64,000 bases of DNA from Georgenia satyanarayanai (lineage in GTDB: Bacteria > Actinomycetota > Actinomycetes > Actinomycetales > Actinomycetaceae): NCBI RefSeq assembly GCF_009193135.1, contig NZ_VUKC01000002.1:248001-312000 (forward strand), given 5' to 3'. Under the pieces are notes generated by a model that did no database searches, had not been told where the DNA came from, and worked only from the letters and a program-made list of their open reading frames with translations. Both the position numbers and the translations under genes were made by a program. Of this stretch, positions 1 to 64,000 are shown piece by piece. Numbering within the stretch: the stretch's first letter is position 1; every line of letters starts with the position of its first letter.

Positions 1-578
1 TCTCCATCGGGCGGCTCGTCGAGCGCAAGGGCGTGGAGACGGTCGTCGCGGCCCTCCCACTGCTGCCCGACGTCGAGCTGCTCGTCGCCGGCGGACCCGA
101 CCAGGCCCACATCCGCACCCACCCGGAGGCCAGGCGCCTGCACGCCCTCGCCGAGGAGCTCGGTGTGGAGGACCGGGTCCGGTTCGTCGGATCCGTGTCC
201 CGCACCGACGTGCCGGCGCTCATCCGCTCGGCGGACATCGTCGTCGCGGCGCCCTGGTACGAGCCCTTCGGGATCGTGCCGCTCGAGGCCGCCGCCTGCG
301 GACGCCCGCTCGTGGGCAGCGCCGTCGGGGGACTGCTCGACTCCGTCGCGGACGGCCGCACCGGCGCCCTCGTCCCCCCGCGCGACCCCGACGCGCTCGC
401 CGCGGCCATCACCCGCCTCCTCGTCGACCCGCAGCTGCGGGCCCGCTACGGTGAGGCCGCCCGGGCCCGCGCGGAGGAGCGCTTCAGCTGGGAACGGGTG
501 TCGGCCGCGACCGAGGCCGCCTACGCCGAGGTCCGCGTCGCCCGCACCGGGACCTCCCGGAAGGCGGCGACCGCATGA
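1..578 (+). CDS. GT4-family glycosyltransferase, C-terminal part
   Basis: The reading frame is open from base 3, so the N-terminal half lies outside the window. The visible 191 residues are the C-terminal GT-B domain of a family 4 retaining glycosyltransferase. They begin with the usual SIGRLVERKG strand, then LLVAGGP, VRFVGSVSR and the acceptor/donor-binding E-x7-E motif in EPFGIVPLEAA, followed by GGLLDSV. Its stop overlaps the start of the heptose-biosynthesis fusion by ATGA, so the two are translationally coupled. By context it probably adds a sugar to a surface glycan that contains heptose; the donor and acceptor cannot be read from the sequence. Confidence 0.9.
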   Translation, partial: SIGRLVERKGVETVVAALPLLPDVELLVAGGPDQAHIRTHPEARRLHALAEELGVEDRVRFVGSVSRTDVPALIRSADIVVAAPWYEPFGIVPLEAAACGRPLVGSAVGGLLDSVADGRTGALVPPRDPDALAAAITRLLVDPQLRARYGEAARARAEERFSWERVSAATEAAYAEVRVARTGTSRKAATA

Positions 579-2662
579 GCGCCCGGGACTGGATGGGCGA
601 GCACCGGGCCGAGCTCGACTCCGCCCTCACCTTCCTCCAGGACCACGCCGGCACGGTCGAGCAGTGGGCGGCCGAGCTCGCCGGGCGGCTGCCCGGCGGC
701 GCGCGGCTGCTCGCGGCGGGCAACGGGGGCAGCGCCGCGGAGGCGCAGCACCTCACGTCCGAGCTCGTCGGCCGCTTCCTCCACGACCGCCGCTCCTTCT
801 CGGCGATCTCGCTGTGCTCGGAGTCCTCGAGCGTGAGCGCGATCGTCAACGACTACGGCGCCGAGGAGATGTTCGCCCGGCAGGTCGAGGGCCACGGGCG
901 CCCCGGGGACGTCCTCGTGCTCCTGTCCACGTCCGGCACGAGCCCCAACGTCCTGCGCGCCGCCGAGCGCGGCCGGGCGCTCGGGCTCACCGTCTGGGGC
1001 CTGACCGGCCCGGCGCCGAACCCGCTGGCCGAGCTCTGCGACGACGCGCTGTGCGTCGCCGCGCCCTCGACCGCGGCGATCCAGGAGGGCCACCTCGTGG
1101 CCATCCACGCGCTGTGCGCCGCCCTCGACCGCCACCTCGGCGTCGGTAGGTCCGGGGCGGAGGAGTCCGCGGACTCCCGTTCCCGGCGGGAGGGGCAGCG
1201 TGCTCGCCGAGAGCCGGACTCCTCGCCGCACGTCGTCGTGGTCGGGGACGTCGTCCTCGACGCGGACGTCGACGGCGAGGTCACGCGCCTGTCCCCCGAC
1301 GCCCCCGTCCCCGTCCTCGACGTGAGCACCACCCGCCACAGTCCCGGAGGGGCGGGCCTCGCGGCGCTCCTGTGCACGGGGCGCGTCACCCTCGTCGCCC
1401 CGATCGCCGACGACGAGCACGGCGACCGCCTCGTCGCCGAGCTCGAGGAGCACGTGACGGTCCTGCGCCTGCCCCACGAGGGCGCCACCCGCCGCAAGAC
1501 CCGGGTCCGCAGCGGCGGCCAGTCCCTCGTCCGGGTGGACGACGGCGGCCCCGGCACCCCGGGCGACGACCTCCCGCTCGCCGAGATCGCGCAGGCGCTG
1601 GCGAGCGCCGACGCGGTCCTCGTCTCCGACTACGGCGCCGGCACCACCCGTCACCCCGAGCTGCGGCGCCTCCTCACCGACGCCGCGCGCCGCACCCGCG
1701 TCGTGTGGGACCCCCACCCGAGGGGTGGCAGTCCCGTCCCCGGCGCCGTGCTCGTCACGCCCAACCTCGGCGAGGCACGCGACGCCCTCGAGCGGCCCGA
1801 CGCACCGGCCGACGTCGCCGCCGCGGCGCTGCGCACCACCTGGCAGGCCCGCGGGGTGTGCGTGACGGCCGGTGCGGAGGGCGCGTTCCTCGCCGCGCAC
1901 GACGACGAGACGAGCTACGTCCCCGCCGTCGCCGCCCACGGCGGTGACCCCTGCGGGGCCGGTGACCGCTTCGCCGCGAGCGCCGCCAGCGCGCTGGCCT
2001 CCGGGGCGCTGCTGTCCGAGGCCGTCGAGTCGGCCGTCGTGGACGCGTCCGCCTGGGTGGCCGCCGGCGGGGCCGAGGGCTTCCGCGGCCGCCGCGAGCC
2101 GGTGGGCGCCGAGCCCCACGAGACCCCTGCCGGGCCCACCGACAGCGCCGGTGTCCTCACGGCCGAGCCGCACGCCCTGCGCGAGCTCGCCACCCGGCTG
2201 CGGGGCGACGGCGCGACGGTCGTCGCGACCGGCGGCTGCTTCGACATCGTCCACGCCGGCCACGTCGCGACCCTCCAGGCCGCGCGCCGGCTCGGTGACC
2301 GCCTCGTCGTCCTCATGAACTCCGACGCGTCGGTCACCCGCCTCAAGGGGCCGGGCCGGCCGGTCGTTCCCGCGGCCGACCGCGCCAAGGTGCTCGAGGC
2401 GCTGGACTGCGTGGACGCCGTCGTCGTCTTCGACGACGACGACCCCCGCGGCACGCTCACCCACCTGCGGCCCGACATCTGGGCCAAGGGCGGGGACTAC
2501 GGCGGCAGGCCGCTGCCAGAGACGGAGGTCGTCCAGGAGCACGGCGGCCGGGTCGTCCTGCTGCCCTACCTGGGCGGCCGGTCGACGACATCGATCATCA
2601 ACCGCTCCGAGCAGGCCGCCCAGGCCGCGGAGCACGCACGGTCAACCGGAGGAGCAGGGTGA
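575..2662 (+). CDS. Trifunctional GmhA-HldE-like heptose phosphate biosynthesis protein
   Basis: A 695-residue protein carries three enzymes of the nucleotide-heptose pathway. Residues 1-190 are a SIS-fold sedoheptulose-7-phosphate isomerase (GmhA), with GNGGSAAEAQH and the later EGHLVAIH histidine. Residues about 214-505 are a PfkB-type kinase (HldE N-domain) with GGAG and a C-terminal CGAGDRF. Residues about 530-685 are a nucleotidyltransferase (HldE C-domain) with GGCFDIVHAGHV, WAKGGDY and STTSIINR. GmhB phosphatase is not in the window. The start is an ATG overlapping the previous stop and the end overlaps the SDR by GTGA. GmhA and HldE are normally separate proteins, so the fusion is unusual. 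The nucleotide (ADP or GDP) cannot be decided. Confidence 0.88.
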   Translation: MSARDWMGEHRAELDSALTFLQDHAGTVEQWAAELAGRLPGGARLLAAGNGGSAAEAQHLTSELVGRFLHDRRSFSAISLCSESSSVSAIVNDYGAEEMFARQVEGHGRPGDVLVLLSTSGTSPNVLRAAERGRALGLTVWGLTGPAPNPLAELCDDALCVAAPSTAAIQEGHLVAIHALCAALDRHLGVGRSGAEESADSRSRREGQRARREPDSSPHVVVVGDVVLDADVDGEVTRLSPDAPVPVLDVSTTRHSPGGAGLAALLCTGRVTLVAPIADDEHGDRLVAELEEHVTVLRLPHEGATRRKTRVRSGGQSLVRVDDGGPGTPGDDLPLAEIAQALASADAVLVSDYGAGTTRHPELRRLLTDAARRTRVVWDPHPRGGSPVPGAVLVTPNLGEARDALERPDAPADVAAAALRTTWQARGVCVTAGAEGAFLAAHDDETSYVPAVAAHGGDPCGAGDRFAASAASALASGALLSEAVESAVVDASAWVAAGGAEGFRGRREPVGAEPHETPAGPTDSAGVLTAEPHALRELATRLRGDGATVVATGGCFDIVHAGHVATLQAARRLGDRLVVLMNSDASVTRLKGPGRPVVPAADRAKVLEALDCVDAVVVFDDDDPRGTLTHLRPDIWAKGGDYGGRPLPETEVVQEHGGRVVLLPYLGGRSTTSIINRSEQAAQAAEHARSTGGAG

Positions 2663-3354
2663 ACGACGCACGCGAGGTAGGAACGGTCTACGTCACCGGA
2701 GGCGCGGGTGGCCTGGGGGCCGCCGTCGTCGAGGCGGTGGCGGCGGCGGGCGGGCGCCCGGCCGTCATCGACCGGGTCGCGCCCGCCGGGGACGTGCCGC
2801 ACGTCGTCGCGGACCTCAGCGACTGGGACGCCGCGACGGCGGCGGTCGCCTCACTCGTCGAGCAGGTCGGCCCGCCGACGGCGGTCGTCACGGCGGCCGG
2901 GACCGACGCGTGCGGGCCGATCCTCGAGATCGACCCGGCGGACTGGCGGCGCGTCATCGACGTCAACCTCCTCGGGACCGTCGCCGTCGTGCGCGCCGCG
3001 CTGCCCCACCTCGAGGAGAGCCGCGGCACGGTGGTCACCGTGTCCTCCACCCTCGGCCTCAGGGGCGCCGACGCCGCGACCGCCTACTCGGCCTCGAAGT
3101 TCGCGATCCGCGGCTTCTCCCAGGCGCTGGCCGCCGAGTACGCCGGGCGCGTGGGCGTCACCTGCCTCGTCCCGGGCGGGATGCGCACCGCGTTCTTCGA
3201 CGGCCGCGACGAGCGCTTCAGGCCCGCCCCGGACCAGGACCTCAACGACCCGCGCCACACCGCGGGCACCGTGATCACCGCGCTGCGCCAGCCGGTGGGC
3301 TGCGAGATCCGCGAGATGCTCGTCATGGCCTCCGGCGAGCCGTCGTGGCCTTAG
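2659..3354 (+). CDS. Short-chain dehydrogenase/reductase in glycan cluster
   Basis: The 231-residue protein is a classical SDR. It has an N-terminal TGGAGGLG cofactor loop (residues about 13-20), a VVTAAG strand, the SS of VTVSSTLG and the catalytic YSASK tetrad segment, with PGGMRT after it. The GTG start overlaps the stop of the GmhA-HldE fusion and its end overlaps the next glycosyltransferase, so it belongs to one operon. In that setting it probably oxidises, reduces or epimerises a sugar intermediate, but this is inference; substrate specificity in SDRs is not readable from these motifs. Confidence 0.85.
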   Translation: MNDAREVGTVYVTGGAGGLGAAVVEAVAAAGGRPAVIDRVAPAGDVPHVVADLSDWDAATAAVASLVEQVGPPTAVVTAAGTDACGPILEIDPADWRRVIDVNLLGTVAVVRAALPHLEESRGTVVTVSSTLGLRGADAATAYSASKFAIRGFSQALAAEYAGRVGVTCLVPGGMRTAFFDGRDERFRPAPDQDLNDPRHTAGTVITALRQPVGCEIREMLVMASGEPSWP

Positions 3355-4301
3355 CCGGCCTCGGGCCCGGCGACGTCCTCGTCCTGCGGGCCCTCGGCCT
3401 CGGTGACGCGCTCACCGGGGTCGCGGCGCTGCGCGGAGTGCGCAGGGCGTGGCCGGGCCGGCGTGTCGTCCTGGCCGGCCCCGCGGCGGTCGGCGGGTGG
3501 TTCGTCCGTCTCGGGGTCGTCGACGCCGTCGTGCCCACCGTGGGGCTGGACCAGCCGCTCGCGGTGGGCGGGGCCGGCGGGCACGTGGCCGTCAACCTCC
3601 ACGGCCGCGGGCCGCAGAGCCACCGGCTGCTCGCCGCGACCGCGCCCTCGCAGCTGGTCGCCTTCGCGTGCGCGGAGGCCGGGCACCCGGCGTCCGTCGC
3701 CCCGGAGTACCGCGCCGACGAGCACGAGGTGGCGCGCTGGTGCCGGCTCCTCGCCTCCGCGGGCGGGGAGTGCGGACCGGAGGACCTGCGTCTGCCGGTC
3801 GAGGCGGCCACCGACTCCGCGGACGCCGTCGTCCTCCATCCCGGGGCGGCCTCCGGGTCGCGCCGGTGGCCGGTGGAGCGCTGGCACGACCTGGCCCGGC
3901 GGCTGAGCGCGGCCGGGCACCGGCTGCTCGTCACGGGCTCCCCCGCGGAGGCGCAGCTGTGCGCGGAGGTCGCCGGCGACGTCGCGCGGTCGGTGGCCGG
4001 CGAGTGCGACGTCCCGGGGCTGGCGGCCCTCGTGGCCGGGGCACGCCTGCTCGTGTGCGGGGACACCGGGGTGGCGCACGTGGCCACGGGCGTCGGCACG
4101 CCCTCGGTGCTCCTCTTCGGCCCGACCGCGCCGACGACGTGGGGCCCGGCGCTCGACGAGGACCGGCACGTCGTCCTGTGGCACGGCGACGGCACGGGCG
4201 ACCCGCACGCCGACGAGCTCGATCCCGCCCTGGCCGCCATCACGGTGGCGGAGGTGGAGCAGGCGGTCACCGCTCTCGTGGCCCGCCAGCCCGCTCGCTG
4301 A
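3345..4301 (+). CDS. GT9 (ADP-heptose:LPS heptosyltransferase-like) glycosyltransferase
   Basis: This 318-residue protein resembles the WaaC/WaaF/RfaF family. It has an N-terminal LRALGLGDAL loop, a central HPGAASGSRRWP donor-binding segment, and CGDTGVAHVA with GTPSVLLFGPT near the end. The GTG at 3345 is chosen because it overlaps the preceding SDR stop by a few codons and the family starts just before the LVLRALG strand. Members transfer heptose from a nucleotide donor, which fits the upstream heptose genes. In a Gram-positive actinobacterium there is no LPS, so the acceptor is presumably another cell-surface glycan (inference). Confidence 0.85.
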   Translation: MALAGLGPGDVLVLRALGLGDALTGVAALRGVRRAWPGRRVVLAGPAAVGGWFVRLGVVDAVVPTVGLDQPLAVGGAGGHVAVNLHGRGPQSHRLLAATAPSQLVAFACAEAGHPASVAPEYRADEHEVARWCRLLASAGGECGPEDLRLPVEAATDSADAVVLHPGAASGSRRWPVERWHDLARRLSAAGHRLLVTGSPAEAQLCAEVAGDVARSVAGECDVPGLAALVAGARLLVCGDTGVAHVATGVGTPSVLLFGPTAPTTWGPALDEDRHVVLWHGDGTGDPHADELDPALAAITVAEVEQAVTALVARQPAR

Positions 4302-4338
4302 CCTTCCCGGGACCGAGCGGGCGTGGGGCTGCGCGTGC

Positions 4339-4716
4339 TCAGCAGCAGGCGGCGGGACTGCTGCCGTCGTGGTGGGTGCGCAGGACGTCACCCAGCGTGT
4401 CGAGCGCCTGCGGGACGACGGCGTAATAGGCCCACTTGCCGCGCTTGTCGCGGGTGAGGAGGCCGGCGTCGGTGAGGACCTTGAGGTGGTGGGAGACGGT
4501 GGGCTGGGACAGGCCGACCGGCTCGGTGAGGTCGCAGACGCACGCCTCGCCTCCCGCGTGGGAGGCGATGAGGGAGAGCAGGCGCAGGCGGGCAGGGTCG
4601 GCCAGGGCCTTGAACATCGTCGCGAGGTCGCGGGCCTCCCCCTCGGCGAGCGGCTCGCGGGTGAGCGGGGCACAGCACGCCGCCCCACGGTCGGGGGCCT
4701 GCGGAATCACCGTCAT
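4339..4716 (-). CDS. arsR: ArsR-type arsenite-responsive repressor
   Basis: The 125-residue winged-helix repressor belongs to the ArsR/SmtB family: [14 protein letters not shown], then a recognition helix in GLSQPTVSHHLKVL and a wing at RDKRGKWAYY. Candidate As(III) ligands are Cys14-Cys15 near the N terminus, Cys59/Cys61 in ACVCDL at the start of the DNA-binding helix, and a terminal Cys-Cys. The N-terminal CC plus CVCDL layout resembles the Corynebacterium ArsR type. The start at 4716 is preferred over an upstream ATG because it leaves the operator-like palindrome outside the gene. It is divergent from the arsO gene and probably represses both directions. Confidence 0.92.
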   Translation of the reverse strand: MTVIPQAPDRGAACCAPLTREPLAEGEARDLATMFKALADPARLRLLSLIASHAGGEACVCDLTEPVGLSQPTVSHHLKVLTDAGLLTRDKRGKWAYYAVVPQALDTLGDVLRTHHDGSSPAACC

Positions 4717-4736
4717 GTCACCAGTGTCACCCACCG

Positions 4737-4752
4737 ATTGACATCTGTCGAT
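4737..4752. promoter_or_regulatory. Candidate ArsR operator
   Basis: ATTGACATCTGTCGAT is an imperfect palindrome in which 12 of 16 positions match the reverse complement. It sits 20 bp upstream of the arsR start in the arsR/arsO divergent region. ArsR-family repressors bind such 12-2-12 like imperfect palindromes. A weaker one, CATCGAGAATCATCAATG at about 4779-4796, lies closer to arsO. Confidence 0.55.
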
Positions 4753-4832
4753 CCGTCCTGCCATGCTGCGGTCGTCTCATCGAGAATCATCAATGCGAGG
4801 GTGTGCTCACACCCTCCAGGGAGGGGTCAGCC

Positions 4833-6221
4833 ATGTCCTCGACGACAACGACGTCATTACCGGTGGTCGTGATCGGTGCCGGACCGGTGGGCCTGGCAGC
4901 CGCCGCGCACCTCGTGGAGCGGGGCCTGGACCCGCTCGTGCTCGAGGCCGGTGACTCGGTCGGCGCGGCGGTGCGGCAGTGGGCCCACGTCCGCCTGTTC
5001 TCGCCCTGGCAGTTCAACGTCGACGGCGCCGCGCGCCGCCTCCTGGAGGCGGAGGGCTGGCAGGAGCCGGGGCCCAAGCGCCTGCCGACCGGCGGTGAGC
5101 TCGTCAGCGACTACCTCGAGCCGCTGGCCGCCACGGCCGCGCTTCGCGGGCGGATCGTCACCGGCGTGCGCGTGGTGGCGGTGAGCCGTGACGGCCTGGA
5201 CAAGACCCACGGCCGCGGCCGCGCCGAGCGCCCGTTCCTCGTGCGAGCCTCGGTCGACGGCGAGGTCGTGGACTATCGCGCCAGGGCCGTGATCGACGCG
5301 TCGGGAACCTGGACGCAGCGCAACCCGCTGGGCACGGCCGGGCTGCCCGCCCCCGGCGAGGCCGACGCCGCACCCTTCCTCCTCGGCCCCCTGCCCGACG
5401 TGCTCGGGCGTGACCGGGAGCGGGCGGCGGACCGGCACGTCGTGGTCGTGGGCGCGGGGCACTCGGCGGCGAACACGCTGCTGTCCCTGGCCCGGCTGCG
5501 TCGTTCCGCGCCGGGCACCCGGGTGACCTGGCTGGTGCGCGGCCCCTCGGTCGAGCGGGCCTACGGCGGGGGTGACGCCGACGGCCTGCCGGCGCGTGGC
5601 ATGCTCGGCTCCCAGCTGCGGCGGGCGGTGGAGGCGGGCGAGGTCGATCTCGTGCTCTCCACCACGATCACCGCCCTGCGACCGGTCGAGGACCGGCTGG
5701 AGCTGACGGTCGCCACCCCCCAGGGCTCGCGCCTCCTGGTGGCGGACGGGGTCGCGGGTGCGACGGGCTTCCGGCCGGACCTGGGGATGCTGCGCGAGCT
5801 GCGCCTGGGCCTCGACCCGGCGGTGGAGGCGCCCAGCCGACTCGCTCCGCTCATCGACCCCGAGCTCCACTCCTGCGGGACGGTTCCCGCCCACGGGGCC
5901 GACGTCCTGGCCCACCCGGAATCCGACTTCTACATCGCCGGCATGAAGTCCTACGGCCGCGCCCCGACGTTCCTGCTGGCCACCGGCTACGAGCAGGTCC
6001 GCTCGATCGTCGCCCAGCTGGCCGGTGACACGGCCGCGGCGAGCGCGCTCGAGCTCGAGCTGCCCGAGACCGGGGTGTGCTCCACCGCCGCCCCGGTCGT
6101 GGAGGCCGACGGCAGCGTGAGCATCGCCCCGGAGGCGGCCGGTGACTGCTGTGGGGCTCCGGCGGAGCCCGCGCTCCTCGGCTTCCCGACCGGCTTCGCC
6201 CACGGCCGCACCGCCCGCTGA
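4833..6221 (+). CDS. arsO: ArsO-like FAD-dependent monooxygenase of the ars operon
   Basis: The 462-residue flavoprotein has two dinucleotide-binding folds: [17 protein letters not shown] at residues 11-27 for FAD and [15 protein letters not shown] at about 200-215 for NADPH. Between them is a typical flavin-monooxygenase segment (FSPWQFNVD). ArsO was described as a putative flavin-binding monooxygenase in a Streptomyces arsenic cluster with arsR, arsB, arsC and arsT, which matches this neighbourhood. The start at 4833 follows a GGGAGGGG ribosome site and avoids an upstream GTG. The C-terminal tail contains a CC pair (GDCCGAP) that may bind arsenite. The exact reaction of ArsO is not established. 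Confidence 0.85.
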
Positions 6222-6246
6222 CACACGACACCACGACACCACACCA

Positions 6247-6282
6247 GCGAGCCCTGCCCTCCCTCACGACGGCGGGGCTCGC
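6247..6282 (+). terminator. Hairpin between arsO and the pump gene
   Basis: GCGAGCCCTGCC (6247-6258) pairs with GGCGGGGCTCGC (6271-6282) with one G-U, across a 12-nt loop. There is no U-tract. It could be an attenuator or mRNA-processing hairpin that sets the ratio of ArsO to ArsB; only the inverted repeat is seen directly. Confidence 0.4.
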
Positions 6283-6307
6283 CCGCGCCACGGAAGGACA
6301 CCAGACG

Positions 6308-6400
6308 GTGGCACCCTCACCCGACGCCAGACACGAGACCCTCGGCGCTCAGCCAGCGGCTCCCTCCTGCTCCACGGTCGGGGGTGCGCCGTGCTGCTAG
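6308..6400 (+). CDS. Possible 30-aa coupling peptide with Cys-Cys end
   Basis: A GTG at 6308 lies 8 nt after GAAGGA, the best ribosome site in the gap, and opens a 30-codon frame. The frame ends in GGAPCC and stops at a TAG that overlaps the GTG start of arsB (6391). The peptide is not similar to the ArsB N terminus, and the ArsB start agrees with the E. coli protein, so it is not simply a frameshifted piece of the pump. It may be a translation-coupling leader or a small thiol peptide. It could also be chance in a GC-rich gap; codon bias is not decisive at this length. Confidence 0.35.
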
Positions 6401-7833
6401 CCGTCGGGATCTTCCTCGCCACCCTCGTCCTGGTGATCTGGCAGCCCAGAGGCCTGGGCATCGGGTGGAGCGCCCTGGGTGGCGCCGTCGCCGCGCTCGT
6501 CGCCGGGGTGGTCCAGCCCGGTGACATCCCGGTGGTGTGGGACATCGTCTGGAACGCGACGCTGACCTTCGTCGCGGTCATCATCATCTGCTCGATCCTG
6601 GACGAGGCGGGCTTCTTCGAGTGGGCCGCCCTGCACGTGTCCAGGTGGGCGCGCGGCAACGGCAGCGCCCTGTTCACCCTCATCGTCGTCCTCGGTGCCG
6701 CGGTCGCAGCCGTGTTCGCCAACGACGGCGCGGCCCTCGTGATGACCCCGATCGTCTTCCAGATGATCCTGGCGCTGCGGTTCACCCCCGCGGTGGCCTT
6801 CGGGCTGGTCATCGCCACCGGCTTCATCGCCGACACCACGAGCCTGCCCTTCGTCGTGTCCAACCTCGTCAACATCGTCATCGCCGACTTCTTCGGCATC
6901 GGTTTCGCCCGCTACGCCCTCGTCATGGTGCCGGTGACCCTGGTGTCGCTGGCCGCGAGCCTGGTAGTGCTGCGCCTGTTCTTCCGCAGGTCCATCCCCG
7001 GCCGCTACGACGTGAGCGCGCTGCGTCGCCCGGCCGAGGCGGTGACCGACCCGACGACGTTCCGCGCGGGTGTCGCCGTCCTGGGGGCGCTGCTGGTCGG
7101 TTACTTTGCCGCCGACGCGATCGGGATTCCCGTGGCCGCGGTCGCCTCCCTGTGCGCGGCCGTCCTGGCACTCGTCGCCGCCCGCCGTCCGCGCACGTTC
7201 TTCCGGCGCGCCGAGGTCCGTCCCGTCGCGACCGGCGACGACCTGGTGGGGGTGAGCGGTGGCGGCCGGCCGGTGGCCGGGTCCGCCCCGTCTCCGGGCA
7301 CCGGGGCCGCCCGGACCGGAACCCTCACCACCGCCGAACCGACGATCGCGGTGTGGTCGGTGATCAGGTCCGCGCCGTGGCAGGTCGTGCTGTTCAGCCT
7401 GGGGATGTACCTGGTGGTCTACGGCCTGCGCAACGAGGGCCTCACCGACTCCCTCGGCCAGCTCCTCGCGGGGATCGCGGAGCACGGGAACCTGGCCACC
7501 GTGACCGGGACCGGGTTCCTCGTGGCCGGCATGTCCTCGGTGATGAACAACATGCCCACCACCCTCATCGCCGCCCTGGGCATCGAGGCCGCGGGGACCA
7601 GCGGGCTGACCGAGCAGATGATGGCCTACGCCGCCGTCATCGGCGCGGACCTCGGCCCCAAGATCACCCCCATCGGCTCCCTGGCCACCCTGCTGTGGCT
7701 CTCGGTGCTGGACCGCAAGGGCATGCACATCGGCTGGGGCACCTACTTCAAGGTCGGCATCGTCCTGACCATCCCCGTCCTGGCGGTCACCCTGCTCGCG
7801 CTCGCGGGCTGGCTCACCCTCCTCGGGCCGTGA
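6391..7833 (+). CDS. arsB: ArsB arsenite efflux pump
   Basis: This 480-residue polytopic membrane protein closely follows the R773/E. coli ArsB family. It starts VLLAVGIF and contains [84 protein letters not shown] and [18 protein letters not shown]. It exports As(III)/Sb(III) using the proton motive force, or with an ArsA ATPase; no arsA is present here. It is about 50 residues longer than the E. coli protein because of an extra Gly/Pro/Ala-rich loop at residues about 270-315, before APWQVVLF. The GTG start at 6391 is chosen from homology; it overlaps a short upstream frame. Confidence 0.93.
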
Positions 7834-7877
7834 GCCGCACTGGACAGGACGGCACTCGATCAGTCATCATTGAGTCA

Positions 7878-8552
7878 ATGGCCACTGACCGGATCGACCT
7901 GGAGAGGCGGGCACGGCTGCACGCCGCGCTGGCCGACCCTGCCCGGTTGCGGATCGTGGACGTGCTGAGCCTGGGGGACGCCTCCCCCTCCGAGCTCGCG
8001 GAGATCCTCACCGCGCCCTCGAACCTCCTCGCCCACCACCTTGGCGTCCTCGAGCGCGAGGGCATCATCAGCCGCAAGAGGTCCGAGGCCGACCGACGCC
8101 GCAACTACGTCCGGCTCGTCCCCGGCGCCCTGGACCACCTCACCCCGCGCGACGAGCGCGCGGTGGCCCGCGTCGTGTTCGTCTGCACCCGCAACTCCGC
8201 CCGCTCCCACCTCGCCGCGGCCCTGTGGCGCCGCGCGAGTGCGGTGCCTGCCACCTCGGCCGGGACCCACCCCGCCGAGGCGATCCACCCGGTCGCCCTC
8301 GAGGTGGCCCGCCGCCACCGCCTGGACCTGCCCCGGGTCGCCCCCCAGCACGTCGACGGGGTGCTGGGCGCGGGCGACCTCGTCATCAGCGTCTGCGACC
8401 GTGCCCACGAGGAGCTCACCACGCCCATCGACATCCACTGGTCGGTGCCCGACCCCGTCCCCGCCGGCAACGCCGAGGCCTTCGACGCGGCACTGGACGA
8501 CCTGACCCGCCGCGTCGCGGCCCTCGCCCCCCGCCTCACCCACGCCCCCTGA
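7878..8552 (+). CDS. ArsR repressor fused to arsenate-reductase-like phosphatase
   Basis: The 224-residue fusion has an N-terminal winged helix (residues about 6-92, [14 protein letters not shown] ... [14 protein letters not shown]). Its C-terminal low-molecular-weight phosphatase/ArsC domain (about 97-224) carries the CTRNSAR P-loop (C-x5-R), a SAGTHPAE strand, a second Cys in VISVCDR and a distal SVPDPVPAG aspartate. The repressor half lacks the Cys-rich CVCDL helix of ArsR1, so it may sense something else or be only a domain partner. The ATG at 7878 lies 44 nt after arsB, and two AGTCA direct repeats 11 bp apart overlap the start. Such fusions occur in actinobacterial ars loci; the regulatory role is inferred. 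Confidence 0.85.
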
Positions 8553-8563
8553 AGGAGACCCCC

Positions 8564-8983
8564 GTGTCCGACCGTCCCAGTGTCATGTTCGTCTGCGTCC
8601 ACAACGCCGGCCGTTCCCAGATGGCCGCCGGCTTCCTCACCGCCCTGTCCGACGGCCAGGTCGAGGTGCGCTCCTCCGGCTCCGCGCCCGCGGGGACGAT
8701 CAACCCGGTCGCCGTCGAGGCGATGGCCGAGGTCGGCATCGACATCTCCGACCAGCGGCCCAAGATCCTCACCCCCGAGGCCGTCCAGGCCTCCGACGTC
8801 GTCATCACCATGGGCTGCGGGGACGCGTGCCCCTTCTTCCCCGGCGTGCGCTACGAGGACTGGTCGCTCACCGACCCCGCCGGCAAGGGCATCGAGACCG
8901 TCCGCCAGGTCCGCGACGACATCCGCGGCCGAGTCGAGGCACTGCTGGCCGACCTGCTCCCCGCGAGGGCGGGATCCCGATGA
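8564..8983 (+). CDS. arsC: Arsenate reductase ArsC (LMW phosphatase fold)
   Basis: The 139-residue enzyme reduces As(V) to As(III), which ArsB then exports. It has the catalytic P-loop CVHNAGRS (Cys11), resolving cysteines at Cys85 and Cys89 in [12 protein letters not shown], and the [11 protein letters not shown] segment with the general-acid Asp. The C-x3-C spacing differs from the Cys82/Cys89 pair of the staphylococcal thioredoxin-coupled enzyme and looks like actinobacterial types recycled by thioredoxin or mycothiol. The GTG start follows GAAGGAGA by 7 nt. The stop overlaps the start of the thioredoxin reductase gene by ATGA, suggesting that the reductase feeds this enzyme. Confidence 0.92.
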
Positions 8984-10014
8984 TCGAGCTGACCCCCCTC
9001 ACCACGGCCAGCAAGCCCAGCGACCCGGGCCGGGTGCACGAGGTTGTCATCGTCGGTTCCGGCCCTGCCGGGTACACGGCCGCGATCTACGCCGCGCGCG
9101 CGAACCTCGCCCCGGTCGTCATCGCCGGCGCGGTCACCGCCGGCGGCGCGCTGATGAACACCACCGAGGTGGAGAACTTCCCCGGCTTCCCCCAGGGCGT
9201 CATGGGCCCCGAGCTCATGGACAAGATGCAGACCCAGGCCGAGAAGTTCGGCGCCACCGTCATCTACGACGACGCCACCTCCGTCGACCTCACCGGCGAG
9301 GTCAAGACCGTGACAACGGCCGAGGGCGAGACCTACCGGGCCCGGGCCGTCATCCTCGCCAACGGCTCGGCGTACAAGGAGCTCGGCCTGGAAGGGGAGA
9401 AGACCCTCGGCGGACGCGGGGTGTCCTACTGCGCCACCTGCGACGGCTTCTTCTTCCGCGACCAGCACATCGTCGTCGCCGGCGGCGGGGACTCCGCCAT
9501 GGAGGAAGCCACCTTCCTCACCAAGTTCGCCTCACGGGTGACGGTCGTCCACCGCCGCGACGAGCTGCGCGCCTCCAAGATCATGGCCGACCGCGCCATG
9601 GCCAACCCCAAGATCGACTTCGCGTGGAACAGCGAGATCACCGCCATCCACGGCACCGACAAGGTCACCGGCCTCACCCTGCGCGACACCCTCACCGGCG
9701 CCGAGCGCGAGATGGACGCCACCGGCCTGTTCGTCGCCATCGGCCACGTCCCGCGCACCGACATCCTCACCGGCCAGGTCGACCTCGACGACAACGGCTA
9801 CATCATCGTCACCCACCCCTCCACCGCCACCAACATCCCCGGCGTCTTCGCCTGCGGCGACGCCGTGGACCACACCTACCGCCAAGCCATCACCGCCGCC
9901 GGCACCGGCTGCGCCGCCGCCCTGGACGCCGAACGCTACCTCGCCGCCCTCGGCGAAGCCGCCGAACCCGCCACCGACGCCTCCCAAACCCCCCAGGGCG
10001 CCGTCTCCCTGTGA
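8980..10014 (+). CDS. arsT: ArsT-type thioredoxin reductase, ars-operon copy
   Basis: The 344-residue NADPH-dependent thioredoxin reductase has the FAD site [13 protein letters not shown], the redox pair in YCATCDGFF, the NADPH loop [12 protein letters not shown] and C-terminal [11 protein letters not shown] thioredoxin reductase (arsT) is a known partner of actinobacterial ars operons, recycling the reductant for ArsC. The first 18 residues are unique to this copy; from residue 19 to the stop the DNA appears base-for-base identical to the housekeeping trxB at 45218-46222. The ATG at 8980 overlaps the arsC stop. Downstream there is no thioredoxin gene, only the first nine bases of one. Confidence 0.93.
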
Positions 10015-10019
10015 ACGGG
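9035..10019 (+). repeat. 985-bp direct repeat, copy 1 (ars operon)
   Basis: This segment matches 45243-46227 at a constant offset of 36,208 bp, and I found no mismatch when reading the two side by side. Identity begins at TGCACGAGGTTGTC and ends after GAACGGG, 5 bp past the reductase stop. The bases just outside differ at both ends (G versus C on the left, C versus T on the right). Confidence 0.95.
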
Positions 10020-10040
10020 CCGGCGCGGGGAACGCGGTGA
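10011..10040 (+). pseudogene. Vestige of a trxA start after the ars-operon reductase
   Basis: GTGAACGGG, overlapping the reductase stop, is exactly the first three codons of trxA at 46219. Here it runs into unrelated sequence and stops after nine codons (TGA at 10038-10040). It is best read as the end of the copied segment rather than as a gene. Confidence 0.5.
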
Positions 10041-10057
10041 CGTGCTCGGTGGAGCGC

Positions 10058-11020
10058 TCAGGCGGACCGGCTCAGGGCCCCGGCGAACCAGTCGACGGTC
10101 CTGCGCAGGCCCTCCTCCCACGAGACCCGCGGCTGCCAGCCCAGCTCGGTGCGGGCGAGCGTCGTGTCCGGGCGCCGCACCTCGGGGTCGTCGACCGGCC
10201 GCTCGACGAACTCGATGCGCGAGCGCCCGCCCGTGGCGGCGACGACCGCCTCGGCGATCTCAAGGACCGTCCGCTCCTGCGGGTTGCCGATGTTGACCGG
10301 TCCGGGGTGACCGCTGCGCGCCAGGGCGAGGATCCCGGCGACGAGGTCGTCGACGTAGCAGACCGAACGGGTCTGGCTGCCGTCGCCCGCCACGGTGAGC
10401 GGCTCGCCGGCGAGACCCTGGCGGATGAAGGTGGGGATCGCCCGCCCGTCGTAGGGGCGCATCCGCGGGCCGTAGGTGTTGAAGATCCGCACGATCCCGG
10501 TGTCCACGTCGTGCGCGCCGCGGTAGGCGGTGACGATGGCCTCGGCGTACCGCTTGGCCTCGTCATACACCCCGCGCGGCCCGATCGGGTTGACGTGCCC
10601 CCAGTAGCTCTCCGGCTGCGGGTGGACCTGCGGGTCCCCGTACACCTCGGAGGTCGAGGCCAGGACGAAGCGTGCGCCCTTGTCCCGGGCCAGGCGCAGC
10701 GCCCGCTCGGTCCCTACCGAGCCGACGCGCAGCGTCTCGATCGGCAGCTCGAGGTAGTCCACCGGTGAGGCCGGGGAGGCGAAGTGGAGGACGAGGTCGA
10801 CGTCGCCCCTCACGTGCATGTTCTCGGTGACGTCGCAGTGGACGAGCTCGAAGCCGGGCCGCCGCGCGAGGTGCGCGACGTTCCCGGCCGCGCCGGTGAG
10901 GAAGTTGTCCAGCGCCACGACCTGCCAGCCGTCCTCGAGCAGGGCCTCGCACAGGTGGCTGCCGAGGAACCCGGCCCCGCCCGTGACGACCGCACGGCCG
11001 CCTCGCTGCACTGCTCTCAT
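10058..11020 (-). CDS. NAD-dependent sugar epimerase/UDP-glucuronate decarboxylase-like
   Basis: The 320-residue extended SDR has [10 protein letters not shown] at the N terminus and the UDP-xylose-synthase-type signatures [37 protein letters not shown] and the catalytic YDEAKR. NTYGPRM and [12 protein letters not shown] follow. Relatives decarboxylate UDP-glucuronate to UDP-xylose or dehydrate dTDP-glucose; the conserved YWG-NP-G-R block favours the decarboxylase group. Its end faces the ars operon and its start overlaps the GT2 gene by ATGA, so the two are co-transcribed. It probably supplies a nucleotide sugar to the same surface glycan as the heptose genes at the left edge. Confidence 0.87.
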
Positions 11021-11928
11021 CGCTGTCCTCCGTCTCGGTGAGCTCGTCGAGCCGGCACGGGCGCGCGTCGCAGCAGCTCCGCCTGCGCGGCCACCCGGTG
11101 GGAGACCGTGCGACGACGGCGCAGGGCCCCCGGCAGGTCGGCGAGCGCGTCCCTGGCCCCGGCGCGCTGGACGGGGCCCGCGGCCACCGTCCGCCGGACC
11201 CGGGCGAGCGCGTCACGCGCGGGCAGACGCATGGTGCCGGTGAGGACGGCGGAACGGGCGAGGGCACGGCGGCGGGCGTCGGCGGACCCGCGCACCGGGG
11301 AGGGGTGGTGGTGCGCGACGACGTCGTCGAGGTAGCTCAGCTGCCAGCCGCGGTCGGCGAGGTCGAGCGCCAGGCGCTCCTCCTCCCCGGGGAAGCGCAC
11401 GACGTCGTCGAAGCCGCCGGCCTCGAGGAAGGCGTCCACCCGCACGACCGCACCGCAGGCGATGAAGCCGAGGAGCGGGGCGCCCGGCACGTCCGGGGCA
11501 CCGGGCAGCGGTGAGCCGGCCATGTCGGCGCACGTCGGGTCGAGCCGCTCCTCGGGGCCGACGAGGATCCGTGCCTGGACCAGCCCGAGCCGCGGGTGCG
11601 TGGCGAAGTGGTCGGCGGCGGCCGCGAGCGCCCCGGGCGCCCACCACGAGTCGTCGTCGGCGAACGCGACGAACGGGGTCCGCGCCCGCCTCACGCCGAT
11701 CGTGCGTCCGTAGGCACCGGCGTTCCGGGCCAGCCGCACGACCTCGACGTCGGGGAAGCTGGCGCTCACGGCGTCGGCGCTGCCGTCCGTGGAGGCGTTG
11801 TCGACGTAGACGACGGGGGCCCGGTGGCGGGCGATCGAGCGCAGCAGCTCCTCGCGGCGGTTGTGGCTCACGACGACGACGCTCACGCGCTCGTCCTCGG
11901 ACTCGCGCCCGGTGGTGGGATCCGTCAC
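11017..11928 (-). CDS. GT2-family glycosyltransferase
   Basis: The 303-residue inverting glycosyltransferase has a GT-A fold: [14 protein letters not shown] at residues about 15-28, [10 protein letters not shown], a DDDSWW metal-binding DxD-type segment near residue 90, and a [15 protein letters not shown] acceptor region. About 60 C-terminal residues are Arg/Ala-rich and helical. It starts at a codon with no close upstream gene (62 bp to the MFS gene) and overlaps the epimerase. It is expected to act at the inner membrane face in assembly of the glycan; the sugar is unknown. Confidence 0.85.
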
Positions 11929-11990
11929 GCCGTCTCCTCTCGACGCCCCTCAGCATGGGGCGGCCGGGCGGGAGACGCACGCCGAGCGGC

Positions 11991-13187
11991 TCAGCCCTCC
12001 TGGGGTCCGCGGCGGAGGAGCGCCAGCGGCAGGGTGAGGAGCGAGACGGCCCCGGCGACGAGCAGCGCCGTGGTGAACGAGCTCCCCGCTGCCACCACCC
12101 CGACGGCGACGGCGCCCAGCCCGGTGCCGGCGTCGAAGCCGATGTTCCAGACCGCGCTGGCCGAGCCGTAGTGCGGCCGGCTCACCGTGCGGAAGGCGAG
12201 GACGAGCGTGAGGTTCTGCAGGCCGCCGTAGCTGACACCGACGAGGCCGGCGCCGAGCAGGAGCGGGAGCACGGCGGTGGCCTGCGGGTCGCGCACGGCC
12301 CAGGCGACCACGGCCATCCCGGCGGCGGTGAGGAGGACGAGGGGCCACAGGAAGGGCCGCGGCCCGAAGCGGTCGGCCAGGGCGCCCACCCGCCAGCGGG
12401 CGACCGCGGCCGCCACGGTGAGGAGGAGCAGCGCCACGGTGCTGAGGGCGGCGCTGCTGCTCATCGGCGCCATGAACGTGATGAGCGCGCCGCCGGCGAG
12501 CGTCACGGCGAGCAGGAGGCCCATGGGGTGCAGCAGCCGCCCGTAAGGGGCACGCTCCCGCGCCTCTGGGACGTGGTCGAGCCGCCGCGCGAGGAGGACG
12601 GCGGGCACGACGCCGAGCGCGGGCAGCAGCCCAAGGGAGAAGACCACCCGGTAGCCGAGCTGCTCGACGATCCACGGCCCGGCGGACAGGAGGAGGACCT
12701 GCGGGCCGGCGATCGCCAGCCCGTAGGCACCGATGGCCGCCCCCCGCCGCCGCGGCTCCACGAGCTCGGCGACGAGCGCGCTGCCCGTCACGGTGACGAC
12801 CCCGAAGCCGAGCCCCCGGACCGCGGAGAGGACGAGGACGGGCAGGAGTCCGTCGCTCAGGGCCAGGGCCGCCGAGGGCAGCCCGAGCAGGAGCATGCCC
12901 GCCGCGAGCACCGGCGCCCAGCCGATCCGCCGCAGCGCCGTGGGCACGACGAGCTGGGTGAGCACCGTGACCAGCATGAGGACGCCGTTGACCAGCCCGG
13001 CGCCGACGGAGCCGGCGCCGCCGTGCACGGCCCACAGCGGGGCGACGGGCAGCAGGGCGGCGTAGCCGGAGAACGCGAGGACGGTCATCGCGACGAGCAG
13101 CGGCACGCCCGGTGCACGCCAGACCGAGCCGCTCACGGGCTCCCGCGGCGAACGTGACGGGGGCGGCGCGGCCGGGAGGGTGGACAT
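11991..13187 (-). CDS. MFS transporter
   Basis: The 398-residue protein has about 12 predicted membrane segments in two six-helix halves. It begins after a short Pro/Ser-rich cytoplasmic tail (residues 1-27) and has the inter-domain loop RRLDHVPEARERAPYGRLL near the centre. The A-like loop (RRIG between helices 2 and 3) and an RRRGAAIGAYG loop support the major facilitator fold. It resembles drug/metabolite exporters, but no substrate can be assigned. It is read away from the SRPBCC gene and is not clearly tied to the glycan genes downstream. Confidence 0.85.
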   Translation of the reverse strand: MSTLPAAPPPSRSPREPVSGSVWRAPGVPLLVAMTVLAFSGYAALLPVAPLWAVHGGAGSVGAGLVNGVLMLVTVLTQLVVPTALRRIGWAPVLAAGMLLLGLPSAALALSDGLLPVLVLSAVRGLGFGVVTVTGSALVAELVEPRRRGAAIGAYGLAIAGPQVLLLSAGPWIVEQLGYRVVFSLGLLPALGVVPAVLLARRLDHVPEARERAPYGRLLHPMGLLLAVTLAGGALITFMAPMSSSAALSTVALLLLTVAAAVARWRVGALADRFGPRPFLWPLVLLTAAGMAVVAWAVRDPQATAVLPLLLGAGLVGVSYGGLQNLTLVLAFRTVSRPHYGSASAVWNIGFDAGTGLGAVAVGVVAAGSSFTTALLVAGAVSLLTLPLALLRRGPQEG

Positions 13188-13321
13188 GCTCGCAGGCTAA
13201 CCGGACCGTCGTGCCCCGCCGGTCCCCGCGCGCCCCGGCCGCGGGGCACCTCCGGTGGCAGGCGGCACCCGCCGCTGGTAGGCAGGACGTCCACCCGTCA
13301 CCGACCTCCAGGAGGTACGAG

Positions 13322-13783
13322 ATGAGCCAGGTCCAAGAGTCGATCGACGTCGAAGTCCCGGTCAGCACCGCCTACAACCAGTGGACCCAGTTCGAGTCCT
13401 TTCCCCAGTTCATGGAGGGCGTCGAGTCGATCACCCAGGTGAGCGACACGCTCAACCGCTGGGTGACGACAGTCGGCGGCCAGCGGCGTGAGTTCAACAC
13501 CGAGATCACCGAGCAGCACCCCGACGAGCGCATCGCGTGGCGCAGCGTCGGTGGGGACGTCCACCAGGCCGGCGTCGTCACCTTCCACCGGCTCAGCGAC
13601 ACGACCACCCGGGTGATGATCCAGATCGACTGGGAGCCCTCGGACGCCAAGGAGAAGGTCGGCTCCGCCCTCGGCTTCGACACCCGTCAGGTCAAGGCGG
13701 ACGCCGCCCGCTTCAAGGAGTTCATCGAGAAGCGTGGCGTCGAGAGCGGCGCCTGGCGCGGCGACGTCGAGAACCCCAGCTAG
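13322..13783 (+). CDS. SRPBCC-family (polyketide cyclase/dehydrase-like) protein
   Basis: The 153-residue single-domain protein has the START/SRPBCC fold signature of actinobacterial cyclase-like proteins: ESIDVEVPVSTAYNQWTQFESFPQFMEGV at the N terminus, then a GGQRREFNTEITEQHPDERIAWRS strand pair and TRVMIQIDWEP. Members bind hydrophobic ligands in a helix-grip cavity, and many are stress-induced; no ligand is evident here. The ATG at 13322 follows AGGAGG by 7 nt and is preferred over a GTG 210 bp upstream. A strong hairpin terminator follows at once. Confidence 0.85.
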   Translation: MSQVQESIDVEVPVSTAYNQWTQFESFPQFMEGVESITQVSDTLNRWVTTVGGQRREFNTEITEQHPDERIAWRSVGGDVHQAGVVTFHRLSDTTTRVMIQIDWEPSDAKEKVGSALGFDTRQVKADAARFKEFIEKRGVESGAWRGDVENPS

Positions 13784-13789
13784 CCACGT

Positions 13790-13848
13790 CTCCGACGCAC
13801 CGACAGCCGGACCTCTCCTGGAGGAATCCGGCTGTCGGTGCGTCGGAG
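13790..13848. terminator. Bidirectional terminator, 22-bp stem
   Basis: The bases at 13790-13811 and 13827-13848 form a perfect 22-bp inverted repeat (arm starts CTCCGACGCACCGACAGC) with a 15-nt loop. It lies between the convergent SRPBCC and LLM oxidoreductase genes and ends 6 bp before the latter's stop, so it can serve both transcripts. Confidence 0.85.
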
Positions 13849-13854
13849 AGGGGT

Positions 13855-14835
13855 CTACAGCGCGGCGACGGCGTCCACGAGGGCCTCGTCGACGTGGGCG
13901 AGCTCGTCACGGTCGTAGGTGGACGTCGAGACCATGACCTCGTCGGCCCCGGTGCGCTCGGCGAGCGCCGCCAGCGACACCCCGACGGCGGTCGGTGTGC
14001 CGTACAGGGCCGCGGACAGGAAGCCCGCGATGGTCGCCCGCTGTTTGTCCGTGGGCTGGCGCCGTCGCACCGCCTCGACGGGCTCGAGCGGCGGGAAGGC
14101 CCCGGTGGTGCGCGACTCGGCCATCGCCCACGCCTCGGGGAGCAGGAGGTCGCGCGCGTGCGTGGTCGTCCGCGCGACCATGACCTCGAGGCTGACGACG
14201 ACGTACGGTTCGGGGCAGGCCTCGCTCGGCCGGAACTCGCGCCGGTAGCGGGCGATCGCGCCGTCGTCGTCGGCCAGGGCCGGCCCGCCGACGACGACGG
14301 GCAGCCCGGCCCTGGCCGCGACCTCCAGGCCGCTGCCGGTGGCGAGGACGAAGACGGGCGGCGGGCAGGCCACGACCGGCATCGCCGTCACGGGTCCACG
14401 CCCGGTGAGGTAGTCGCGCACGGCCGCGAGATCGGCGGCGAAGGCCTCCGGCTCGTCCCGCGTCGTGCCGAGCGCCTCGCGGACCGGCGCCGTGAACCCG
14501 AGGGAGCGCCCCACGCCCAGGTCGATCCGACCGGGGTGCAGCGCCTCGAGCATGGCGAACTGCTCGGCGACGACGAGCGGCCGGTGGTTGGGGAGCATGA
14601 CACCTCCCGAGCCCACCCGGACGCGGCTCGTGGCCGCGGCGACCGCCGCCGCCAGGACGGCCGGGGCGCCGCTCGCGATGCCGGGCACGGCGTGGTGCTC
14701 GGCGACCCAGAACCGGTGGTAGCCCAGCTCCTCGGCCCGGCGCGCCCGCTCGACCGTGGCCCGCAGCGCCACCGCGTGCTCCTCACCGGCGCGGGTGCGG
14801 GAACGGTCGAGGAGGGACAGGCGCAGACGACTCAC
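13855..14835 (-). CDS. LLM-class flavin-dependent oxidoreductase (MsnO8-like)
   Basis: The 326-residue luciferase-like TIM-barrel protein has RFWVAEHHAVPGIASGAPAV, VGSGGVMLPNHRPLVVAEQFAML and HPGRIDLGVGR, the block typical of MsnO8/YhbW-type monooxygenases that use FMN and O2. The C terminus carries the TEVMVST-like stretch DEVMVSTSTYD. It is a single gene divergent from the CPYC oxidoreductase, with 73 bp between. The substrate is unknown, and nothing around it points to F420 rather than FMN use. Confidence 0.87.
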   Translation of the reverse strand: MSRLRLSLLDRSRTRAGEEHAVALRATVERARRAEELGYHRFWVAEHHAVPGIASGAPAVLAAAVAAATSRVRVGSGGVMLPNHRPLVVAEQFAMLEALHPGRIDLGVGRSLGFTAPVREALGTTRDEPEAFAADLAAVRDYLTGRGPVTAMPVVACPPPVFVLATGSGLEVAARAGLPVVVGGPALADDDGAIARYRREFRPSEACPEPYVVVSLEVMVARTTTHARDLLLPEAWAMAESRTTGAFPPLEPVEAVRRRQPTDKQRATIAGFLSAALYGTPTAVGVSLAALAERTGADEVMVSTSTYDRDELAHVDEALVDAVAAL

Positions 14836-14908
14836 CCATAGAGGCTAAGGCGGCCGGCCCTCACCGTCGCGGGATGCCGCCGCCGCCGAGCGACCGCACA
14901 GTAGGGGG

Positions 14909-15883
14909 ATGGCCGATGCCTCCACCGCCCCCGGGTCCCGCGACGTCGTCGTCATCGGCGCCGGGCCGGCGGGCCTGTCCGCCGCCCTCGTCCTGGGCCG
15001 AGCCCGCCGCTCGGTCACGGTCGTGGACGCCGGCAGCCCCCGCAACGCCTGCTCCCCCGCCGTCCACGGCTTCCTCACCCGCGACGGCTCCACGCCGGCC
15101 GACTTCCTCGCCGCCGCCCGTCAGGAGGTGAGCGGCTACGGGGTGGAGCTCGTCGCGGACGAGGCGAGCGCCGTCGTCGTCGTCGAGGACCCCACGGCGC
15201 CCACCCTGCGGGTGGAGCTGGCCGGTGGCCGGCGCCTGCGGGCGCGGCGGGTGGTCGTGGCGAGCGGGATCGTCGACGAGCTGCCCGACGTCGCCGGCCT
15301 CGCCGAGCGCTGGGGCCGCGACGTCCTGCACTGCCCGTACTGCCACGGCTACGAGGTGCGTGACCGCCCGCTCGTCGTCCTCGCGGACAGCATCGAGGGC
15401 ACCGTCCACCAGGCGCTGCTGCTGCGGCAGTGGACCGAGGACGTCACCGTCGTCGTCCACGACGCCGGCCCGGTCGACGAGGACGACGCCACGCTCCTGG
15501 CCGCCCGCGGGGTGCGGGTGGTGCCCGGGCAGGCACGCGAGGTGGTCGACGGTGAGGACGGACCCGTCGCCGTCGTCCTCGCCGACGGCCCCCGGGTCGA
15601 GGGCGGGGCCGTCTTCGTCGCCCCGCGCTTCCGGCTCAACAGCGCCGTCCTGGACGGCCTGGGCGCGCGCACCGTCACCGGCGACATGGGCACCGCCCTG
15701 GAGACCGACGACGAGGGCCGCACGTCCGTGCCGGGGGTGTGGGCGGCGGGGAACGTCGTCGACCTGTCGTGCCAGGTGCTCGGCGCCGCCGAGCTCGGCG
15801 CGCGCGCCGCGATCGGCATCAACGGCGAGCTGGCGCTCGTCGACGCGCACGCGGCCCGCGAGGCGGCTCAGCGCCGCCAGTAG
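14909..15883 (+). CDS. Thioredoxin-reductase-like FAD oxidoreductase (CPYC type)
   Basis: The 324-residue flavoprotein has an N-terminal FAD site ([15 protein letters not shown], residues about 13-27), a short second fold and a C-terminal GVWAAGNVVD. The redox-active pair is in the CPYCHGYE motif rather than the CATCDG of true thioredoxin reductases. CPYCHG proteins are a distinct group whose partners are often unknown; some act on small dithiols in natural-product pathways. The ATG lies 5 nt after a GGGGG run, and the gene is divergent from the LLM oxidoreductase. It is not a third copy of trxB; similarity is limited to the fold. Confidence 0.85.
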   Translation: MADASTAPGSRDVVVIGAGPAGLSAALVLGRARRSVTVVDAGSPRNACSPAVHGFLTRDGSTPADFLAAARQEVSGYGVELVADEASAVVVVEDPTAPTLRVELAGGRRLRARRVVVASGIVDELPDVAGLAERWGRDVLHCPYCHGYEVRDRPLVVLADSIEGTVHQALLLRQWTEDVTVVVHDAGPVDEDDATLLAARGVRVVPGQAREVVDGEDGPVAVVLADGPRVEGGAVFVAPRFRLNSAVLDGLGARTVTGDMGTALETDDEGRTSVPGVWAAGNVVDLSCQVLGAAELGARAAIGINGELALVDAHAAREAAQRRQ

Positions 15884-16000
15884 GCGCAGCAGTCCACCTG
15901 GGACCTCGGCAGCCCGGCGACGGGCGACTGGGATGCGGCACCGGTGGCGGAAAGGCGCCGGATACGGTGGAATGACGGGCACTTCCGTGGAGGGAGTGCC

Positions 16001-16402
16001 ATGCCGCGCTACGTCATCGGGGCCGACGTCGCACTGGAGCTCGGCCTGCGAGGGGTCCGCCCGGGCAAGGGCGCGCAGCTGGTGGCGCCCACGCTCCTGC
16101 GCTCGGAGCTGCTCTCGCTCCTGTACCGCTGCACGCGCGCCGGGGAGGTGAGCCGGGAGCAGGCGCAGGCGTGCTTCGACCACGTCCGCAGCCTCCGGAT
16201 CCGGGTGCTCGGCGACCGGGTGCTGCTGCGGGCGGCATGGGAGGTCGCCGAGCGGATGGCGTGGGAGGACACGGGGACGGCGGAGTACGTCGCGCTCACC
16301 CGGCTGCAGGCCGACGCCTTCGTCACGCTCGATGAGCACGTGGCGCGGGAGGCCGCACGGGAGGTGCGGGTCGCCCCGTTCGAGGAGCTCCTGGGGCCCT
16401 GA
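16001..16402 (+). CDS. PIN-domain protein (VapC-like, no adjacent antitoxin)
   Basis: The 133-residue protein has a PIN RNase fold: Asp9 in YVIGADVALEL, Glu36 in LLRSELLSLLY, and Asp111 in AFVTLDEHVA. At the position where VapC toxins usually have Asp in a D-A-x-Y motif, this protein has Thr93 (TAEY), with Asp90 and Glu95 nearby, so activity is uncertain. The ATG at 16001 follows GGAGGG by 7 nt. No antitoxin gene lies upstream; the 117-bp gap before it holds nothing recognisable. A 44-codon gene converges on it from the other strand. Confidence 0.75.
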   Translation: MPRYVIGADVALELGLRGVRPGKGAQLVAPTLLRSELLSLLYRCTRAGEVSREQAQACFDHVRSLRIRVLGDRVLLRAAWEVAERMAWEDTGTAEYVALTRLQADAFVTLDEHVAREAAREVRVAPFEELLGP

Positions 16403-16405
16403 GCC

Positions 16406-16540
16406 TCAGAGGTGCTCCTCGGGGTCCTCGGCGATGAGGACCCGGAGTCGGGCCTGGTCGATCTCGTGCTGCGCGAGGACCTTGTCGCGCCACGAGCCGG
16501 GGCGGTGCGCGGGTGCCTGCTGGTTCACCGTTGCGCTCAC
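16406..16540 (-). CDS. Small 44-aa hypothetical protein
   Basis: The frame reads from GTG at 16540 to TGA at 16406, with a GGAGG ribosome site 7 nt upstream. The product is highly charged and probably helical after residue 15 (WRDKVLAQHEIDQARLRVLI), and ends EDPEEHL. Codon third positions are strongly G/C, as in the neighbouring genes. It is convergent with the PIN gene, with only 3 bp between the stops, and downstream of the F420-type reductase on the same strand. I do not recognise the family; a role as a partner of the PIN protein is speculation. Confidence 0.6.
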   Translation of the reverse strand: MSATVNQQAPAHRPGSWRDKVLAQHEIDQARLRVLIAEDPEEHL

Positions 16541-16630
16541 GCCGCCGCCTCCGTCCGGTCCGCCGGCGGTCTGCTGCCGGCTGTTGTCCAGACCATCGGC
16601 CGGACCGGACGGGATGTGAGGGACCGGGCG

Positions 16631-17323
16631 CTACACGTCCCGGGAGCGCGTGGCGGCGGCCAGCGCGTCCTCGACGACCGCGGCAGGCGCGGGCTCGGCG
16701 GTCCAGTCCGGGTAGGTGGTGCCGGGTGTCACGTAGACCATCCCGTAGGCGGGGGTGTCGCGCTGGAAGCGCCAGCCCTCGGCGAGCGGGCCCGCGTCGA
16801 CGACGTCGAACCCGAGGGAGTCGAGGAGGACGGTGACCTGGCCCTTGGCGGCGGTGTCGTCGCCCGCGATCGGGAGCGCCGAGCGGTCGGGGCTGCCGGT
16901 GGGGCGCGCCAGCGGGGGGATGTGGGCGAAGTTGATGTTGTTGAAGGCCTTGACGACGTGCGACTCCGGCAGGTGCTCCTGGAGCAGCTCGCTGACGGTC
17001 GTCGACTCGTCGTCGAGCTCGGGGATGTGGCCGTCGCGCTCGTGGTAGTAGTTGTTCGTGTCGGTGACGACCTTGCCGCGCAGCGGCTCGACCGGCACCT
17101 GCCGGTAGGCGGTGAAGGGGACCGTCACGACGACGATCTCGCCCGCCGCTGCCGCCTCCTGCGCCGTCGCCGCCCGCGCGTTCGGCCCGAGCTCGGCGAC
17201 GAGGTCGGCGAGGGTCTCCGGCCCGCGGCTGTTGCTCAGCACCACCTCGTGCCCCGCGGCGACCGCGAGTCGCGCGATGGCGCTGCCGATGTGTCCACTG
17301 CCGATGAGTCCGATCGTTGTCAT
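16631..17323 (-). CDS. NADPH-dependent F420 reductase-like / NADP oxidoreductase
   Basis: The 230-residue Rossmann protein starts MTTIGLIGSGHIGSAIARLA, the cofactor site of the NADP oxidoreductase, coenzyme F420-dependent family. Next come the NSRGPETL loop that reads the 2'-phosphate, TVPFTAYRQVP, DTNNYYHERDG and KAFNNINFAHI. Relatives transfer hydride between NADPH and F420, but many short homologues have unproven substrates. The ATG at 17323 is the obvious family start; extended upstream frames are not supported. The gap upstream carries the 138-bp tandem repeat. Confidence 0.82.
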   Translation of the reverse strand: MTTIGLIGSGHIGSAIARLAVAAGHEVVLSNSRGPETLADLVAELGPNARAATAQEAAAAGEIVVVTVPFTAYRQVPVEPLRGKVVTDTNNYYHERDGHIPELDDESTTVSELLQEHLPESHVVKAFNNINFAHIPPLARPTGSPDRSALPIAGDDTAAKGQVTVLLDSLGFDVVDAGPLAEGWRFQRDTPAYGMVYVTPGTTYPDWTAEPAPAAVVEDALAAATRSRDV

Positions 17324-17370
17324 GGGCGCTGCAACCGCGGCGCCGGTCGGGGCATTCCCCGCCGGCGCCG

Positions 17371-17646
17371 GCCGCGCGTGAGGCTGATCTGCGCACACGT
17401 CTCCGCAACGGCCCCGTCCACGACAGGTGTCCCGGCGTGTCGCGCGCGTGTCGCGGACATGTGCGCAGGACGGCGTCAGCCGGTGGCCTGCTGCCCGATC
17501 CGCTCGGCGCCGCGCGTGACGCTGATCTGCGCACAAGTCTTCGCAACGGCCTCGTCCACGACAGGTGTCCCGGCGTGTCGCGCGCGTGTCGCGGACATGT
17601 GCGCAGGACGGCGTCAGCCGGCGGGCTCCTGCCCGATCCGCTCGGA
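17371..17646. repeat. 138-bp tandem duplication
   Basis: Unit A (17371-17508) and unit B (17509-17646) differ at only a few positions. Each unit carries near-terminal inverted arms, CTGCGCACA on one side and TGTGCGCAG on the other, about 60 bp apart, and inner CGACA/TGTCG pairs. Unit B includes the last ten codons of the gene at 17614-18060; unit A repeats that coding end as a vestige in the intergenic space. Confidence 0.9.
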
Positions 17647-18060
17647 GATCAGCTCGTGGACGACGGCGAGCTGCTCGCGGGTGGAGGGGACCCACACCGT
17701 GCGACCGTCGCGCAGCTCCAGCTCGAGGCGGGTGCTCCAGTCGATCCGGCTGGGGATGTCGCCCCTCACGGTCGCGATCTCCTCGTACGGGATGCGCCGG
17801 GTGCGCGCGGCGGAGCGCAGCACGAGCTCGGTGTCGCGCAGCTCGACCCGCTTGGGCCGCAGCAGCGTGAGGACGAAGACCGCAAAGAAGACGGTGGCCG
17901 GCAGCATCGACAGGAGGCTGCCCGGCCGGTTCCTGGTCCCGATCCACCACACGACGGCGACCGCGGCGATCACCAGCACCGCCAGCATCACTGCCTCCCA
18001 GCGCCGCACCTCCTCACGCAGGAGGATGCGCGGCTGCTCCTCGCGCGGGTCGTGCTGCAT
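17614..18060 (-). CDS. Small membrane protein with PH-like domain
   Basis: The 148-residue protein has two membrane helices (residues about 24-41, VMLAVLVIAAVAVVWWI, and 50-68, MLPATVFFAVFVLTLL). A C-terminal PH-like/bPH module follows, with VELRDTELVLRSAARTRRIPYEEIATV and LELELRDGRTVWVPS. Such proteins are common and uncharacterised in actinobacteria. Its last codons and stop lie inside unit B of the tandem repeat. It faces the F420-type reductase across the repeat region and is followed upstream by another small gene on the same strand. Confidence 0.75.
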   Translation of the reverse strand: MQHDPREEQPRILLREEVRRWEAVMLAVLVIAAVAVVWWIGTRNRPGSLLSMLPATVFFAVFVLTLLRPKRVELRDTELVLRSAARTRRIPYEEIATVRGDIPSRIDWSTRLELELRDGRTVWVPSTREQLAVVHELISERIGQEPAG

Positions 18061-18109
18061 GCCCGCAGCCTCTCAGGAGGCCCGGTGCCCTGTCCGCCGC
18101 ACGGGCCGG

Positions 18110-18433
18110 TCAGCCGTCGAGCGCGTCGAGCCGCTCGAGGGCCGACTCCCACCGGTGACGACGCTCGTCCTCGTCCTGCTCCCACCACGGGGTGCCGCGC
18201 TCGCCGAGCCCGTGCTTGGCCAGGCCCACCCGCTCGCGAGCGGGGGCCGGGTCCTGCCCGGCCTTCTTCAGCGCCCGGACGCCCGAGCGTCCCCGGCCGA
18301 GGTGGGACAGCAGACGCTCGGCGACCTCCGGCGGCAGCGCCGGGTCCTGCCGCCGCCACCGCCGCCCGGCCACGACGAGCCAACGCTCGTCGTCGGTCGA
18401 GGAGTCCTCCTCCGCGTTCCGCGATCCCGTCAT
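18110..18433 (-). CDS. Conserved small actinobacterial protein (RWLVVAGRRWR family)
   Basis: The 107-residue protein contains RWLVVAGRRWRRQDPALPPEVAERLLSHL and ends LGERGTPWWEQDEDERRHRW, the core of a widespread actinobacterial family usually left hypothetical or mislabelled as a Tol biopolymer transporter. It is soluble, basic in the middle and acidic at the end, with no membrane segment, so a transporter role is unlikely. The ATG at 18433 is chosen because AAGGAGG lies 6 nt upstream; an ATG 45 bp earlier lacks a ribosome site. Confidence 0.72.
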   Translation of the reverse strand: MTGSRNAEEDSSTDDERWLVVAGRRWRRQDPALPPEVAERLLSHLGRGRSGVRALKKAGQDPAPARERVGLAKHGLGERGTPWWEQDEDERRHRWESALERLDALDG

Positions 18434-18470
18434 GATCGCCTCCTTGCACCACCCGCCGGTCCTCAGCACC

Positions 18471-19334
18471 CTAGACACCCGCCGACCCGGGCGCGCGGCG
18501 GCTTCCGCCGAGCAGGGCGCTCAGCCCAGCCTCGATCGGGTGGGACCTGGCAAGGCCGGGGAAGGCGGCGAAGCTCGCGTCGAGGGTCCGCACCTCGTCG
18601 ATCCCCCCGTGCCGGCCGAGGAGCTGTCGGGCGACCTCGCCCGCGGGTCCCGGCTTGACGTACCGGGTCCCGGGCCATCTCCAGGCAGCAGCAGCACGCC
18701 GCCCGTGCCGGCGCGCGCCGGTGACGGAGCCGACGCGGCGGGCCGTCCCGGGCCGGCCCGGGGCGGCAGTGGCCGCCGGTGCGATGCTCAGCCGCCAGTC
18801 GAGCTCCGCGGTGAAGAACTCCAGGTGGCGCGCCTTGAGCGCGTGAACGAGCCGCGACAGCTCCGCGAGCCGAGGGTCCAGGTGGGCGAGCCGGCGGTGG
18901 AGCAGGCCGGTCGTCGCCGCGTCGAGCCAGCCGGCGGACAGGTGCCCGCTCGTGACGTCCGCGCCGAGGAGGTTGCTGCGCACGGCTCCGACCGTCGGGG
19001 CCACCCGCTCGTCCCACACTCGTCGCACGCGGCCCTGCCGCGAGTCCGGCGGTGGCTGGACGGCACGCCCGTTGACGGCGAGCACGCCGGCCAGGCGCTC
19101 GGCGAGGGCGTGCTGCTCGAAGGTCCACGTGATGAGGAAGGCGGTGACCCGGGCGTCGGCATGGGTCGGCGTCACGAGGACGTCACGGACCCGGTCGAGT
19201 GCGGCCCGCTCGACCGACCAGAGGTAGGCGACGGCGTCGACGGCGGCCTTCCGGAGCCCCGGCGGCTCGGGTGTACCCGACTCGCGCAGGTCGAGAGGGT
19301 CCCGCGTGTACGCCCGCACGTCGAAGGCGCTCAT
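18471..19334 (-). CDS. Degenerate acyl-ACP-desaturase/ferritin-like paralog
   Basis: The 287-residue protein aligns without gaps to the N-terminal 180 residues of its upstream neighbour (WSVERAALDRVRDVLVTP against CDVEFHTVCYLRDMLVTP). Of the six diiron ligands of that family it keeps only Glu42 and His170. The others are replaced: Gln74 for Glu, Leu77 for His, Ala139 for Glu and Lys167 for Glu. It therefore should not bind a di-iron centre as the active enzyme does. Its C-terminal 100 residues, rich in Arg/Gly/Ala, are not shared. The start overlaps the neighbour's stop by ATGA, which suggests a paired, perhaps heteromeric, function. Confidence 0.75.
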   Translation of the reverse strand: MSAFDVRAYTRDPLDLRESGTPEPPGLRKAAVDAVAYLWSVERAALDRVRDVLVTPTHADARVTAFLITWTFEQHALAERLAGVLAVNGRAVQPPPDSRQGRVRRVWDERVAPTVGAVRSNLLGADVTSGHLSAGWLDAATTGLLHRRLAHLDPRLAELSRLVHALKARHLEFFTAELDWRLSIAPAATAAPGRPGTARRVGSVTGARRHGRRAAAAWRWPGTRYVKPGPAGEVARQLLGRHGGIDEVRTLDASFAAFPGLARSHPIEAGLSALLGGSRRAPGSAGV

Positions 19335-20128
19335 GCGGCCACCGTCCCGCGTGCGTCGACCGCGTCCGACACCAGACGCAGCCCGTCCAGGCCGGGCAGC
19401 CGGGAGAGGTGCCGGTCGATGGCCTCGACCTCCTTGCGGCCGTCCGGGCCCGAGAACAGGTGGGTGAGCACGAAGTCGACGTCCTCCTCCCGGGAGATGC
19501 CCGACCCGACGGGCTCCCACGCCGTACGGAGGGCCAGCCGCACGAGGCGCTGGGCCTTGACGTTGTCCTCGAGCCTCGCCCTGGCCTGCGTCGTGTAGAA
19601 CGCGATGTGCTTGCTCTCCTGTGCGGCGATACGGCGCAGGAGCGTCTCGAGCACGGGGTGGGGCGTGAGAGCGGCGAGGCGCTTGTACCCCGCCGCGGTG
19701 GACCACTCGTTGAGAGCGCCCCAGGTCATGTGGACCGCGATGAAGTCCTTGCCGACGATGTTCGACAGCACCGACTGCCGCACGGGCGCGAGCCTGTCCC
19801 GCCAGCCCACCTTGATCCGCCGCGCCTTCACCTCGTCGAACTCGATGGTGATGCCGTGGAGCGCGAGCACGCGGGACAGCGCCTCCCCGTGCCAGAACTC
19901 CTCCCGGTTCCAGATCGTCATGAAGGTGCTCACCTCCCCGTCGCGACGAGAGGGGGTCACGAGCATGTCGCGGAGGTAGCACACCGTGTGGAACTCGACG
20001 TCGCACATGTACCGCAGCACCCGGAGGGTCTCGGGCGGGAGCGGGTCGCGCCGGAAGGCGTCCAGGTCGAGGTCCTCCCAGCGCAGGGCTTGTGACTCAC
20101 GGGCGTAACGGTCGATGTCGAAGGCCAT
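19331..20128 (-). CDS. Acyl-ACP desaturase-like diiron (ferritin-like) protein
   Basis: The 265-residue helical protein carries all six ligands expected of the fatty-acid desaturase type 2 fold: Glu45 (DVEFHT), Glu77 and His80 (EFWH), Glu141 (LNEWST), Glu171 and His174 (ESKH). Relatives include the mycobacterial DesA proteins, which introduce double bonds into acyl-ACP or mycolate precursors. At 265 residues it is shorter than plant or DesA1 enzymes. The ATG at 20128 is preceded by GGGAGAGG. It is divergent from the photolyase gene (124 bp apart) and translationally coupled to a degenerate paralog. Confidence 0.8.
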   Translation of the reverse strand: MAFDIDRYARESQALRWEDLDLDAFRRDPLPPETLRVLRYMCDVEFHTVCYLRDMLVTPSRRDGEVSTFMTIWNREEFWHGEALSRVLALHGITIEFDEVKARRIKVGWRDRLAPVRQSVLSNIVGKDFIAVHMTWGALNEWSTAAGYKRLAALTPHPVLETLLRRIAAQESKHIAFYTTQARARLEDNVKAQRLVRLALRTAWEPVGSGISREEDVDFVLTHLFSGPDGRKEVEAIDRHLSRLPGLDGLRLVSDAVDARGTVAA

Positions 20129-20252
20129 GGCCTCTCCCTCCGGTCGGTCGGGCGGCCTGTGCCACCACGACCGGGGTTCGGAGCCGGTCGCTCGGCGGAT
20201 GGGTCGGCACACCAGCAGGCGTCTCCGCGGGCCGCACCGGATGATGGCGGCC

Positions 20253-21620
20253 ATGACCGCTCTGCTGTGGCTGCGTCGGGACCTGCGCCTGCACGACCTG
20301 CCCGCCCTGCTCGCCGCCCACGAGGCGGGTGGGGAGGTGCTGCCTGTGTTCGTCGCGGACCCGGTGCTGCTCGCGTCGGCGGGGGCGGTGCGCCGGGCCC
20401 ACCTCGCCGCCGCCCTGGCCGAGCTCGACGAGTCCTACGACGGTGCGGTCGTCGTCCGCGTCGGACGGCCGGAGGAGGAGATCCCCCGGCTCGTGCGCGA
20501 GGTCGGTGCCGGCAGCGTCCACGTCAGCCGGGAGACGACCCCCTACGGCCGCAACCGCGACGAGCGGGTCGGCCGCACCCTGGACGAGGTGCCGCTCGTC
20601 GCGACCGGCACGCCCTACGCCGTCGGGCCGGGGCTCGTGCGCAAGGCCGACGGCGGTCCCTTCCAGGTCTTCACCCCGTTCTCCCGCGCCTGGCGCGAGC
20701 ACGGCTGGCCACGGCCCGCACCGCTGCCCGACGGCCTGCGCTGGCACCGCGGCGTCGAGTCCTCCCCCGTCCCCTGGGACGAGGAGGCGGACGTGCGCTG
20801 CGGCGAGGCGACGGCGCTGGCGCGGTGGGCGGACTTCCTCGAGAACGACCTGGCCGACTACGGCCGGGACCGTGACCGTCCCGACCTCGATGCGACGTCG
20901 CAGCTGTCCGTCCACCTCAAGTACGGCACCATCCACCCGCGCACCATGCTCGCCGACATCGCCGCCCACCCCGCCGGCCGGGGCGAGGGGGCCCGGCGCT
21001 TCGTCACCGAGCTGTGCTGGCGCGAGTTCTACGCCGACGTCCTGTGGCACCGCCCGGAGTCCGCCTGGGCGGACCTGCGGGAGGACCTGCGCGGCATGGA
21101 GTACGCCGACCCGGACGGCGACGCGTCCGACCACGTGCACGCGTGGCAGGAGGGGCGCACGGGGTACCCCTTCGTCGACGCCGGCATGCGCCAGCTCCTC
21201 ACCGAGGGCTGGATGCACAACCGGGTGCGGATGGTCGTCGCGAGCTTCCTCGTCAAGGACCTGCACGTGTGGTGGGGCCACGGGGCCCGGTACTTCCTCG
21301 AGCACCTGCGGGACGGCGACGTCGCGTCCAACAACCACGGCTGGCAGTGGGTGGCCGGGACCGGCACGGACCCCGCTCCCTACTTCCGCGTCTTCAATCC
21401 CATCACCCAGGGGGAGCGCTTCGACCCCGACGGCGCGTACGTGCGCCGCTACGTGCCCGAGCTGGCCCACGTGCCCGGCCGCGCGGTGCACCAGCCGTGG
21501 ACGGTGCCGGACGGGCTCTCGAACGGCTACCCCGAGCGCATCGTCGACCACGCCGCCGAGCGGCTCGAGGCGCTGCGCCGCTACGAGGCCGCCAAGGCGA
21601 GCAACGGCCCCGGGGGGTGA
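20253..21620 (+). CDS. phr: Deoxyribodipyrimidine photolyase / cryptochrome
   Basis: The 455-residue flavoprotein repairs UV-induced cyclobutane dimers with blue light. The N-terminal antenna domain begins MTALLWLRRDLRLHDLPAL. The C-terminal FAD domain has SQLSVHLKYGTIHPRT, ELCWREFYADVLWHRP, TGYPFVDAGMRQL, GWMHNRVRMVVASFLVKDL, and NNHGWQWVAGTGTDPAPYFRVFNP with the conserved Trp chain. The start at 20253 fits the family; ATGs at 20241 and 20244 are alternatives, and longer upstream frames overlap the divergent gene. It is monocistronic, followed after 71 bp by the aldo/keto reductase. Confidence 0.94.
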   Translation: MTALLWLRRDLRLHDLPALLAAHEAGGEVLPVFVADPVLLASAGAVRRAHLAAALAELDESYDGAVVVRVGRPEEEIPRLVREVGAGSVHVSRETTPYGRNRDERVGRTLDEVPLVATGTPYAVGPGLVRKADGGPFQVFTPFSRAWREHGWPRPAPLPDGLRWHRGVESSPVPWDEEADVRCGEATALARWADFLENDLADYGRDRDRPDLDATSQLSVHLKYGTIHPRTMLADIAAHPAGRGEGARRFVTELCWREFYADVLWHRPESAWADLREDLRGMEYADPDGDASDHVHAWQEGRTGYPFVDAGMRQLLTEGWMHNRVRMVVASFLVKDLHVWWGHGARYFLEHLRDGDVASNNHGWQWVAGTGTDPAPYFRVFNPITQGERFDPDGAYVRRYVPELAHVPGRAVHQPWTVPDGLSNGYPERIVDHAAERLEALRRYEAAKASNGPGG

Positions 21621-21691
21621 CCGGCTGGCGGAGCCCGTAGCGTTGCCCCGACGCCGACACCGCCCCGCGAGGGGCAGAGGAAAGGACCCCC

Positions 21692-22630
21692 GTGACGATG
21701 CGCAGCGTGCCCCTGGGACCCACCGACACCCGTGTCCCCAACATCGTCGCCGGGATGATGCGCATCCGCGACAAGTCCGACGACGAGATCCGCGACCTCT
21801 ACCGGGCCGCCCGCGACGCCGGTGTCACCTTCTTCGACCACGCCGACATCTACGGCGGGCAGATGCACGCCTGCGAGGAGCGCTTCGGCTCGGCGCTCGC
21901 CCTGAGGCCGGCGGAGCGGGAGGAGGTCGTCCTCCAGACGAAGGCCGGCATCGTGCCCGCGGAGGGGTCCTACGACTCCTCCCACGCGCACATCGTCTCC
22001 TCGGTGGAGGGCTCGCTGCGGGCGCTGCGCACCGACTACGTCGACGTCCTGCTCATCCACCGCCCCGACGCGCTCGTCGAGCCGGAGGAGGTGGCGCGGG
22101 CCTTCGACGAGCTCGCGCAGTCGGGCAAGGTGCGCGCCTTCGGGGTGTCCAACCACACGCCCCGCCAGATCGACCTCCTGCGGACCGCAGTGCGCCAGCC
22201 GATCGTCGCCAACCAGCTCCAGCTGTCCCTCTCGCACTCGTCGATCGTCACCCAGGGCCTCGCCGCGAACATGGCGGCGGAGGACGCCGTCGTCCGCGAC
22301 GGCGGTGGCGTCCTCGACTACTGCCGCCTCCACGGGATCACCGTCCAGGCGTGGTCGCCGTTCCAGAGGAGCGACGGCAACGGCGTCCTCCTCGGGGCGG
22401 AGGACCTCCCGGACCTCACCGCCGAGCTGGACCGGCTCGCGGCGCGCCACGACGTCACGCCCACGGCGATCGCGACGGCGTGGATCACCCGGCACCCGGC
22501 CGGTATGCAGGTGGTCCTGGGGACGACGACGCCGGAGCGCGTCACCGCGGCCGCGGCCGGCTCGGACATCCCGCTCACGCGCGCCGAGTGGTACGGCCTG
22601 GTCCGCGCGGCGGGGCACGCCGTCCCCTGA
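21692..22630 (+). CDS. Aldo/keto reductase
   Basis: The 312-residue NADPH-dependent TIM-barrel reductase has FFDHADIYGG (catalytic Asp and Tyr), VVLQTKAGI (catalytic Lys), LLIHRPD (catalytic His), VRAFGVSNHTPRQI and the C-terminal cofactor loop VVLGTTTPERV. The group resembles YdhF-type oxidoreductases. The GTG start follows GAAAGGA by 8 nt. It stands alone between photolyase and the secreted CAP protein; the physiological carbonyl substrate is not evident. Confidence 0.9.
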   Translation: MTMRSVPLGPTDTRVPNIVAGMMRIRDKSDDEIRDLYRAARDAGVTFFDHADIYGGQMHACEERFGSALALRPAEREEVVLQTKAGIVPAEGSYDSSHAHIVSSVEGSLRALRTDYVDVLLIHRPDALVEPEEVARAFDELAQSGKVRAFGVSNHTPRQIDLLRTAVRQPIVANQLQLSLSHSSIVTQGLAANMAAEDAVVRDGGGVLDYCRLHGITVQAWSPFQRSDGNGVLLGAEDLPDLTAELDRLAARHDVTPTAIATAWITRHPAGMQVVLGTTTPERVTAAAAGSDIPLTRAEWYGLVRAAGHAVP

Positions 22631-22693
22631 CCGACGCGCCACTCCCCGGGCGCTCACCGACCACGATCCCTATCCGCGCGTCGTGACCGGGGA

Positions 22694-22699
22694 TATACT
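22694..22699 (+). promoter_or_regulatory. Candidate -10 hexamer for the secreted CAP protein
   Basis: TATACT is a near-perfect sigma-70-type -10 element 70 bp upstream of the GTG start at 22770. No good -35 is visible at the usual 17-bp distance, so an extended -10 or an alternative sigma factor is possible. Confidence 0.3.
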
Positions 22700-22769
22700 C
22701 GGGCGCTGCCTCTAGCGCAGCCGGCACGCCACTCCTTCGCGCGCTGCACCGTGAAAGGACCCGCCGGAC

Positions 22770-24596
22770 GTGTCATCCCCCAGTCAGGGTCGTGGCGTGC
22801 GCCGTGGCTTTGTCCCCCTCCTAGCTCTGCTTCTCGCCGTCGTGGATCTCGCCGTCCCTGCCTCCGCCCTCGGTCGTACCGCTGACGACGTGGAAGCCGA
22901 GCTGAGCCAGGCGGTCTACGAACGCCTCGGCGCCGTGCGCGCCGAGAACTACAGCCCTCGTCTCGACCGGCTGGCGGAGCTCGACGCCGTCGCGCGGGGG
23001 TGGTCGCTCAGTCACGCCGCCGACGACGGCATCGGAACGAGCCCCGTCGCCCCACCGCCGTGGCCCGAGGAGCTGTGCTGGGGATCGTGGTGGATCTTCT
23101 CCGCCAGCGGCTCCAGCATCGACGAGGCATTCCAGAGCTGGCTCGACGACCCGTTCGACCGACGCCGGCTCCTCGACCTGGGCTACAAGCAGGTCGGTGT
23201 CGGTGTCGTCTCCACGGACTCCGGCCGCGTCTACGTCAATCTCGCCTTCGGGTACTGCCAGGAGACGAGCGACGAGCCCGTCGCGCCGATCTTCGAGGAC
23301 AACGAGGGCAGCGAGAACGACTTCATCACGATCCCGGACGTGCGGGGTGTGCGCTACCGAACGCCCGGGGACCGGTGGTCCGCCGGGCGCTACCCAGCGG
23401 AGTACTTCTTCCTGCCCGGCGGCCGCGTCGTCATCCAGGCGGTCGGCTCGGACGACAGCTTCACGCTTCCGGGCGGCGAGCCGTTCGTCGAGTGGGAGCT
23501 CGACTTCGAGACAGACCTCGCCACCCCCGCCGACCCGGTGTTCCGCTTCGACGGGAACATCGAGATTCCCGAGGCGCCGGGCGTGAGGTACTTCCTCAAC
23601 GATGTCGCGGTGTCCGCAGGCATCCACGAGATCGAGGGGTGCGAGGGCCTGGCGATGATCACCGTCGAGGCCACCGAGGGGTACACCCTCAGGCGGCGTC
23701 GGCCCAGCGTTCCCCCCACCTGGTACTGGGGCCGCTGGCTGACGAAGGAGTCGTGCTACCCCCCGGACGTCCCTGCGCCTCTCCCCGACCCGGCTCCGAC
23801 ACCCGGCCCGTCCCCCACCCCCACGCCCGCGCCTCCCTCCGCGGGGCATGCCATCCCTCACGACGACGGCTCGAGCACCGCGACCATCGACGACGGCGGC
23901 ACCGGCGGCACCGGTCGGACGTACCACCTCAGCGACGGCAACCCGTCCGTCCCGGCGCGGGTCCTCCAGTACGGCAACGACGGAGGCCGCGTCTACGTCG
24001 GGGACTGGGACGGCGATGGCACCGACACCCTCGCCTACCGCATCGGGGCCACCTTCTACGTCACCAACACCAACGTCTCCGGTGGCGCCCACCGCGCCCT
24101 CACGTACGGCAAGCCCGGTGACAGGGTGCTCGTCGGGGACTGGGACGGAGACGGCAGGGACACCTTCGCGGTTCGGCGCGGAAAGGTCTACCACGTGCGC
24201 AACAGCCTCGGAGGCGGTGCGGCCGACCTCGTCGTCGCGTACGGCCGCGCCGCTGACGACGTCCTCGTCGGCGACTGGGACGGGGACCGGCGCGACACCC
24301 TCGCGGTACGCCGCGGGCGCGTGTACCACGTGAAGAACAGCATCTCGGGAGGCGCAGCGGACACGGTCCTCGCGTACGGCCGCGCCTCCGACGACGTGTA
24401 CGTCGGCGACTGGGACGGCGACCGGCGCGACACCTTCGCCGTGCGCCGCGGGAACACCTACTACGTCACCAACACCACCCGGGGCGGGGCCGCCGACCGG
24501 GTGCTCACCTATGGTCGCACGACCGACACCGCCCTCGTCGGTGACTGGAACGGCGACTCGCGCGACTCGCTGGGGATCCGGCGCACCGTCCCCTGA
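22770..24596 (+). CDS. Secreted CAP-domain protein with five FG-GAP-like repeats
   Basis: The 608-residue protein begins with a signal peptide (residues 1-34, hydrophobic core LLALLLAVVDLAVPASA). Residues about 37-170 resemble a CAP/SCP domain (AVYERLGAVRAENYSP, and a later VGVGVVSTDSGRVYVNLAFGYC). Residues about 180-325 form beta-rich modules. A Pro/Thr linker (about 340-375) follows, then five repeats of about 45 residues with the core VGDWDGDGRDTFAVRRG and VYHVxNSxxGGAAD. The DxDGDxxDT loops are likely calcium sites as in FG-GAP/VCBS beta-propellers. It is probably exported and wall-associated; there is no sortase motif. Confidence 0.82.
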   Translation: MSSPSQGRGVRRGFVPLLALLLAVVDLAVPASALGRTADDVEAELSQAVYERLGAVRAENYSPRLDRLAELDAVARGWSLSHAADDGIGTSPVAPPPWPEELCWGSWWIFSASGSSIDEAFQSWLDDPFDRRRLLDLGYKQVGVGVVSTDSGRVYVNLAFGYCQETSDEPVAPIFEDNEGSENDFITIPDVRGVRYRTPGDRWSAGRYPAEYFFLPGGRVVIQAVGSDDSFTLPGGEPFVEWELDFETDLATPADPVFRFDGNIEIPEAPGVRYFLNDVAVSAGIHEIEGCEGLAMITVEATEGYTLRRRRPSVPPTWYWGRWLTKESCYPPDVPAPLPDPAPTPGPSPTPTPAPPSAGHAIPHDDGSSTATIDDGGTGGTGRTYHLSDGNPSVPARVLQYGNDGGRVYVGDWDGDGTDTLAYRIGATFYVTNTNVSGGAHRALTYGKPGDRVLVGDWDGDGRDTFAVRRGKVYHVRNSLGGGAADLVVAYGRAADDVLVGDWDGDRRDTLAVRRGRVYHVKNSISGGAADTVLAYGRASDDVYVGDWDGDRRDTFAVRRGNTYYVTNTTRGGAADRVLTYGRTTDTALVGDWNGDSRDSLGIRRTVP

Positions 24597-24618
24597 TTAC
24601 AAGGACAGCAGCTGCCTG

Positions 24619-25986
24619 TCAGTGCGCCATGTCGTGGAAGCGCGAGTAGTGGCCCTGGAAGGCCACAGTGATGGTGTCGGTGGGACCGTTGCGGTGCTTG
24701 GCGACGATGATGTCGGCCTCGCCGGGGCGGGTCTCCCTGTCGTAGGCGTCCTCGCGGTGGAGGAGCATGACCATGTCGGCGTCCTGCTCCAGCGAGCCGG
24801 ACTCCCGGAGGTCGCTCATCATCGGCTTCTTGTCGGTGCGCTGCTCGGGGCCACGGTTGAGCTGGGCGACGGCGATGACCGGCACCTCGAGCTCCTTGGC
24901 GAGGAGCTTGAGCGCACGGGAGAACTCCGAGACCTCCTGCTGGCGTGACTCCACCCGCTTGCCGGAGGACATGAGCTGGAGGTAGTCGACGACGATGAGG
25001 CGCAGGTCGTGACGCTGCTTGAGGCGCCGCGCCTTGGCGCGGATCTCCATGAGGGACATGTTGGGGCTGTCGTCGATGAACAGCGGCGCCTCGGACACCC
25101 GGCTCATCGCCGCGGCGACCTTGGTCCAGTCCTCGTCGCGCATGGTGCCCTTGCGCATGTTCTGCAGCGGCACGCCGGCCTCGGCCGAGAGCAGACGCAT
25201 CGTCAGCTCGGTGCGGCCCATCTCGAGGGAGAAGATCACCGACGTGAGCCCGTGCTTGATGGAGGCGGAGCGGCACATGTCCAGCGACAGCGTCGACTTA
25301 CCGATGGCTGGTCGCGCCGCGATGATGATCATCTGCCCGCCGTGCAGGCCGTTGGTGAGCGCGTCGAGGTCGTTAAAGCCGGTGGGGACACCGACCATGC
25401 CCTCGCCGCGGTTGGCGGCGTTCTCGATCTCCTCCATCGTGAGGTTGATCGTGTCGCGCAGCGGGACGTAGTCCTCGCTCGTGCGCCGCTCGGTGACGGC
25501 GTAGACCTCCGCCTGCGCGGAGTTGACAAGATCGTCGACGTCCCCGCCGTCGGTCGCGTACCCGAGCTGGGCGATGCGGGTGCCGGCCTCGACGAGCCGC
25601 CGCAGCACCGCCTGGTCCCGCACGAGCCGGGCGTAGTACCCGGCGTTCGCGGCGGTGGGCACCGAGGCGATGAGCGTGTGGAGGTAGGCCGCCCCGCCCA
25701 CCCGACCCAGCTCCCCGCGCCGGCCCAGCTCGGCGGCCACGGTGACGGCGTCGGCCGGCTCCCCGCGGCCGTAGAGGTCGATGACGGCGTCGTACACGAG
25801 CTCGTGCGCGGGCCGGTAGAAGTCCGGTCCCCGCAGCTCCTCGACGACATCGGCGATGGCGTCCTTGGACAGCAGCATGCCGCCGAGCACACTCTGCTCC
25901 GCGGCGAGGTCCTGCGGCGGGGTGCGGTCGTAGAGCTCGCGCCCACCCGTACAGGACTCGAGAACCCGCTCGTCCAGATCAGTCAT
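24619..25986 (-). CDS. dnaB: Replicative DNA helicase DnaB
   Basis: The 455-residue RecA-fold hexameric helicase unwinds DNA at the fork. The N-terminal DnaG-binding domain (residues about 20-120) starts PPQDLAAEQSVLGGMLLS. The motor has PTGFNDLDALTNGL, Walker A ARPAIGKST, Walker B LRLIVVDYLQLM, the AQLNRGPEQRTDKKPMMSDLRESGSLEQDAD block and AKHRNGPTDTITVAF. No intein interrupts it, unlike several mycobacterial homologues. AGGAGG lies 7 nt before the ATG. As in other actinobacteria it sits near rpsF-ssb-rpsR-rplI, here separated by a MATE gene on the other strand. Confidence 0.97.
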   Translation of the reverse strand: MTDLDERVLESCTGGRELYDRTPPQDLAAEQSVLGGMLLSKDAIADVVEELRGPDFYRPAHELVYDAVIDLYGRGEPADAVTVAAELGRRGELGRVGGAAYLHTLIASVPTAANAGYYARLVRDQAVLRRLVEAGTRIAQLGYATDGGDVDDLVNSAQAEVYAVTERRTSEDYVPLRDTINLTMEEIENAANRGEGMVGVPTGFNDLDALTNGLHGGQMIIIAARPAIGKSTLSLDMCRSASIKHGLTSVIFSLEMGRTELTMRLLSAEAGVPLQNMRKGTMRDEDWTKVAAAMSRVSEAPLFIDDSPNMSLMEIRAKARRLKQRHDLRLIVVDYLQLMSSGKRVESRQQEVSEFSRALKLLAKELEVPVIAVAQLNRGPEQRTDKKPMMSDLRESGSLEQDADMVMLLHREDAYDRETRPGEADIIVAKHRNGPTDTITVAFQGHYSRFHDMAH

Positions 25987-26141
25987 CGTCTTCCTCCTGC
26001 TCCTGGTCTACCGCGGACCTCCGACATTCCCCGGTCCGCGTTCGACCCGACGGGCCGGCGGCGCACCCGGGGGCGCGCCACGCGCGCGATGACCTGCTGG
26101 GTCACCGTACGGTGCTCCCGGCGCACGGAGCCATCCACGGG

Positions 26142-26308
26142 TGTGGACAAACCTGGGGACACATGGTGGATAGGGGTGGTCCCTCCGTGCACAGGCCGTG
26201 GACAATCATGTGGATAACACCCATGCAACTTCCGTCGAGCCCCGGAATCTCGCGGGTCGACTCGTGCACACAGTGTGGAAGGAAATTGGTCGGCACATTG
26301 GTGGACAA
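26142..26308 (+). promoter_or_regulatory. DnaA-box cluster between dnaB and the MATE gene
   Basis: In the 314-bp gap between the divergent dnaB and MATE genes, four boxes share one orientation. Two match exactly: TGTGGACAA at 26142-26150 (TTGTCCACA) and TGTGGATAA at 26209-26217 (TTATCCACA). CGTGGACAA at 26197-26205 and GGTGGACAA at 26300-26308 differ by one base. The 26197/26209 pair is spaced 12 bp. DnaA may regulate dnaB here or be titrated; function is inferred from motifs only. Confidence 0.65.
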
Positions 26309-27644
26309 CGCGGCGCGGACTGGGGACAGTGGGCGATCCCTCGACCGGCAGATCCTCTCCCTGGCCGTCCCGGCCCTCGGGGCACTCGTCGCCGAACCGC
26401 TCTTCGTCCTCATCGACTCCGTCATGGTCGGCCGCCTCGGCACCGGCGAGCTCGCGGGCCTGTCCCTGTCCTCCACGCTCCTCGTCTCCACCGTCGGCGT
26501 CTTCGTCTTCCTCGCCTACGCGACGACGGCGGCAACGGCCCGGCGCATCGGCGCGGGTGACCGTGCGGGCGCCGTCGGTGCCGGCGTCGACGGCATGTGG
26601 CTCGCCTTCGGCCTCGGCGCCCTCACCGCGGTGCTCCTCGGTGTCGGTGCGCCCTGGGTCGTCGGCGCCCTCGGCGCCGGGGACACCGTCGCGCCGCACG
26701 CCGTCGCCTACCTGCGCTGGTCGGCCGGTGGTCTGCCCGGCATGTTCGTCGTCCTGGCCGCCACGGGCACGCTGCGCGGCCTGCTCGACACGCGGACCCC
26801 GCTCGTCGTCGCGACGGTCGGGGCCGCCCTCAACGTCGCGCTCAACGCCACGTTCATCTACGGGCTCGACATGGGCGTGGCCGGCTCCGGGCTCGGCACC
26901 GCGGTCGCCCAGACGCTCATGGGCCTCGTCCTCGCCGTCGTCGTCCTGCGTGGCGCCCGCGGCCTGTCGGTCTCCCTCCGACCGCGCCCGGCCGGGATCT
27001 GGTCCAACGCCCGCGCCGGCACGCCGCTGCTCGTGCGTACGGTGAGCCTGCGCGTGGCCATCCTCCTCACGGTCGTCACCGCCACCGCCCTCGGGGCCGT
27101 CCCGCTCGCGGCCCACCAGGTCGTCAACTCGCTGTGGGGGCTGGCGGCCTTCGCCATGGACGCCCTCGCCATCGCCGCCCAGGCGATGGTCGGTCAGGGG
27201 CTCGGCGCGGGGAACACCGCCCGGGTCCGGGCGGTGCTGCGCCGCACGCTCCAGTGGGGGGTCGGAGCGGGCGCCGTCATCGGCGTCGCTGTCGCCGCCG
27301 GAGGGTGGTGGATCACCACCCTCTTCACCACCGACCCCGAGGTCCGGTCGGCCGCCGCGCTCGCGCTCGTCGTCACCGGCCTGCTCATGCCGATGGCGGG
27401 CTGGGTGTTCGTGCTCGACGGCGTGCTCATCGGGGCGGGTGACGGCACCTTCCTCGCGTGGGCCGGCGTCCTCACGCTCGTCGTCTACGTCCCGCTGCTC
27501 GCCGCGGTGTGGACGTGGGCCCCGCACGACGGCGTGGGCCTGGCCTGGCTGTGGGCCGCCTTCGCGGGGGGCTTCATGGCCGCCCGCGCGGTCACCACCG
27601 GCCTGCGCGCCCGCGGCGAGCGGTGGATGGTCCTCGGCGCCTGA
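26301..27644 (+). CDS. MATE-family multidrug/sodium antiporter
   Basis: The 447-residue membrane protein has about 12 helices in two matching bundles, typical of DinF-like MATE exporters: SLAVPALGALVAEPLFVLIDSVMVGRLGT at the N terminus, GLLDTRTPLVVATVGAALNVALN in the middle, and LAAHQVVNSLWGLAAFAMDALAIAAQAMVGQGLGAG in the second half. They couple drug export to H+ or Na+ entry. The GTG at 26301 is chosen because the family starts just before SLDRQILSLAVP; the longer upstream frame runs through the DnaA-box region. The last box overlaps this start codon. Confidence 0.87.
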   Translation: MDNAARTGDSGRSLDRQILSLAVPALGALVAEPLFVLIDSVMVGRLGTGELAGLSLSSTLLVSTVGVFVFLAYATTAATARRIGAGDRAGAVGAGVDGMWLAFGLGALTAVLLGVGAPWVVGALGAGDTVAPHAVAYLRWSAGGLPGMFVVLAATGTLRGLLDTRTPLVVATVGAALNVALNATFIYGLDMGVAGSGLGTAVAQTLMGLVLAVVVLRGARGLSVSLRPRPAGIWSNARAGTPLLVRTVSLRVAILLTVVTATALGAVPLAAHQVVNSLWGLAAFAMDALAIAAQAMVGQGLGAGNTARVRAVLRRTLQWGVGAGAVIGVAVAAGGWWITTLFTTDPEVRSAAALALVVTGLLMPMAGWVFVLDGVLIGAGDGTFLAWAGVLTLVVYVPLLAAVWTWAPHDGVGLAWLWAAFAGGFMAARAVTTGLRARGERWMVLGA

Positions 27645-27710
27645 CCCGAGCCGGGTTTCCCTCCGTGTGGACCTTTCGACCTCCACGGCCGAGAAGTCCA
27701 CACACAAGCA

Positions 27711-27750
27711 CGAGGCGCCGGCCGGTGGTCTCCCACCGGCCGGCGCCTCG
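27711..27750. terminator. Bidirectional terminator, 18-bp perfect stem
   Basis: CGAGGCGCCGGCCGGTGG (27711-27728) pairs perfectly with 27733-27750 across a TCTC loop. It lies between the convergent MATE and rplI genes. Confidence 0.85.
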
Positions 27751-27766
27751 TCCAGCTAGGGCCTGG

Positions 27767-28216
27767 TCAGGCCTCGACGACCTGGACCGTGAGGTTGGCC
27801 TGGACGTCGGCGTGCAGGCGGACCTGCACGCGGTGCTCGCCGAGCGACTTGATCGGGTTGGTGACCTCGATCTTGCGCTTGTCGATGGACGGGCCGCCGG
27901 CGGCCTTGACCGCGTCGGCGATCTCGCCGGTGGTCACGGAGCCGAAGAGACGGCCGCCGGAGCCGGCGCGCACGGCGACGACGACCGACTTGGACTGCAG
28001 CGAGTCGCGAGCCGCGCGGGCGTCCTCGACCGTGGCGATCTCGCGGGCCTTGCGGGCCTTGCGGATCTGGTCGATCTGCTTCTGCGCGCCCTTGGTCCAG
28101 GCGGTCGCCAGGCCACGGGGCACGAGGTAGTTGCGGGCGTAGCCGTCCTTGACCTCGACGACGTCGCCTGCCTCGCCGAGGCCGGAGACCTCGTGGGTGA
28201 GAATGAGCTTGGCCAT
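27767..28216 (-). CDS. rplI: 50S ribosomal protein L9
   Basis: The 149-residue L9 has the conserved N domain ([37 protein letters not shown]), the long connecting helix (residues about 45-75) and the C domain. It binds 23S rRNA domain V near the L1 stalk. It is the last gene of the rpsF-ssb-rpsR-rplI operon, 17 bp after rpsR, and is followed by a strong hairpin. Length and all domains are normal. Confidence 0.98.
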
Positions 28217-28233
28217 TGTGTGTCTCCCTTAGG

Positions 28234-28473
28234 TCAGCGAGCGGAGCTCGCGTAGGGCAGCAGGGCCATCTCGCGGGCGTTCTTGACTGCCTTGGCGATG
28301 GCGCGCTGCTCCTGGACGGACACACCGGTCACGCGACGCGCGCGGATCTTCCCGCGGTCGGAGATGAACTTGCGCAGCAGCGCGGTGTCCTTGTAGTCGA
28401 TGCCCTCGACCTTGGCCGACTTCAGCGGGTTGGCCTTCTTCTTGCCGGGCTTGCGAAGTACGGGCTTCGCCAT
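28234..28473 (-). CDS. rpsR: 30S ribosomal protein S18
   Basis: The 79-residue S18 begins with a basic tail ([22 protein letters not shown]) and has the conserved [33 protein letters not shown] core. It lacks the Cys-x2-Cys zinc motif of zinc-binding S18 paralogs, so it is the zinc-independent form. It lies between ssb and rplI in the usual operon. Confidence 0.97.
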
Positions 28474-28525
28474 GATGTGCTCCTTGGGTTCTTCATGCGC
28501 AGCTCACGCCGCGCTGTACGTCTGA

Positions 28526-29074
28526 TCAGAAGGGGGGCTCGTCACCGAACGAGCTCGACCCACCCGTGGCCCACGGGTCGTCGGCCTGGCCGCCGGCCGG
28601 CTGGCCGAAGCCGCCGCCCTGCTGGCCGCCGCCGAAGCCGCCGCTCTGCTGGCCACCGAAACCGCCACCCTGCTGGCCGCCACCGCCGAAGCCGCCGCCG
28701 CCGCCACCGCGCTGCGTGCGCGTGACCTTGGCCGTGGCGTAGCGGAGGGACGGAGCGACCTCGTCGACCTGCATCTCGACGACGGTGCGCTTCTCGCCCT
28801 CACGGGTCTCGAAGGACCGCTGGACGAGGCGCCCCTGGACGATGACGCGGTTGCCCTTGGCGAGGGACTCGGCGACGTTCTCCGCCGCCTCCCGCCACAC
28901 CGAGCAGCGCATGAACAGCGTCTCGCCGTCCTTCCACTCGTTGGACTGCCGGTCGAACGTCCGCGGCGTCGAGGCCACGGTGAAGCTCGCGACGGCCGCA
29001 CCGGAGGGGGTGAAGCGCAGCTCGGGGTCAGCCGTGAGGTTGCCCACCACGGTGATGACGGTCTCGCCTGCCAT
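28526..29074 (-). CDS. ssb: Single-stranded DNA-binding protein
   Basis: The 182-residue SSB has an OB fold in residues 1-110 ([49 protein letters not shown]). A Gly/Gln-rich disordered linker (about 120-165) follows, then the acidic tip DEPPF that recruits replication and repair proteins. It sits between rpsF and rpsR as in most actinobacteria, and an autonomous promoter is not visible. The linker is made of short GGGFGGQQ-type repeats. Confidence 0.97.
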
Positions 29075-29112
29075 GTCGGTCTCCTCTAGGGGTCAGGGGG
29101 TGGTCGGGAGGC

Positions 29113-29403
29113 TCAGTGAGCGTCCGGACGGATGAGCTTGGTGCGCAGGACGGACTCGTTGAGCCCGAGCTGGCGGTCGAGCTCCTGGGCGAGCTCCGGC
29201 GTCGTCGTCATGTCGACGACGGCGTAGATGCCCTCGGAACGCTTGTTGATGTCGTAGGCAAGACGACGCTTACCCCAGATGTCGACCTTGTCGACCTGGC
29301 CCCCACCGGTCGTGATGACCGAGAGCAGCTTGTCGAGCGACGGGGCGACGGTGCGCTCGTCGACCTCCGGGTCGAGGATGATCATCAGCTCGTACTGGCG
29401 CAT
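29113..29403 (-). CDS. rpsF: 30S ribosomal protein S6
   Basis: The 96-residue S6 starts [17 protein letters not shown] and contains [27 protein letters not shown], the S18-binding surface. The start at 29403 is 12 bp inside a longer frame; GAGGAGGTGGG just upstream supports it. It heads the rpsF-ssb-rpsR-rplI operon. The 183-bp upstream gap to threonine aldolase should carry the operon promoter, but I see no clear -35/-10 pair. Confidence 0.97.
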
Positions 29404-29586
29404 GCTTATACCCACCTCCTCTGGACTTGGCGGTCACGGACGGTCCGTGACAGGAGGGTGATGCGATTCGCGGCTGCGGACGGGTACGCAGGTACGCACC
29501 GGCCGCGGCCAACGCACCACTCTAGCGCACCGTGACACGCCCCCGGAGCGTCATCCACATCACGTCCCGGGCGCACAATGGCGCCC

Positions 29587-30618
29587 ATGACCACCCGCGG
29601 CTTCACCTCCGACAACGCCTCCGGCGCCCACCCCGCCGTCCTCGCGGCCCTCGCGGCGGCCGCCGAGGGGCACGCGCCGTCCTACGGCGCCGACCCCGTC
29701 ACCGCGGAGCTCGACGCCCGCACCCGTGAGGTCTTCGGCCCGGACGCGACGATCATGCCGGTCTTCAACGGGACGGGGGCCAACGTCGTCGCGCTCGGGG
29801 CGGTGCTCCAGAAGTGGGACGCCGTCCTCACCTCGGCGCTCGCCCACCTCGCCACCGACGAGTCGACCGCTCCCCAGCTCGTCGCGGGAGCAGCCGTCCG
29901 CACCCTGCCCGCGGCGGCGGGGAAGGTCGCCGTCGCCGACGTCGCGGCGGTCCTCGCCGCCGACGACGGCAGCGTCCACCACGCCCGCCCGGCCGCGCTG
30001 TCCCTCACCCAGAGCACCGAGCTCGGCACGGTCTACCGGCCCGACGAGCTCACCGACCTCGTCGCGACCGCCCACGGCCACGGCGCAGCCGTCCACGTCG
30101 ACGGCGCCCGGCTGGCCAACGCGGCCGCCCGGCTGGACACCTCGCTCGCCGCGCTCACCACGGCGGCCGGGGTGGACGTCGTGTCCTTCGGGGCGACCAA
30201 GAACGGGGCGCTCTTCGGTGACGCGATCGTCGTCCTGGACCCGGCTCTCGTGGAGCCGGTCGCGCGGCTGCGCAAGGCCTCCACCCAGCTCGCCTCGAAG
30301 ATGCGCTTCGTCTCCGCCCAGCTCCTCGCCCTGCTCACCGACGAGCTGTGGCGCACGACGGCCCGGCACGCGAACGACGCCGCGGACCACCTCGCCGCGC
30401 TCCTGCGCTCCGAGCTCGGCATCGAGCCGATCCACCCGGTGGAGGCCAACGCCGTCTTCGTGCCGGTCCCCCCGGCCGCCGTCGCGGCGGTCACCGCGCA
30501 GCTGCCGGTCCTCGCGTGGGACCGCCCGGCGGGCGTGCTGCGGGCGGTGTGCTCCTTCGACACGACCGAGGAGGACGTCCGCACGCTCGTCGGCGGCCTC
30601 GCCCGCATCCTCGGCTGA
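29587..30618 (+). CDS. Low-specificity L-threonine aldolase-like PLP enzyme
   Basis: The 343-residue fold-type I PLP enzyme cleaves threonine (and often allo-threonine) to glycine and acetaldehyde. It has GFTSDNASGAHPAVL at the N terminus, FNGTGANVVALG, the VDGARLANAAA aspartate that pairs with the pyridine, and the PLP lysine in SFGATKNG. The start at 29587 is preferred to an ATG 9 bp earlier on family grounds. It is read away from rpsF and converges on the penicillin-binding protein gene. Confidence 0.88.
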   Translation: MTTRGFTSDNASGAHPAVLAALAAAAEGHAPSYGADPVTAELDARTREVFGPDATIMPVFNGTGANVVALGAVLQKWDAVLTSALAHLATDESTAPQLVAGAAVRTLPAAAGKVAVADVAAVLAADDGSVHHARPAALSLTQSTELGTVYRPDELTDLVATAHGHGAAVHVDGARLANAAARLDTSLAALTTAAGVDVVSFGATKNGALFGDAIVVLDPALVEPVARLRKASTQLASKMRFVSAQLLALLTDELWRTTARHANDAADHLAALLRSELGIEPIHPVEANAVFVPVPPAAVAAVTAQLPVLAWDRPAGVLRAVCSFDTTEEDVRTLVGGLARILG

Positions 30619-30636
30619 CCTCCGAGCCGGGAGACG

Positions 30637-30672
30637 CCGAGAGCACAGCTCCGGCAGGAGCTGTGCTCTCGG
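30637..30672. terminator. Bidirectional hairpin terminator
   Basis: CCGAGAGCACAGCTC (30637-30651) and its exact complement (30658-30672) form a 15-bp stem with a 6-nt loop between the convergent threonine aldolase and penicillin-binding protein genes. Confidence 0.85.
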
Positions 30673-30686
30673 ACGTACGGGCCGGC

Positions 30687-32936
30687 TCAGCCGCCCGGTG
30701 GGCGCTGGCCGCCCTCGCCACCCGGACGGCCGGGCACGCTGCCGGTGTCCCCGTCACCGCCCGCGGGTGGGCGGGTGCCGGTGGGTGAGGGCGACGGGGT
30801 GGGCTCGGGGGTCGTCGGCTCCGGCTCCGGCTCGGGCTCCTCGGTCGTCGGCTCCGGCTCGGGCTCCGGCTCCTCGGTCGTCGGCTCCTCGGTGGGCTCC
30901 TCGGTCGTGGGCTCCTCCGTCGGCTCCTCCGTCGTCGGCTCCGGCTCCGGCGCCGGTGCCGGCGCGGGGGCCGGCGGCGGCGGCACGTAGGTCGGCTCCG
31001 GCGGGGCCGGGCGCTCGGGGAACTCCTCGACCGGCTCGTCCTCGAGGGCGGCGGACATGAAGTCGCGCCACATCGTCGTCGGGTACGTCGAGCCGGTGAT
31101 CGACGCGTACTCCCCGAAGGGCGTGAGAGACTCCTCGGTGCCGTCCTCGCCCACCTGGTACATCGCCACGACGGTGGCCAGCTGCGGGACGTAGCCGGCG
31201 AACCACGCCGAGCGCCCGTCGTTCGAGGTGCCCGTCTTGCCGGCCGCGGGCCGGCCGAGGTCGTTCGCCCGCACGCCGGTGCCCTCCTCGACGACGGAGG
31301 TCATCGCGTAGGTCGCCTCCGCCATGACGTCCGGCTCGAAGACCTCCGAGCCATTGGAGTGCCCCGCGTAGATGACGTTGCCGTCCGCGTCGGTCACCTC
31401 GGCGACGATGTACGGGTTGTGCCGCACTCCCTGCGCGGCGAAGGTCGCGTAGGCACGGGCGACGTCGATCGGGTGCGGCGACGCCGGGCCGAGGACGTTG
31501 GACGGGACGGCCTCGAGGCCGGCGGTGTCCTCCGGCAGACCCGCGGCGACGGCGGCCTCCACCGAGCGCTCCGGCCCGATCTCCATGTTGAGCTGTGCGT
31601 ACGTCGTGTTGACCGACTGCTCGGTGGCCTCGACGAGGTCGATGTAGCCGCGGTTGAAGTCGTCGTAGTTGTTGACCGGACGGTCGAAACCCTCGATCTC
31701 CATCGGGGTGTAGCTCGGGTAGGTCTGGCTCAGCGGGATCCCGTCCTCCAGCGCCGCGACGAGCGTGAAGGGCTTGAAGGTCGATCCCGCCTGGGCGACG
31801 TCCTGGGTGGCCGCGTTGCGCGGCTGGGACACGAAGTCCGGCCCGCCGTAGAGCGCGACGATCTCACCGGACCCCGGGTCGATCGACACGAGGGCCACCC
31901 GGTTGTCCTCCGGGCGGTCCTCCGGCAGTGCGTCGACGACCTCGACCGCCGCCTCCTGGGCCTGCGGGTCGATCGTCGTCGTCACCCGCAGCCCGAGGGT
32001 GTCGATCTCCTCGTCGGTGAGCCCGGCCTTCGCCACCAGCTCGCGGCGCGTCATGTCGAGGAGGTAGCCGTTGGGTCCGGCGTAGGTGTCGGAGCGGACG
32101 TGCTCGACGGTCTCGGGGAAGGTCTGCTCGTCGGCCTCCTCCTGCGTGATCCAGCCGTCGCGGACCATGAACTCCAGGGTGCGTGCCCACCGCTGCTCGG
32201 CACGCTCCGGGTCGACGGCCGGGTCCCACGCGCTCGGCGCCGGGATGACCCCGGCGAGCATGGCGGACTCGGAGAGGGTGAGCTCGGCGGCCGGCTTGTC
32301 GAAGTAGGCCTGCGCCGCGGTCTCGATGCCGTAGGCGTTGCGGCCGAAGTAGATGGTGTTGAGGTAGTCGCCGAGGATCTCGTCCTTGGACAGCTCGCGG
32401 TCGATCTTCAGCGCGAGGATCGCCTCGCGGAACTTGCCGACGTAGCTCGTCGTCGTGCCGATGTAGTAGCGCTCGACGTACTGCTGGGTCAGCGTCGACC
32501 CGCCCTGGGTGGGGTTCCCGCGCAGGTTGTTGACCAGGGCGCGCCCGATGGCGATCGGGTCGATGCCCACGTTCTCGTAGAAGCGCCGGTCCTCGGAGGC
32601 GACGACGGCGTGGCCCACGTGGGCGGGCAGCGTGCTCGGGTCGATGATCTCGCGGTTGAACTCCGCGAAGCTGCCCATCTGCGTCTCGTCGTCGGCGAAG
32701 TAGACGTGCGTGCCCTGGGCCTGGGCGAAGTCACCCGGCTCGGGGATGTCGGTCGACACGTACGCGGCGGCGAAGACGCCGACGACGACGGCGATCCCGG
32801 TCACCACCGTGCCCAGCACCACCCGCCAGCTCGGCAGCCAGCGCCGGATCGGTCCCTTGCCCGAGCGTGGGTAGTCGAATCGCCGCTTGCGACCCTTCGC
32901 CGTGCTCCGGCGTCCCGGCTCCTGTGTGGCCGCCAC
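30687..32936 (-). CDS. Bifunctional class A penicillin-binding protein
   Basis: The 749-residue protein has a basic cytoplasmic start and one membrane anchor (residues about 37-60, WRVVLGTVVTGIAVVVGVFA). The GT51 glycosyltransferase domain (about 80-260) has VVASEDRRFYENVGIDP and QGGSTLTQQYVERYY. The transpeptidase domain (about 345-625) carries the serine in GSTFKPF, SVN and KTGTS. It polymerises and cross-links peptidoglycan outside the membrane. The tail (about 655-749) is a Pro/Thr/Glu low-complexity region with TTEEPTEEP repeats. The start is a GTG after GAGGAG. Position near ino1 and rpsF matches ponA of other actinobacteria. Confidence 0.93.
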   Translation of the reverse strand: MAATQEPGRRSTAKGRKRRFDYPRSGKGPIRRWLPSWRVVLGTVVTGIAVVVGVFAAAYVSTDIPEPGDFAQAQGTHVYFADDETQMGSFAEFNREIIDPSTLPAHVGHAVVASEDRRFYENVGIDPIAIGRALVNNLRGNPTQGGSTLTQQYVERYYIGTTTSYVGKFREAILALKIDRELSKDEILGDYLNTIYFGRNAYGIETAAQAYFDKPAAELTLSESAMLAGVIPAPSAWDPAVDPERAEQRWARTLEFMVRDGWITQEEADEQTFPETVEHVRSDTYAGPNGYLLDMTRRELVAKAGLTDEEIDTLGLRVTTTIDPQAQEAAVEVVDALPEDRPEDNRVALVSIDPGSGEIVALYGGPDFVSQPRNAATQDVAQAGSTFKPFTLVAALEDGIPLSQTYPSYTPMEIEGFDRPVNNYDDFNRGYIDLVEATEQSVNTTYAQLNMEIGPERSVEAAVAAGLPEDTAGLEAVPSNVLGPASPHPIDVARAYATFAAQGVRHNPYIVAEVTDADGNVIYAGHSNGSEVFEPDVMAEATYAMTSVVEEGTGVRANDLGRPAAGKTGTSNDGRSAWFAGYVPQLATVVAMYQVGEDGTEESLTPFGEYASITGSTYPTTMWRDFMSAALEDEPVEEFPERPAPPEPTYVPPPPAPAPAPAPEPEPTTEEPTEEPTTEEPTEEPTTEEPEPEPEPTTEEPEPEPEPTTPEPTPSPSPTGTRPPAGGDGDTGSVPGRPGGEGGQRPPGG

Positions 32937-33082
32937 GCGTCTCCTCCTCGGCTGCGATGTGCGGACAGGCCTGCCCGACGACCCCCAAGTATGCGGTACC
33001 GACCCTGCCGCACCGCGGGACGGGGCGCCCGTCGGGGGCAGCCTTCACACGATCCGCCCAGCCTCTCCGCAGCACGCGGAGA

Positions 33083-33123
33083 CGACGAGGACGCACCTCC
33101 CGTCCGGAGGTGCGTCCTCGTCG
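33083..33123 (-). terminator. Terminator after ino1, 18-bp stem
   Basis: CGACGAGGACGCACCTCC (33083-33100) pairs with 33106-33123 across a 5-nt loop, 8 bp past the ino1 stop. It separates the PadR-ino1 transcript from the downstream penicillin-binding protein gene on the same strand. Confidence 0.85.
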
Positions 33124-33130
33124 CGGCGCG

Positions 33131-34210
33131 TCAGCGCTCGAGCTGGCCCGCGATGAAGGCCTCGACGTCGGCGCGTGCGGTGTCGTCGTTCCGCTGCTCC
33201 GGCGGCGACTTCATGAAGTAGCTCGACGCGGACAGGAGGGGCCCGCCGATGCCCCGGTCCAGGGCGATCTTCGCGGCGCGGATCGCGTCGATGATGATGC
33301 CTGCGGAGTTCGGGGAGTCCCAGACCTCGAGCTTGTACTCGAGGTTGAGCGGCACCTCGCCGAAGGCCTTGCCCTCGAGGCGCACGTAGGCCCACTTGCG
33401 GTCGTCGAGCCACTGGACGTAGTCGCTGGGACCGATGTGGACGTTGCGGGCGCTGAGCTCGCCGGTCATGTTCGAGGTGACGGCCTGCGTCTTGGAGATC
33501 TTCTTCGACTCGAGACGGTCGCGCTCGAGCATGTTCTTGAAGTCCATGTTGCCGCCGACGTTGAGCTGGTAGGTACGCTCCAGGCGCACGCCACGGTCCT
33601 CGAAGAGCTTGGCGAGCACGCGGTGGGTGATCGTGGCGCCCACCTGGGACTTGATGTCGTCACCGACGATCGGCACGCCCGCGGCGGTGAACTTCTCGGC
33701 CCACTCCGTGGTCCCGGCGATGAAGACGGGCAGGGCGTTGACGAAGGCGACACCCGCGTCGATGGCGCACTGGGCGTAGAACCGGGCGGCCTCCTCCGAG
33801 CCCACCGGCAGGTAGCAGACGAGGACGTCGACCTGGGCGTCCTTGAGCGCCGCGACGACGTCGACGGGCTCGGCGTCGGACTCATCGACCATCTCCTGGT
33901 AGTACTTGCCCAGGCCGTCGAGGGTGTGGCCGCGCTGGACGGTGACGCCGGTGGCCGGGACGTCGCAGAGCTTGACGGTGTTGTTCTCGCTCGCGTTGAT
34001 CGCCTCGGCGAGGTCGAGGCCGACCTTCTTCGCGTCGACGTCGAAGGCGGCGACGAACTCGACGTCACGCACGTGGTAGTCCCCGAAGGTCACGTGCATG
34101 AGGCCCGGGACGGTGGTCTCCGGGGTGGCGTCGGCGTAGAAGCGCACGCCCTGGACCAGGGAGGACGCACAGTTGCCGACGCCGACGATGGCGACGCGGA
34201 TGGAACTCAT
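33131..34210 (-). CDS. ino1: Inositol-3-phosphate synthase
   Basis: The 359-residue actinobacterial-type enzyme converts glucose 6-phosphate to 1L-myo-inositol 1-phosphate with NAD, the entry to phosphatidylinositol and mycothiol. It has the Rossmann start [59 protein letters not shown] and the lysine-rich [14 protein letters not shown]. Its start overlaps the stop of the PadR gene (ATGA), so regulator and enzyme are co-translated. A terminator follows. Mycothiol supply is relevant to the arsenate reductase elsewhere in the window (inference). Confidence 0.96.
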
Positions 34211-34827
34211 TCTTGCTCCTTGTGGGTGGGAGGTGCGGGCGGACCCGCGGGTCCGGGTGTTCTCATGTCGAGGGCACCGGGGGTGCCCCGTTCGGTGTCG
34301 ATGAGGTTCTCCAGCCACTCGACCTCGCGCTCGACCTGCTCCAGGCCGTGGCGGGCGAGCTCGGCGGTGTAGGCGTCCATCCGCTCCCGGGTGCGCTGGC
34401 TCGACTCGCGCAGGAGGGACAGCCGCTCGACCATCCGCGTGTGCCGGCCCTCGAGGATCCGCAGGCGGGTACGCGCGTCGGTGGTGGCGAAGAGGGTGAA
34501 GCGGACGTCGAAGGCCTCGTCCTCCCAGGCGGCGGGGTCCGCCGTCGCGAGGGTCGCGGCCAGGCGTTCGCGGCCGGCGTCGGTGAGCTCGTAGACGATG
34601 CGGCCGCGGCGCCCGGCGAGCGGGTGCGGCAGGGAGCCGGTGGGCGCCTCGGCGATGAGCCCGGCCTCGGTGAGCCGGCGCAGCGCGGGGTAGAGCGACC
34701 CGTAGGAGAGCGTGCGGAACGCGCCGAGCTGGGCGCTCAGCTGTCGGCGCAGCTCGTAGCCGTGCATCGGTGAGGAGCCGAGCTGGCCGAGGATGGCGAG
34801 CTCGAGAACCTCCGCACGGGTGCTCAT
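34207..34827 (-). CDS. PadR-family transcriptional regulator
   Basis: The 206-residue regulator has the PadR N-terminal winged helix ([51 protein letters not shown], wing at [14 protein letters not shown]). A coiled C-terminal dimerisation region (residues about 120-180, [35 protein letters not shown]) and a Pro-rich tail follow. Synteny of PadR with ino1 is seen in mycobacteria. A perfect 13-bp palindrome lies 34 bp upstream of the start and is probably its own operator, so it may control ino1 through the shared transcript. Confidence 0.9.
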
Positions 34828-34861
34828 GCGCGCTCGTCCCTGTCGACCGGTCGCCGCGATG

Positions 34862-34874
34862 TATCGCTGCGATA
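34862..34874. promoter_or_regulatory. Candidate PadR operator
   Basis: TATCGCTGCGATA is a perfect palindrome around a central T in the PadR/MFS divergent gap. The minus strand reads GTTATATCGCAGCGATA here, so a possible -10 (TATATC) overlaps the site, as expected for an autorepressor. Confidence 0.55.
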
Positions 34875-34941
34875 TAACTCGCCGAGAGTAGCGCATCGGT
34901 GGGAGGGCGAGGGCCGGTGGGGCGAGGGATAGCCTGCACCG

Positions 34942-36261
34942 GTGAGCATCCCCGCCGACCTGCGCACCCTCGCCGTCCACCCCGGCTTCCGGAAGCTCTT
35001 CACCGTCCGTCTCGTGTCGCAGTGCGGTGACGGCATGTTCCAGGTCGGCCTCGCCACCCTGTTCTTCTTCAACCCGGCCACCATGGCCACCGCCTCCGGG
35101 GTCGCGGCGGCCTTCGCCGTCCTGCTCCTGCCGTTCACGGTGGTCGGCCCGTTCGCCGGGCCCCTCCTCGACAGGTGGAGCCGGCGCCAGGTGCTCCTCG
35201 TGGGCAACGCGGTGCGGGTCGTGCTCGCCCTGATCCTCGCCGTGCTCATCGGCACGGTGGGCGTGTCCGTCCTCGTCTACGTCCTTGCCCTCGTCACCCT
35301 CGGCGTCAACCGCTTCCTCCTCGCGGCCCTCTCCGCCGGCCTGCCGCGCGTCGTCCCGCGCGAGCAGCTGCTCATGGCCAACACCCTCACCCCCACGCTG
35401 GGCGCCGTCTCCGCCGTCGCGGGGGGTGCCATCGGTTTCGTCACCGGGCTGCTCGTCCCCGCCGCCGCGAAGGACTCCGCCGCCCTCGTCTCCGCGGCGC
35501 TCCTCTTCGCCGCCGCCTCCGCCCTGGCCCTGCGGCTGCGCCGCGGCGAGCTCGGCCCCACGGTCCGGCCCCGCACGGGTGTCGCCGTCGCCGTGCGGCG
35601 GACCGTCTCGGACCTCGTCGACGGCGCGCGCTACCTCGTCCGCCGCGGCACCCCGGGTCTGGGCCTGGGCGTCATGGCGGTCCACCGCTTCCTCTACGGC
35701 GTCAACTTCATGGCGCTCATCCTCATCTCCCGCAACCTCCTGTCCGACCCGGCGGACGCCCGCGCCGGACTGGCCACCTTTGCGCTCCTCGGTGGCATCT
35801 CCTTCGCCGGCAACGGCCTGGCGATCGTCCTCACGCCGCTCGCGCACGAGCGGATGCCCCCCTCGCGGTGGATCGTCCTGTGCCTCGCGATCGGCGGCGT
35901 GAGCCAGGCGCTGCTCGCCACGACGCCGCAGCTCGTCGTCGTCGCCGTCTCCGCGGTGCTGCTCGGCCTCAGCGTCCAGGGCGCGAAGATCGCGGTGGAC
36001 ACGATCGTCCACCGCGACACCCACGACGACTACCGGGGCCGCGCCTTCTCGCTCTACGACGTCCTGTACAACGCGGCCTTCGTCGCGGCCGCCGCGCTCG
36101 GCGCGTGGGCGCTGCCGGACACCGGCTGGTCACGCGTCGTCTTCGCCGCGCTCGCGGTCGTCTACCTCGCCGTCTCCCTCGGCTACGGCGCCGGCACGCA
36201 CCGGCTCGCCGACACGCCGCGTCCCGTCCACGCCGGCGAGCGCGACGGGTCCGCACCCTGA
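34942..36261 (+). CDS. MFS transporter
   Basis: The 439-residue membrane protein has about 12 helices: [47 protein letters not shown] is helices 1-2 with the loop-A motif [44 protein letters not shown] segment in the last third is typical of the MdtH/EntS-like group. The GTG start at 34942 has no close ribosome site and may be leaderless or use an upstream signal near GGGGCGAGGG. It is divergent from PadR, whose operator-like palindrome lies in the shared gap, so PadR may also control it. Confidence 0.85.
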
Positions 36262-36305
36262 GCCGAGGGGCGGTGACGCGGGACAGCGGAGTAGCGTCGT
36301 CGCCC

Positions 36306-36809
36306 ATGAGCTCCGCTGAACCCTTTGCCGACCTGCTCGCCGCGAACGCGCGCTACGCCGAGGACTTCTCCCTCGCGGGCTTCGACGGCGTCGCCCGGGC
36401 GGGCGTCGCCGTCGTCACCTGCATGGACTCCCGGATCGACCCGATCGGGATGATCGGCCTCCAGCCGGGCGACGCGAAGATCCTGCGCAACCCCGGTGGC
36501 CGGGTCACCGACCAGGTGCTCGTCGCCCTGGTGCTGGGGACGAACCTCCTGGGCGTGAACCGGGTCCTCGTCGTCCACCACACCCGCTGCGCGATGGCCT
36601 CCCGCTCCGAGGAGGAGCTGCAGGCCGAGATCGGCCGCCTCCAGGGCCAGGACGCCACGTGGATGTCCCTCGGCGTCATCACCGACCAGGTCCAGTCGAT
36701 CCGCGCGGAGGTCGCCAAGGTGCGCTCCCACCCGCTGATCCCGGACACCGTGGCCGCCGGCGGCTTCCTCTACGACGTCGACACCGGCCTCCTCCAGCCC
36801 GTCGAGTGA
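36306..36809 (+). CDS. Beta-class carbonic anhydrase
   Basis: The 167-residue zinc enzyme interconverts CO2 and bicarbonate. It has the beta-class ligands Cys-x-Asp-x-Arg in VVTCMDSRIDP and His-x2-Cys in VHHTRCAM, with RNPGGRVTD between them. At 167 residues it is short, like mycobacterial Rv1284-type enzymes. The ATG lies 44 bp after the MFS gene and may share its transcript. Confidence 0.92.
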   Translation: MSSAEPFADLLAANARYAEDFSLAGFDGVARAGVAVVTCMDSRIDPIGMIGLQPGDAKILRNPGGRVTDQVLVALVLGTNLLGVNRVLVVHHTRCAMASRSEEELQAEIGRLQGQDATWMSLGVITDQVQSIRAEVAKVRSHPLIPDTVAAGGFLYDVDTGLLQPVE

Positions 36810-36852
36810 CCGCCCCGTCCACGTCTCCGCCGACAGCACTCGGGGGCGGGGG

Positions 36853-38304
36853 TCAGGGCCGGTTGGCCGCCCACCAGGCCTCGAGGGCCTCGCGGGCGGC
36901 GTCCTCCCCGAGCGGCCCGCGCTCCATGCGCAGGTCGAGGAGGAAGCGGTAGGCGCGGCCCACCACGGGGCCCGGCGGCACGCCGAGGACCGCCATGATC
37001 TGCTCCCCGTCGAGGTCGGGGCGGATCTTGGCGAGCTCCTCCTCCTCGGCGAGCGCCGCGATGCGCTCCTCGAGGTCGTCGTAGGCCGCCGCCAGGCGCA
37101 GGGCCTTGCGCCGGTTGCGGGTGGTGCAGTCGGCGCGGGTGAGGCGGTGGAGGCGCTCGAGGAGCGGGCCGGCGTCGGTGACGTAACGGCGCACCGCGGA
37201 GTCCGTCCACTGGCTCTCCCCGTACCCGTGGAAGCGCAGGTGGAGCTCGACGAGCCGGGAGACGTCCTTGATCGTCTGCTTGTCGAAGCGCAGCGCCTTG
37301 AGCCGCTTGGCCGTCATGCGGGCACCGACGAGCTCGTGGTGGTGGAAGCTCACCCCACCACCGGGCTCGAAGCGCCGCGTCGCCGGCTTGCCGATGTCGT
37401 GGAGCACCGCCGCGAGGCGCAGCACGAGGTCGGGGGCGGGCACGGCGCCGTCGGGGCCGGTCTCCAGCTCGACCGCCTGGTCGAGGACGACGAGCGTGTG
37501 CTCGTAGACGTCCTTGTGGCGGCGGTGCTCGTCGACGGTGCGCTGGAGCTCGTCGAGCTCGGGCAGCACGACGGCGGCGACGCCCGTGTAGACCATGAGC
37601 TCCAGGCCGCGGCGGGGCCGCTCGGACAGGAGCATCCGCTGGAGCTCGGCGCTGATGCGCTCGGGGGAGACGATCGCGAGGCGGTCCGCCATCGCTGCCA
37701 TCGCCGCCATCGTCCCGGCCTCGACCTCGAACCCGAGCTGAGCGGTGAAGCGCACGGCCCGCATGATGCGCAGCGGGTCGTCGTCGAAGGACTGCTCGGG
37801 GTCGACCGGGGTGCGCAGCACCCCGGCCTCGAGGTCCTCCAGGCCGCCGTGCGGGTCGACGAAGGTGAGGCTGGGCAGGCGCACCGCCATCGCGTTGACG
37901 GTGAAGTCGCGGCGGGTGAGGTCGCCCTCGAGGGTGTCGCCGTACACGACGACGGGCTTGCGGGAGTCGGTCTCGTAGGCCTCGGTCCGGTAGGTCGTCA
38001 CCTCGACGACGACGTCCCCCTTGCGGGCCCCGATCGTCCCGAACTCCCTGCCCACGTCCCAGTGGGTGTCCGCCCAGCGCGCGAGGAGACGCTCGGTCTC
38101 GTCGGGGTGTGCGGACGTCGCGAAGTCGAGGTCGTGGCTGACCGAGCCGAGAAAGGCGTCACGGACGGGCCCGCCGACGAGCGCGAGCTCGTGCCCGGCG
38201 TCGGCGAAGACGGTGCCCAGGTCGAGCACGGCGGGGGGCAGCGCGGTCAGCGCGGCGGCGGCCGTGCGGGCGAGCGAGGACGTCGAGTCGTTGGCGGGCG
38301 GCAC
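36853..38304 (-). CDS. pcnA: CCA tRNA nucleotidyltransferase / poly(A) polymerase family
   Basis: The 483-residue class II nucleotidyltransferase adds or repairs the tRNA 3' CCA end. It has LVGGPVRDAFLG, the metal-binding SHDLDFATSAHP, RRDFTVNAMA and DPLRIMRAVRFTAQLGF. A C-terminal HD domain has AAVLHDIGKPATR and HHHELVGARM. The GTG at 38304 is chosen because the frame upstream is Arg/Gly-rich and unlike the family. Opposite orientation to the NUDIX-DUF6049-murJ run is the same as in the Mycobacterium origin region (Rv3907c). Confidence 0.94.
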   Translation of the reverse strand: MPPANDSTSSLARTAAAALTALPPAVLDLGTVFADAGHELALVGGPVRDAFLGSVSHDLDFATSAHPDETERLLARWADTHWDVGREFGTIGARKGDVVVEVTTYRTEAYETDSRKPVVVYGDTLEGDLTRRDFTVNAMAVRLPSLTFVDPHGGLEDLEAGVLRTPVDPEQSFDDDPLRIMRAVRFTAQLGFEVEAGTMAAMAAMADRLAIVSPERISAELQRMLLSERPRRGLELMVYTGVAAVVLPELDELQRTVDEHRRHKDVYEHTLVVLDQAVELETGPDGAVPAPDLVLRLAAVLHDIGKPATRRFEPGGGVSFHHHELVGARMTAKRLKALRFDKQTIKDVSRLVELHLRFHGYGESQWTDSAVRRYVTDAGPLLERLHRLTRADCTTRNRRKALRLAAAYDDLEERIAALAEEEELAKIRPDLDGEQIMAVLGVPPGPVVGRAYRFLLDLRMERGPLGEDAAREALEAWWAANRP

Positions 38305-38442
38305 TTGCCACAGCCTGCCACGTCGACGACGCCCGGGGCCACGCCGCCGCGGCGGGCGTCCGTCACGTCCCGGCCCCACCGATGTGGCGCCCACGTACGC
38401 GGGACGGCAGCATCCCCCAGGTCAGTTGATTATGGTGACCTC

Positions 38443-38964
38443 ATGTCCGCCGTCCCTTCGCCGCGTCGGCGCGTCCCTGCGCCACCGCACCCGCGCGCCG
38501 TGCCGCCCCGGTCGACGCTGCTGCCGGTGGTGGACGAGACGTCGGCCGGCGGCCTCGTCGTGCGGGTGGAGGACCGGCAGGCGTTCACCGCCGTCATCGC
38601 GCGCCGCAACCGCGGGGGACGCCTCGAGTGGTGCCTCCCCAAGGGGCATCTCGAGGGCGAGGAGACCCCGGAGGAGGCGGCCGTCCGCGAGATCGCGGAG
38701 GAGACCGGCATCACCGGGCGCGTGCTGCGCCACCTCGCGACCATCGACTACTGGTTCTCCGGCGACGACCGGCGTGTGCACAAGGTCGTCCACCACTACC
38801 TCCTCGAGGCCACAGGTGGGGAGCTGACCATCGAGAACGACCCCGACTGCGAGGCGGAGGACGTCGCGTGGGTCAGTCTCGCCGAGGTCGCCTCGCGCCT
38901 CGCGTACCCGAACGAGCGGCGCGTGGTCGCCACCGCGAGGGACGTGCTGGCCGGACGCGCATGA
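38443..38964 (+). CDS. NUDIX hydrolase (MutT4-like)
   Basis: The 173-residue hydrolase contains a full NUDIX box, GHLEGEETPEEAAVREIAEETGI (G-x5-E-x7-R-E-U-x-E-E-x-G-U), preceded by LEWCLPK. The N terminus is a Pro/Arg-rich tail. Homologues at this locus (Rv3908) are called MutT4 and hydrolyse nucleoside diphosphate derivatives; the substrate here is not proven. The stop overlaps the DUF6049 start by ATGA. Confidence 0.9.
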   Translation: MSAVPSPRRRVPAPPHPRAVPPRSTLLPVVDETSAGGLVVRVEDRQAFTAVIARRNRGGRLEWCLPKGHLEGEETPEEAAVREIAEETGITGRVLRHLATIDYWFSGDDRRVHKVVHHYLLEATGGELTIENDPDCEAEDVAWVSLAEVASRLAYPNERRVVATARDVLAGRA

Positions 38965-41153
38965 ACATCACTCGGACACCGTCCGGGGCCGGCCCGCGAG
39001 CCGTCGTCCTCCTCGTGCTCGCGGCGCTCCTCTGCCTCGTGCCCGCCCCGCTGGCCACCGCGACCACGACCCCCGGGCCGGACGACACCCCCGTCCCCGC
39101 GACGGAGGACCCGACCGCCGGTGTCACCACCGCCGAGGTGACCGTCTCCCTCACCGACATCGCCCCGGCAGTCCTCACCCCCGGTGAGGACCTCGTCGTG
39201 CGCGGCACCGTCACGAACGGCACGAGCACGGAGATCACCGTGCCGGAGCTGCGTCTGCGCGCCCAGCAGAGCGCCCCGATCAGCCGGTCCCTGCTCGAGC
39301 GGTGGCTCGACCCGGCGTCCCTGTCGGCCACGACGCTCCTCCACGCCGAACGGCTGGAGGACCCGGTCGCGGCCGGCGCGACGGTCGACTTCACCCTCAC
39401 CGTCCCGGCGGACGCCGTCCCCTTCGCGCCGAGCTACAGCGGCTGGGGACCCCGCGGCATCGAGGTGACCGCCCACGACGCCGACGCCCCCGTCCTCGTC
39501 GACGTCCCCTCCGCTCGCAGCTTCCTCCTGTGGTGGCCGGACATCGAGGTCGAGACGATGCCGCTGGCCGTCCTGGCCGCCGCCGCCCCCACCGCTCCGG
39601 AGCGCGCCGCCGCGCAGGAGACCGGCACCCGCCTGGACGCGGTGGCCGCCGAGCGCCTCGAGCCGCTCCTCGCGGCGCTGGACCGCCCGGCCGTCGACCT
39701 CGCCGTCGACCCCTCCCTCCTCGTCGACGTGCCCGCCGTCGTCGACCTCACCGCCGGCGAGCCGGCCGACGAGGAGCCCACCGAGGAGCCCTCGGCCCCC
39801 ACGACCGCCCCCAAGACGGCCCTGCGCGGCGCCCTCGGCGACTTCGCCGAGGCCCCCGGCCGTGCCGTCCACGCCCTCCTGTGGGCGGACGCCGACGCCG
39901 CGGCCCTCACCCACGCCCGCCGCACCGACCTCCTCGCCGACGTCGCGGCCGCCCGCGACACCGCGCTCGAGGACGCCGGACTCACCGTCGGCACGGGCCT
40001 GGCCTGGCCCGCCGCCGAGACGCCCGACGCCGACACCGTGACGGCGCTCTCCGCGGCCGGTGCCACCGCCGCCGTCCTGCCGAGCAGCGGCCTCGCGCTG
40101 ACCTCCCAGCTCACCTACACCCCGTCCGCGCGCGCCGACGTCGCCGTCGACGGCGCGACGCTCCCCGCCGTCCTCACCGACGAGCGGCTCTCCGCGCTGC
40201 TCTCCGGGACGCTGCTGCCGGTCGACCCGGACCAAGCCCCGGTGGAGCTCGATCCCGTCACCGCGCGTCAGTACCTCCTCGCCGAGACGGCGGTCGTCAC
40301 CCGCGAGCGCCCGGCGGACCGTCGCGACCTCCTTCTCACCGTGCCCCGCGACTTCTCCGGCGATCCCGGGCTCCTCGCCGACCAGCTCACCGTCCTCGCC
40401 CAGGCCCCCTGGCTGGAGCGGGTGGGGCTGGCGGAGATGCTCGAGCACGAGGCGCCGGAGATCGAGCGCGAGAACCTGCCCGAGCGGGTCGTCGAGGACG
40501 GCGAGGTCGACGCCGGCGAGCTCGACCGCGTGTCCGAGGTGCTCGAGCGGACCGCCGCCTTCGCCGGGGTCCTCGACGAGCCGGAGGCGCTCGTCGACCC
40601 CGTCCGCACCTCCCTGCTCGGGGTGACGTCGGCGGCGTGGCGGGAGCTGCCCGCCGCTCGGGCCGGTCTCGTCGACGCCGCCGAGGAGGCCTCCGCCGCC
40701 CGCCGCGGCCTCGTCGCCGCCCGCCCCGGCAGCACCCTCAACCTCATCAACGAGGAGGCGCACATCCCGGTCGCCGTGACGAACGCGATGTCACGCCCGG
40801 CGAGCGTCGTCGTCCGCCTCAACCCGCGCGACCCGCGGCTCGTCGCCGACGACGAGGTCACCCTCGAGATCCCCGCCGAGCAGTCGGCGACGGCGCAGGT
40901 GCCGGTCCACGCCGTCGGCAGCGGCGACGTCGTCGTCGACGTCGTCCTCGCGGCACCCGACGGCACCCCGATCGACGAGCCCACCGAGATCCGGGTGCGG
41001 GTGCGCGCCGACTGGGAGACCGTGGGCACCGCCGTCGTGGCCGGCCTCCTCGTCGTCATGCTCGTCGCCGGGCTCGTGCGGACGGTGCGCCGGGCGCGCC
41101 GCCGCGCCCGGCTCGGCGAACCCACCACCCTCCCGGAGGAGACCACCACGTGA
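38961..41153 (+). CDS. DUF6049-family secreted/membrane-anchored protein
   Basis: The 730-residue protein has a signal peptide (VVLLVLAALLCLVPAPLATA, residues 14-33). An Ig-like N-terminal domain (TTAEVTVSLTDIAPAVLTPGEDLVVRGTV) and a long alpha/beta extracytoplasmic region follow, then a second beta domain (HIPVAVTNAMSRPASVVVRL) and one C-terminal membrane helix (TAVVAGLLVVMLVAGLV) with an Arg-rich tail. Its homologue in Mycobacterium is Rv3909, always next to murJ. Overlaps at both ends (ATGA and GTGA) suggest translation coupled to MurJ, so a role in lipid II export or wall assembly is likely but unproven. Confidence 0.9.
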   Translation: MNITRTPSGAGPRAVVLLVLAALLCLVPAPLATATTTPGPDDTPVPATEDPTAGVTTAEVTVSLTDIAPAVLTPGEDLVVRGTVTNGTSTEITVPELRLRAQQSAPISRSLLERWLDPASLSATTLLHAERLEDPVAAGATVDFTLTVPADAVPFAPSYSGWGPRGIEVTAHDADAPVLVDVPSARSFLLWWPDIEVETMPLAVLAAAAPTAPERAAAQETGTRLDAVAAERLEPLLAALDRPAVDLAVDPSLLVDVPAVVDLTAGEPADEEPTEEPSAPTTAPKTALRGALGDFAEAPGRAVHALLWADADAAALTHARRTDLLADVAAARDTALEDAGLTVGTGLAWPAAETPDADTVTALSAAGATAAVLPSSGLALTSQLTYTPSARADVAVDGATLPAVLTDERLSALLSGTLLPVDPDQAPVELDPVTARQYLLAETAVVTRERPADRRDLLLTVPRDFSGDPGLLADQLTVLAQAPWLERVGLAEMLEHEAPEIERENLPERVVEDGEVDAGELDRVSEVLERTAAFAGVLDEPEALVDPVRTSLLGVTSAAWRELPAARAGLVDAAEEASAARRGLVAARPGSTLNLINEEAHIPVAVTNAMSRPASVVVRLNPRDPRLVADDEVTLEIPAEQSATAQVPVHAVGSGDVVVDVVLAAPDGTPIDEPTEIRVRVRADWETVGTAVVAGLLVVMLVAGLVRTVRRARRRARLGEPTTLPEETTT

Positions 41154-44100
41154 GCGAGGAACGTCGCGGCCTGGCCGGGTCGGCAGCGGTCATGTTCACC
41201 GGCACGCTCGTCTCGCGGGTGCTCGGGCTGCTGCGCAACATCGCCCTCATCGGCGCCATCGGCCTCACCGGCGCCGCGAACTCCTTCTCCGTCGCGAACA
41301 AGCTCCCCAACGTCGTCTACATGCTCGTCGCGGGCGGCGTCCTCAACGCGATCCTCGTCCCGCAGATCGTCCGCGCGATGAAGCAGCGCGACGGCGGCGA
41401 CGAGTACGTCAACCGGCTCCTCACCATGGCGGGGGCGGCGCTGCTCGCCCTCACCGTCGCACTCACTGCCGGGGCGGGCGTCCTCGTCACCGTCTACGCC
41501 TCCGAGCTCGACCCCGCGTGGTTCGACATCGCCGTCGCCTTCGCGCTGTGGTGCGTGCCCCAGCTGTTCTTCTACGGCATGTACACGCTGCTGGGCCAGG
41601 TGCTCAACGCGCGCGGCAACTTCGGCCCGTACATGTGGGCGCCGGCCCTCAACAACGTCATCGCGCTCGTCGGCCTCCTCGCCTACATCGTCGTCTTCGG
41701 CGGCCGCGCCACCGGCGCCCACGAGGACCCGACGGCGTGGAGCGGCCTGCGCATCGGCGTCATCGGCGGGACCGCGACGCTCGGCGTCGCCCTCCAGGCC
41801 CTGATCCTCATCGTGCCGCTGTACCGCTCGGGCTTCCGCTTCCGCCCGAGGTGGGGGCTGCGGGGCTCGGGCCTGGGACGCGCGAGCAAGGTGGCGACGT
41901 GGGCCTTCGCGAGCCTTCTCGTCGCCCAGCTCGGCTTCATCGCGATCTCCAACGTCGCGGCCGCCGCGGCCGACCGGGGCGAGGGCTTCGCCCCGGGCAA
42001 CGCCGCCTGGGACAACGCCAACTTCCTCTACCTGCTGCCGCAGTCCCTCATCACCGTCTCGCTCGTGACGGCGCTGTTCACCCGCGTCTCGGGGTACGCC
42101 GCCTCGGGCGACACCGCCAAGGTGCGCGACGACCTGTCCCTCGGGCTGCGGACCATCGCGGTGTTCACGGTCTTCGCCGGCGGGGCCCTCGCCGTCCTCG
42201 CCCTCCCGCTCGTCCAGGCCGCCTACCCGACGACGACGATCCCCGAGGCCCAGGGCATCGCGCGGGTCGTCGTGGCGCTCCTCGGCGGGATCGCCGCGCT
42301 CGGCGCGTTCACGATGATCCAGCGGGTGTACTACGCCTTCGAGGACACGAAGTCGCTGTTCAAGCTGCAGGTGCCGCTGACCGCGCTCGTCATCGTCGGC
42401 TGCCTCGTGTCGATGCTCCTGCCCCCGGAGTGGTGGCTGGTGGGGGCCGCGGTCGCGACGGCGGCGTCCAACGTCGTCGGCTCCGTCGTCGCCTACCTCG
42501 CGCTGCGCCTCAAGCTGCCGAGCCTCGACGGCGGACGGGTGCTGCGCAGCCACCTGCGGATCGTCCTCGCCGCCGCACCTCCGCTCCTCGCCGGCTGGTT
42601 GCTCCTCCACCTCATCGGGCCGGTCTCGACGGCGCAGGCCGACATCGCGCGGGCGGTCCAGTCGCTGCTCAAGGTGACGCTCGTCGGTGGCCTCATGGGC
42701 GCGGGGTACCTCCTCCTCCTGCGCCTGCTCAAGGTCTCCGAGCTCGACGTCATCCTCGACCCCGCCCTGCGGGTGCTGCGGCCGCTGGCCGCCCGGGTGC
42801 CGGGGCTGCGCCGCTGGGCAGGGGAGGGCGCGACACCCGCCAGTACGATGGGGCGCGACGACAGGGGCCCGGGACCGGGACCGGACAGAGGGAGCAGGAC
42901 GCTGGACGACGACGGACCGGGCACCGCCCCGACGCTGGACCCCGGCACGCTGCTGTCCGGGCGCTACCTCCTCGACCACGAGCTCACGCCCGTCCTGCCC
43001 GCCACCGCGCTGTGGCACGGCCGCGACGAGATCCTCGAGCGGGAGGTCCGCGCCCTCGTGCTGCCCTCGACCACCGGCGCCTCCGCCGAGACGCTCGACG
43101 CCGCCCGTCGTGCCGCTCTCGTCGACGACCCCCGCCTCGAGCGCGTGCTCGACGTCGGCGCCCACGAGGGCCACGCGTTCGTCGTCACCGACGTCGCCGG
43201 CGGGCCCTCGCTCGCGGAGCTCGCGACGAGCGGCCCGATGGCCCCCGAGCAGGCCCGCGCCGTCGTCGGCGAGGTCGCCAGCGCCCTGGAGGCGGCCCGC
43301 CGCCACGGGGTCCACCACCTCGTCCTGCTGCCCTCCGCGGTCCACGTGACCGCCGACGGCCAGGTCCGGCTCGGTGGTCTCGGTGTCGCCGCCGCCTACC
43401 TCGGTGTCGACCACGACCCGCTCGCCGCCGCCCGCGTCGACACCCTCGGCCTGGTCCGGCTGCTCTACCTCGCGCTCACCGGCACCTGGCCCGAGCCCGA
43501 CGACGGACCCGAGCTGGCCCGTCAGGTGCCGCCCGCGGCGACCGTGGGCGGTGTCCTGGTGGCACCGCGCAGCCTGCGCGACGACGTCCCCGCGGACCTC
43601 GACGCGCTGTGCACCCGGACCTTCGGCGGTGAGGGGCCGCGCACCCCGAGCGAGCTGATCCGCGAGCTGGCCCCGTGGCGTGACATCAACGTCGAGGCGC
43701 TCACCAGCGACCACCCGGTGTGGCCGCTGGCCGGATCCCTCGGTGCGGGCGTCGGGGCCGCCGCGGCCGCCGCGCCGGCCGTGCCCGTGCCCATGTCCGC
43801 CGCGGGGCTGCGGCCCGAGGCGGCCGCGGAACCCGAGCCGGCGACGGAGGAGCCCGAGCCCACCCCGGCCGACGAGACGCCCGCCCCGGAGCCGGTCGCC
43901 GCGGAGCCCGCCGGCCCGGCCACCCCCACCGACCCGACCGCTGCCGGGGGTGCTGCCGCGCCGGCGCCCCCCTCCTTCGACGAGGTCGTCGCCGCCACCC
44001 CCGACCAGGCCCCCCAGTCGCTGGACACCACGGACTGGCAGCCCCGCCCCGTGCCGGCCGGGGCCGCCGCTCCCACGGACTTCACCGCCGTCGTCGCCCC

Positions 44101-45151
44101 CGAGGACGCCGACGCCACGGCCCCCCACTCCGCCCGCCACCCCCGCGGCTCGGTCGTCACCGCCGCCATCGGCGCCGGCGTGGGCGGGGCGGCCGCAACC
44201 GTCGCGGACAGCACCCGCAGGGGCGTGGACGCCGTCCGCCGGCGGCTGGCCGCCGGCGCCGGCAAGGTCTCCGCCGCCGCGGCCGCCCGCGCCGCCGAGC
44301 GCGACGCCCGCGCCGAGGAGGAGCTCGCCCAGACCCGTGAGGCGGACGTGCGCGCCGCCCTCGAGCACGGCCGCGTCCCGGCCGACCCGCAGCCCGTCGA
44401 GCAGCGTCCGCACCCCGTCCCCGCGGCGCCGCAGCCGGAGCAGGACCGCTCGTGGGAGTCGGTCGTCGCGGAGGAGCCCGAGCGTGAGCCCGGCGCGCCC
44501 GTCCCGTTCCGCGACCGACGTCTCGACCCGACGCCGATCGTCCTCGCCGTCGCGCTCGTCGCCCTCCTCGTCGGCGGGATCATCGCCTTCCGCACCCTCA
44601 CCGCGGAGCCGGAGGGCTACATCGCCCCGCCCACGGCCACCCAGGCCCCGGTGAGCCCGGAGGCGACCGAGCCGGCCGCCGAGCCCGAGACCACCCCCGC
44701 ACCGGAGGAGACGACCCCGCCGCAGCCGCCCGCCGTCGCCTCCCTCGCCCCTCTCGACCCCGAGGGCGACGGCGCGGAGAACCCTGAGCTGACCCCGCAG
44801 GCGCTCGACGGCGACGACTCGACCTACTGGCGGTCGCGCTCCTACGTCGACCCCCAGTACGGGATGAAGTCCGGCATCGGCCTCCATGTCGAGCTCGAGG
44901 AGGCCACGCTCGTCTCCTCGGTGACCATGGACCTCATGGGCGAGGGCGGCAACGTCGAGATCCGTGCGACGAGCCCGGACGAGCCCACCGAGGGTGATGT
45001 CCTCGCCTCCGGCGAGATGGGCCCGGACACGACCTTCACCTTCGACGAGCCGGTCGAGACCGACAGCATCGTCCTGTGGTTCACCTCCCTGCCCGTGGCC
45101 GACTCCGACGGCCGCAACCGCATCGAGCTCGCCGAGCTCACCGTCGACTGA
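41150..45151 (+). CDS. murJ: MurJ lipid II flippase fused to pseudokinase and discoidin-like domain
   Basis: One uninterrupted frame of 1333 residues. Residues 1-540 are MurJ (SAAVMFTGTLVSRVLGLLRNIALIGAIG, 14 helices), which flips lipid II. Residues about 602-843 are a protein-kinase fold without the VAIK lysine, HRD or DFG (HHLVLL and LGGLG stand there), so it is a pseudokinase. Next come a Pro/Ala linker, one membrane helix (1128-1150, PIVLAVALVALLVGGIIAF) and a discoidin-like external domain (about 1210-1333). The same architecture is known in mycobacterial MviN (Rv3910). The joint at about 564-590 is Gly/Pro-rich and could instead hide a separate start (ATG 42848, or CTG 42902 after AGGGAGCAGG). 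Confidence 0.85.
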   Translation: MSEERRGLAGSAAVMFTGTLVSRVLGLLRNIALIGAIGLTGAANSFSVANKLPNVVYMLVAGGVLNAILVPQIVRAMKQRDGGDEYVNRLLTMAGAALLALTVALTAGAGVLVTVYASELDPAWFDIAVAFALWCVPQLFFYGMYTLLGQVLNARGNFGPYMWAPALNNVIALVGLLAYIVVFGGRATGAHEDPTAWSGLRIGVIGGTATLGVALQALILIVPLYRSGFRFRPRWGLRGSGLGRASKVATWAFASLLVAQLGFIAISNVAAAAADRGEGFAPGNAAWDNANFLYLLPQSLITVSLVTALFTRVSGYAASGDTAKVRDDLSLGLRTIAVFTVFAGGALAVLALPLVQAAYPTTTIPEAQGIARVVVALLGGIAALGAFTMIQRVYYAFEDTKSLFKLQVPLTALVIVGCLVSMLLPPEWWLVGAAVATAASNVVGSVVAYLALRLKLPSLDGGRVLRSHLRIVLAAAPPLLAGWLLLHLIGPVSTAQADIARAVQSLLKVTLVGGLMGAGYLLLLRLLKVSELDVILDPALRVLRPLAARVPGLRRWAGEGATPASTMGRDDRGPGPGPDRGSRTLDDDGPGTAPTLDPGTLLSGRYLLDHELTPVLPATALWHGRDEILEREVRALVLPSTTGASAETLDAARRAALVDDPRLERVLDVGAHEGHAFVVTDVAGGPSLAELATSGPMAPEQARAVVGEVASALEAARRHGVHHLVLLPSAVHVTADGQVRLGGLGVAAAYLGVDHDPLAAARVDTLGLVRLLYLALTGTWPEPDDGPELARQVPPAATVGGVLVAPRSLRDDVPADLDALCTRTFGGEGPRTPSELIRELAPWRDINVEALTSDHPVWPLAGSLGAGVGAAAAAAPAVPVPMSAAGLRPEAAAEPEPATEEPEPTPADETPAPEPVAAEPAGPATPTDPTAAGGAAAPAPPSFDEVVAATPDQAPQSLDTTDWQPRPVPAGAAAPTDFTAVVAPEDADATAPHSARHPRGSVVTAAIGAGVGGAAATVADSTRRGVDAVRRRLAAGAGKVSAAAAARAAERDARAEEELAQTREADVRAALEHGRVPADPQPVEQRPHPVPAAPQPEQDRSWESVVAEEPEREPGAPVPFRDRRLDPTPIVLAVALVALLVGGIIAFRTLTAEPEGYIAPPTATQAPVSPEATEPAAEPETTPAPEETTPPQPPAVASLAPLDPEGDGAENPELTPQALDGDDSTYWRSRSYVDPQYGMKSGIGLHVELEEATLVSSVTMDLMGEGGNVEIRATSPDEPTEGDVLASGEMGPDTTFTFDEPVETDSIVLWFTSLPVADSDGRNRIELAELTVD

Positions 45152-45217
45152 GTCCGGAACAAATCCGGGCCCTCGCGCCTTGACCCGAGCAGCACCCCCG
45201 AGCGACGAAGGACTCCC

Positions 45218-46222
45218 ATGACGAGCACCACCCCGACCGCCCTGCACGAGGTTGTCATCGTCGGTTCCGGCCCTGCCGGGTACACGGCCGCGATCTACGC
45301 CGCGCGCGCGAACCTCGCCCCGGTCGTCATCGCCGGCGCGGTCACCGCCGGCGGCGCGCTGATGAACACCACCGAGGTGGAGAACTTCCCCGGCTTCCCC
45401 CAGGGCGTCATGGGCCCCGAGCTCATGGACAAGATGCAGACCCAGGCCGAGAAGTTCGGCGCCACCGTCATCTACGACGACGCCACCTCCGTCGACCTCA
45501 CCGGCGAGGTCAAGACCGTGACAACGGCCGAGGGCGAGACCTACCGGGCCCGGGCCGTCATCCTCGCCAACGGCTCGGCGTACAAGGAGCTCGGCCTGGA
45601 AGGGGAGAAGACCCTCGGCGGACGCGGGGTGTCCTACTGCGCCACCTGCGACGGCTTCTTCTTCCGCGACCAGCACATCGTCGTCGCCGGCGGCGGGGAC
45701 TCCGCCATGGAGGAAGCCACCTTCCTCACCAAGTTCGCCTCACGGGTGACGGTCGTCCACCGCCGCGACGAGCTGCGCGCCTCCAAGATCATGGCCGACC
45801 GCGCCATGGCCAACCCCAAGATCGACTTCGCGTGGAACAGCGAGATCACCGCCATCCACGGCACCGACAAGGTCACCGGCCTCACCCTGCGCGACACCCT
45901 CACCGGCGCCGAGCGCGAGATGGACGCCACCGGCCTGTTCGTCGCCATCGGCCACGTCCCGCGCACCGACATCCTCACCGGCCAGGTCGACCTCGACGAC
46001 AACGGCTACATCATCGTCACCCACCCCTCCACCGCCACCAACATCCCCGGCGTCTTCGCCTGCGGCGACGCCGTGGACCACACCTACCGCCAAGCCATCA
46101 CCGCCGCCGGCACCGGCTGCGCCGCCGCCCTGGACGCCGAACGCTACCTCGCCGCCCTCGGCGAAGCCGCCGAACCCGCCACCGACGCCTCCCAAACCCC
46201 CCAGGGCGCCGTCTCCCTGTGA
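45218..46222 (+). CDS. trxB: Thioredoxin reductase, housekeeping copy
   Basis: The 334-residue enzyme passes electrons from NADPH through FAD and the CATC pair (YCATCDGFF) to thioredoxin. It sits in the conserved actinobacterial position after murJ and directly before trxA, whose GTG start overlaps its stop. The ATG at 45218 follows GAAGGA. From the ninth residue on, the DNA equals the ars-operon copy. In its last 42 codons Glu is GAA three times and never GAG, and Gln is CAA twice, unlike trxA and other neighbours that use GAG and CAG almost only. Confidence 0.97.
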
Positions 46223-46227
46223 ACGGG
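45243..46227 (+). repeat. 985-bp direct repeat, copy 2 (housekeeping trxB-trxA)
   Basis: This is the partner of 9035-10019. It runs from codon 9 of trxB to the third codon of trxA (GTG AAC GGG), so it crosses the trxB/trxA overlap. Confidence 0.95.
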
Positions 46228-46557
46228 TCCTCCCCCTCGGTGGCGACGGTGACGGACGACACCTTCGCCACCGAGGTCCTGGACACGCCCGGCCCGGTCC
46301 TCGTCGACTTCTGGGCGCCGTGGTGCCAGCCCTGCCTCAAGCTCGCGCCGGTGCTCTCCGAGCTCGCCGCCGAGTACGGGGACCGGCTGCGCGTCGTCGC
46401 CCTCGACGTCGACGAGAACCCGGACACCACGCAGGCCTACGGCGTCGTCTCCATCCCCACCATGATCCTCTTCCAGGACGGGGCGGCGGTGTCGTCGATC
46501 GTCGGGGCGCGGCCCAAGCCGGCCCTCGCGGCCCAGCTCGCCACGCTCGTTCCCTGA
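46219..46557 (+). CDS. trxA: Thioredoxin
   Basis: The 112-residue thioredoxin fold has [14 protein letters not shown], so the active site is Cys-Gln-Pro-Cys rather than the usual [33 protein letters not shown] provides the cis-Pro loop. The Gly-to-Gln change in the active site should alter its redox potential. The GTG start overlaps the trxB stop, so the pair is co-translated. Together they keep cytosolic disulfides reduced and may also serve ArsC. Confidence 0.94.
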
Positions 46558-46633
46558 CACGGTGCACGGGTCCGGCCCGCGGGCGGCGTAGCCTGGCAGA
46601 CGCGCCGACGAGCGCGCAGGAGGAGGCACCCAC

Positions 46634-47968
46634 ATGACGACGCCCGAGCCCCGGACCCCCGGAGGCGACCGTGCTGCCGCCGGCACACGGCTCGACCCGT
46701 GGTTCGACTCCTACGCCGAGCGCGCCCACGGGATGCGCTCCTCGGAGATCCGGGCGCTCTTCGCCGTCGCGAGCCGCCCCGAGGTCGTGTCACTGGCCGG
46801 GGGCATGCCGAACATCTCCGGACTGCCGATCGACTTCCTCGCCGACATGACCGCCAAGCTGCTCCGCGACCGCGGCCCGGAGGCGCTGCAGTACGGCAGC
46901 GGCCAGGGTGAGGTCGCGATGCGAGAGCAGATCGTCGAGGTCATGCGCTACGACCACGTCCACGCCCACCCGGACGACGTCGTCGTCACCACCGGGTCGC
47001 AGCAGGCACTGGACCTCGTGACCGAGATCTTCATCGACCCGGGCGACGTCATCGTCGCCGAGGCCCCGAGCTACGTGGGGGCGCTCGGCGTGTTCCGCGC
47101 CTACCAGGCCGACATCGTCCACGTCCCGATGGACGAGGCCGGGCTGGTCCCCGACGCGCTCGAGGCCACCCTGCGCCGCCTGGCGGGCGAGGGGCGCCGG
47201 GTCAAGATGCTCTACACGGTCCCGAACTTCCACAACCCTGGCGGAGTCACGCTCGCCGAGGCGCGGCGCCCGCAGGTCGTCGAGATCTGCCGCCGGCACG
47301 GCGTCCTCATCCTCGAGGACAACCCCTACGGCTTGCTCGGCTTCGACGGCGACCCGCTGCCCTCCCTCAAGAGCTACAACCCCGACGGTGTGGTCTACCT
47401 CGGCTCCTTCTCCAAGACGTTCGCCCCGGGCTACCGGGTGGGCTGGGCGGCCGCGCCGCACGCCGTGCGCGAGAAGCTCGTCCTGGCCAGCGAGGCGGCC
47501 ATCCTGTCCCCCTCGCGCTTCAGCCAGCTCTCGATCACCTCCTACCTCGAGGGCTACGACTGGTACGGGCAGGTCAAACAGTTCCGCGAGGAGTACCGCT
47601 CCCGTCGGGACGCCATGATGTCCGCGCTCACGGAGTACCTGCCCGAGGCCCGCTGGACGGTGCCCGCGGGCGGCTTCTACACGTGGGTGACCCTGCCTCC
47701 GGGCCTGGACGCCAAGGCGATGCTGCCCCGCGCCGTCACCAACCTCGTCGCGTACGTCTCCGGCACCGCCTTCTACGCGGACGGCCAGGGCGCGGACCAC
47801 ATGCGCCTGTCCTTCTGCTACCCGACGCCCGAGCGCATCCGCGAGGGCGTACGACGCCTCGCCGGTGTCGTACGCACCGAGCTCGAGCTCACCGAGATGT
47901 TCGGCACGGCCGGGTCCCGCGCCCAGGGCGAGCACCTCGTCGACACCCCGAGCCCCGACCAGGCCTGA
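46634..47968 (+). CDS. Class I PLP aminotransferase (2-aminoadipate/LysN-like)
   Basis: The 444-residue fold-type I aminotransferase has SLAGGMPNISGLP, LQYGSGQGEVAMREQI, TTGSQQALDLV, TVPNFHNPGGVTL, ILEDNPYGLLGFDG and the PLP lysine in GSFSKTFAPGYRVGW. The set resembles LysN/ARO8-like and MocR-type aminotransferases, but there is no GntR DNA-binding domain at the N terminus. AGGAGG precedes the ATG. It is followed 17 bp later by a D-alanine ligase-like gene, so a role in D-amino acid or wall precursor supply is possible (inference). This pair before parB recurs in Micrococcales. Confidence 0.88.
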   Translation: MTTPEPRTPGGDRAAAGTRLDPWFDSYAERAHGMRSSEIRALFAVASRPEVVSLAGGMPNISGLPIDFLADMTAKLLRDRGPEALQYGSGQGEVAMREQIVEVMRYDHVHAHPDDVVVTTGSQQALDLVTEIFIDPGDVIVAEAPSYVGALGVFRAYQADIVHVPMDEAGLVPDALEATLRRLAGEGRRVKMLYTVPNFHNPGGVTLAEARRPQVVEICRRHGVLILEDNPYGLLGFDGDPLPSLKSYNPDGVVYLGSFSKTFAPGYRVGWAAAPHAVREKLVLASEAAILSPSRFSQLSITSYLEGYDWYGQVKQFREEYRSRRDAMMSALTEYLPEARWTVPAGGFYTWVTLPPGLDAKAMLPRAVTNLVAYVSGTAFYADGQGADHMRLSFCYPTPERIREGVRRLAGVVRTELELTEMFGTAGSRAQGEHLVDTPSPDQA

Positions 47969-47985
47969 GACAGAGCGGAGCCCTC

Positions 47986-48963
47986 ATGACCCCTGCCGAG
48001 ACCGTGCCCGACGACCTGCGCGTCCTCGTCCTCGCCGGTGGCCTCTCGCACGAGCGTGACGTGTCGCTGCGCTCGGGACGCCGCGTCGCCCAGCTCCTGC
48101 GCGACGCCGGCCTGACCGTGGAGGTCCGGGACCTCGACGCCGAGCTGCTGCCCGCCCTGCGCGAGAACCGCCCCGACGTCGTCCTGCCGCTCGTCCACGG
48201 CTCCACCGGTGAGGACGGCTCGATCCGGGGCCTGCTCGAACTTCTCGACATCCCCTACGTCGGCAGCACCTCCGGACCGTGCCGGCTGGCCTCGCGCAAG
48301 CCGGTGGCCAAGGCCATCGTCGCGGCGGCCGGTGTCGCCACGCCCGCCTTCGTCACGCTGCCCCGCGGCCTCTTCCACGAGATCGGCTCCGCGCCGGTGC
48401 TGTCGACCGCCCTCGCCGGGCTGGGGCTCCCGCTCGTCGTCAAGCCGGAGGACGGCGGCTCCGCCCTCGGCGTGACCGTCGTCGAGCGCGCCGAGGACCT
48501 GCCCGACGCCATGGTCACGTGCTTCTCCTACGGCAACGCCGCGCTCGTCGAGCGGGCCGTGGTGGGGACCGAGGTGGCCGTCTCCGTCGCCGAGACGGCG
48601 AACGGCCCCGTCGCGCTGCCGCCCGTCGAGATCGTCACCGATGGCCCCTACGACTACGACGCGCGCTACAACGCCGGCCGGACCGAGTACTTCGTCCCGG
48701 CCCGCCTGGACGCCGCGACGACGCAGGCCGCCTGTGACGCCGCGGTCGCCGCCCACCGGGCACTTGGCCTGCGGGACCTGTCCCGCACCGACCTCATCGT
48801 CGACGCCGAGGGCACGCCCTGGTTCCTCGACATGAACGTCGCCCCGGGGATGACGGAAACCTCCCTGTACCCGCAGTCGGCACAGGCCTGGGCCACGCAG
48901 GGCGGTCCGAGCTTCACCGAGCTCCTCGTCGAGCTCGTGCGTACCGCCGCCGCGCGCGTCTGA
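47986..48963 (+). CDS. D-alanine-D-alanine ligase-like ATP-grasp protein
   Basis: The 325-residue ATP-grasp ligase has LVLAGGLSHERDVSLRSG, LPLVHGSTGEDGSIRGLLELLDIPYVG, the ATP lysine region LPLVVKPEDGGSALGVTVV, and metal ligands in DLIVDAEGTPWFLDMNVAPGMTETSLYPQ. It is shorter than Ddl (about 360) and may be a second ligase. It probably joins D-alanines for peptidoglycan, but another D-amino acid product is possible given the aminotransferase upstream. A terminator hairpin follows at once. Confidence 0.87.
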   Translation: MTPAETVPDDLRVLVLAGGLSHERDVSLRSGRRVAQLLRDAGLTVEVRDLDAELLPALRENRPDVVLPLVHGSTGEDGSIRGLLELLDIPYVGSTSGPCRLASRKPVAKAIVAAAGVATPAFVTLPRGLFHEIGSAPVLSTALAGLGLPLVVKPEDGGSALGVTVVERAEDLPDAMVTCFSYGNAALVERAVVGTEVAVSVAETANGPVALPPVEIVTDGPYDYDARYNAGRTEYFVPARLDAATTQAACDAAVAAHRALGLRDLSRTDLIVDAEGTPWFLDMNVAPGMTETSLYPQSAQAWATQGGPSFTELLVELVRTAAARV

Positions 48964-48968
48964 CGTCC

Positions 48969-49001
48969 CTGTGCCCCCTCCCAGGACGGGAGGGGGCACA
49001 G
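48969..49001. terminator. Bidirectional hairpin terminator
   Basis: CTGTGCCCCCTCCC (48969-48982) pairs with 48988-49001 across a 5-nt loop between the convergent ligase and parB genes. Confidence 0.85.
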
Positions 49002-49005
49002 CAGG

Positions 49006-50232
49006 TCAGGAGCCGGCGTCGTCCAGGCGCGGGCGCTCGACGGTAGGGGCGAGCACGTCCAGGATCCGGTTGAGGTCCTCGATGCTGGCGAACTCGATGT
49101 TGATCTTTCCCTTGCGCTGGCCCATGCCGATCTTCACCCGGGTGTCGAAGCGGTCCGACAGCCGGGTGGCGATCTCGTTGAGCTCGGCGGTGTAGGTGCC
49201 CGTCCGCGGGCGACGGCGCATCTCCGGTGCCGTGGGCTCGTCGCCGAGGGCGACGATCTCCTCGGTCGTACGGACGCTCAGCCCCTCGGCGACGATGCGC
49301 TGGGCCAGCCGCTCCATCGGCGCCGGGTCCGACAGGCCCAGGAGGGCACGCGCGTGCCCGGCCGAGAGGATCCCCGCGGCCACGCGACGCTGGACGAGCG
49401 GGGGCAGCTTGAGCAGACGCAGCGTGTTCGAGATCTGCGGCCGCGACCGGGCGATCCGGGATGCGAGCTCCTCGTGGGTGCAGGAGAAGTCCTCGAGGAG
49501 CTGCTGGTAGGCGGCCGCCTCCTCGAGGGGGTTGAGCTGCGCGCGGTGCAGGTTCTCGAGAAGCGCGTCGCGCAGAAGGTCGTCGTCCTCGACCTCGCGG
49601 ACGATGGCCGGAACGGTGTCATTGCCCGCGAGCTGGGAGGCGCGCCACCGCCGCTCGCCCATGATGAGCTCGTAGCGTGCCTCCTCCCCCTCGGCGAGCG
49701 CGCGCACGACGATGGGCTGGAGCACCCCGACCTCGCGGATCGACGACGCGAGCTCCTCCAGCTCCTCCTCGTCGAAGACCTGCCGCGGCTGGCGGCGGTT
49801 CGCGACGACGTCGTCGACCGCGATCTCGGCGAAGGTGGCGCCCGGGACGGGGACGAGCGAGGTGTCGTCCGTCGCCTCGGCACGTGGTTGCGGTTCGGGC
49901 GGCTCGGGGGCCGGCGGAGCCGCTGCGGCCGGCGTGGGGGCGCTGGGCACGTCCGCGGCCGGCCTCCGCCGCGGTGTGACGGTGTCCTTGGGAATCGAGG
50001 CCCGCTTGCGGGTCTTCGACGCGGTCTGGGTCGCGGGACCGCTCGTCGCGCGGGTCCTCGCGGCCGGCGCGGAGGACGCTCCGGGCGCCTCGGCGGCCAC
50101 CTGCTGCGTCGGTCGCGGGCTGCGTTCGGTCCGCTGGTCGGGGAAGAAGACGTCCACCGGCCTGCCCTCTGCGGGCGCGGTCGGAATCAGCGCTCCGAGG
50201 CCCTTGCCCAGGCCACGTCGCTTCTCACTCAT
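49006..50232 (-). CDS. parB: Chromosome partitioning protein ParB
   Basis: The 408-residue CTPase-clamp protein binds parS and spreads. It starts [16 protein letters not shown], the ParA-interacting end. A long Pro/Ala-rich linker (residues about 20-140) follows, then the CTP-binding N domain ([50 protein letters not shown]), the parS-binding helix-turn-helix ([34 protein letters not shown]) and a C-terminal dimer domain. The start at 50232 overlaps parA by 8 nt; a longer upstream frame inside parA is unlikely. Eight parS-like sites lie just beyond parA. Confidence 0.96.
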
Positions 50233-51265
50233 GGACATCCTCCGTACGGTGCGCCTCGCTGGGCTCTGGCATTGCTGGGCTGGTCTGGGTGGTCTCGGCG
50301 CGCGACGCGATCTCCTGCGCTGCCGCACGGTAGGCGAGCGCGCCCGTGGAGCCGGGGTCGTAGGTGAGGACCGTCTGCCCGTACGACGGCGCCTCGGAGA
50401 TCCTCACCGACCTGGGGATCGGGACCTCGAGAGTCTGGTCCGGGAAGTGGGTATGCACCTCGTCGGCGACCTGGCGCGAGAGGTTCGTCCGCTTGTCGAA
50501 CATCGTGAGCAATATTGTCGACACGTGTAGTGTAGGGTTGAGGTGTCCACGGATGAGCTCGATGTTGCGCAGGAGCTGGCTCAGGCCCTCGAGCGCGTAG
50601 TACTCCGACTGGATGGGGATGAGCACCTCACGGGCGGCCACAAAGGCGTTGACGGTGAGCAGCCCGAGGCTCGGCGGACAGTCGATGAAGACGTAGTCGT
50701 ACCGTTCCTCGTCGCTCTGACTCGAGAGCAGCGCGGAGATTGCGTTGCGCAGCCGGTTCTCGCGCGCCACCATCGAGACGAGCTCGATCTCCGCACCCGA
50801 GAGGTCGATCGTCGCCGGCGCACAGAAGAGGCCGTCAACGTCGGGGCAGGGCTGCACCACGTCGGCGAGCGGGACGTCGTCGATGAGGACGTCGTAGGTC
50901 GACGGCGTTCCGGCGTGGTGGTCGATACCGAGCGCGGTAGAGGCGTTGCCCTGCGGATCGTTGTCGATGACAAGCACCTGCAGGCCACCGGTTGCCAGCG
51001 CCGCGGCGAGGTTCACGGTGGTCGTCGTCTTGCCGACTCCGCCCTTCTGGTTCGCGACCGTGAGGATACGAGTCTCACGTGGCCGCGGGAACCGCGTGCC
51101 CTCGAGGGCGATCCGCCTCCGTGCGTCCTCTGCGAGCTGCGCCGCAAGCGGCGTGGAGTCGTCGAAGTGGTCGAGCCCTCCGAGGATGCTCCGTGCTGCG
51201 TTGCCTTGTTGATCGCTCGCCACGGCGCCGTCCGCCATGCCGGCCGTGTCGTCCGACTCCGTCAC
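50225..51265 (-). CDS. parA: Chromosome partitioning ATPase ParA
   Basis: The 346-residue deviant Walker ATPase drives origin segregation with ParB. It has a disordered start (about 65 residues), [23 protein letters not shown] (deviant Walker A with the signature lysine), [33 protein letters not shown] and a C-terminal [19 protein letters not shown]. The GTG at 51265 follows GAGGGG; upstream extensions enter the parS region. It is co-transcribed with parB. Confidence 0.96.
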
Positions 51266-51371
51266 ACGTACCCCTCGAATCGCAGTTGTTGCGCGCCCTC
51301 CGTAGCCTATCCCGGGTCGGTGCCACCTCCGCGCACCGACTCGCTCGGCTGTGGATCGGCACCGCTCGGCA

Positions 51372-51385
51372 GTTTCACGTGAAAC
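51372..51385. promoter_or_regulatory. parS site 1
   Basis: GTTTCACGTGAAAC, a perfect 14-bp core of the parS palindrome, 107 bp before the parA start. Confidence 0.93.
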
Positions 51386-51501
51386 ACGGGGTCCGGCTGT
51401 CCGAGCCGCGGTTGGGGCCGGCACCCTGCCGGGATACCTGACGGACGCCGGAGCGTACTCGTAGCAACTGAGTTGACTGCACGGGGCTGTCGTCGATGCC
51501 C

Positions 51502-51515
51502 GTTCCACGTGAAAC
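51502..51515. promoter_or_regulatory. parS site 2, one mismatch
   Basis: GTTCCACGTGAAAC, with T to C at position 4 of the core. Confidence 0.75.
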
Positions 51516-51828
51516 AAGGTGCCAGCACCTGACAACAGGGGGTCCTCCGCGTCGATGACCAGAACGAGGTCAGGCGGGAGGGCCCCGTCCTCGCCATCAG
51601 AGCGACGCCGATCGCCGTGGGGTGTTGACGTGGCCCCTCACGAGGTGCCCCGGTCGGCGCCGCTGGGTCGCCGTGGACAGGATGGACGACGTCGCTGCGC
51701 GCTGGCTGCGGACCCTGGGGTGCACTACACCGAGCTCGGACGTGACGGTCCCCGGTCGGCTGCGCCATCTGAGCACCGCTGGGGGACGGAGAGACATCGC
51801 GTCGGTGGCCGGTTGGCCGCCTCTAGCG

Positions 51829-51884
51829 GCACAGCCGCACAGCCGCACAGCCGCGAAGCCGCAATGCCGCAATGCCGCAATGCC
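51829..51884. repeat. Octamer tandem repeat in parS region
   Basis: Seven 8-bp units: GCACAGCC three times, GCGAAGCC once, GCAATGCC three times. The array ends 5 bp before parS site 3. Confidence 0.85.
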
Positions 51885-51889
51885 GGACT

Positions 51890-51903
51890 GTTTCACGTGA
51901 AAC
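51890..51903. promoter_or_regulatory. parS site 3
   Basis: GTTTCACGTGAAAC, perfect, directly after the octamer repeat; the flanking left base gives TGTTTCACGTGAAACG. Confidence 0.93.
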
Positions 51904-52034
51904 GCTTTGCGCGCGGCGCATCTCTCAGATCGCCCGGTGCGAGCCGAGCCGCTTAACCGATCGACCTGGTTCGCGAGATGTCGAAACTCAGCCAGCTCGG
52001 AACGATGTCCAACACGCGATGGCCAGGAGCGCAG

Positions 52035-52048
52035 GTTTCACGTGAAAC
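52035..52048. promoter_or_regulatory. parS site 4
   Basis: GTTTCACGTGAAAC, perfect core. Confidence 0.93.
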
Positions 52049-52320
52049 GCCACGGTCGGCATCGCCACTCGATTACGTGCCTCGCCTTCTTCTCTATCGT
52101 GCGGCATGACACGGTCTCGTTCCGGCTCCCTGTGCACGAGGTCGCCGCTTCCATGGCAGAGACGATGCTTGCTCCGGCCAGCCGATACGACACGGAGAAC
52201 GCTGGCGGCTTCGGGCATCGAGCGTGCTGTGAGCCCCATGCCCGCACCTTCGCTTCAGCTGAAGGCCACGGCCGAGGTTTTCGCCGCCGGCTGTCGTTGC
52301 CTCGGTACGCCGTTGCAGCC

Positions 52321-52334
52321 GTTTCACGTGAAAC
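52321..52334. promoter_or_regulatory. parS site 5
   Basis: GTTTCACGTGAAAC, perfect core. Confidence 0.93.
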
Positions 52335-52595
52335 CTCCGAGGCTTCTCACTAGTCGACCCCGGGGCCGACGGTGGGGCCATGCGAGTCGAGGTACCGCGA
52401 CGGCCACAGCCATAGTGTTGAGCGCGTCGGTTCGATGGTCCCCAGGCGCGACTCTCTCCAGCCGTCGCTCGTCAGTTGGCCATGGAACGCGCCCACCTAT
52501 GTGGGCGATCAGTGACACGCGACGTGCGCGAGCCGCCCGCCTCGTCCCATCAGCGATTCGCGCGAGTATCGAGGTTGCATACTTGCGGGGCGGAC

Positions 52596-52609
52596 GTTTC
52601 ACGTGAAAC
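52596..52609. promoter_or_regulatory. parS site 6
   Basis: GTTTCACGTGAAAC, perfect core. Confidence 0.93.
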
Positions 52610-52788
52610 GGACCGATCGGCGCATACCGTGACGGGCGGCTCGACCCGCGCGTGGGCGGCAAAGGCGGACAAGGTCAGTGGCTCGCATCACGATGCCCGC
52701 TCCCGAGTGAGTAGATACCGACTCGGCGCGTCCCCCTGAGATAGAACCACCACAGTTCACAAGCCGGCAGGGGTTGCGACACACGGTT

Positions 52789-52802
52789 GTTTCACGTGGA
52801 AC
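52789..52802. promoter_or_regulatory. parS site 7, one mismatch
   Basis: GTTTCACGTGGAAC, with A to G at position 11 of the core; the flank gives TGTTTCACGTGGAAC. Confidence 0.75.
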
Positions 52803-53032
52803 CGCGACAGGGGTTCTCGAAACGCCGAGCGCGGTGGGTGCTGGTAGGCCTCATCGGCACGGCGCACGCGGGTGGATGGCGCCGCGAGGCGACGACCGGT
52901 TGGCAAGGAGCGAGACGAGCCGGTTCCGTTGGCCGGAGCCGACTCCCGTACACCCCGGAGCAGCGCGCAGCGGGAATCCTCGTAGACAGATGCACCCGTC
53001 GCTCGAGGGGAGCAGAGCGTCCTGAAACCCCC

Positions 53033-53046
53033 GTTTCACGTGAAAC
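53033..53046. promoter_or_regulatory. parS site 8
   Basis: GTTTCACGTGAAAC, perfect, 153 bp downstream of the rsmG stop; the right flank adds the A of the full 16-mer. Confidence 0.93.
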
Positions 53047-53198
53047 ACATGCCGAGCTCCACGGCTACGCCCGGCGCGGCCGTTGCCACCGCAGTCGGGG
53101 CCTGTGGGCCGCCGTGGGGCAATCGGGGTGCGCGCTAAGCTCGCAATGAACTCCGCGCACTCGGATCAGCCGGGGCCACGAGGCCCGCACGCGCCAAG

Positions 53199-53843
53199 TC
53201 AGGAGACGCGGTGGGCCGTCACGACGCGGGTGGTCTCATCAGTGCCCGCGACGAGGACCTCATGCACGGCCGGGTCGGCCAATCTGTACTGACGCAGCAC
53301 TTTCGCTGCCTCCTCGACCTCCGCCGCAGCACGCTCACCCTTGAGCGCAACGAGCCGACCACTTGGCGCGATGAGCGGCGCCACCCATGGGACAAGCTTC
53401 TTGAGAGCGGCAACCGCCCGCGCTCCGACGACGTCGAAGGTCACCGACCCGTGCAACTCCTCGGCACGCGCACGCACGACAGTGACGTTCGTGAGCGCGA
53501 GCTCACGTGTGACGTCCTCGAGCCACGTGGTGCGACGCTCCATCGGCTCGATCAGATGGACGTCGAGGTCGGGTCGCATGATGGCCACCACGACTCCGGG
53601 AAAGCCGGCGCCGGAACCGACGTCCGCGAACCGGGCGTCGCGGGGCACGAAGGGGGCCACGGCGCTCGAGTTGAGCAGGTGTCGTGACCACAACCGAGGG
53701 AGCTCCCGTGGTCCGATGAGACCGCGCAGCTCACCTTCCGCGACCAGCAACGACGCGAACATCTCGACCTGCGGCCAGGCCTCTCCGAAGACCCGGGCCG
53801 CCGACTGGGGGGCCGGCTCGACGGCGTCTCCGGGAGCATTCAT
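53199..53843 (-). CDS. rsmG: 16S rRNA (guanine-527-N7)-methyltransferase RsmG
   Basis: The 214-residue SAM-dependent methyltransferase (GidB) modifies G527 of 16S rRNA; loss gives low-level streptomycin resistance in other bacteria. It has LIGPRELPRLWSRHLLNSSAV, the SAM loop FADVGSGAGFPGVVVAI, LIEPMERRTTWLEDV and VVGARAVAALKKLVPW. It starts 13 bp after jag in the run rpmH-rnpA-yidD-yidC-jag-rsmG, and ends at the parS region. Confidence 0.95.
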   Translation of the reverse strand: MNAPGDAVEPAPQSAARVFGEAWPQVEMFASLLVAEGELRGLIGPRELPRLWSRHLLNSSAVAPFVPRDARFADVGSGAGFPGVVVAIMRPDLDVHLIEPMERRTTWLEDVTRELALTNVTVVRARAEELHGSVTFDVVGARAVAALKKLVPWVAPLIAPSGRLVALKGERAAAEVEEAAKVLRQYRLADPAVHEVLVAGTDETTRVVTAHRVS

Positions 53844-53856
53844 CTACAGGTGTCGC

Positions 53857-54426
53857 CTACCGCTTGGTGATGACGACGTACCGGTTCGGCTCAACACCCT
53901 CGGAGTCGCTGGCAAGGCCGGCCGCGGCAACAGCGTCGTGCACGACCTTCCGCTCGAATGGGTTCATCGGCTCGAGGGACACGGTCTCGGCACCCGCCTT
54001 GACCTTGGTGATCGCCTCCTCCGCCACCGCGGTCAGCTCTGCTCGTCGTCCGCGACGGTGCCCGGCGATGTCGAGCATGAGCCGGCTGCGCTCGCCCGTA
54101 CGGGCCTGCACCGCCAGCCGCGTCAGCTCCTGGAGCGCGTCGAGCACCTCCCCGTCCTTGCCGACCAGACGCCGGAGCTCCCGGTCGGACCCACCCTCGT
54201 TGACGATCTCGACCGCGGCCCGGCCGTGGTCGATCGACAGGTCGATGTCCCCGTCGAGGTCAGCGATGTCGAGCAGCTCCTCGAGGTAGTCCGCCGCAAT
54301 CTCGCCCTCCTCCTCGAGGCGCTTGACCGTCGCCGGCACCGCAGTCCGCTCGGAGGTCGTCGCCTCAGACGACGTCTCGTCCTGCGCCGACGTCGTGTCA
54401 TCGGCCTGCACGTCTTGCTCGCTCAC
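53857..54426 (-). CDS. jag: Jag/KhpB-like RNA-binding protein
   Basis: The 189-residue protein has a short acidic start (SEQDVQADDTTSAQDE) and a KH-like domain (YLEELLDIADLDGDIDLSIDHGRAAVEIVNEGG, RRLVGKDGEVLDALQELTRLAV). A C-terminal R3H domain (MNPFERKVVHDAVA) carries the R-x3-H pair. It binds RNA and is linked to envelope growth in other Gram-positives. It lacks the long Jag_N domain of Firmicutes, as is normal for actinobacteria. The GTG start at 54426 lies 49 bp after yidC. Confidence 0.92.
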   Translation of the reverse strand: MSEQDVQADDTTSAQDETSSEATTSERTAVPATVKRLEEEGEIAADYLEELLDIADLDGDIDLSIDHGRAAVEIVNEGGSDRELRRLVGKDGEVLDALQELTRLAVQARTGERSRLMLDIAGHRRGRRAELTAVAEEAITKVKAGAETVSLEPMNPFERKVVHDAVAAAGLASDSEGVEPNRYVVITKR

Positions 54427-54475
54427 GGGTTGATCCTTCTCTCTCGGCCCGTCGCCCCGGGCACTGAACAGGTCT

Positions 54476-55681
54476 CTACTTGCCCGGCTTGCCCGAGCCC
54501 TTGCCACGACGCTCGATCTCGGCCCGACGCTGGGCCGCTCGCTTCGCGTGGCGCTCGGCTGCGCGCTGCTGCGGGGTCTTGCCGTCCTTGGTGACATCCT
54601 GACCCGACGGTGCCGGGGCGGTGGCGTCCGGCTCGGCAGCCTCCTCCGGCGACGCCGCGCTGCCTCCCGTGGGTGCCTGCGCATCGACTCCACCCGGGGT
54701 GCCCGGTCGGCGCTGACGGTCCTTGCGCTTGGGCTGCACGCGCTGGCCACGCTGGACGGGACGCTCCGGCTCCGGGGGCTCGGGAAGGAGCTCCTCGACG
54801 GGCACACCCTTGCGCGCCGCCTTGCGCTCGAGCTTGGCCCGCTCGCGCTCCTTGAAGCGCTTCTCCGCCTCGGAGCCCGCCGCCGGCATCTTGCGGATCG
54901 TGTAGAACTGCTGCGCCATCGTCCACAGGTTCGTCGTGAGCCAGTAGATGAGCACACCGATGGGGAAGTACACGCCGGAGAAGGCGAAGATCAGCGGCAT
55001 CAGGTACATGAGCATGCGCTGCTGCTTGGCCATCGGGTTGTCCAGCGCGCTCTGCGGCATGTTCTTCATCGTCAGCTGCCGCTGCGTGGTGAACGTCGTC
55101 ACCGACATGAGGACGATGAGCACCGCGGTGAGGATCCGGACGTTGAGCGTCGCCCCCTCGCCGAGGAAGGACTGCGAGAGCCGCGCGCCGAGCAGCGTCG
55201 CGTCGAGGAACTGCGAGGCCGCGGCCTCGTCGATGGGCCCGAGGGGCTGCCCGTCGCGGTAGGTGCCGTCAGCGATCTGCGGCATCGAGTACAGCACCCG
55301 GAACAGGGCGAAGAAGATCGGTGACTGCGCGAGGATGGGCAGGCAGGAGGCGAAGGGGTTCGTCCCGTGCTTCTGGTAGAGCGCCATCATCTCGGACTGC
55401 ATCTGCTGCCGTGACGCGGGGTCGTTCTTGCCCTTGTACTTCTTCTGCAGCTTCTGCAGCTCCGGCTGCAGGACCTGCATGCCGCGGGAAGCCTTGATCT
55501 GCTTGAAGAACAGGGGGATGAGCAGGATACGCATGATGACCGTCAGACCGACGATCGACAGCGCCCAGGTCCAGCCGCTGGCCGGGTCCAGACCGACGAA
55601 GGTCCACAGCTCGTGGAAGAGGTGGAGAATCCACGCGACGACCCACTTGATGGGGTAGAGGATCGTGTCAAAGGCACCCAT
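54476..55681 (-). CDS. yidC: Membrane protein insertase YidC
   Basis: The 401-residue Oxa1-family insertase has five predicted helices: ILYPIKWVVAWILHLFHELWTFVG, the conserved Arg helix in WALSIVGLTVIMRILLIPLFFKQ, the hairpin helices, and MYLMPLIFAFSGVYFPIGVLIYWLTTNLWTMAQQ. The basic C-terminal 120 residues (KRFKERERAKLERKAARKG ... RAEIERRGKGSGKPGK) are ribosome-binding. It lacks the large periplasmic domain of Gram-negatives. It lies between yidD and jag in the rpmH operon. Confidence 0.95.
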   Translation of the reverse strand: MGAFDTILYPIKWVVAWILHLFHELWTFVGLDPASGWTWALSIVGLTVIMRILLIPLFFKQIKASRGMQVLQPELQKLQKKYKGKNDPASRQQMQSEMMALYQKHGTNPFASCLPILAQSPIFFALFRVLYSMPQIADGTYRDGQPLGPIDEAAASQFLDATLLGARLSQSFLGEGATLNVRILTAVLIVLMSVTTFTTQRQLTMKNMPQSALDNPMAKQQRMLMYLMPLIFAFSGVYFPIGVLIYWLTTNLWTMAQQFYTIRKMPAAGSEAEKRFKERERAKLERKAARKGVPVEELLPEPPEPERPVQRGQRVQPKRKDRQRRPGTPGGVDAQAPTGGSAASPEEAAEPDATAPAPSGQDVTKDGKTPQQRAAERHAKRAAQRRAEIERRGKGSGKPGK

Positions 55682-55693
55682 GCGGGTCGTCTC

Positions 55694-56029
55694 CTAGAGG
55701 TCTTCCGGCGCGTCGTGTCCACGCGCCCCACCGGCAGCTACACCGAGCGTACGTGCTCGTGCTTCGCTTCTTGACCACGGCATCGGCTCGCCGCGCTGCG
55801 GGACGTGGTCGATCCCGCCCCTGCTCCACGGGTTGCAGCGAAGCAGGCGCCACCCGGCCAGCCCGACGCCCCGCACCGCACCGTGCCGCCTCAGCGCCGT
55901 CACCGCGTACGCGGAGCACGACGGGTAGTAGCGGCACGTCGGTCCGAACCATGGGGAGACGATCAGCTGGTAGGCACGGACCACCAGCGCGAGGCCGCGG
56001 CCCAGCAGACCGCTCAGTCGACCGGTCAT
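55694..56029 (-). CDS. yidD: Membrane protein insertion efficiency factor YidD
   Basis: The 111-residue protein has the Cys-rich haemolysin-like core VRAYQLIVSPWFGPTCRYYPSCSAYAVTALRRHG and LLRCNPWSRGGIDHVP, with three conserved cysteines. It assists YidC-dependent insertion at the inner membrane. The tail after residue 85 is not conserved. Its start overlaps the rnpA stop by ATGA, and it is followed by yidC. Confidence 0.94.
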   Translation of the reverse strand: MTGRLSGLLGRGLALVVRAYQLIVSPWFGPTCRYYPSCSAYAVTALRRHGAVRGVGLAGWRLLRCNPWSRGGIDHVPQRGEPMPWSRSEARARTLGVAAGGARGHDAPEDL

Positions 56030-56382
56030 CGGCCCGCTGCCCGTCGACGCGCGGTGCGCAGTGCTGCGTCGAGGTCGTCACCGAGCTCGACGCTCGTTGC
56101 CGCGCGGGCAGAAGGAAGCGCCCGCACGACGAGCTTGTCGCCGTCGTGCAGGTCGCTGATCCGGGTGGCGAGCAGCCCGCGCAACCGGCGCTTCACCTGG
56201 TTGCGCTCCACCGCGTTGCCGACCGCCTTCGACACGACGAGGCCCGCGCGAGGCGGGCTCGATGGCGCTTCCTCGGTCGTGCTGAGGTGGACGACAAGTC
56301 GGCGTGCGCCGCTGCGGGCACCGCCGCGCACCGCGTCGGTGAAGTCCTCCGACCGACGCATACGGTGCTGCGGCGGCAGCAC
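56026..56382 (-). CDS. rnpA: Ribonuclease P protein component
   Basis: The 118-residue basic protein binds M1 RNA and helps trim tRNA 5' ends. It has MRRSEDFTDAVRGGARSGARRLVVHL, AGLVVSKAVGNAVERNQVKRRLRGLL (the RNR motif region) and VVRALPSARAATS. It begins 3 bp after rpmH and overlaps yidD at its end, as is usual in this operon. Confidence 0.96.
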   Translation of the reverse strand: MLPPQHRMRRSEDFTDAVRGGARSGARRLVVHLSTTEEAPSSPPRAGLVVSKAVGNAVERNQVKRRLRGLLATRISDLHDGDKLVVRALPSARAATSVELGDDLDAALRTARRRAAGR

Positions 56383-56385
56383 GGC

Positions 56386-56523
56386 TCAGGCCGAGAGCTT
56401 CTCGCGGCCCTTGCGACGACGGGCGCCCAGGATGGCGCGCCCGGCGCGCGTGCGCATGCGCAGCCGGAACCCGTGCACCTTGGCACGCTTCCGGTTGTTC
56501 GGCTGGTAAGTCCGCTTGCTCAC
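56386..56523 (-). CDS. rpmH: 50S ribosomal protein L34
   Basis: The 45-residue product, [20 protein letters not shown] followed by [25 protein letters not shown], is a complete L34. The GTG at 56523 is its start. It leads the leftward operon and is divergent from dnaA, the standard bacterial arrangement. Confidence 0.98.
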
Positions 56524-56730
56524 GGCAGTACTCCAAAACGTCGGTTGTCTACGCTGCGGCTGGGCAGCAGATGCGCGGCTGCGCCGCTCCTCCGCACTAC
56601 AGGACCGGTGCGCAGGCACCACGGAAGAGCCGTCGGGACGGCTTGGCCACGATACGCGAGGCGGAGAAGACCGGTCAATCCGACCTCCGGGCGCCCGAGT
56701 ATGCCGTCCCTCACGCCTCTTCTGCACATC

Positions 56731-56751
56731 TGTGGATATCTATGTGGATCG
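56731..56751 (+). promoter_or_regulatory. DnaA-box pair upstream of dnaA
   Basis: TGTGGATAT (56731-56739) and TGTGGATCG (56743-56751), in the same orientation and 12 bp apart, lie 53-73 bp before the dnaA start in the 280-bp rpmH-dnaA gap. They resemble TTATCCACA with one or two changes. Autoregulation of dnaA by DnaA is known in other bacteria. Confidence 0.65.
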
Positions 56752-56803
56752 AGGGCCGAGGTGCGACACTCGTGCCTCTGACACCCTGCTGGAGAGGACC
56801 GCT

Positions 56804-58225
56804 GTGCCCGAGAACGACGACATCACCGACGTCTGGGCACGCGCCGTGGACATCCTCACGGAGAGTGGGGACATCGGCGGCGCTCAGCGCGCCTTCATCC
56901 GCCTCACGCGTCCGCTCGGTGCCGTCGACGGCACCCTCCTCCTCGCGGTCCCCAGCGACTTCGCCAAGGACTTCCTCGAGACCCGCGCCCGGGTCGCCCT
57001 GACAGAGGCACTGACCGAGGCGTCCGGCTCGGCCGTCCGCTTCGCCGTCACCGTCGACCCGACGCTGGAGGAGACGTCGCCGCGCGTGCCCAGCGCCGAC
57101 ACCCCCGACGACGCCCCGGCGCCGCCGACGCCGCAGGAGACCCGCGCGGCTGCCCGCCGCGCCTCCGCCGTCGCCGAGGCCGACGCCGCCCGTCTCAACC
57201 CGAAGTACACCTTCGAGACCTTCGTCATCGGCTCGAGCAACCGTTTCGCGCACGCGGCCGCGACCGCCGTCGCCGAGTCGCCGGCCCGCGCGTACAACCC
57301 GCTGTTCATCTACGGCGGCTCCGGGCTCGGCAAGACACACCTGCTCCATGCCATCGGGCACTACGCCCGCAGCCTCGACCCCAGCGTCCGGGTGCGGTAC
57401 GTGAACTCCGAGGAGTTCACCAACGACTTCATCAACTCGATCCGCGATGACAAGGCCGAGGCCTTCCAGCGCCGGTACCGCGAGGTCGACGTCCTCCTCA
57501 TCGACGACATCCAGTTCCTCCAGGGCAAGGAACAGACGATGGAGGAGTTCTTCCACACCTTCAACACGCTGCACAACGCCAACAAGCAGGTCGTCATCAC
57601 CTCCGACCTCGCCCCCAAGCAGCTCAACGGCTTCGAGGACCGGATGCGCTCCCGCTTCGAGTGGGGGCTGCTCACCGACGTGCAACCGCCCGACCTCGAG
57701 ACCCGGATCGCGATCCTCCGGAAGAAGGCGAACAACGAGAACCTCGAGATCGACGACGCCGTCCTCTCCTACATCGCGTCACGGATCTCGACGAACATCC
57801 GTGAGCTCGAGGGTGCTCTCATCCGAGTCACGGCCTTCGCCAACCTCAACCGGCAGCCCGTCGACGAGTCGCTCGCCGTCATGGTCCTCAAGGACTTCAT
57901 CACCGACACCGACGGTGAGGACATCACGCCCACGCTGATCATGGGCCAGACCGCCGACTACTTCTCGATCTCCATCGACCAGCTGTGCAGCGCCGACCGC
58001 TCCCGCGTGCTCGTCAACGCCCGACAGATCGCCATGTACCTGTGCCGAGAGCTCACCGAGCTGTCCCTGCCCAAGATCGGGCAGCTCTTCGGCGGGCGCG
58101 ACCACACGACGGTCATGCACGCCAACCGCAAGATCCGCGAGCAGATGGCCGAGAAGCGCTCGACGTTCAACCAGGTCACCGAGCTCACGAACCGGATCAA
58201 GCAGAAGGCCCGCACCGGAGGCTGA
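56804..58225 (+). CDS. dnaA: Chromosomal replication initiator DnaA
   Basis: The 473-residue AAA+ initiator has domain I (residues 1-85, [14 protein letters not shown] and [11 protein letters not shown]) and a short acidic/Pro-rich domain II (about 85-130). Domain III carries Walker [10 protein letters not shown], Walker [13 protein letters not shown], sensor I SDLAP and the arginine finger in [10 protein letters not shown]. Domain IV has [31 protein letters not shown], which reads DnaA boxes. The GTG at 56804 follows GGAGAGGA by 5 nt. oriC lies directly downstream. Confidence 0.98.
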
Positions 58226-58646
58226 CCCGCCCGCACGGTGGCGCTCCACGACGGGAATCGGCCCCTCGAGCTCATGCACAGTTGTGGACAACCCTGTGGA
58301 TTCACGTGGACAGCGGAAACTTGTCAGTGGACAGACCATCCCCTGCCGGTGGACGACGCCGGGAGCGGTGCTGACAATCCCCTGCCCCGGCCCGTCCTCC
58401 ACAGGCCGGTCAGCACTGCGCCCCACAGCACGGCTCCCGTGGTGACCTGCACGGACGTGCGATGTCCACAGTGTCCACACCACCGACGATGATGACGAGA
58501 CCCCCATTCCAGATCGCTTGTGAATAACAAGATCTGGCCGGGTCACCGTGCCCGACTCGCGTCCGGAGCCTCGGTGCACTCGCGTAAGGTTTCCCGTGCG
58601 CAGCACCATGCGCTGCGCCGTCACGCTCCGAGAGAGGTCAACAATC
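58226..58646. other. oriC: Origin of replication, oriC
   Basis: The 421-bp dnaA-dnaN gap holds at least eight DnaA-box-like sites. On the plus strand: TGTGGACAA 58283-58291 (exact TTGTCCACA), TGTGGATTC 58295, CGTGGACAG 58305, AGTGGACAG 58326, TGTGAATAA 58519. In the opposite orientation: TCCTCCACA 58395, ATGTCCACA 58462, GTGTCCACA 58471. Boxes point inward from both sides of a centre near 58430. The only A/T-rich patch, a possible unwinding element, is the hairpin near dnaN at 58509-58537. Confidence 0.93.
58509..58537. repeat. Composite inverted repeat at the dnaN side of oriC
   Basis: CCAGATC (58509-58515) and CTTGT (58517-58521) pair with ACAAG (58527-58531) and GATCTGG (58531-58537) around a GAATA loop, with a 2-nt bulge. 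It contains the TTATTCACA-type box and the most A/T-rich bases of oriC. Confidence 0.7.
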
Positions 58647-59774
58647 GTGAAGCTCAGGGTCGAACGGGACGTCCTTGCCGAGGCCGTTGCCTGGACAGCG
58701 CGCTCCCTTCCCGCGCGCCCGCCGGTCCCGGTGCTCGCCGGCGTGCGGCTGGAGGCAAGCAGCGAGGGCTCCCTCACCCTGTCGACCTTCGACTACGACG
58801 TCTCGGCGCGCTCCGCGGTCCCCGCGGCCGTCGAGGAGGCAGGCGTCGTCCTCGTCTCGGGCCGTCTGCTCGCCGACATCGCCAAGGCGCTGCCCGCGAA
58901 GCCCGTCGACCTCACCCTGGACGGCACCAAGGTGGTGCTGCGCTGCGGGGCGAGCCGGTTCACGCTCCTCACCATGCCCGTGGAGGACTACCCGGCCCTC
59001 CCTGCCATGCCCGAGCTCTCCGGCACCATCGACGCCGACGTCCTCACCGAGGCGGTCGCCCAGGTGAGCATCGCGGCGAGCCGCGACGAGACCCTGCCGC
59101 TGCTCACCGGCGTCCGGGTCGAGATCGAGGGCGAGAAGCTCACGCTCATGGCCACCGACCGCTACCGCCTCGCCATGCGCGAGCTGAGCTGGCACCCGAG
59201 CGACCCCTCCATCTCCGCCGTCGCTCTGGTCCGGGCGCGCACCCTGTCCGACGTCGCCAAGTCGCTCACCAGCGCCGGCAGCGTCGACGTCGCCCTGGGT
59301 CGGGACGCTGCCTCGCTCGTCGGCTTCGCGGCCGGCGGGCGGCAGACGACGTCGCTGCTCGTCGAGGGCGACTACCCCCCGGTGCGGCGCCTCTTCCCGG
59401 ACGAGACCACCACCCACGCCGTCGTCGCAACGGCGGCGCTCGTCGAGGCCGCGCGCCGCGTCTCCCTGGTCGCCGAGCGCAACACCCCCATCCGACTGAG
59501 CTTCTCCGACGGGCAGGTCGTCCTCGAGGCGGGCCAGGGCGAGGACGCGCAGGCCTCGGAGGTCCTCGAGGCCACCCTCGTCGGCGAGGACATCGTCACC
59601 GCCTTCAACCCGCACTACCTTCTCGACGGCCTCGGCGCGCTGAGCACGGACTTCGTGCGGCTGTCCTTCACCCACCCGAGCAAGCCCGCCGTCATGACCG
59701 GCCAGGGCAGCGCCGAGGGCGAGAGCGAGGACGAGTTCCGCTACCTCCTCATGCCCATCCGGTTCGCCGGGTAG
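58647..59774 (+). CDS. dnaN: DNA polymerase III sliding clamp
   Basis: The 375-residue beta clamp has three similar domains. It starts VKLRVERDVLAEAVAWTARSLPARPPVPVLAG and includes STFDYDVSARS, LTLMATDRYRLAMREL, and at the end HYLLDGLGAL, VRLSFTHPSKPAVMTG and the terminal YLLMPIRFAG. It holds the polymerase on DNA. The GTG at 58647 follows GAGAGAGG by 6 nt and leads the dnaN-gnd-recF-DUF721 series. Confidence 0.97.
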   Translation: MKLRVERDVLAEAVAWTARSLPARPPVPVLAGVRLEASSEGSLTLSTFDYDVSARSAVPAAVEEAGVVLVSGRLLADIAKALPAKPVDLTLDGTKVVLRCGASRFTLLTMPVEDYPALPAMPELSGTIDADVLTEAVAQVSIAASRDETLPLLTGVRVEIEGEKLTLMATDRYRLAMRELSWHPSDPSISAVALVRARTLSDVAKSLTSAGSVDVALGRDAASLVGFAAGGRQTTSLLVEGDYPPVRRLFPDETTTHAVVATAALVEAARRVSLVAERNTPIRLSFSDGQVVLEAGQGEDAQASEVLEATLVGEDIVTAFNPHYLLDGLGALSTDFVRLSFTHPSKPAVMTGQGSAEGESEDEFRYLLMPIRFAG

Positions 59775-59821
59775 CCGCGCTCCAGGTACGTTCGCAGCAG
59801 CCGTCCACGAGGGGAGCAGAC

Positions 59822-60718
59822 ATGCACATCGGCATGGTTGGTCTGGGCAAGATGGGCGGCAACATGCGCCAGCGCATCGAGGCCGCCGGGCACACCGTCA
59901 CCGGGTACGACACCAACCCGGAGATCAGCGACGTCGCCTCCCTCGCCGAGCTCGCCGCGGCGCTGCCCGCCGGCAACCGTGTCGTGTGGATCATGGTGCC
60001 CGCGGGCGCGCCCACGCTGTCCGTGCTCGAGGAGCTCGCCACCCGGCTGGGGGCCGGTGACCTCATCATCGAGGGCGGCAACTCCTACTACCGCGACGAC
60101 CAGACGAACGCCGCCATGCTCGCCGAGCGGGGCATCGGCTACATCGACGCCGGCATCTCCGGAGGTGTCTGGGGCCGCGAGTACGGCTACGGCACGATGG
60201 TCGGCGGCAGCGCCGAGGACGTCGAGCGCGCCATGCCGATCTTCGACGCCCTGCGACCCGACGGGCCGAGCGAGGAGGGCTTCGTCCACGCCGGTGGCGT
60301 CGGTGCCGGCCACTTCTCCAAGATGGTCCACAACGGCATCGAGTACGGCCTCATGCAGGCCTATGCCGAGGGCTACGAGATCATCGCCTCGCGCTCCGAC
60401 CTCGTCCCGGACGTCGCAGCGGTCCTGCGCGCGTGGCAGCGAGGGACCGTCGTGCGCTCGTGGTTGCTCGAGCTCCTCGTCGACGCCCTCGAGGGCGACC
60501 CGGGCCTCGCCGGCGTCGACGACTACGCCAACGACTCCGGCGAGGGCCGCTGGACCCTCGAGGAGGCCATCGACAACGCGGTCCCCGCCCCCACCATCGC
60601 CGCCGCGCTCTTCGCCCGCTTCGCCTCCCGGCAGGAGCAGTCCCCCGCCATGAAGGCGATCGCCGCCCTCCGCGAGGAGTTCGGGGGACACGCGGTCCGT
60701 CGCGCCGACGAGCGCTGA
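59822..60718 (+). CDS. gnd: 6-phosphogluconate dehydrogenase, decarboxylating (short form)
   Basis: The 298-residue enzyme converts 6-phosphogluconate to ribulose 5-phosphate. It has [19 protein letters not shown] for the cofactor, [42 protein letters not shown] and the catalytic [19 protein letters not shown]. It is the short type (about 300 residues, GntZ/YqeC-like), which lacks the tail of the 470-residue enzyme. A gnd between dnaN and recF is characteristic of many actinobacteria. GGGGAG precedes the ATG. Confidence 0.95.
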
Positions 60719-60720
60719 GG

Positions 60721-61881
60721 ATGTACGTCTCCAACCTCTCCCTGCACGACTTCCGCTCCTACACCGAGCTGGTCCTCGCGCTGGACCCCGGCGTCACGGC
60801 GTTCGTCGGGCACAACGGCCAGGGCAAGACGAACATCGTCGAGGCCGTCGCGTACCTCGGCACGTTCTCCAGCCACCGGGTGGCCTCCGACGCCGCCCTG
60901 GTCAGGCACGGCACCGGCGGCGCCGTCGTCCGCGCCAAGGCGGTCCGCGGGGGGCGCGAGACCCTCGTCGAGCTCGAGATCGTCGCCGGCAAGGCCAACC
61001 GGGCCCGGCTCAACCGTGCCGCCGTCAGCCGCACCCGCGACGTCCTCGGCATCGTGCGCAGCGTGGTGTTCGCGCCCGAGGACCTCGAGCTCGTCAAGGG
61101 CGACCCCCAGGTCCGCCGCCGCTTCCTCGACGACCTCCTCGTGCTCCTCACCCCCCGCCTGGCGGGGGTGCGCAGCGAGTACGACAAGATCCTGCGCCAG
61201 CGCGGCGCCCTCCTCAAGACCGCCGGCGCAGCACGCCGCCGCGGCACCAGCCCCGAGCTGTCCACCCTGGACGTGTGGGACCGCCACCTCGCAGCCGCCG
61301 GCGCGGAGATCACCGCCGCGCGCATCGACCTCCTCCACCGGCTGCGTCCGCGGACCGCGCAGGCGTACGAGCAGGTCAGTGGCGGGCAGGGGGAGGCCCA
61401 CCTCGGTTACCGGTCGGCCCTCCTCGCCCTCGACGGCGAGGGCGAGACGACCCTCGAGGAGGAGCGGGCGCTCACCGACGTGGCCGCCCTCGAGGAGCGG
61501 CTCGTCGAGGCGATGGCCCGCGTCCGGAGCAAGGAGCTCGACCGGGGGGTGAGCCTCGTCGGCCCGCACCGCGACGACCTCGTCCTCACCCTCGGCGGGC
61601 TGCCCGCGAAGGGCTACGCGAGCCACGGGGAGTCGTGGTCCTACGCCCTGGCACTGCGGCTCGCCTCCTTCGAGGTGCTCTCTGACGACGACGACGGCGG
61701 GCCGGTCCTCATCCTCGACGACGTGTTCGCCGAGCTTGACGTCCGCCGCCGCGAGCGGCTGGCCACCATGGTGGGCGGGGCCGAGCAGGTCCTCATCACC
61801 GCGGCCGTCGCCGAGGACGTCCCCGAGTCCCTGCGCGGTGCGCGCTTCACCGTCGCGAGGGGCGAGGTCACCCGTGAGTGA
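60721..61881 (+). CDS. recF: DNA replication and repair protein RecF
   Basis: The 386-residue SMC-like ATPase loads RecA at gaps. It starts [17 protein letters not shown], with Walker [42 protein letters not shown], the signature-like [22 protein letters not shown] and Walker [21 protein letters not shown]. Its ATG follows the gnd stop by 2 bp, and its end overlaps the DUF721 gene, so the genes are co-transcribed. Confidence 0.96.
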
Positions 61882-62425
61882 CGAACAGCCTCCCGAGCCG
61901 GAGGAGGAGACGACGTCGTCGGCTGCCAGCCAGGCCCTGGCGCGGGCCCGGGCCGCGGCCGCGGCGAAGGGCCTGCGCCGCAGCGCGCCGGGACGGCCGG
62001 TCCCCGGCAAGCGGCGCTTCCGGCCGGGGCCCGGGCTCGGTGACGTCGGCAGCGGCGCGGGCCCCTCCCGCCGCGACCCGCAGATGCTGGGCCCCATCGT
62101 CGACAAGATCCTCACCGAACGCGGGTGGAGCGCCCCGGTGAGCATGGGCGGCGTCGTCGGGCGCTGGCGCGAGATCGTCGGTGACCAGCTCGCCGACCAC
62201 TGTGTCGTGGAGACCTTCGACGAAGCCGTGCTCGTCGTCCGCGCCGACTCGACCACGTGGGCCACCCAGCTGCGCCTCCTCCAGCCGCAGCTCGAGCGCC
62301 GCCTCGCCGAGGAGGTCGGGGAGGACGTCGTCGAGAAGATCGTCATCCGGGGGCCGGGCGGGCCGAGCTGGACCCGCGGACCACGGTCGGTCCGTGGCCG
62401 CGGACCGCGCGACACCTACGGCTGA
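61874..62425 (+). CDS. DUF721 (DciA-like) protein
   Basis: The 183-residue protein has a disordered, Arg/Pro-rich N-terminal 85 residues and a C-terminal DciA-type domain ([67 protein letters not shown]). DciA proteins load the DnaB helicase in bacteria that lack DnaC/DnaI, so this is a likely helicase operator here (known for the family; inferred for this protein). The GTG at 61874 overlaps recF. Its homologue is Rv0004, also between recF and gyrB. Confidence 0.9.
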
Positions 62426-62463
62426 GCGGGCCCACCGGCCGCCCACGGGGGACACGTCACACT

Positions 62464-62484
62464 TGTGGATGAACTTGTGGATAT
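62464..62484 (+). promoter_or_regulatory. DnaA-box pair upstream of gyrB
   Basis: TGTGGATGA (62464-62472) and TGTGGATAT (62476-62484), 12 bp apart, differ from TTATCCACA by one base each. TAGAAT at 62509-62514 may be the gyrB -10; no convincing -35 is seen. The pair lies just upstream of it. Confidence 0.55.
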
Positions 62485-62626
62485 GCGGTGATTCGGGCGC
62501 CCACGCAGTAGAATCGGGTGACCCCGCCCGCGGGGTGTCGGCTGGAGTCGCACCCCCGGGCAGTAGTGGTGCCAGGAGCACCGTCCCGAACCAGGCGACG
62601 GTGCGGTGCTGCGCCGCGACGAATGA

Positions 62627-64000
<1,374 letters not shown>

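Follow-up and report, generated by a model that had tools for sequence, protein, structure and literature searches.

In the 64,000-nucleotide stretch of Georgenia satyanarayanai DNA analysed here (the window), the initiator DnaA probably acts pair-wise, on twin sites that lie at the origin and next to three genes connected with replication, as judged from the sequence. These sites are pairs of DnaA boxes found in oriC, upstream of dnaA, upstream of gyrB, and between dnaB and a divergent MATE transporter gene. Comparison with related genomes indicates that their 12-bp spacing is a real, conserved feature. Because the pairs satisfy the sequence part of the rule described for E. coli, they are read as double DnaA boxes, and it is likely that each of them would be bound jointly by two DnaA molecules. 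Mostly, the feature is an instance of this published rule; the element at gyrB is less expected.

Box pairs at four replication loci and their conservation

The original prediction described four DnaA-box pairs in the same orientation, spaced 12 bp from start to start, and both direct reading and a script found them at the positions it had given. All of them lie on the forward strand. The first, CGTGGACAA-tca-TGTGGATAA, occupies positions 26197..26217 (boxes starting at 26197 and 26209), between dnaB and the MATE gene. The second, TGTGGATAT-cta-TGTGGATCG, is found upstream of dnaA at 56731..56751 (boxes at 56731 and 56743), while the oriC pair, composed of TGTGGACAA and TGTGGATTC, is located at 58283..58303 (58283 and 58295). 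The fourth, TGTGGATGA-act-TGTGGATAT, lies upstream of gyrB at 62464..62484 (62464 and 62476). At every locus the pair consists of two same-strand 9-mers with a 3-bp gap, all eight boxes have at most two mismatches to TGTGGAYAA according to the script, and at most loci one box is closer to the consensus than the other. The search pattern that had been proposed, TGTGGA-N6-TGTGGA, recovers three of these four pairs and misses the dnaB-MATE one, since its first box, CGTGGACAA at 26197, begins with CGTGGA. Same-strand GTGGAY pairs at 12 bp occur four times in the window, all at the four replication loci, and 12 bp is the most frequent spacing of such pairs, every other spacing up to 60 bp being represented at most twice. 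No Rfam family reached its gathering score in the window.

The genome carrying the window is a 3.44-Mb draft in 23 contigs. By DnaB, its nearest relatives among the named genomes listed were a Cellulomonas MAG (83%), an Actinomycetales MAG (81%) and Actinotalea (80%), and this listing may leave out records of the genome itself. The genome-wide scan suggested as a check, with the TGTGGA pattern that is too strict for the site at 26197, gave six sites against one in the reversed control, and GTGGAY-N6-GTGGAY gave ten, four of them at the loci described here, against two. When spacings of 6-36 bp were pooled, 167 GTGGAY pairs were counted against 85 in the reversed control; this corresponds to about 5.4 matches per spacing, so that 12 bp stands only about twofold above the mean across the genome. 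Such a global excess of 12-bp pairs is weak and is not claimed; what stands out instead is how the pairs concentrate at replication loci and are conserved in relatives.

Six other pairs are present in the genome (L001, L002, L007, L008, L009 and L010). Four of them lie under Pfam matches, namely NucS (L002), a universal stress protein (L007), DinB_2 (L009) and a pyridine-nucleotide oxidoreductase (L010), and the L001 pair falls within an open reading frame that has a GH15 match, outside the matched stretch. The L008 pair, GTGCACAACTGGTGGACAACGCTGTGGACAG (G000:C18:129583-129600; L008 1501-1518), is apparently intergenic and would be a fifth such double box. A short-chain dehydrogenase gene (Pfam adh_short) starts about 75 bp downstream of its end.

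Conservation was assessed in regions taken from up to 68 genomes, namely those upstream of dnaA, gyrB and dnaB and the dnaA-dnaN intergenic region, with a box defined in relatives as TGTGG or GTGGAY. Left out were four genomes for dnaA (G005, G011, G026 and G056), six for oriC, six for gyrB and nine for dnaB; six of the nine had split DnaB matches (G012, G017, G025, G027, G030 and G031), and in G005 neither the dnaA nor the dnaB match was found. Split DnaB matches inside long open frames (870-1451 aa) were seen in G004, G012, G017, G025, G027, G030, G031 and G037, as expected for inteins.

A 12-bp pair was found in 43 of 64 genomes at dnaA, 35 of 62 at oriC, 21 of 59 at dnaB and 10 of 62 at gyrB. 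The genomes are related, and hence these counts are not independent; with the own genus counted once, they become 39/60, 31/58, 17/55 and 6/58, respectively. Chance, arising from many loose boxes in few intergenic regions, would be in line with the modest genome-wide standing of the 12-bp spacing and with the many spacings present at oriC, where 9 bp is even commoner than 12 bp (41/62 vs 35/62). Against it, dinucleotide shuffling (30 rounds) never gave more than one genome at dnaA, two at oriC, one at dnaB and one at gyrB, compared with the 10-43 observed, and the spacing is kept in diverged relatives. Random placement of boxes (200 rounds) gave means of 1.5, 5.0, 2.4 and 0.4 genomes for dnaA, oriC, dnaB and gyrB, with maxima of 5, 10, 8 and 3. 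A chance origin of the spacing is thus extremely improbable, and it is rejected on the grounds of random placement, shuffles and relatives together.

The preference for 12 bp is also visible in comparison with neighbouring spacings. Pairs at 13 bp are rare (2 genomes at dnaA, 4 at oriC, 3 at dnaB and 3 at gyrB), and 12 bp is common at dnaA, dnaB and gyrB. At dnaB, a spacing of 11 bp is as frequent as 12 bp, with 21 genomes each and either one in 32 of 59.

Placement of the pairs at oriC, dnaA and gyrB

The dnaA-dnaN intergenic region (58226..58646) is the likely oriC, with 12 boxes of at most two mismatches between 58220 and 58560, some of them overlapping. It is followed by dnaN (58647..59774, forward strand), recognised by Pfam DNA_pol3_beta domains on the open reading frame 58548-59774, and a RecF/SMC-type gene is among the neighbours according to Pfam. 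Here, the pair is probably part of the array on which the initiation complex assembles. The high-affinity box reported for S. coelicolor and M. tuberculosis, TTGTCCACA (PMC4285127), is the complement of TGTGGACAA. Two reverse-strand boxes 9 bp apart, TGTGGACAT/TGTGGACAC, are present at 58462-58479, and this is the commonest oriC spacing in relatives. Folding of the oriC strand is unremarkable (z -1.47).

The dnaA gene extends over 56804..58225 on the forward strand (Pfam Bac_DnaA and Bac_DnaA_C on the open reading frame 56516-58225), its GTG start at 56804 being read by eye. Promoter elements of both dnaA and gyrB were placed by eye and by regular expression, and a sigma-70 scan gave no forward-strand promoter at dnaA and likewise no promoter at gyrB or dnaB. 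The element at dnaA has, in many genera, the form CACA-N2/3-TGTGGAYAA-N3-TGTGGA, that is, an inverted half box followed by the double box. The hexamer GACACT (56765..56770, forward strand) lies 22 bp after the start of box 2, as it does in the own genus and G007, and is the proposed -10 of dnaA. Of the 43 dnaA pairs, 12 (five of them in the own genus) are followed, at 21-23 bp from the box 2 start, by a -10-like hexamer, for example (G/C)A(C/G)ACT; in the other 31, none was found at this distance. This distance came from the looser pattern, and a strict TANNNT search at dnaA gave no common distance to the pair.

A hexamer at 21-23 bp would place box 2 over the likely -35 position of dnaA, where bound DnaA should block RNA polymerase. 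The geometry of the pair would accordingly be that of autorepression, from which we infer that DnaA represses dnaA.

The gyrB gene starts at 62645 (read by eye) and runs past the window end (62645..64000, forward strand); the proteins of relatives are 58-99% identical, and gyrB matches were found in all 29 named genomes searched. Directly upstream of its promoter region lies dciA (61736..62425, forward strand; Pfam DciA). The proposed -10 is TAGAAT at 62509..62514 (forward strand), located 33 bp downstream of where box 2 begins, and TAGAAT-like hexamers are recurrent upstream of gyrB in most regions compared. By eye, a GGTAGAAT-type hexamer recurs there in many genera, without an evident -35 consensus, and three Streptomyces share a different block (TCAGGnCGGCACATG). 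The leader of about 130 bases between the proposed -10 and the start codon (62515-62644) contains GC-rich inverted repeats, seen by eye, with no Rfam match.

The distance between pair and hexamer is nearly invariant. In nine of the ten genomes bearing a gyrB pair (G000-G004, G007, G012, G017 and G035), a TAG(A/G)(A/C)T hexamer lies 45 bp after the start of box 1 and 33 bp after the start of box 2, G031 being the exception with 79 and 67 bp. Variants occur in G036 (boxes at 45 and 32), G018 (57 and 33) and G025 (a single box at 32). Among 396 sampled genomes of the order, the composite of a pair and a -10 at 33 bp was found in 15 genomes, representing 6 of 109 genera, compared with 4 in the reversed control. 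In 14 of these 15, the gyrB start is 170-204 bp downstream of the pair start; these 14 span five genera, with four belonging to the own genus, and for the remaining match, in G400, no gyrB lies within 1.5 kb. The 34-bp form showed no excess (3 genomes vs 4 in the control); the three genomes belong to one genus, in which the 33-bp form also occurs, and in each of them gyrB follows at 175-179 bp.

The 12-bp pair was absent upstream of gyrB in 52 of 62 genomes, including the Streptomyces, Arthrobacter, Cellulomonas and Actinotalea tested. The pair is thus likely a gyrB promoter element in a limited set of genera and not a phylum-wide one.

The possibility that a protein other than DnaA recognises TGTGG-type repeats and binds the dnaB and gyrB pairs can be assessed from the composition of the 14 gyrB sequences. 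Their free columns are mostly TGTGGAYAA-like, with A at position 6 (13/14 and 14/14), A at position 9 of box 1 (14/14) and C or T at position 7 of box 2 (14/14). Deviations occur at position 7 of box 1, which is C or T in 11/14, and at position 9 of box 2, which is A in only 2/14, so that this box ends in T more often than in the consensus A. This ending, along with the fact that DnaA binding at these sites is predicted from sequence, would suit another protein, which is nonetheless quite unlikely, as the same sequence and gap are found at oriC and dnaA and most free positions match the DnaA consensus. Between box 2 and the -10, GGC at columns 33-35 is present in 13/14 sequences at each column, being conserved like the box columns, and the boxes are thus not the sole conserved part of the gyrB upstream region.

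With DnaA as the probable ligand, the placement at gyrB is class II-like: the candidate site abuts the -35 position and keeps a fixed distance from the -10. The pair is located approximately one helical turn further upstream than at dnaA and ends just before the -35 position. DnaA bound there could contact polymerase at the TAGAAT promoter and thereby increase gyrase expression when DnaA is abundant. The shift of about one turn (22 bp at dnaA vs 33 bp at gyrB) suggests effects of opposite sign, repression in the former case and activation in the latter. Activation of gyrB by DnaA is proposed tentatively, and we would not expect it to be the case with any confidence. The reverse, in which DnaA hinders RNA polymerase and represses gyrB, is possible and equally doubtful. 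DnaA is reported to act elsewhere as either repressor or activator (PMC8203912), and a pair abutting the -35 position could serve repression; set against this, the pair lies just upstream of the -35 region and does not cover it as proposed for dnaA, and the scan of the window's gyrB region found no -35 consensus, as would be expected of a promoter that depends on an activator.

The dnaB-MATE cluster and possible DnaA titration

The replicative helicase gene dnaB (24619..25986, reverse strand; Pfam DnaB and DnaB_C) is divergent from the MATE transporter gene (26286..27644, forward strand; Pfam MatE), the start of which is uncertain and was read by eye in an open reading frame beginning at 26112. 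Apart from the pair, the region between them holds further forward-strand boxes at 26142..26173, TGTGGACAA (26142-26150) and GGTGGATAG (26165-26173), which are conserved in the own genus. Another forward-strand box, GGTGGACAA (26300..26308), overlaps the likely MATE start codon, read by eye, and is kept in G007. Within 26262-26308, a box-like TGTGGAAGG and GGTGGACAA overlap the likely MATE ribosome site and start; in G007 the corresponding sequences are TGTGGATAG and GGTGGACAA, that is, largely kept.

The 12-bp spacing of the dnaB-MATE pair is preserved in the own-genus genomes G001-G004 and in G007, and in the alignment of G000-G003 and G007 the pair with flanking GTGCACAG forms an island amid much divergence. 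In the wider sample, 38 of 59 genomes have no 12-bp pair upstream of dnaB. Box-rich regions are more widespread: within 450 bp upstream of dnaB at 80 named loci, at least one box of a stricter definition occurs in 68, at least two in 52 and at least three in 33, while at least two such boxes occur in 0.3% of 1052 control windows (same loci, mostly coding).

The pair is 211-231 bp from the dnaB start, the cluster at 26142-26217 about 160-230 bp from it, and the pair is also far from a conserved TAGAC element near dnaB. This element reads GGTAGAC/GATAGAC and is found shortly upstream of dnaB at 26005-26019 on the reverse strand, and in several relatives TTGTCGGTGG or TGTCAGTGG stands before it. 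Judged by eye, it is likely a dnaB promoter of unusual sequence. Since the cluster is distant from both the dnaB start and this element, the pair, lying within a widespread cluster, is likelier to serve as part of a DnaA sink or as a remote regulator than as a promoter-proximal site.

Located near the origin, clusters of DnaA boxes are known as D78 and H24 in Streptomyces and as DnaA-box clusters in Bacillus, and the dnaB-MATE region resembles them in being a box-rich intergenic cluster near oriC, with several intergenic boxes at 26142-26308, 32 kb from it. A broader explanation is one in which all pairs outside oriC are only DnaA sinks near the origin (titration sites) and do not regulate neighbouring genes. 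The Streptomyces clusters favour it, as do the distance of the dnaB cluster from the dnaB start, its wide occurrence in named actinobacterial loci, and titration near oriC reported for E. coli (PMC12371093). Sinks need no fixed distance to a -10, and yet the gyrB pair holds 33 bp in nine of ten pair-bearing genomes and in five genera of the order-wide sample, and 12 of 43 dnaA pairs hold 21-23 bp to a -10-like hexamer. Pure titration is therefore a possibility of some weight, short of an even chance.

The suggestion that the pairs link dnaA, dnaB and gyrB expression to initiation is partly supported and fares differently from gene to gene. For dnaA the link is expected, because autoregulation of dnaA is reported in Streptomyces lividans and slow-growing mycobacteria (PMC8203912). 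For gyrB it is plausible, given the fixed distance to the -10-like hexamer. It is weaker for dnaB, where the pair is remote and inside a larger cluster, so that the pair could just as well serve titration or act on the divergent MATE gene.

Relation to known DnaA systems

The conservation described above suggests that the double-box rule of E. coli may extend to Actinomycetota. In that case the DnaA regulon of these bacteria would become predictable, with gyrB as a candidate DnaA target. It is conceivable, though rather doubtful at present, that in several genera DnaA directly controls gyrB from a fixed-phase double box one turn upstream of the dnaA-repressing position, one initiator signal lowering DnaA and raising gyrase, with phase setting the sign. 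If true, supercoiling capacity would be coupled to replication initiation, and initiation, initiator level and supercoiling would be tied together.

At gyrB, twin DnaA sites at a fixed place in the promoter look new. No report of DnaA control of gyrB was evident in the titles and abstract openings of the open-licence papers that the searches listed, and the main text of a review of DnaA in transcription (PMC8203912) has no word beginning with 'gyr'. The gyrBA operon of S. coelicolor is reported to respond to supercoiling in a study whose main text does not contain the word DnaA (PMC5055605); this response is a regulation beside which DnaA would have to act.

The kind of site is known, as are dnaA autoregulation and the binding of oriC by DnaA. 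A ChIP-seq study of E. coli published in 2024 (Stringer, Fitzgerald and Wade, PMC11317965) defined the "double DnaA box", with a gap of 2-3 bp. According to this report, almost all DnaA targets are bound by a dimer, on boxes separated by 2 or 3 bp, and binding drops strongly when one base pair is added between the boxes (PMC11317965). The pairs described here share the same-strand 9-mers, the 2- or 3-bp gap and, often, the combination of one strong and one weak box, and the spacing preference at dnaA, dnaB and gyrB looks similar to the E. coli rule. By this analogy, the cooperative DnaA binding put forward in the original prediction is well supported. In such a mechanism, the two DnaA molecules would occupy each pair together. 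Domain I of actinomycete DnaA dimerises weakly, a conserved property put forward as an aid to cooperative assembly (PMC13270200), and domain III of S. coelicolor DnaA may join DnaA molecules on closely spaced boxes (PMC5448010).

The location of the sites is likewise comparable, as E. coli double boxes are reported at oriC, at dnaA and at replication or nucleotide genes, whereas the table of that study lists neither gyrB nor dnaB (PMC11317965). Moreover, the E. coli sites were defined by ChIP-seq, while those considered here are predicted, TGTGGAYAA-like sites of an actinobacterium. In Caulobacter, which belongs to another phylum, dnaB is reported as a gene of the DnaA regulon with predicted DnaA boxes upstream (PMC8203912), and boxes likewise lie upstream of dnaB in the window. 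In S. lividans and slow-growing mycobacteria, DnaA is reported to bind at the dnaA promoter region (PMC8203912), as is predicted for the window. In the two Streptomyces tested (G051 and G052), no 12-bp pair was found within 450 bp of dnaA.
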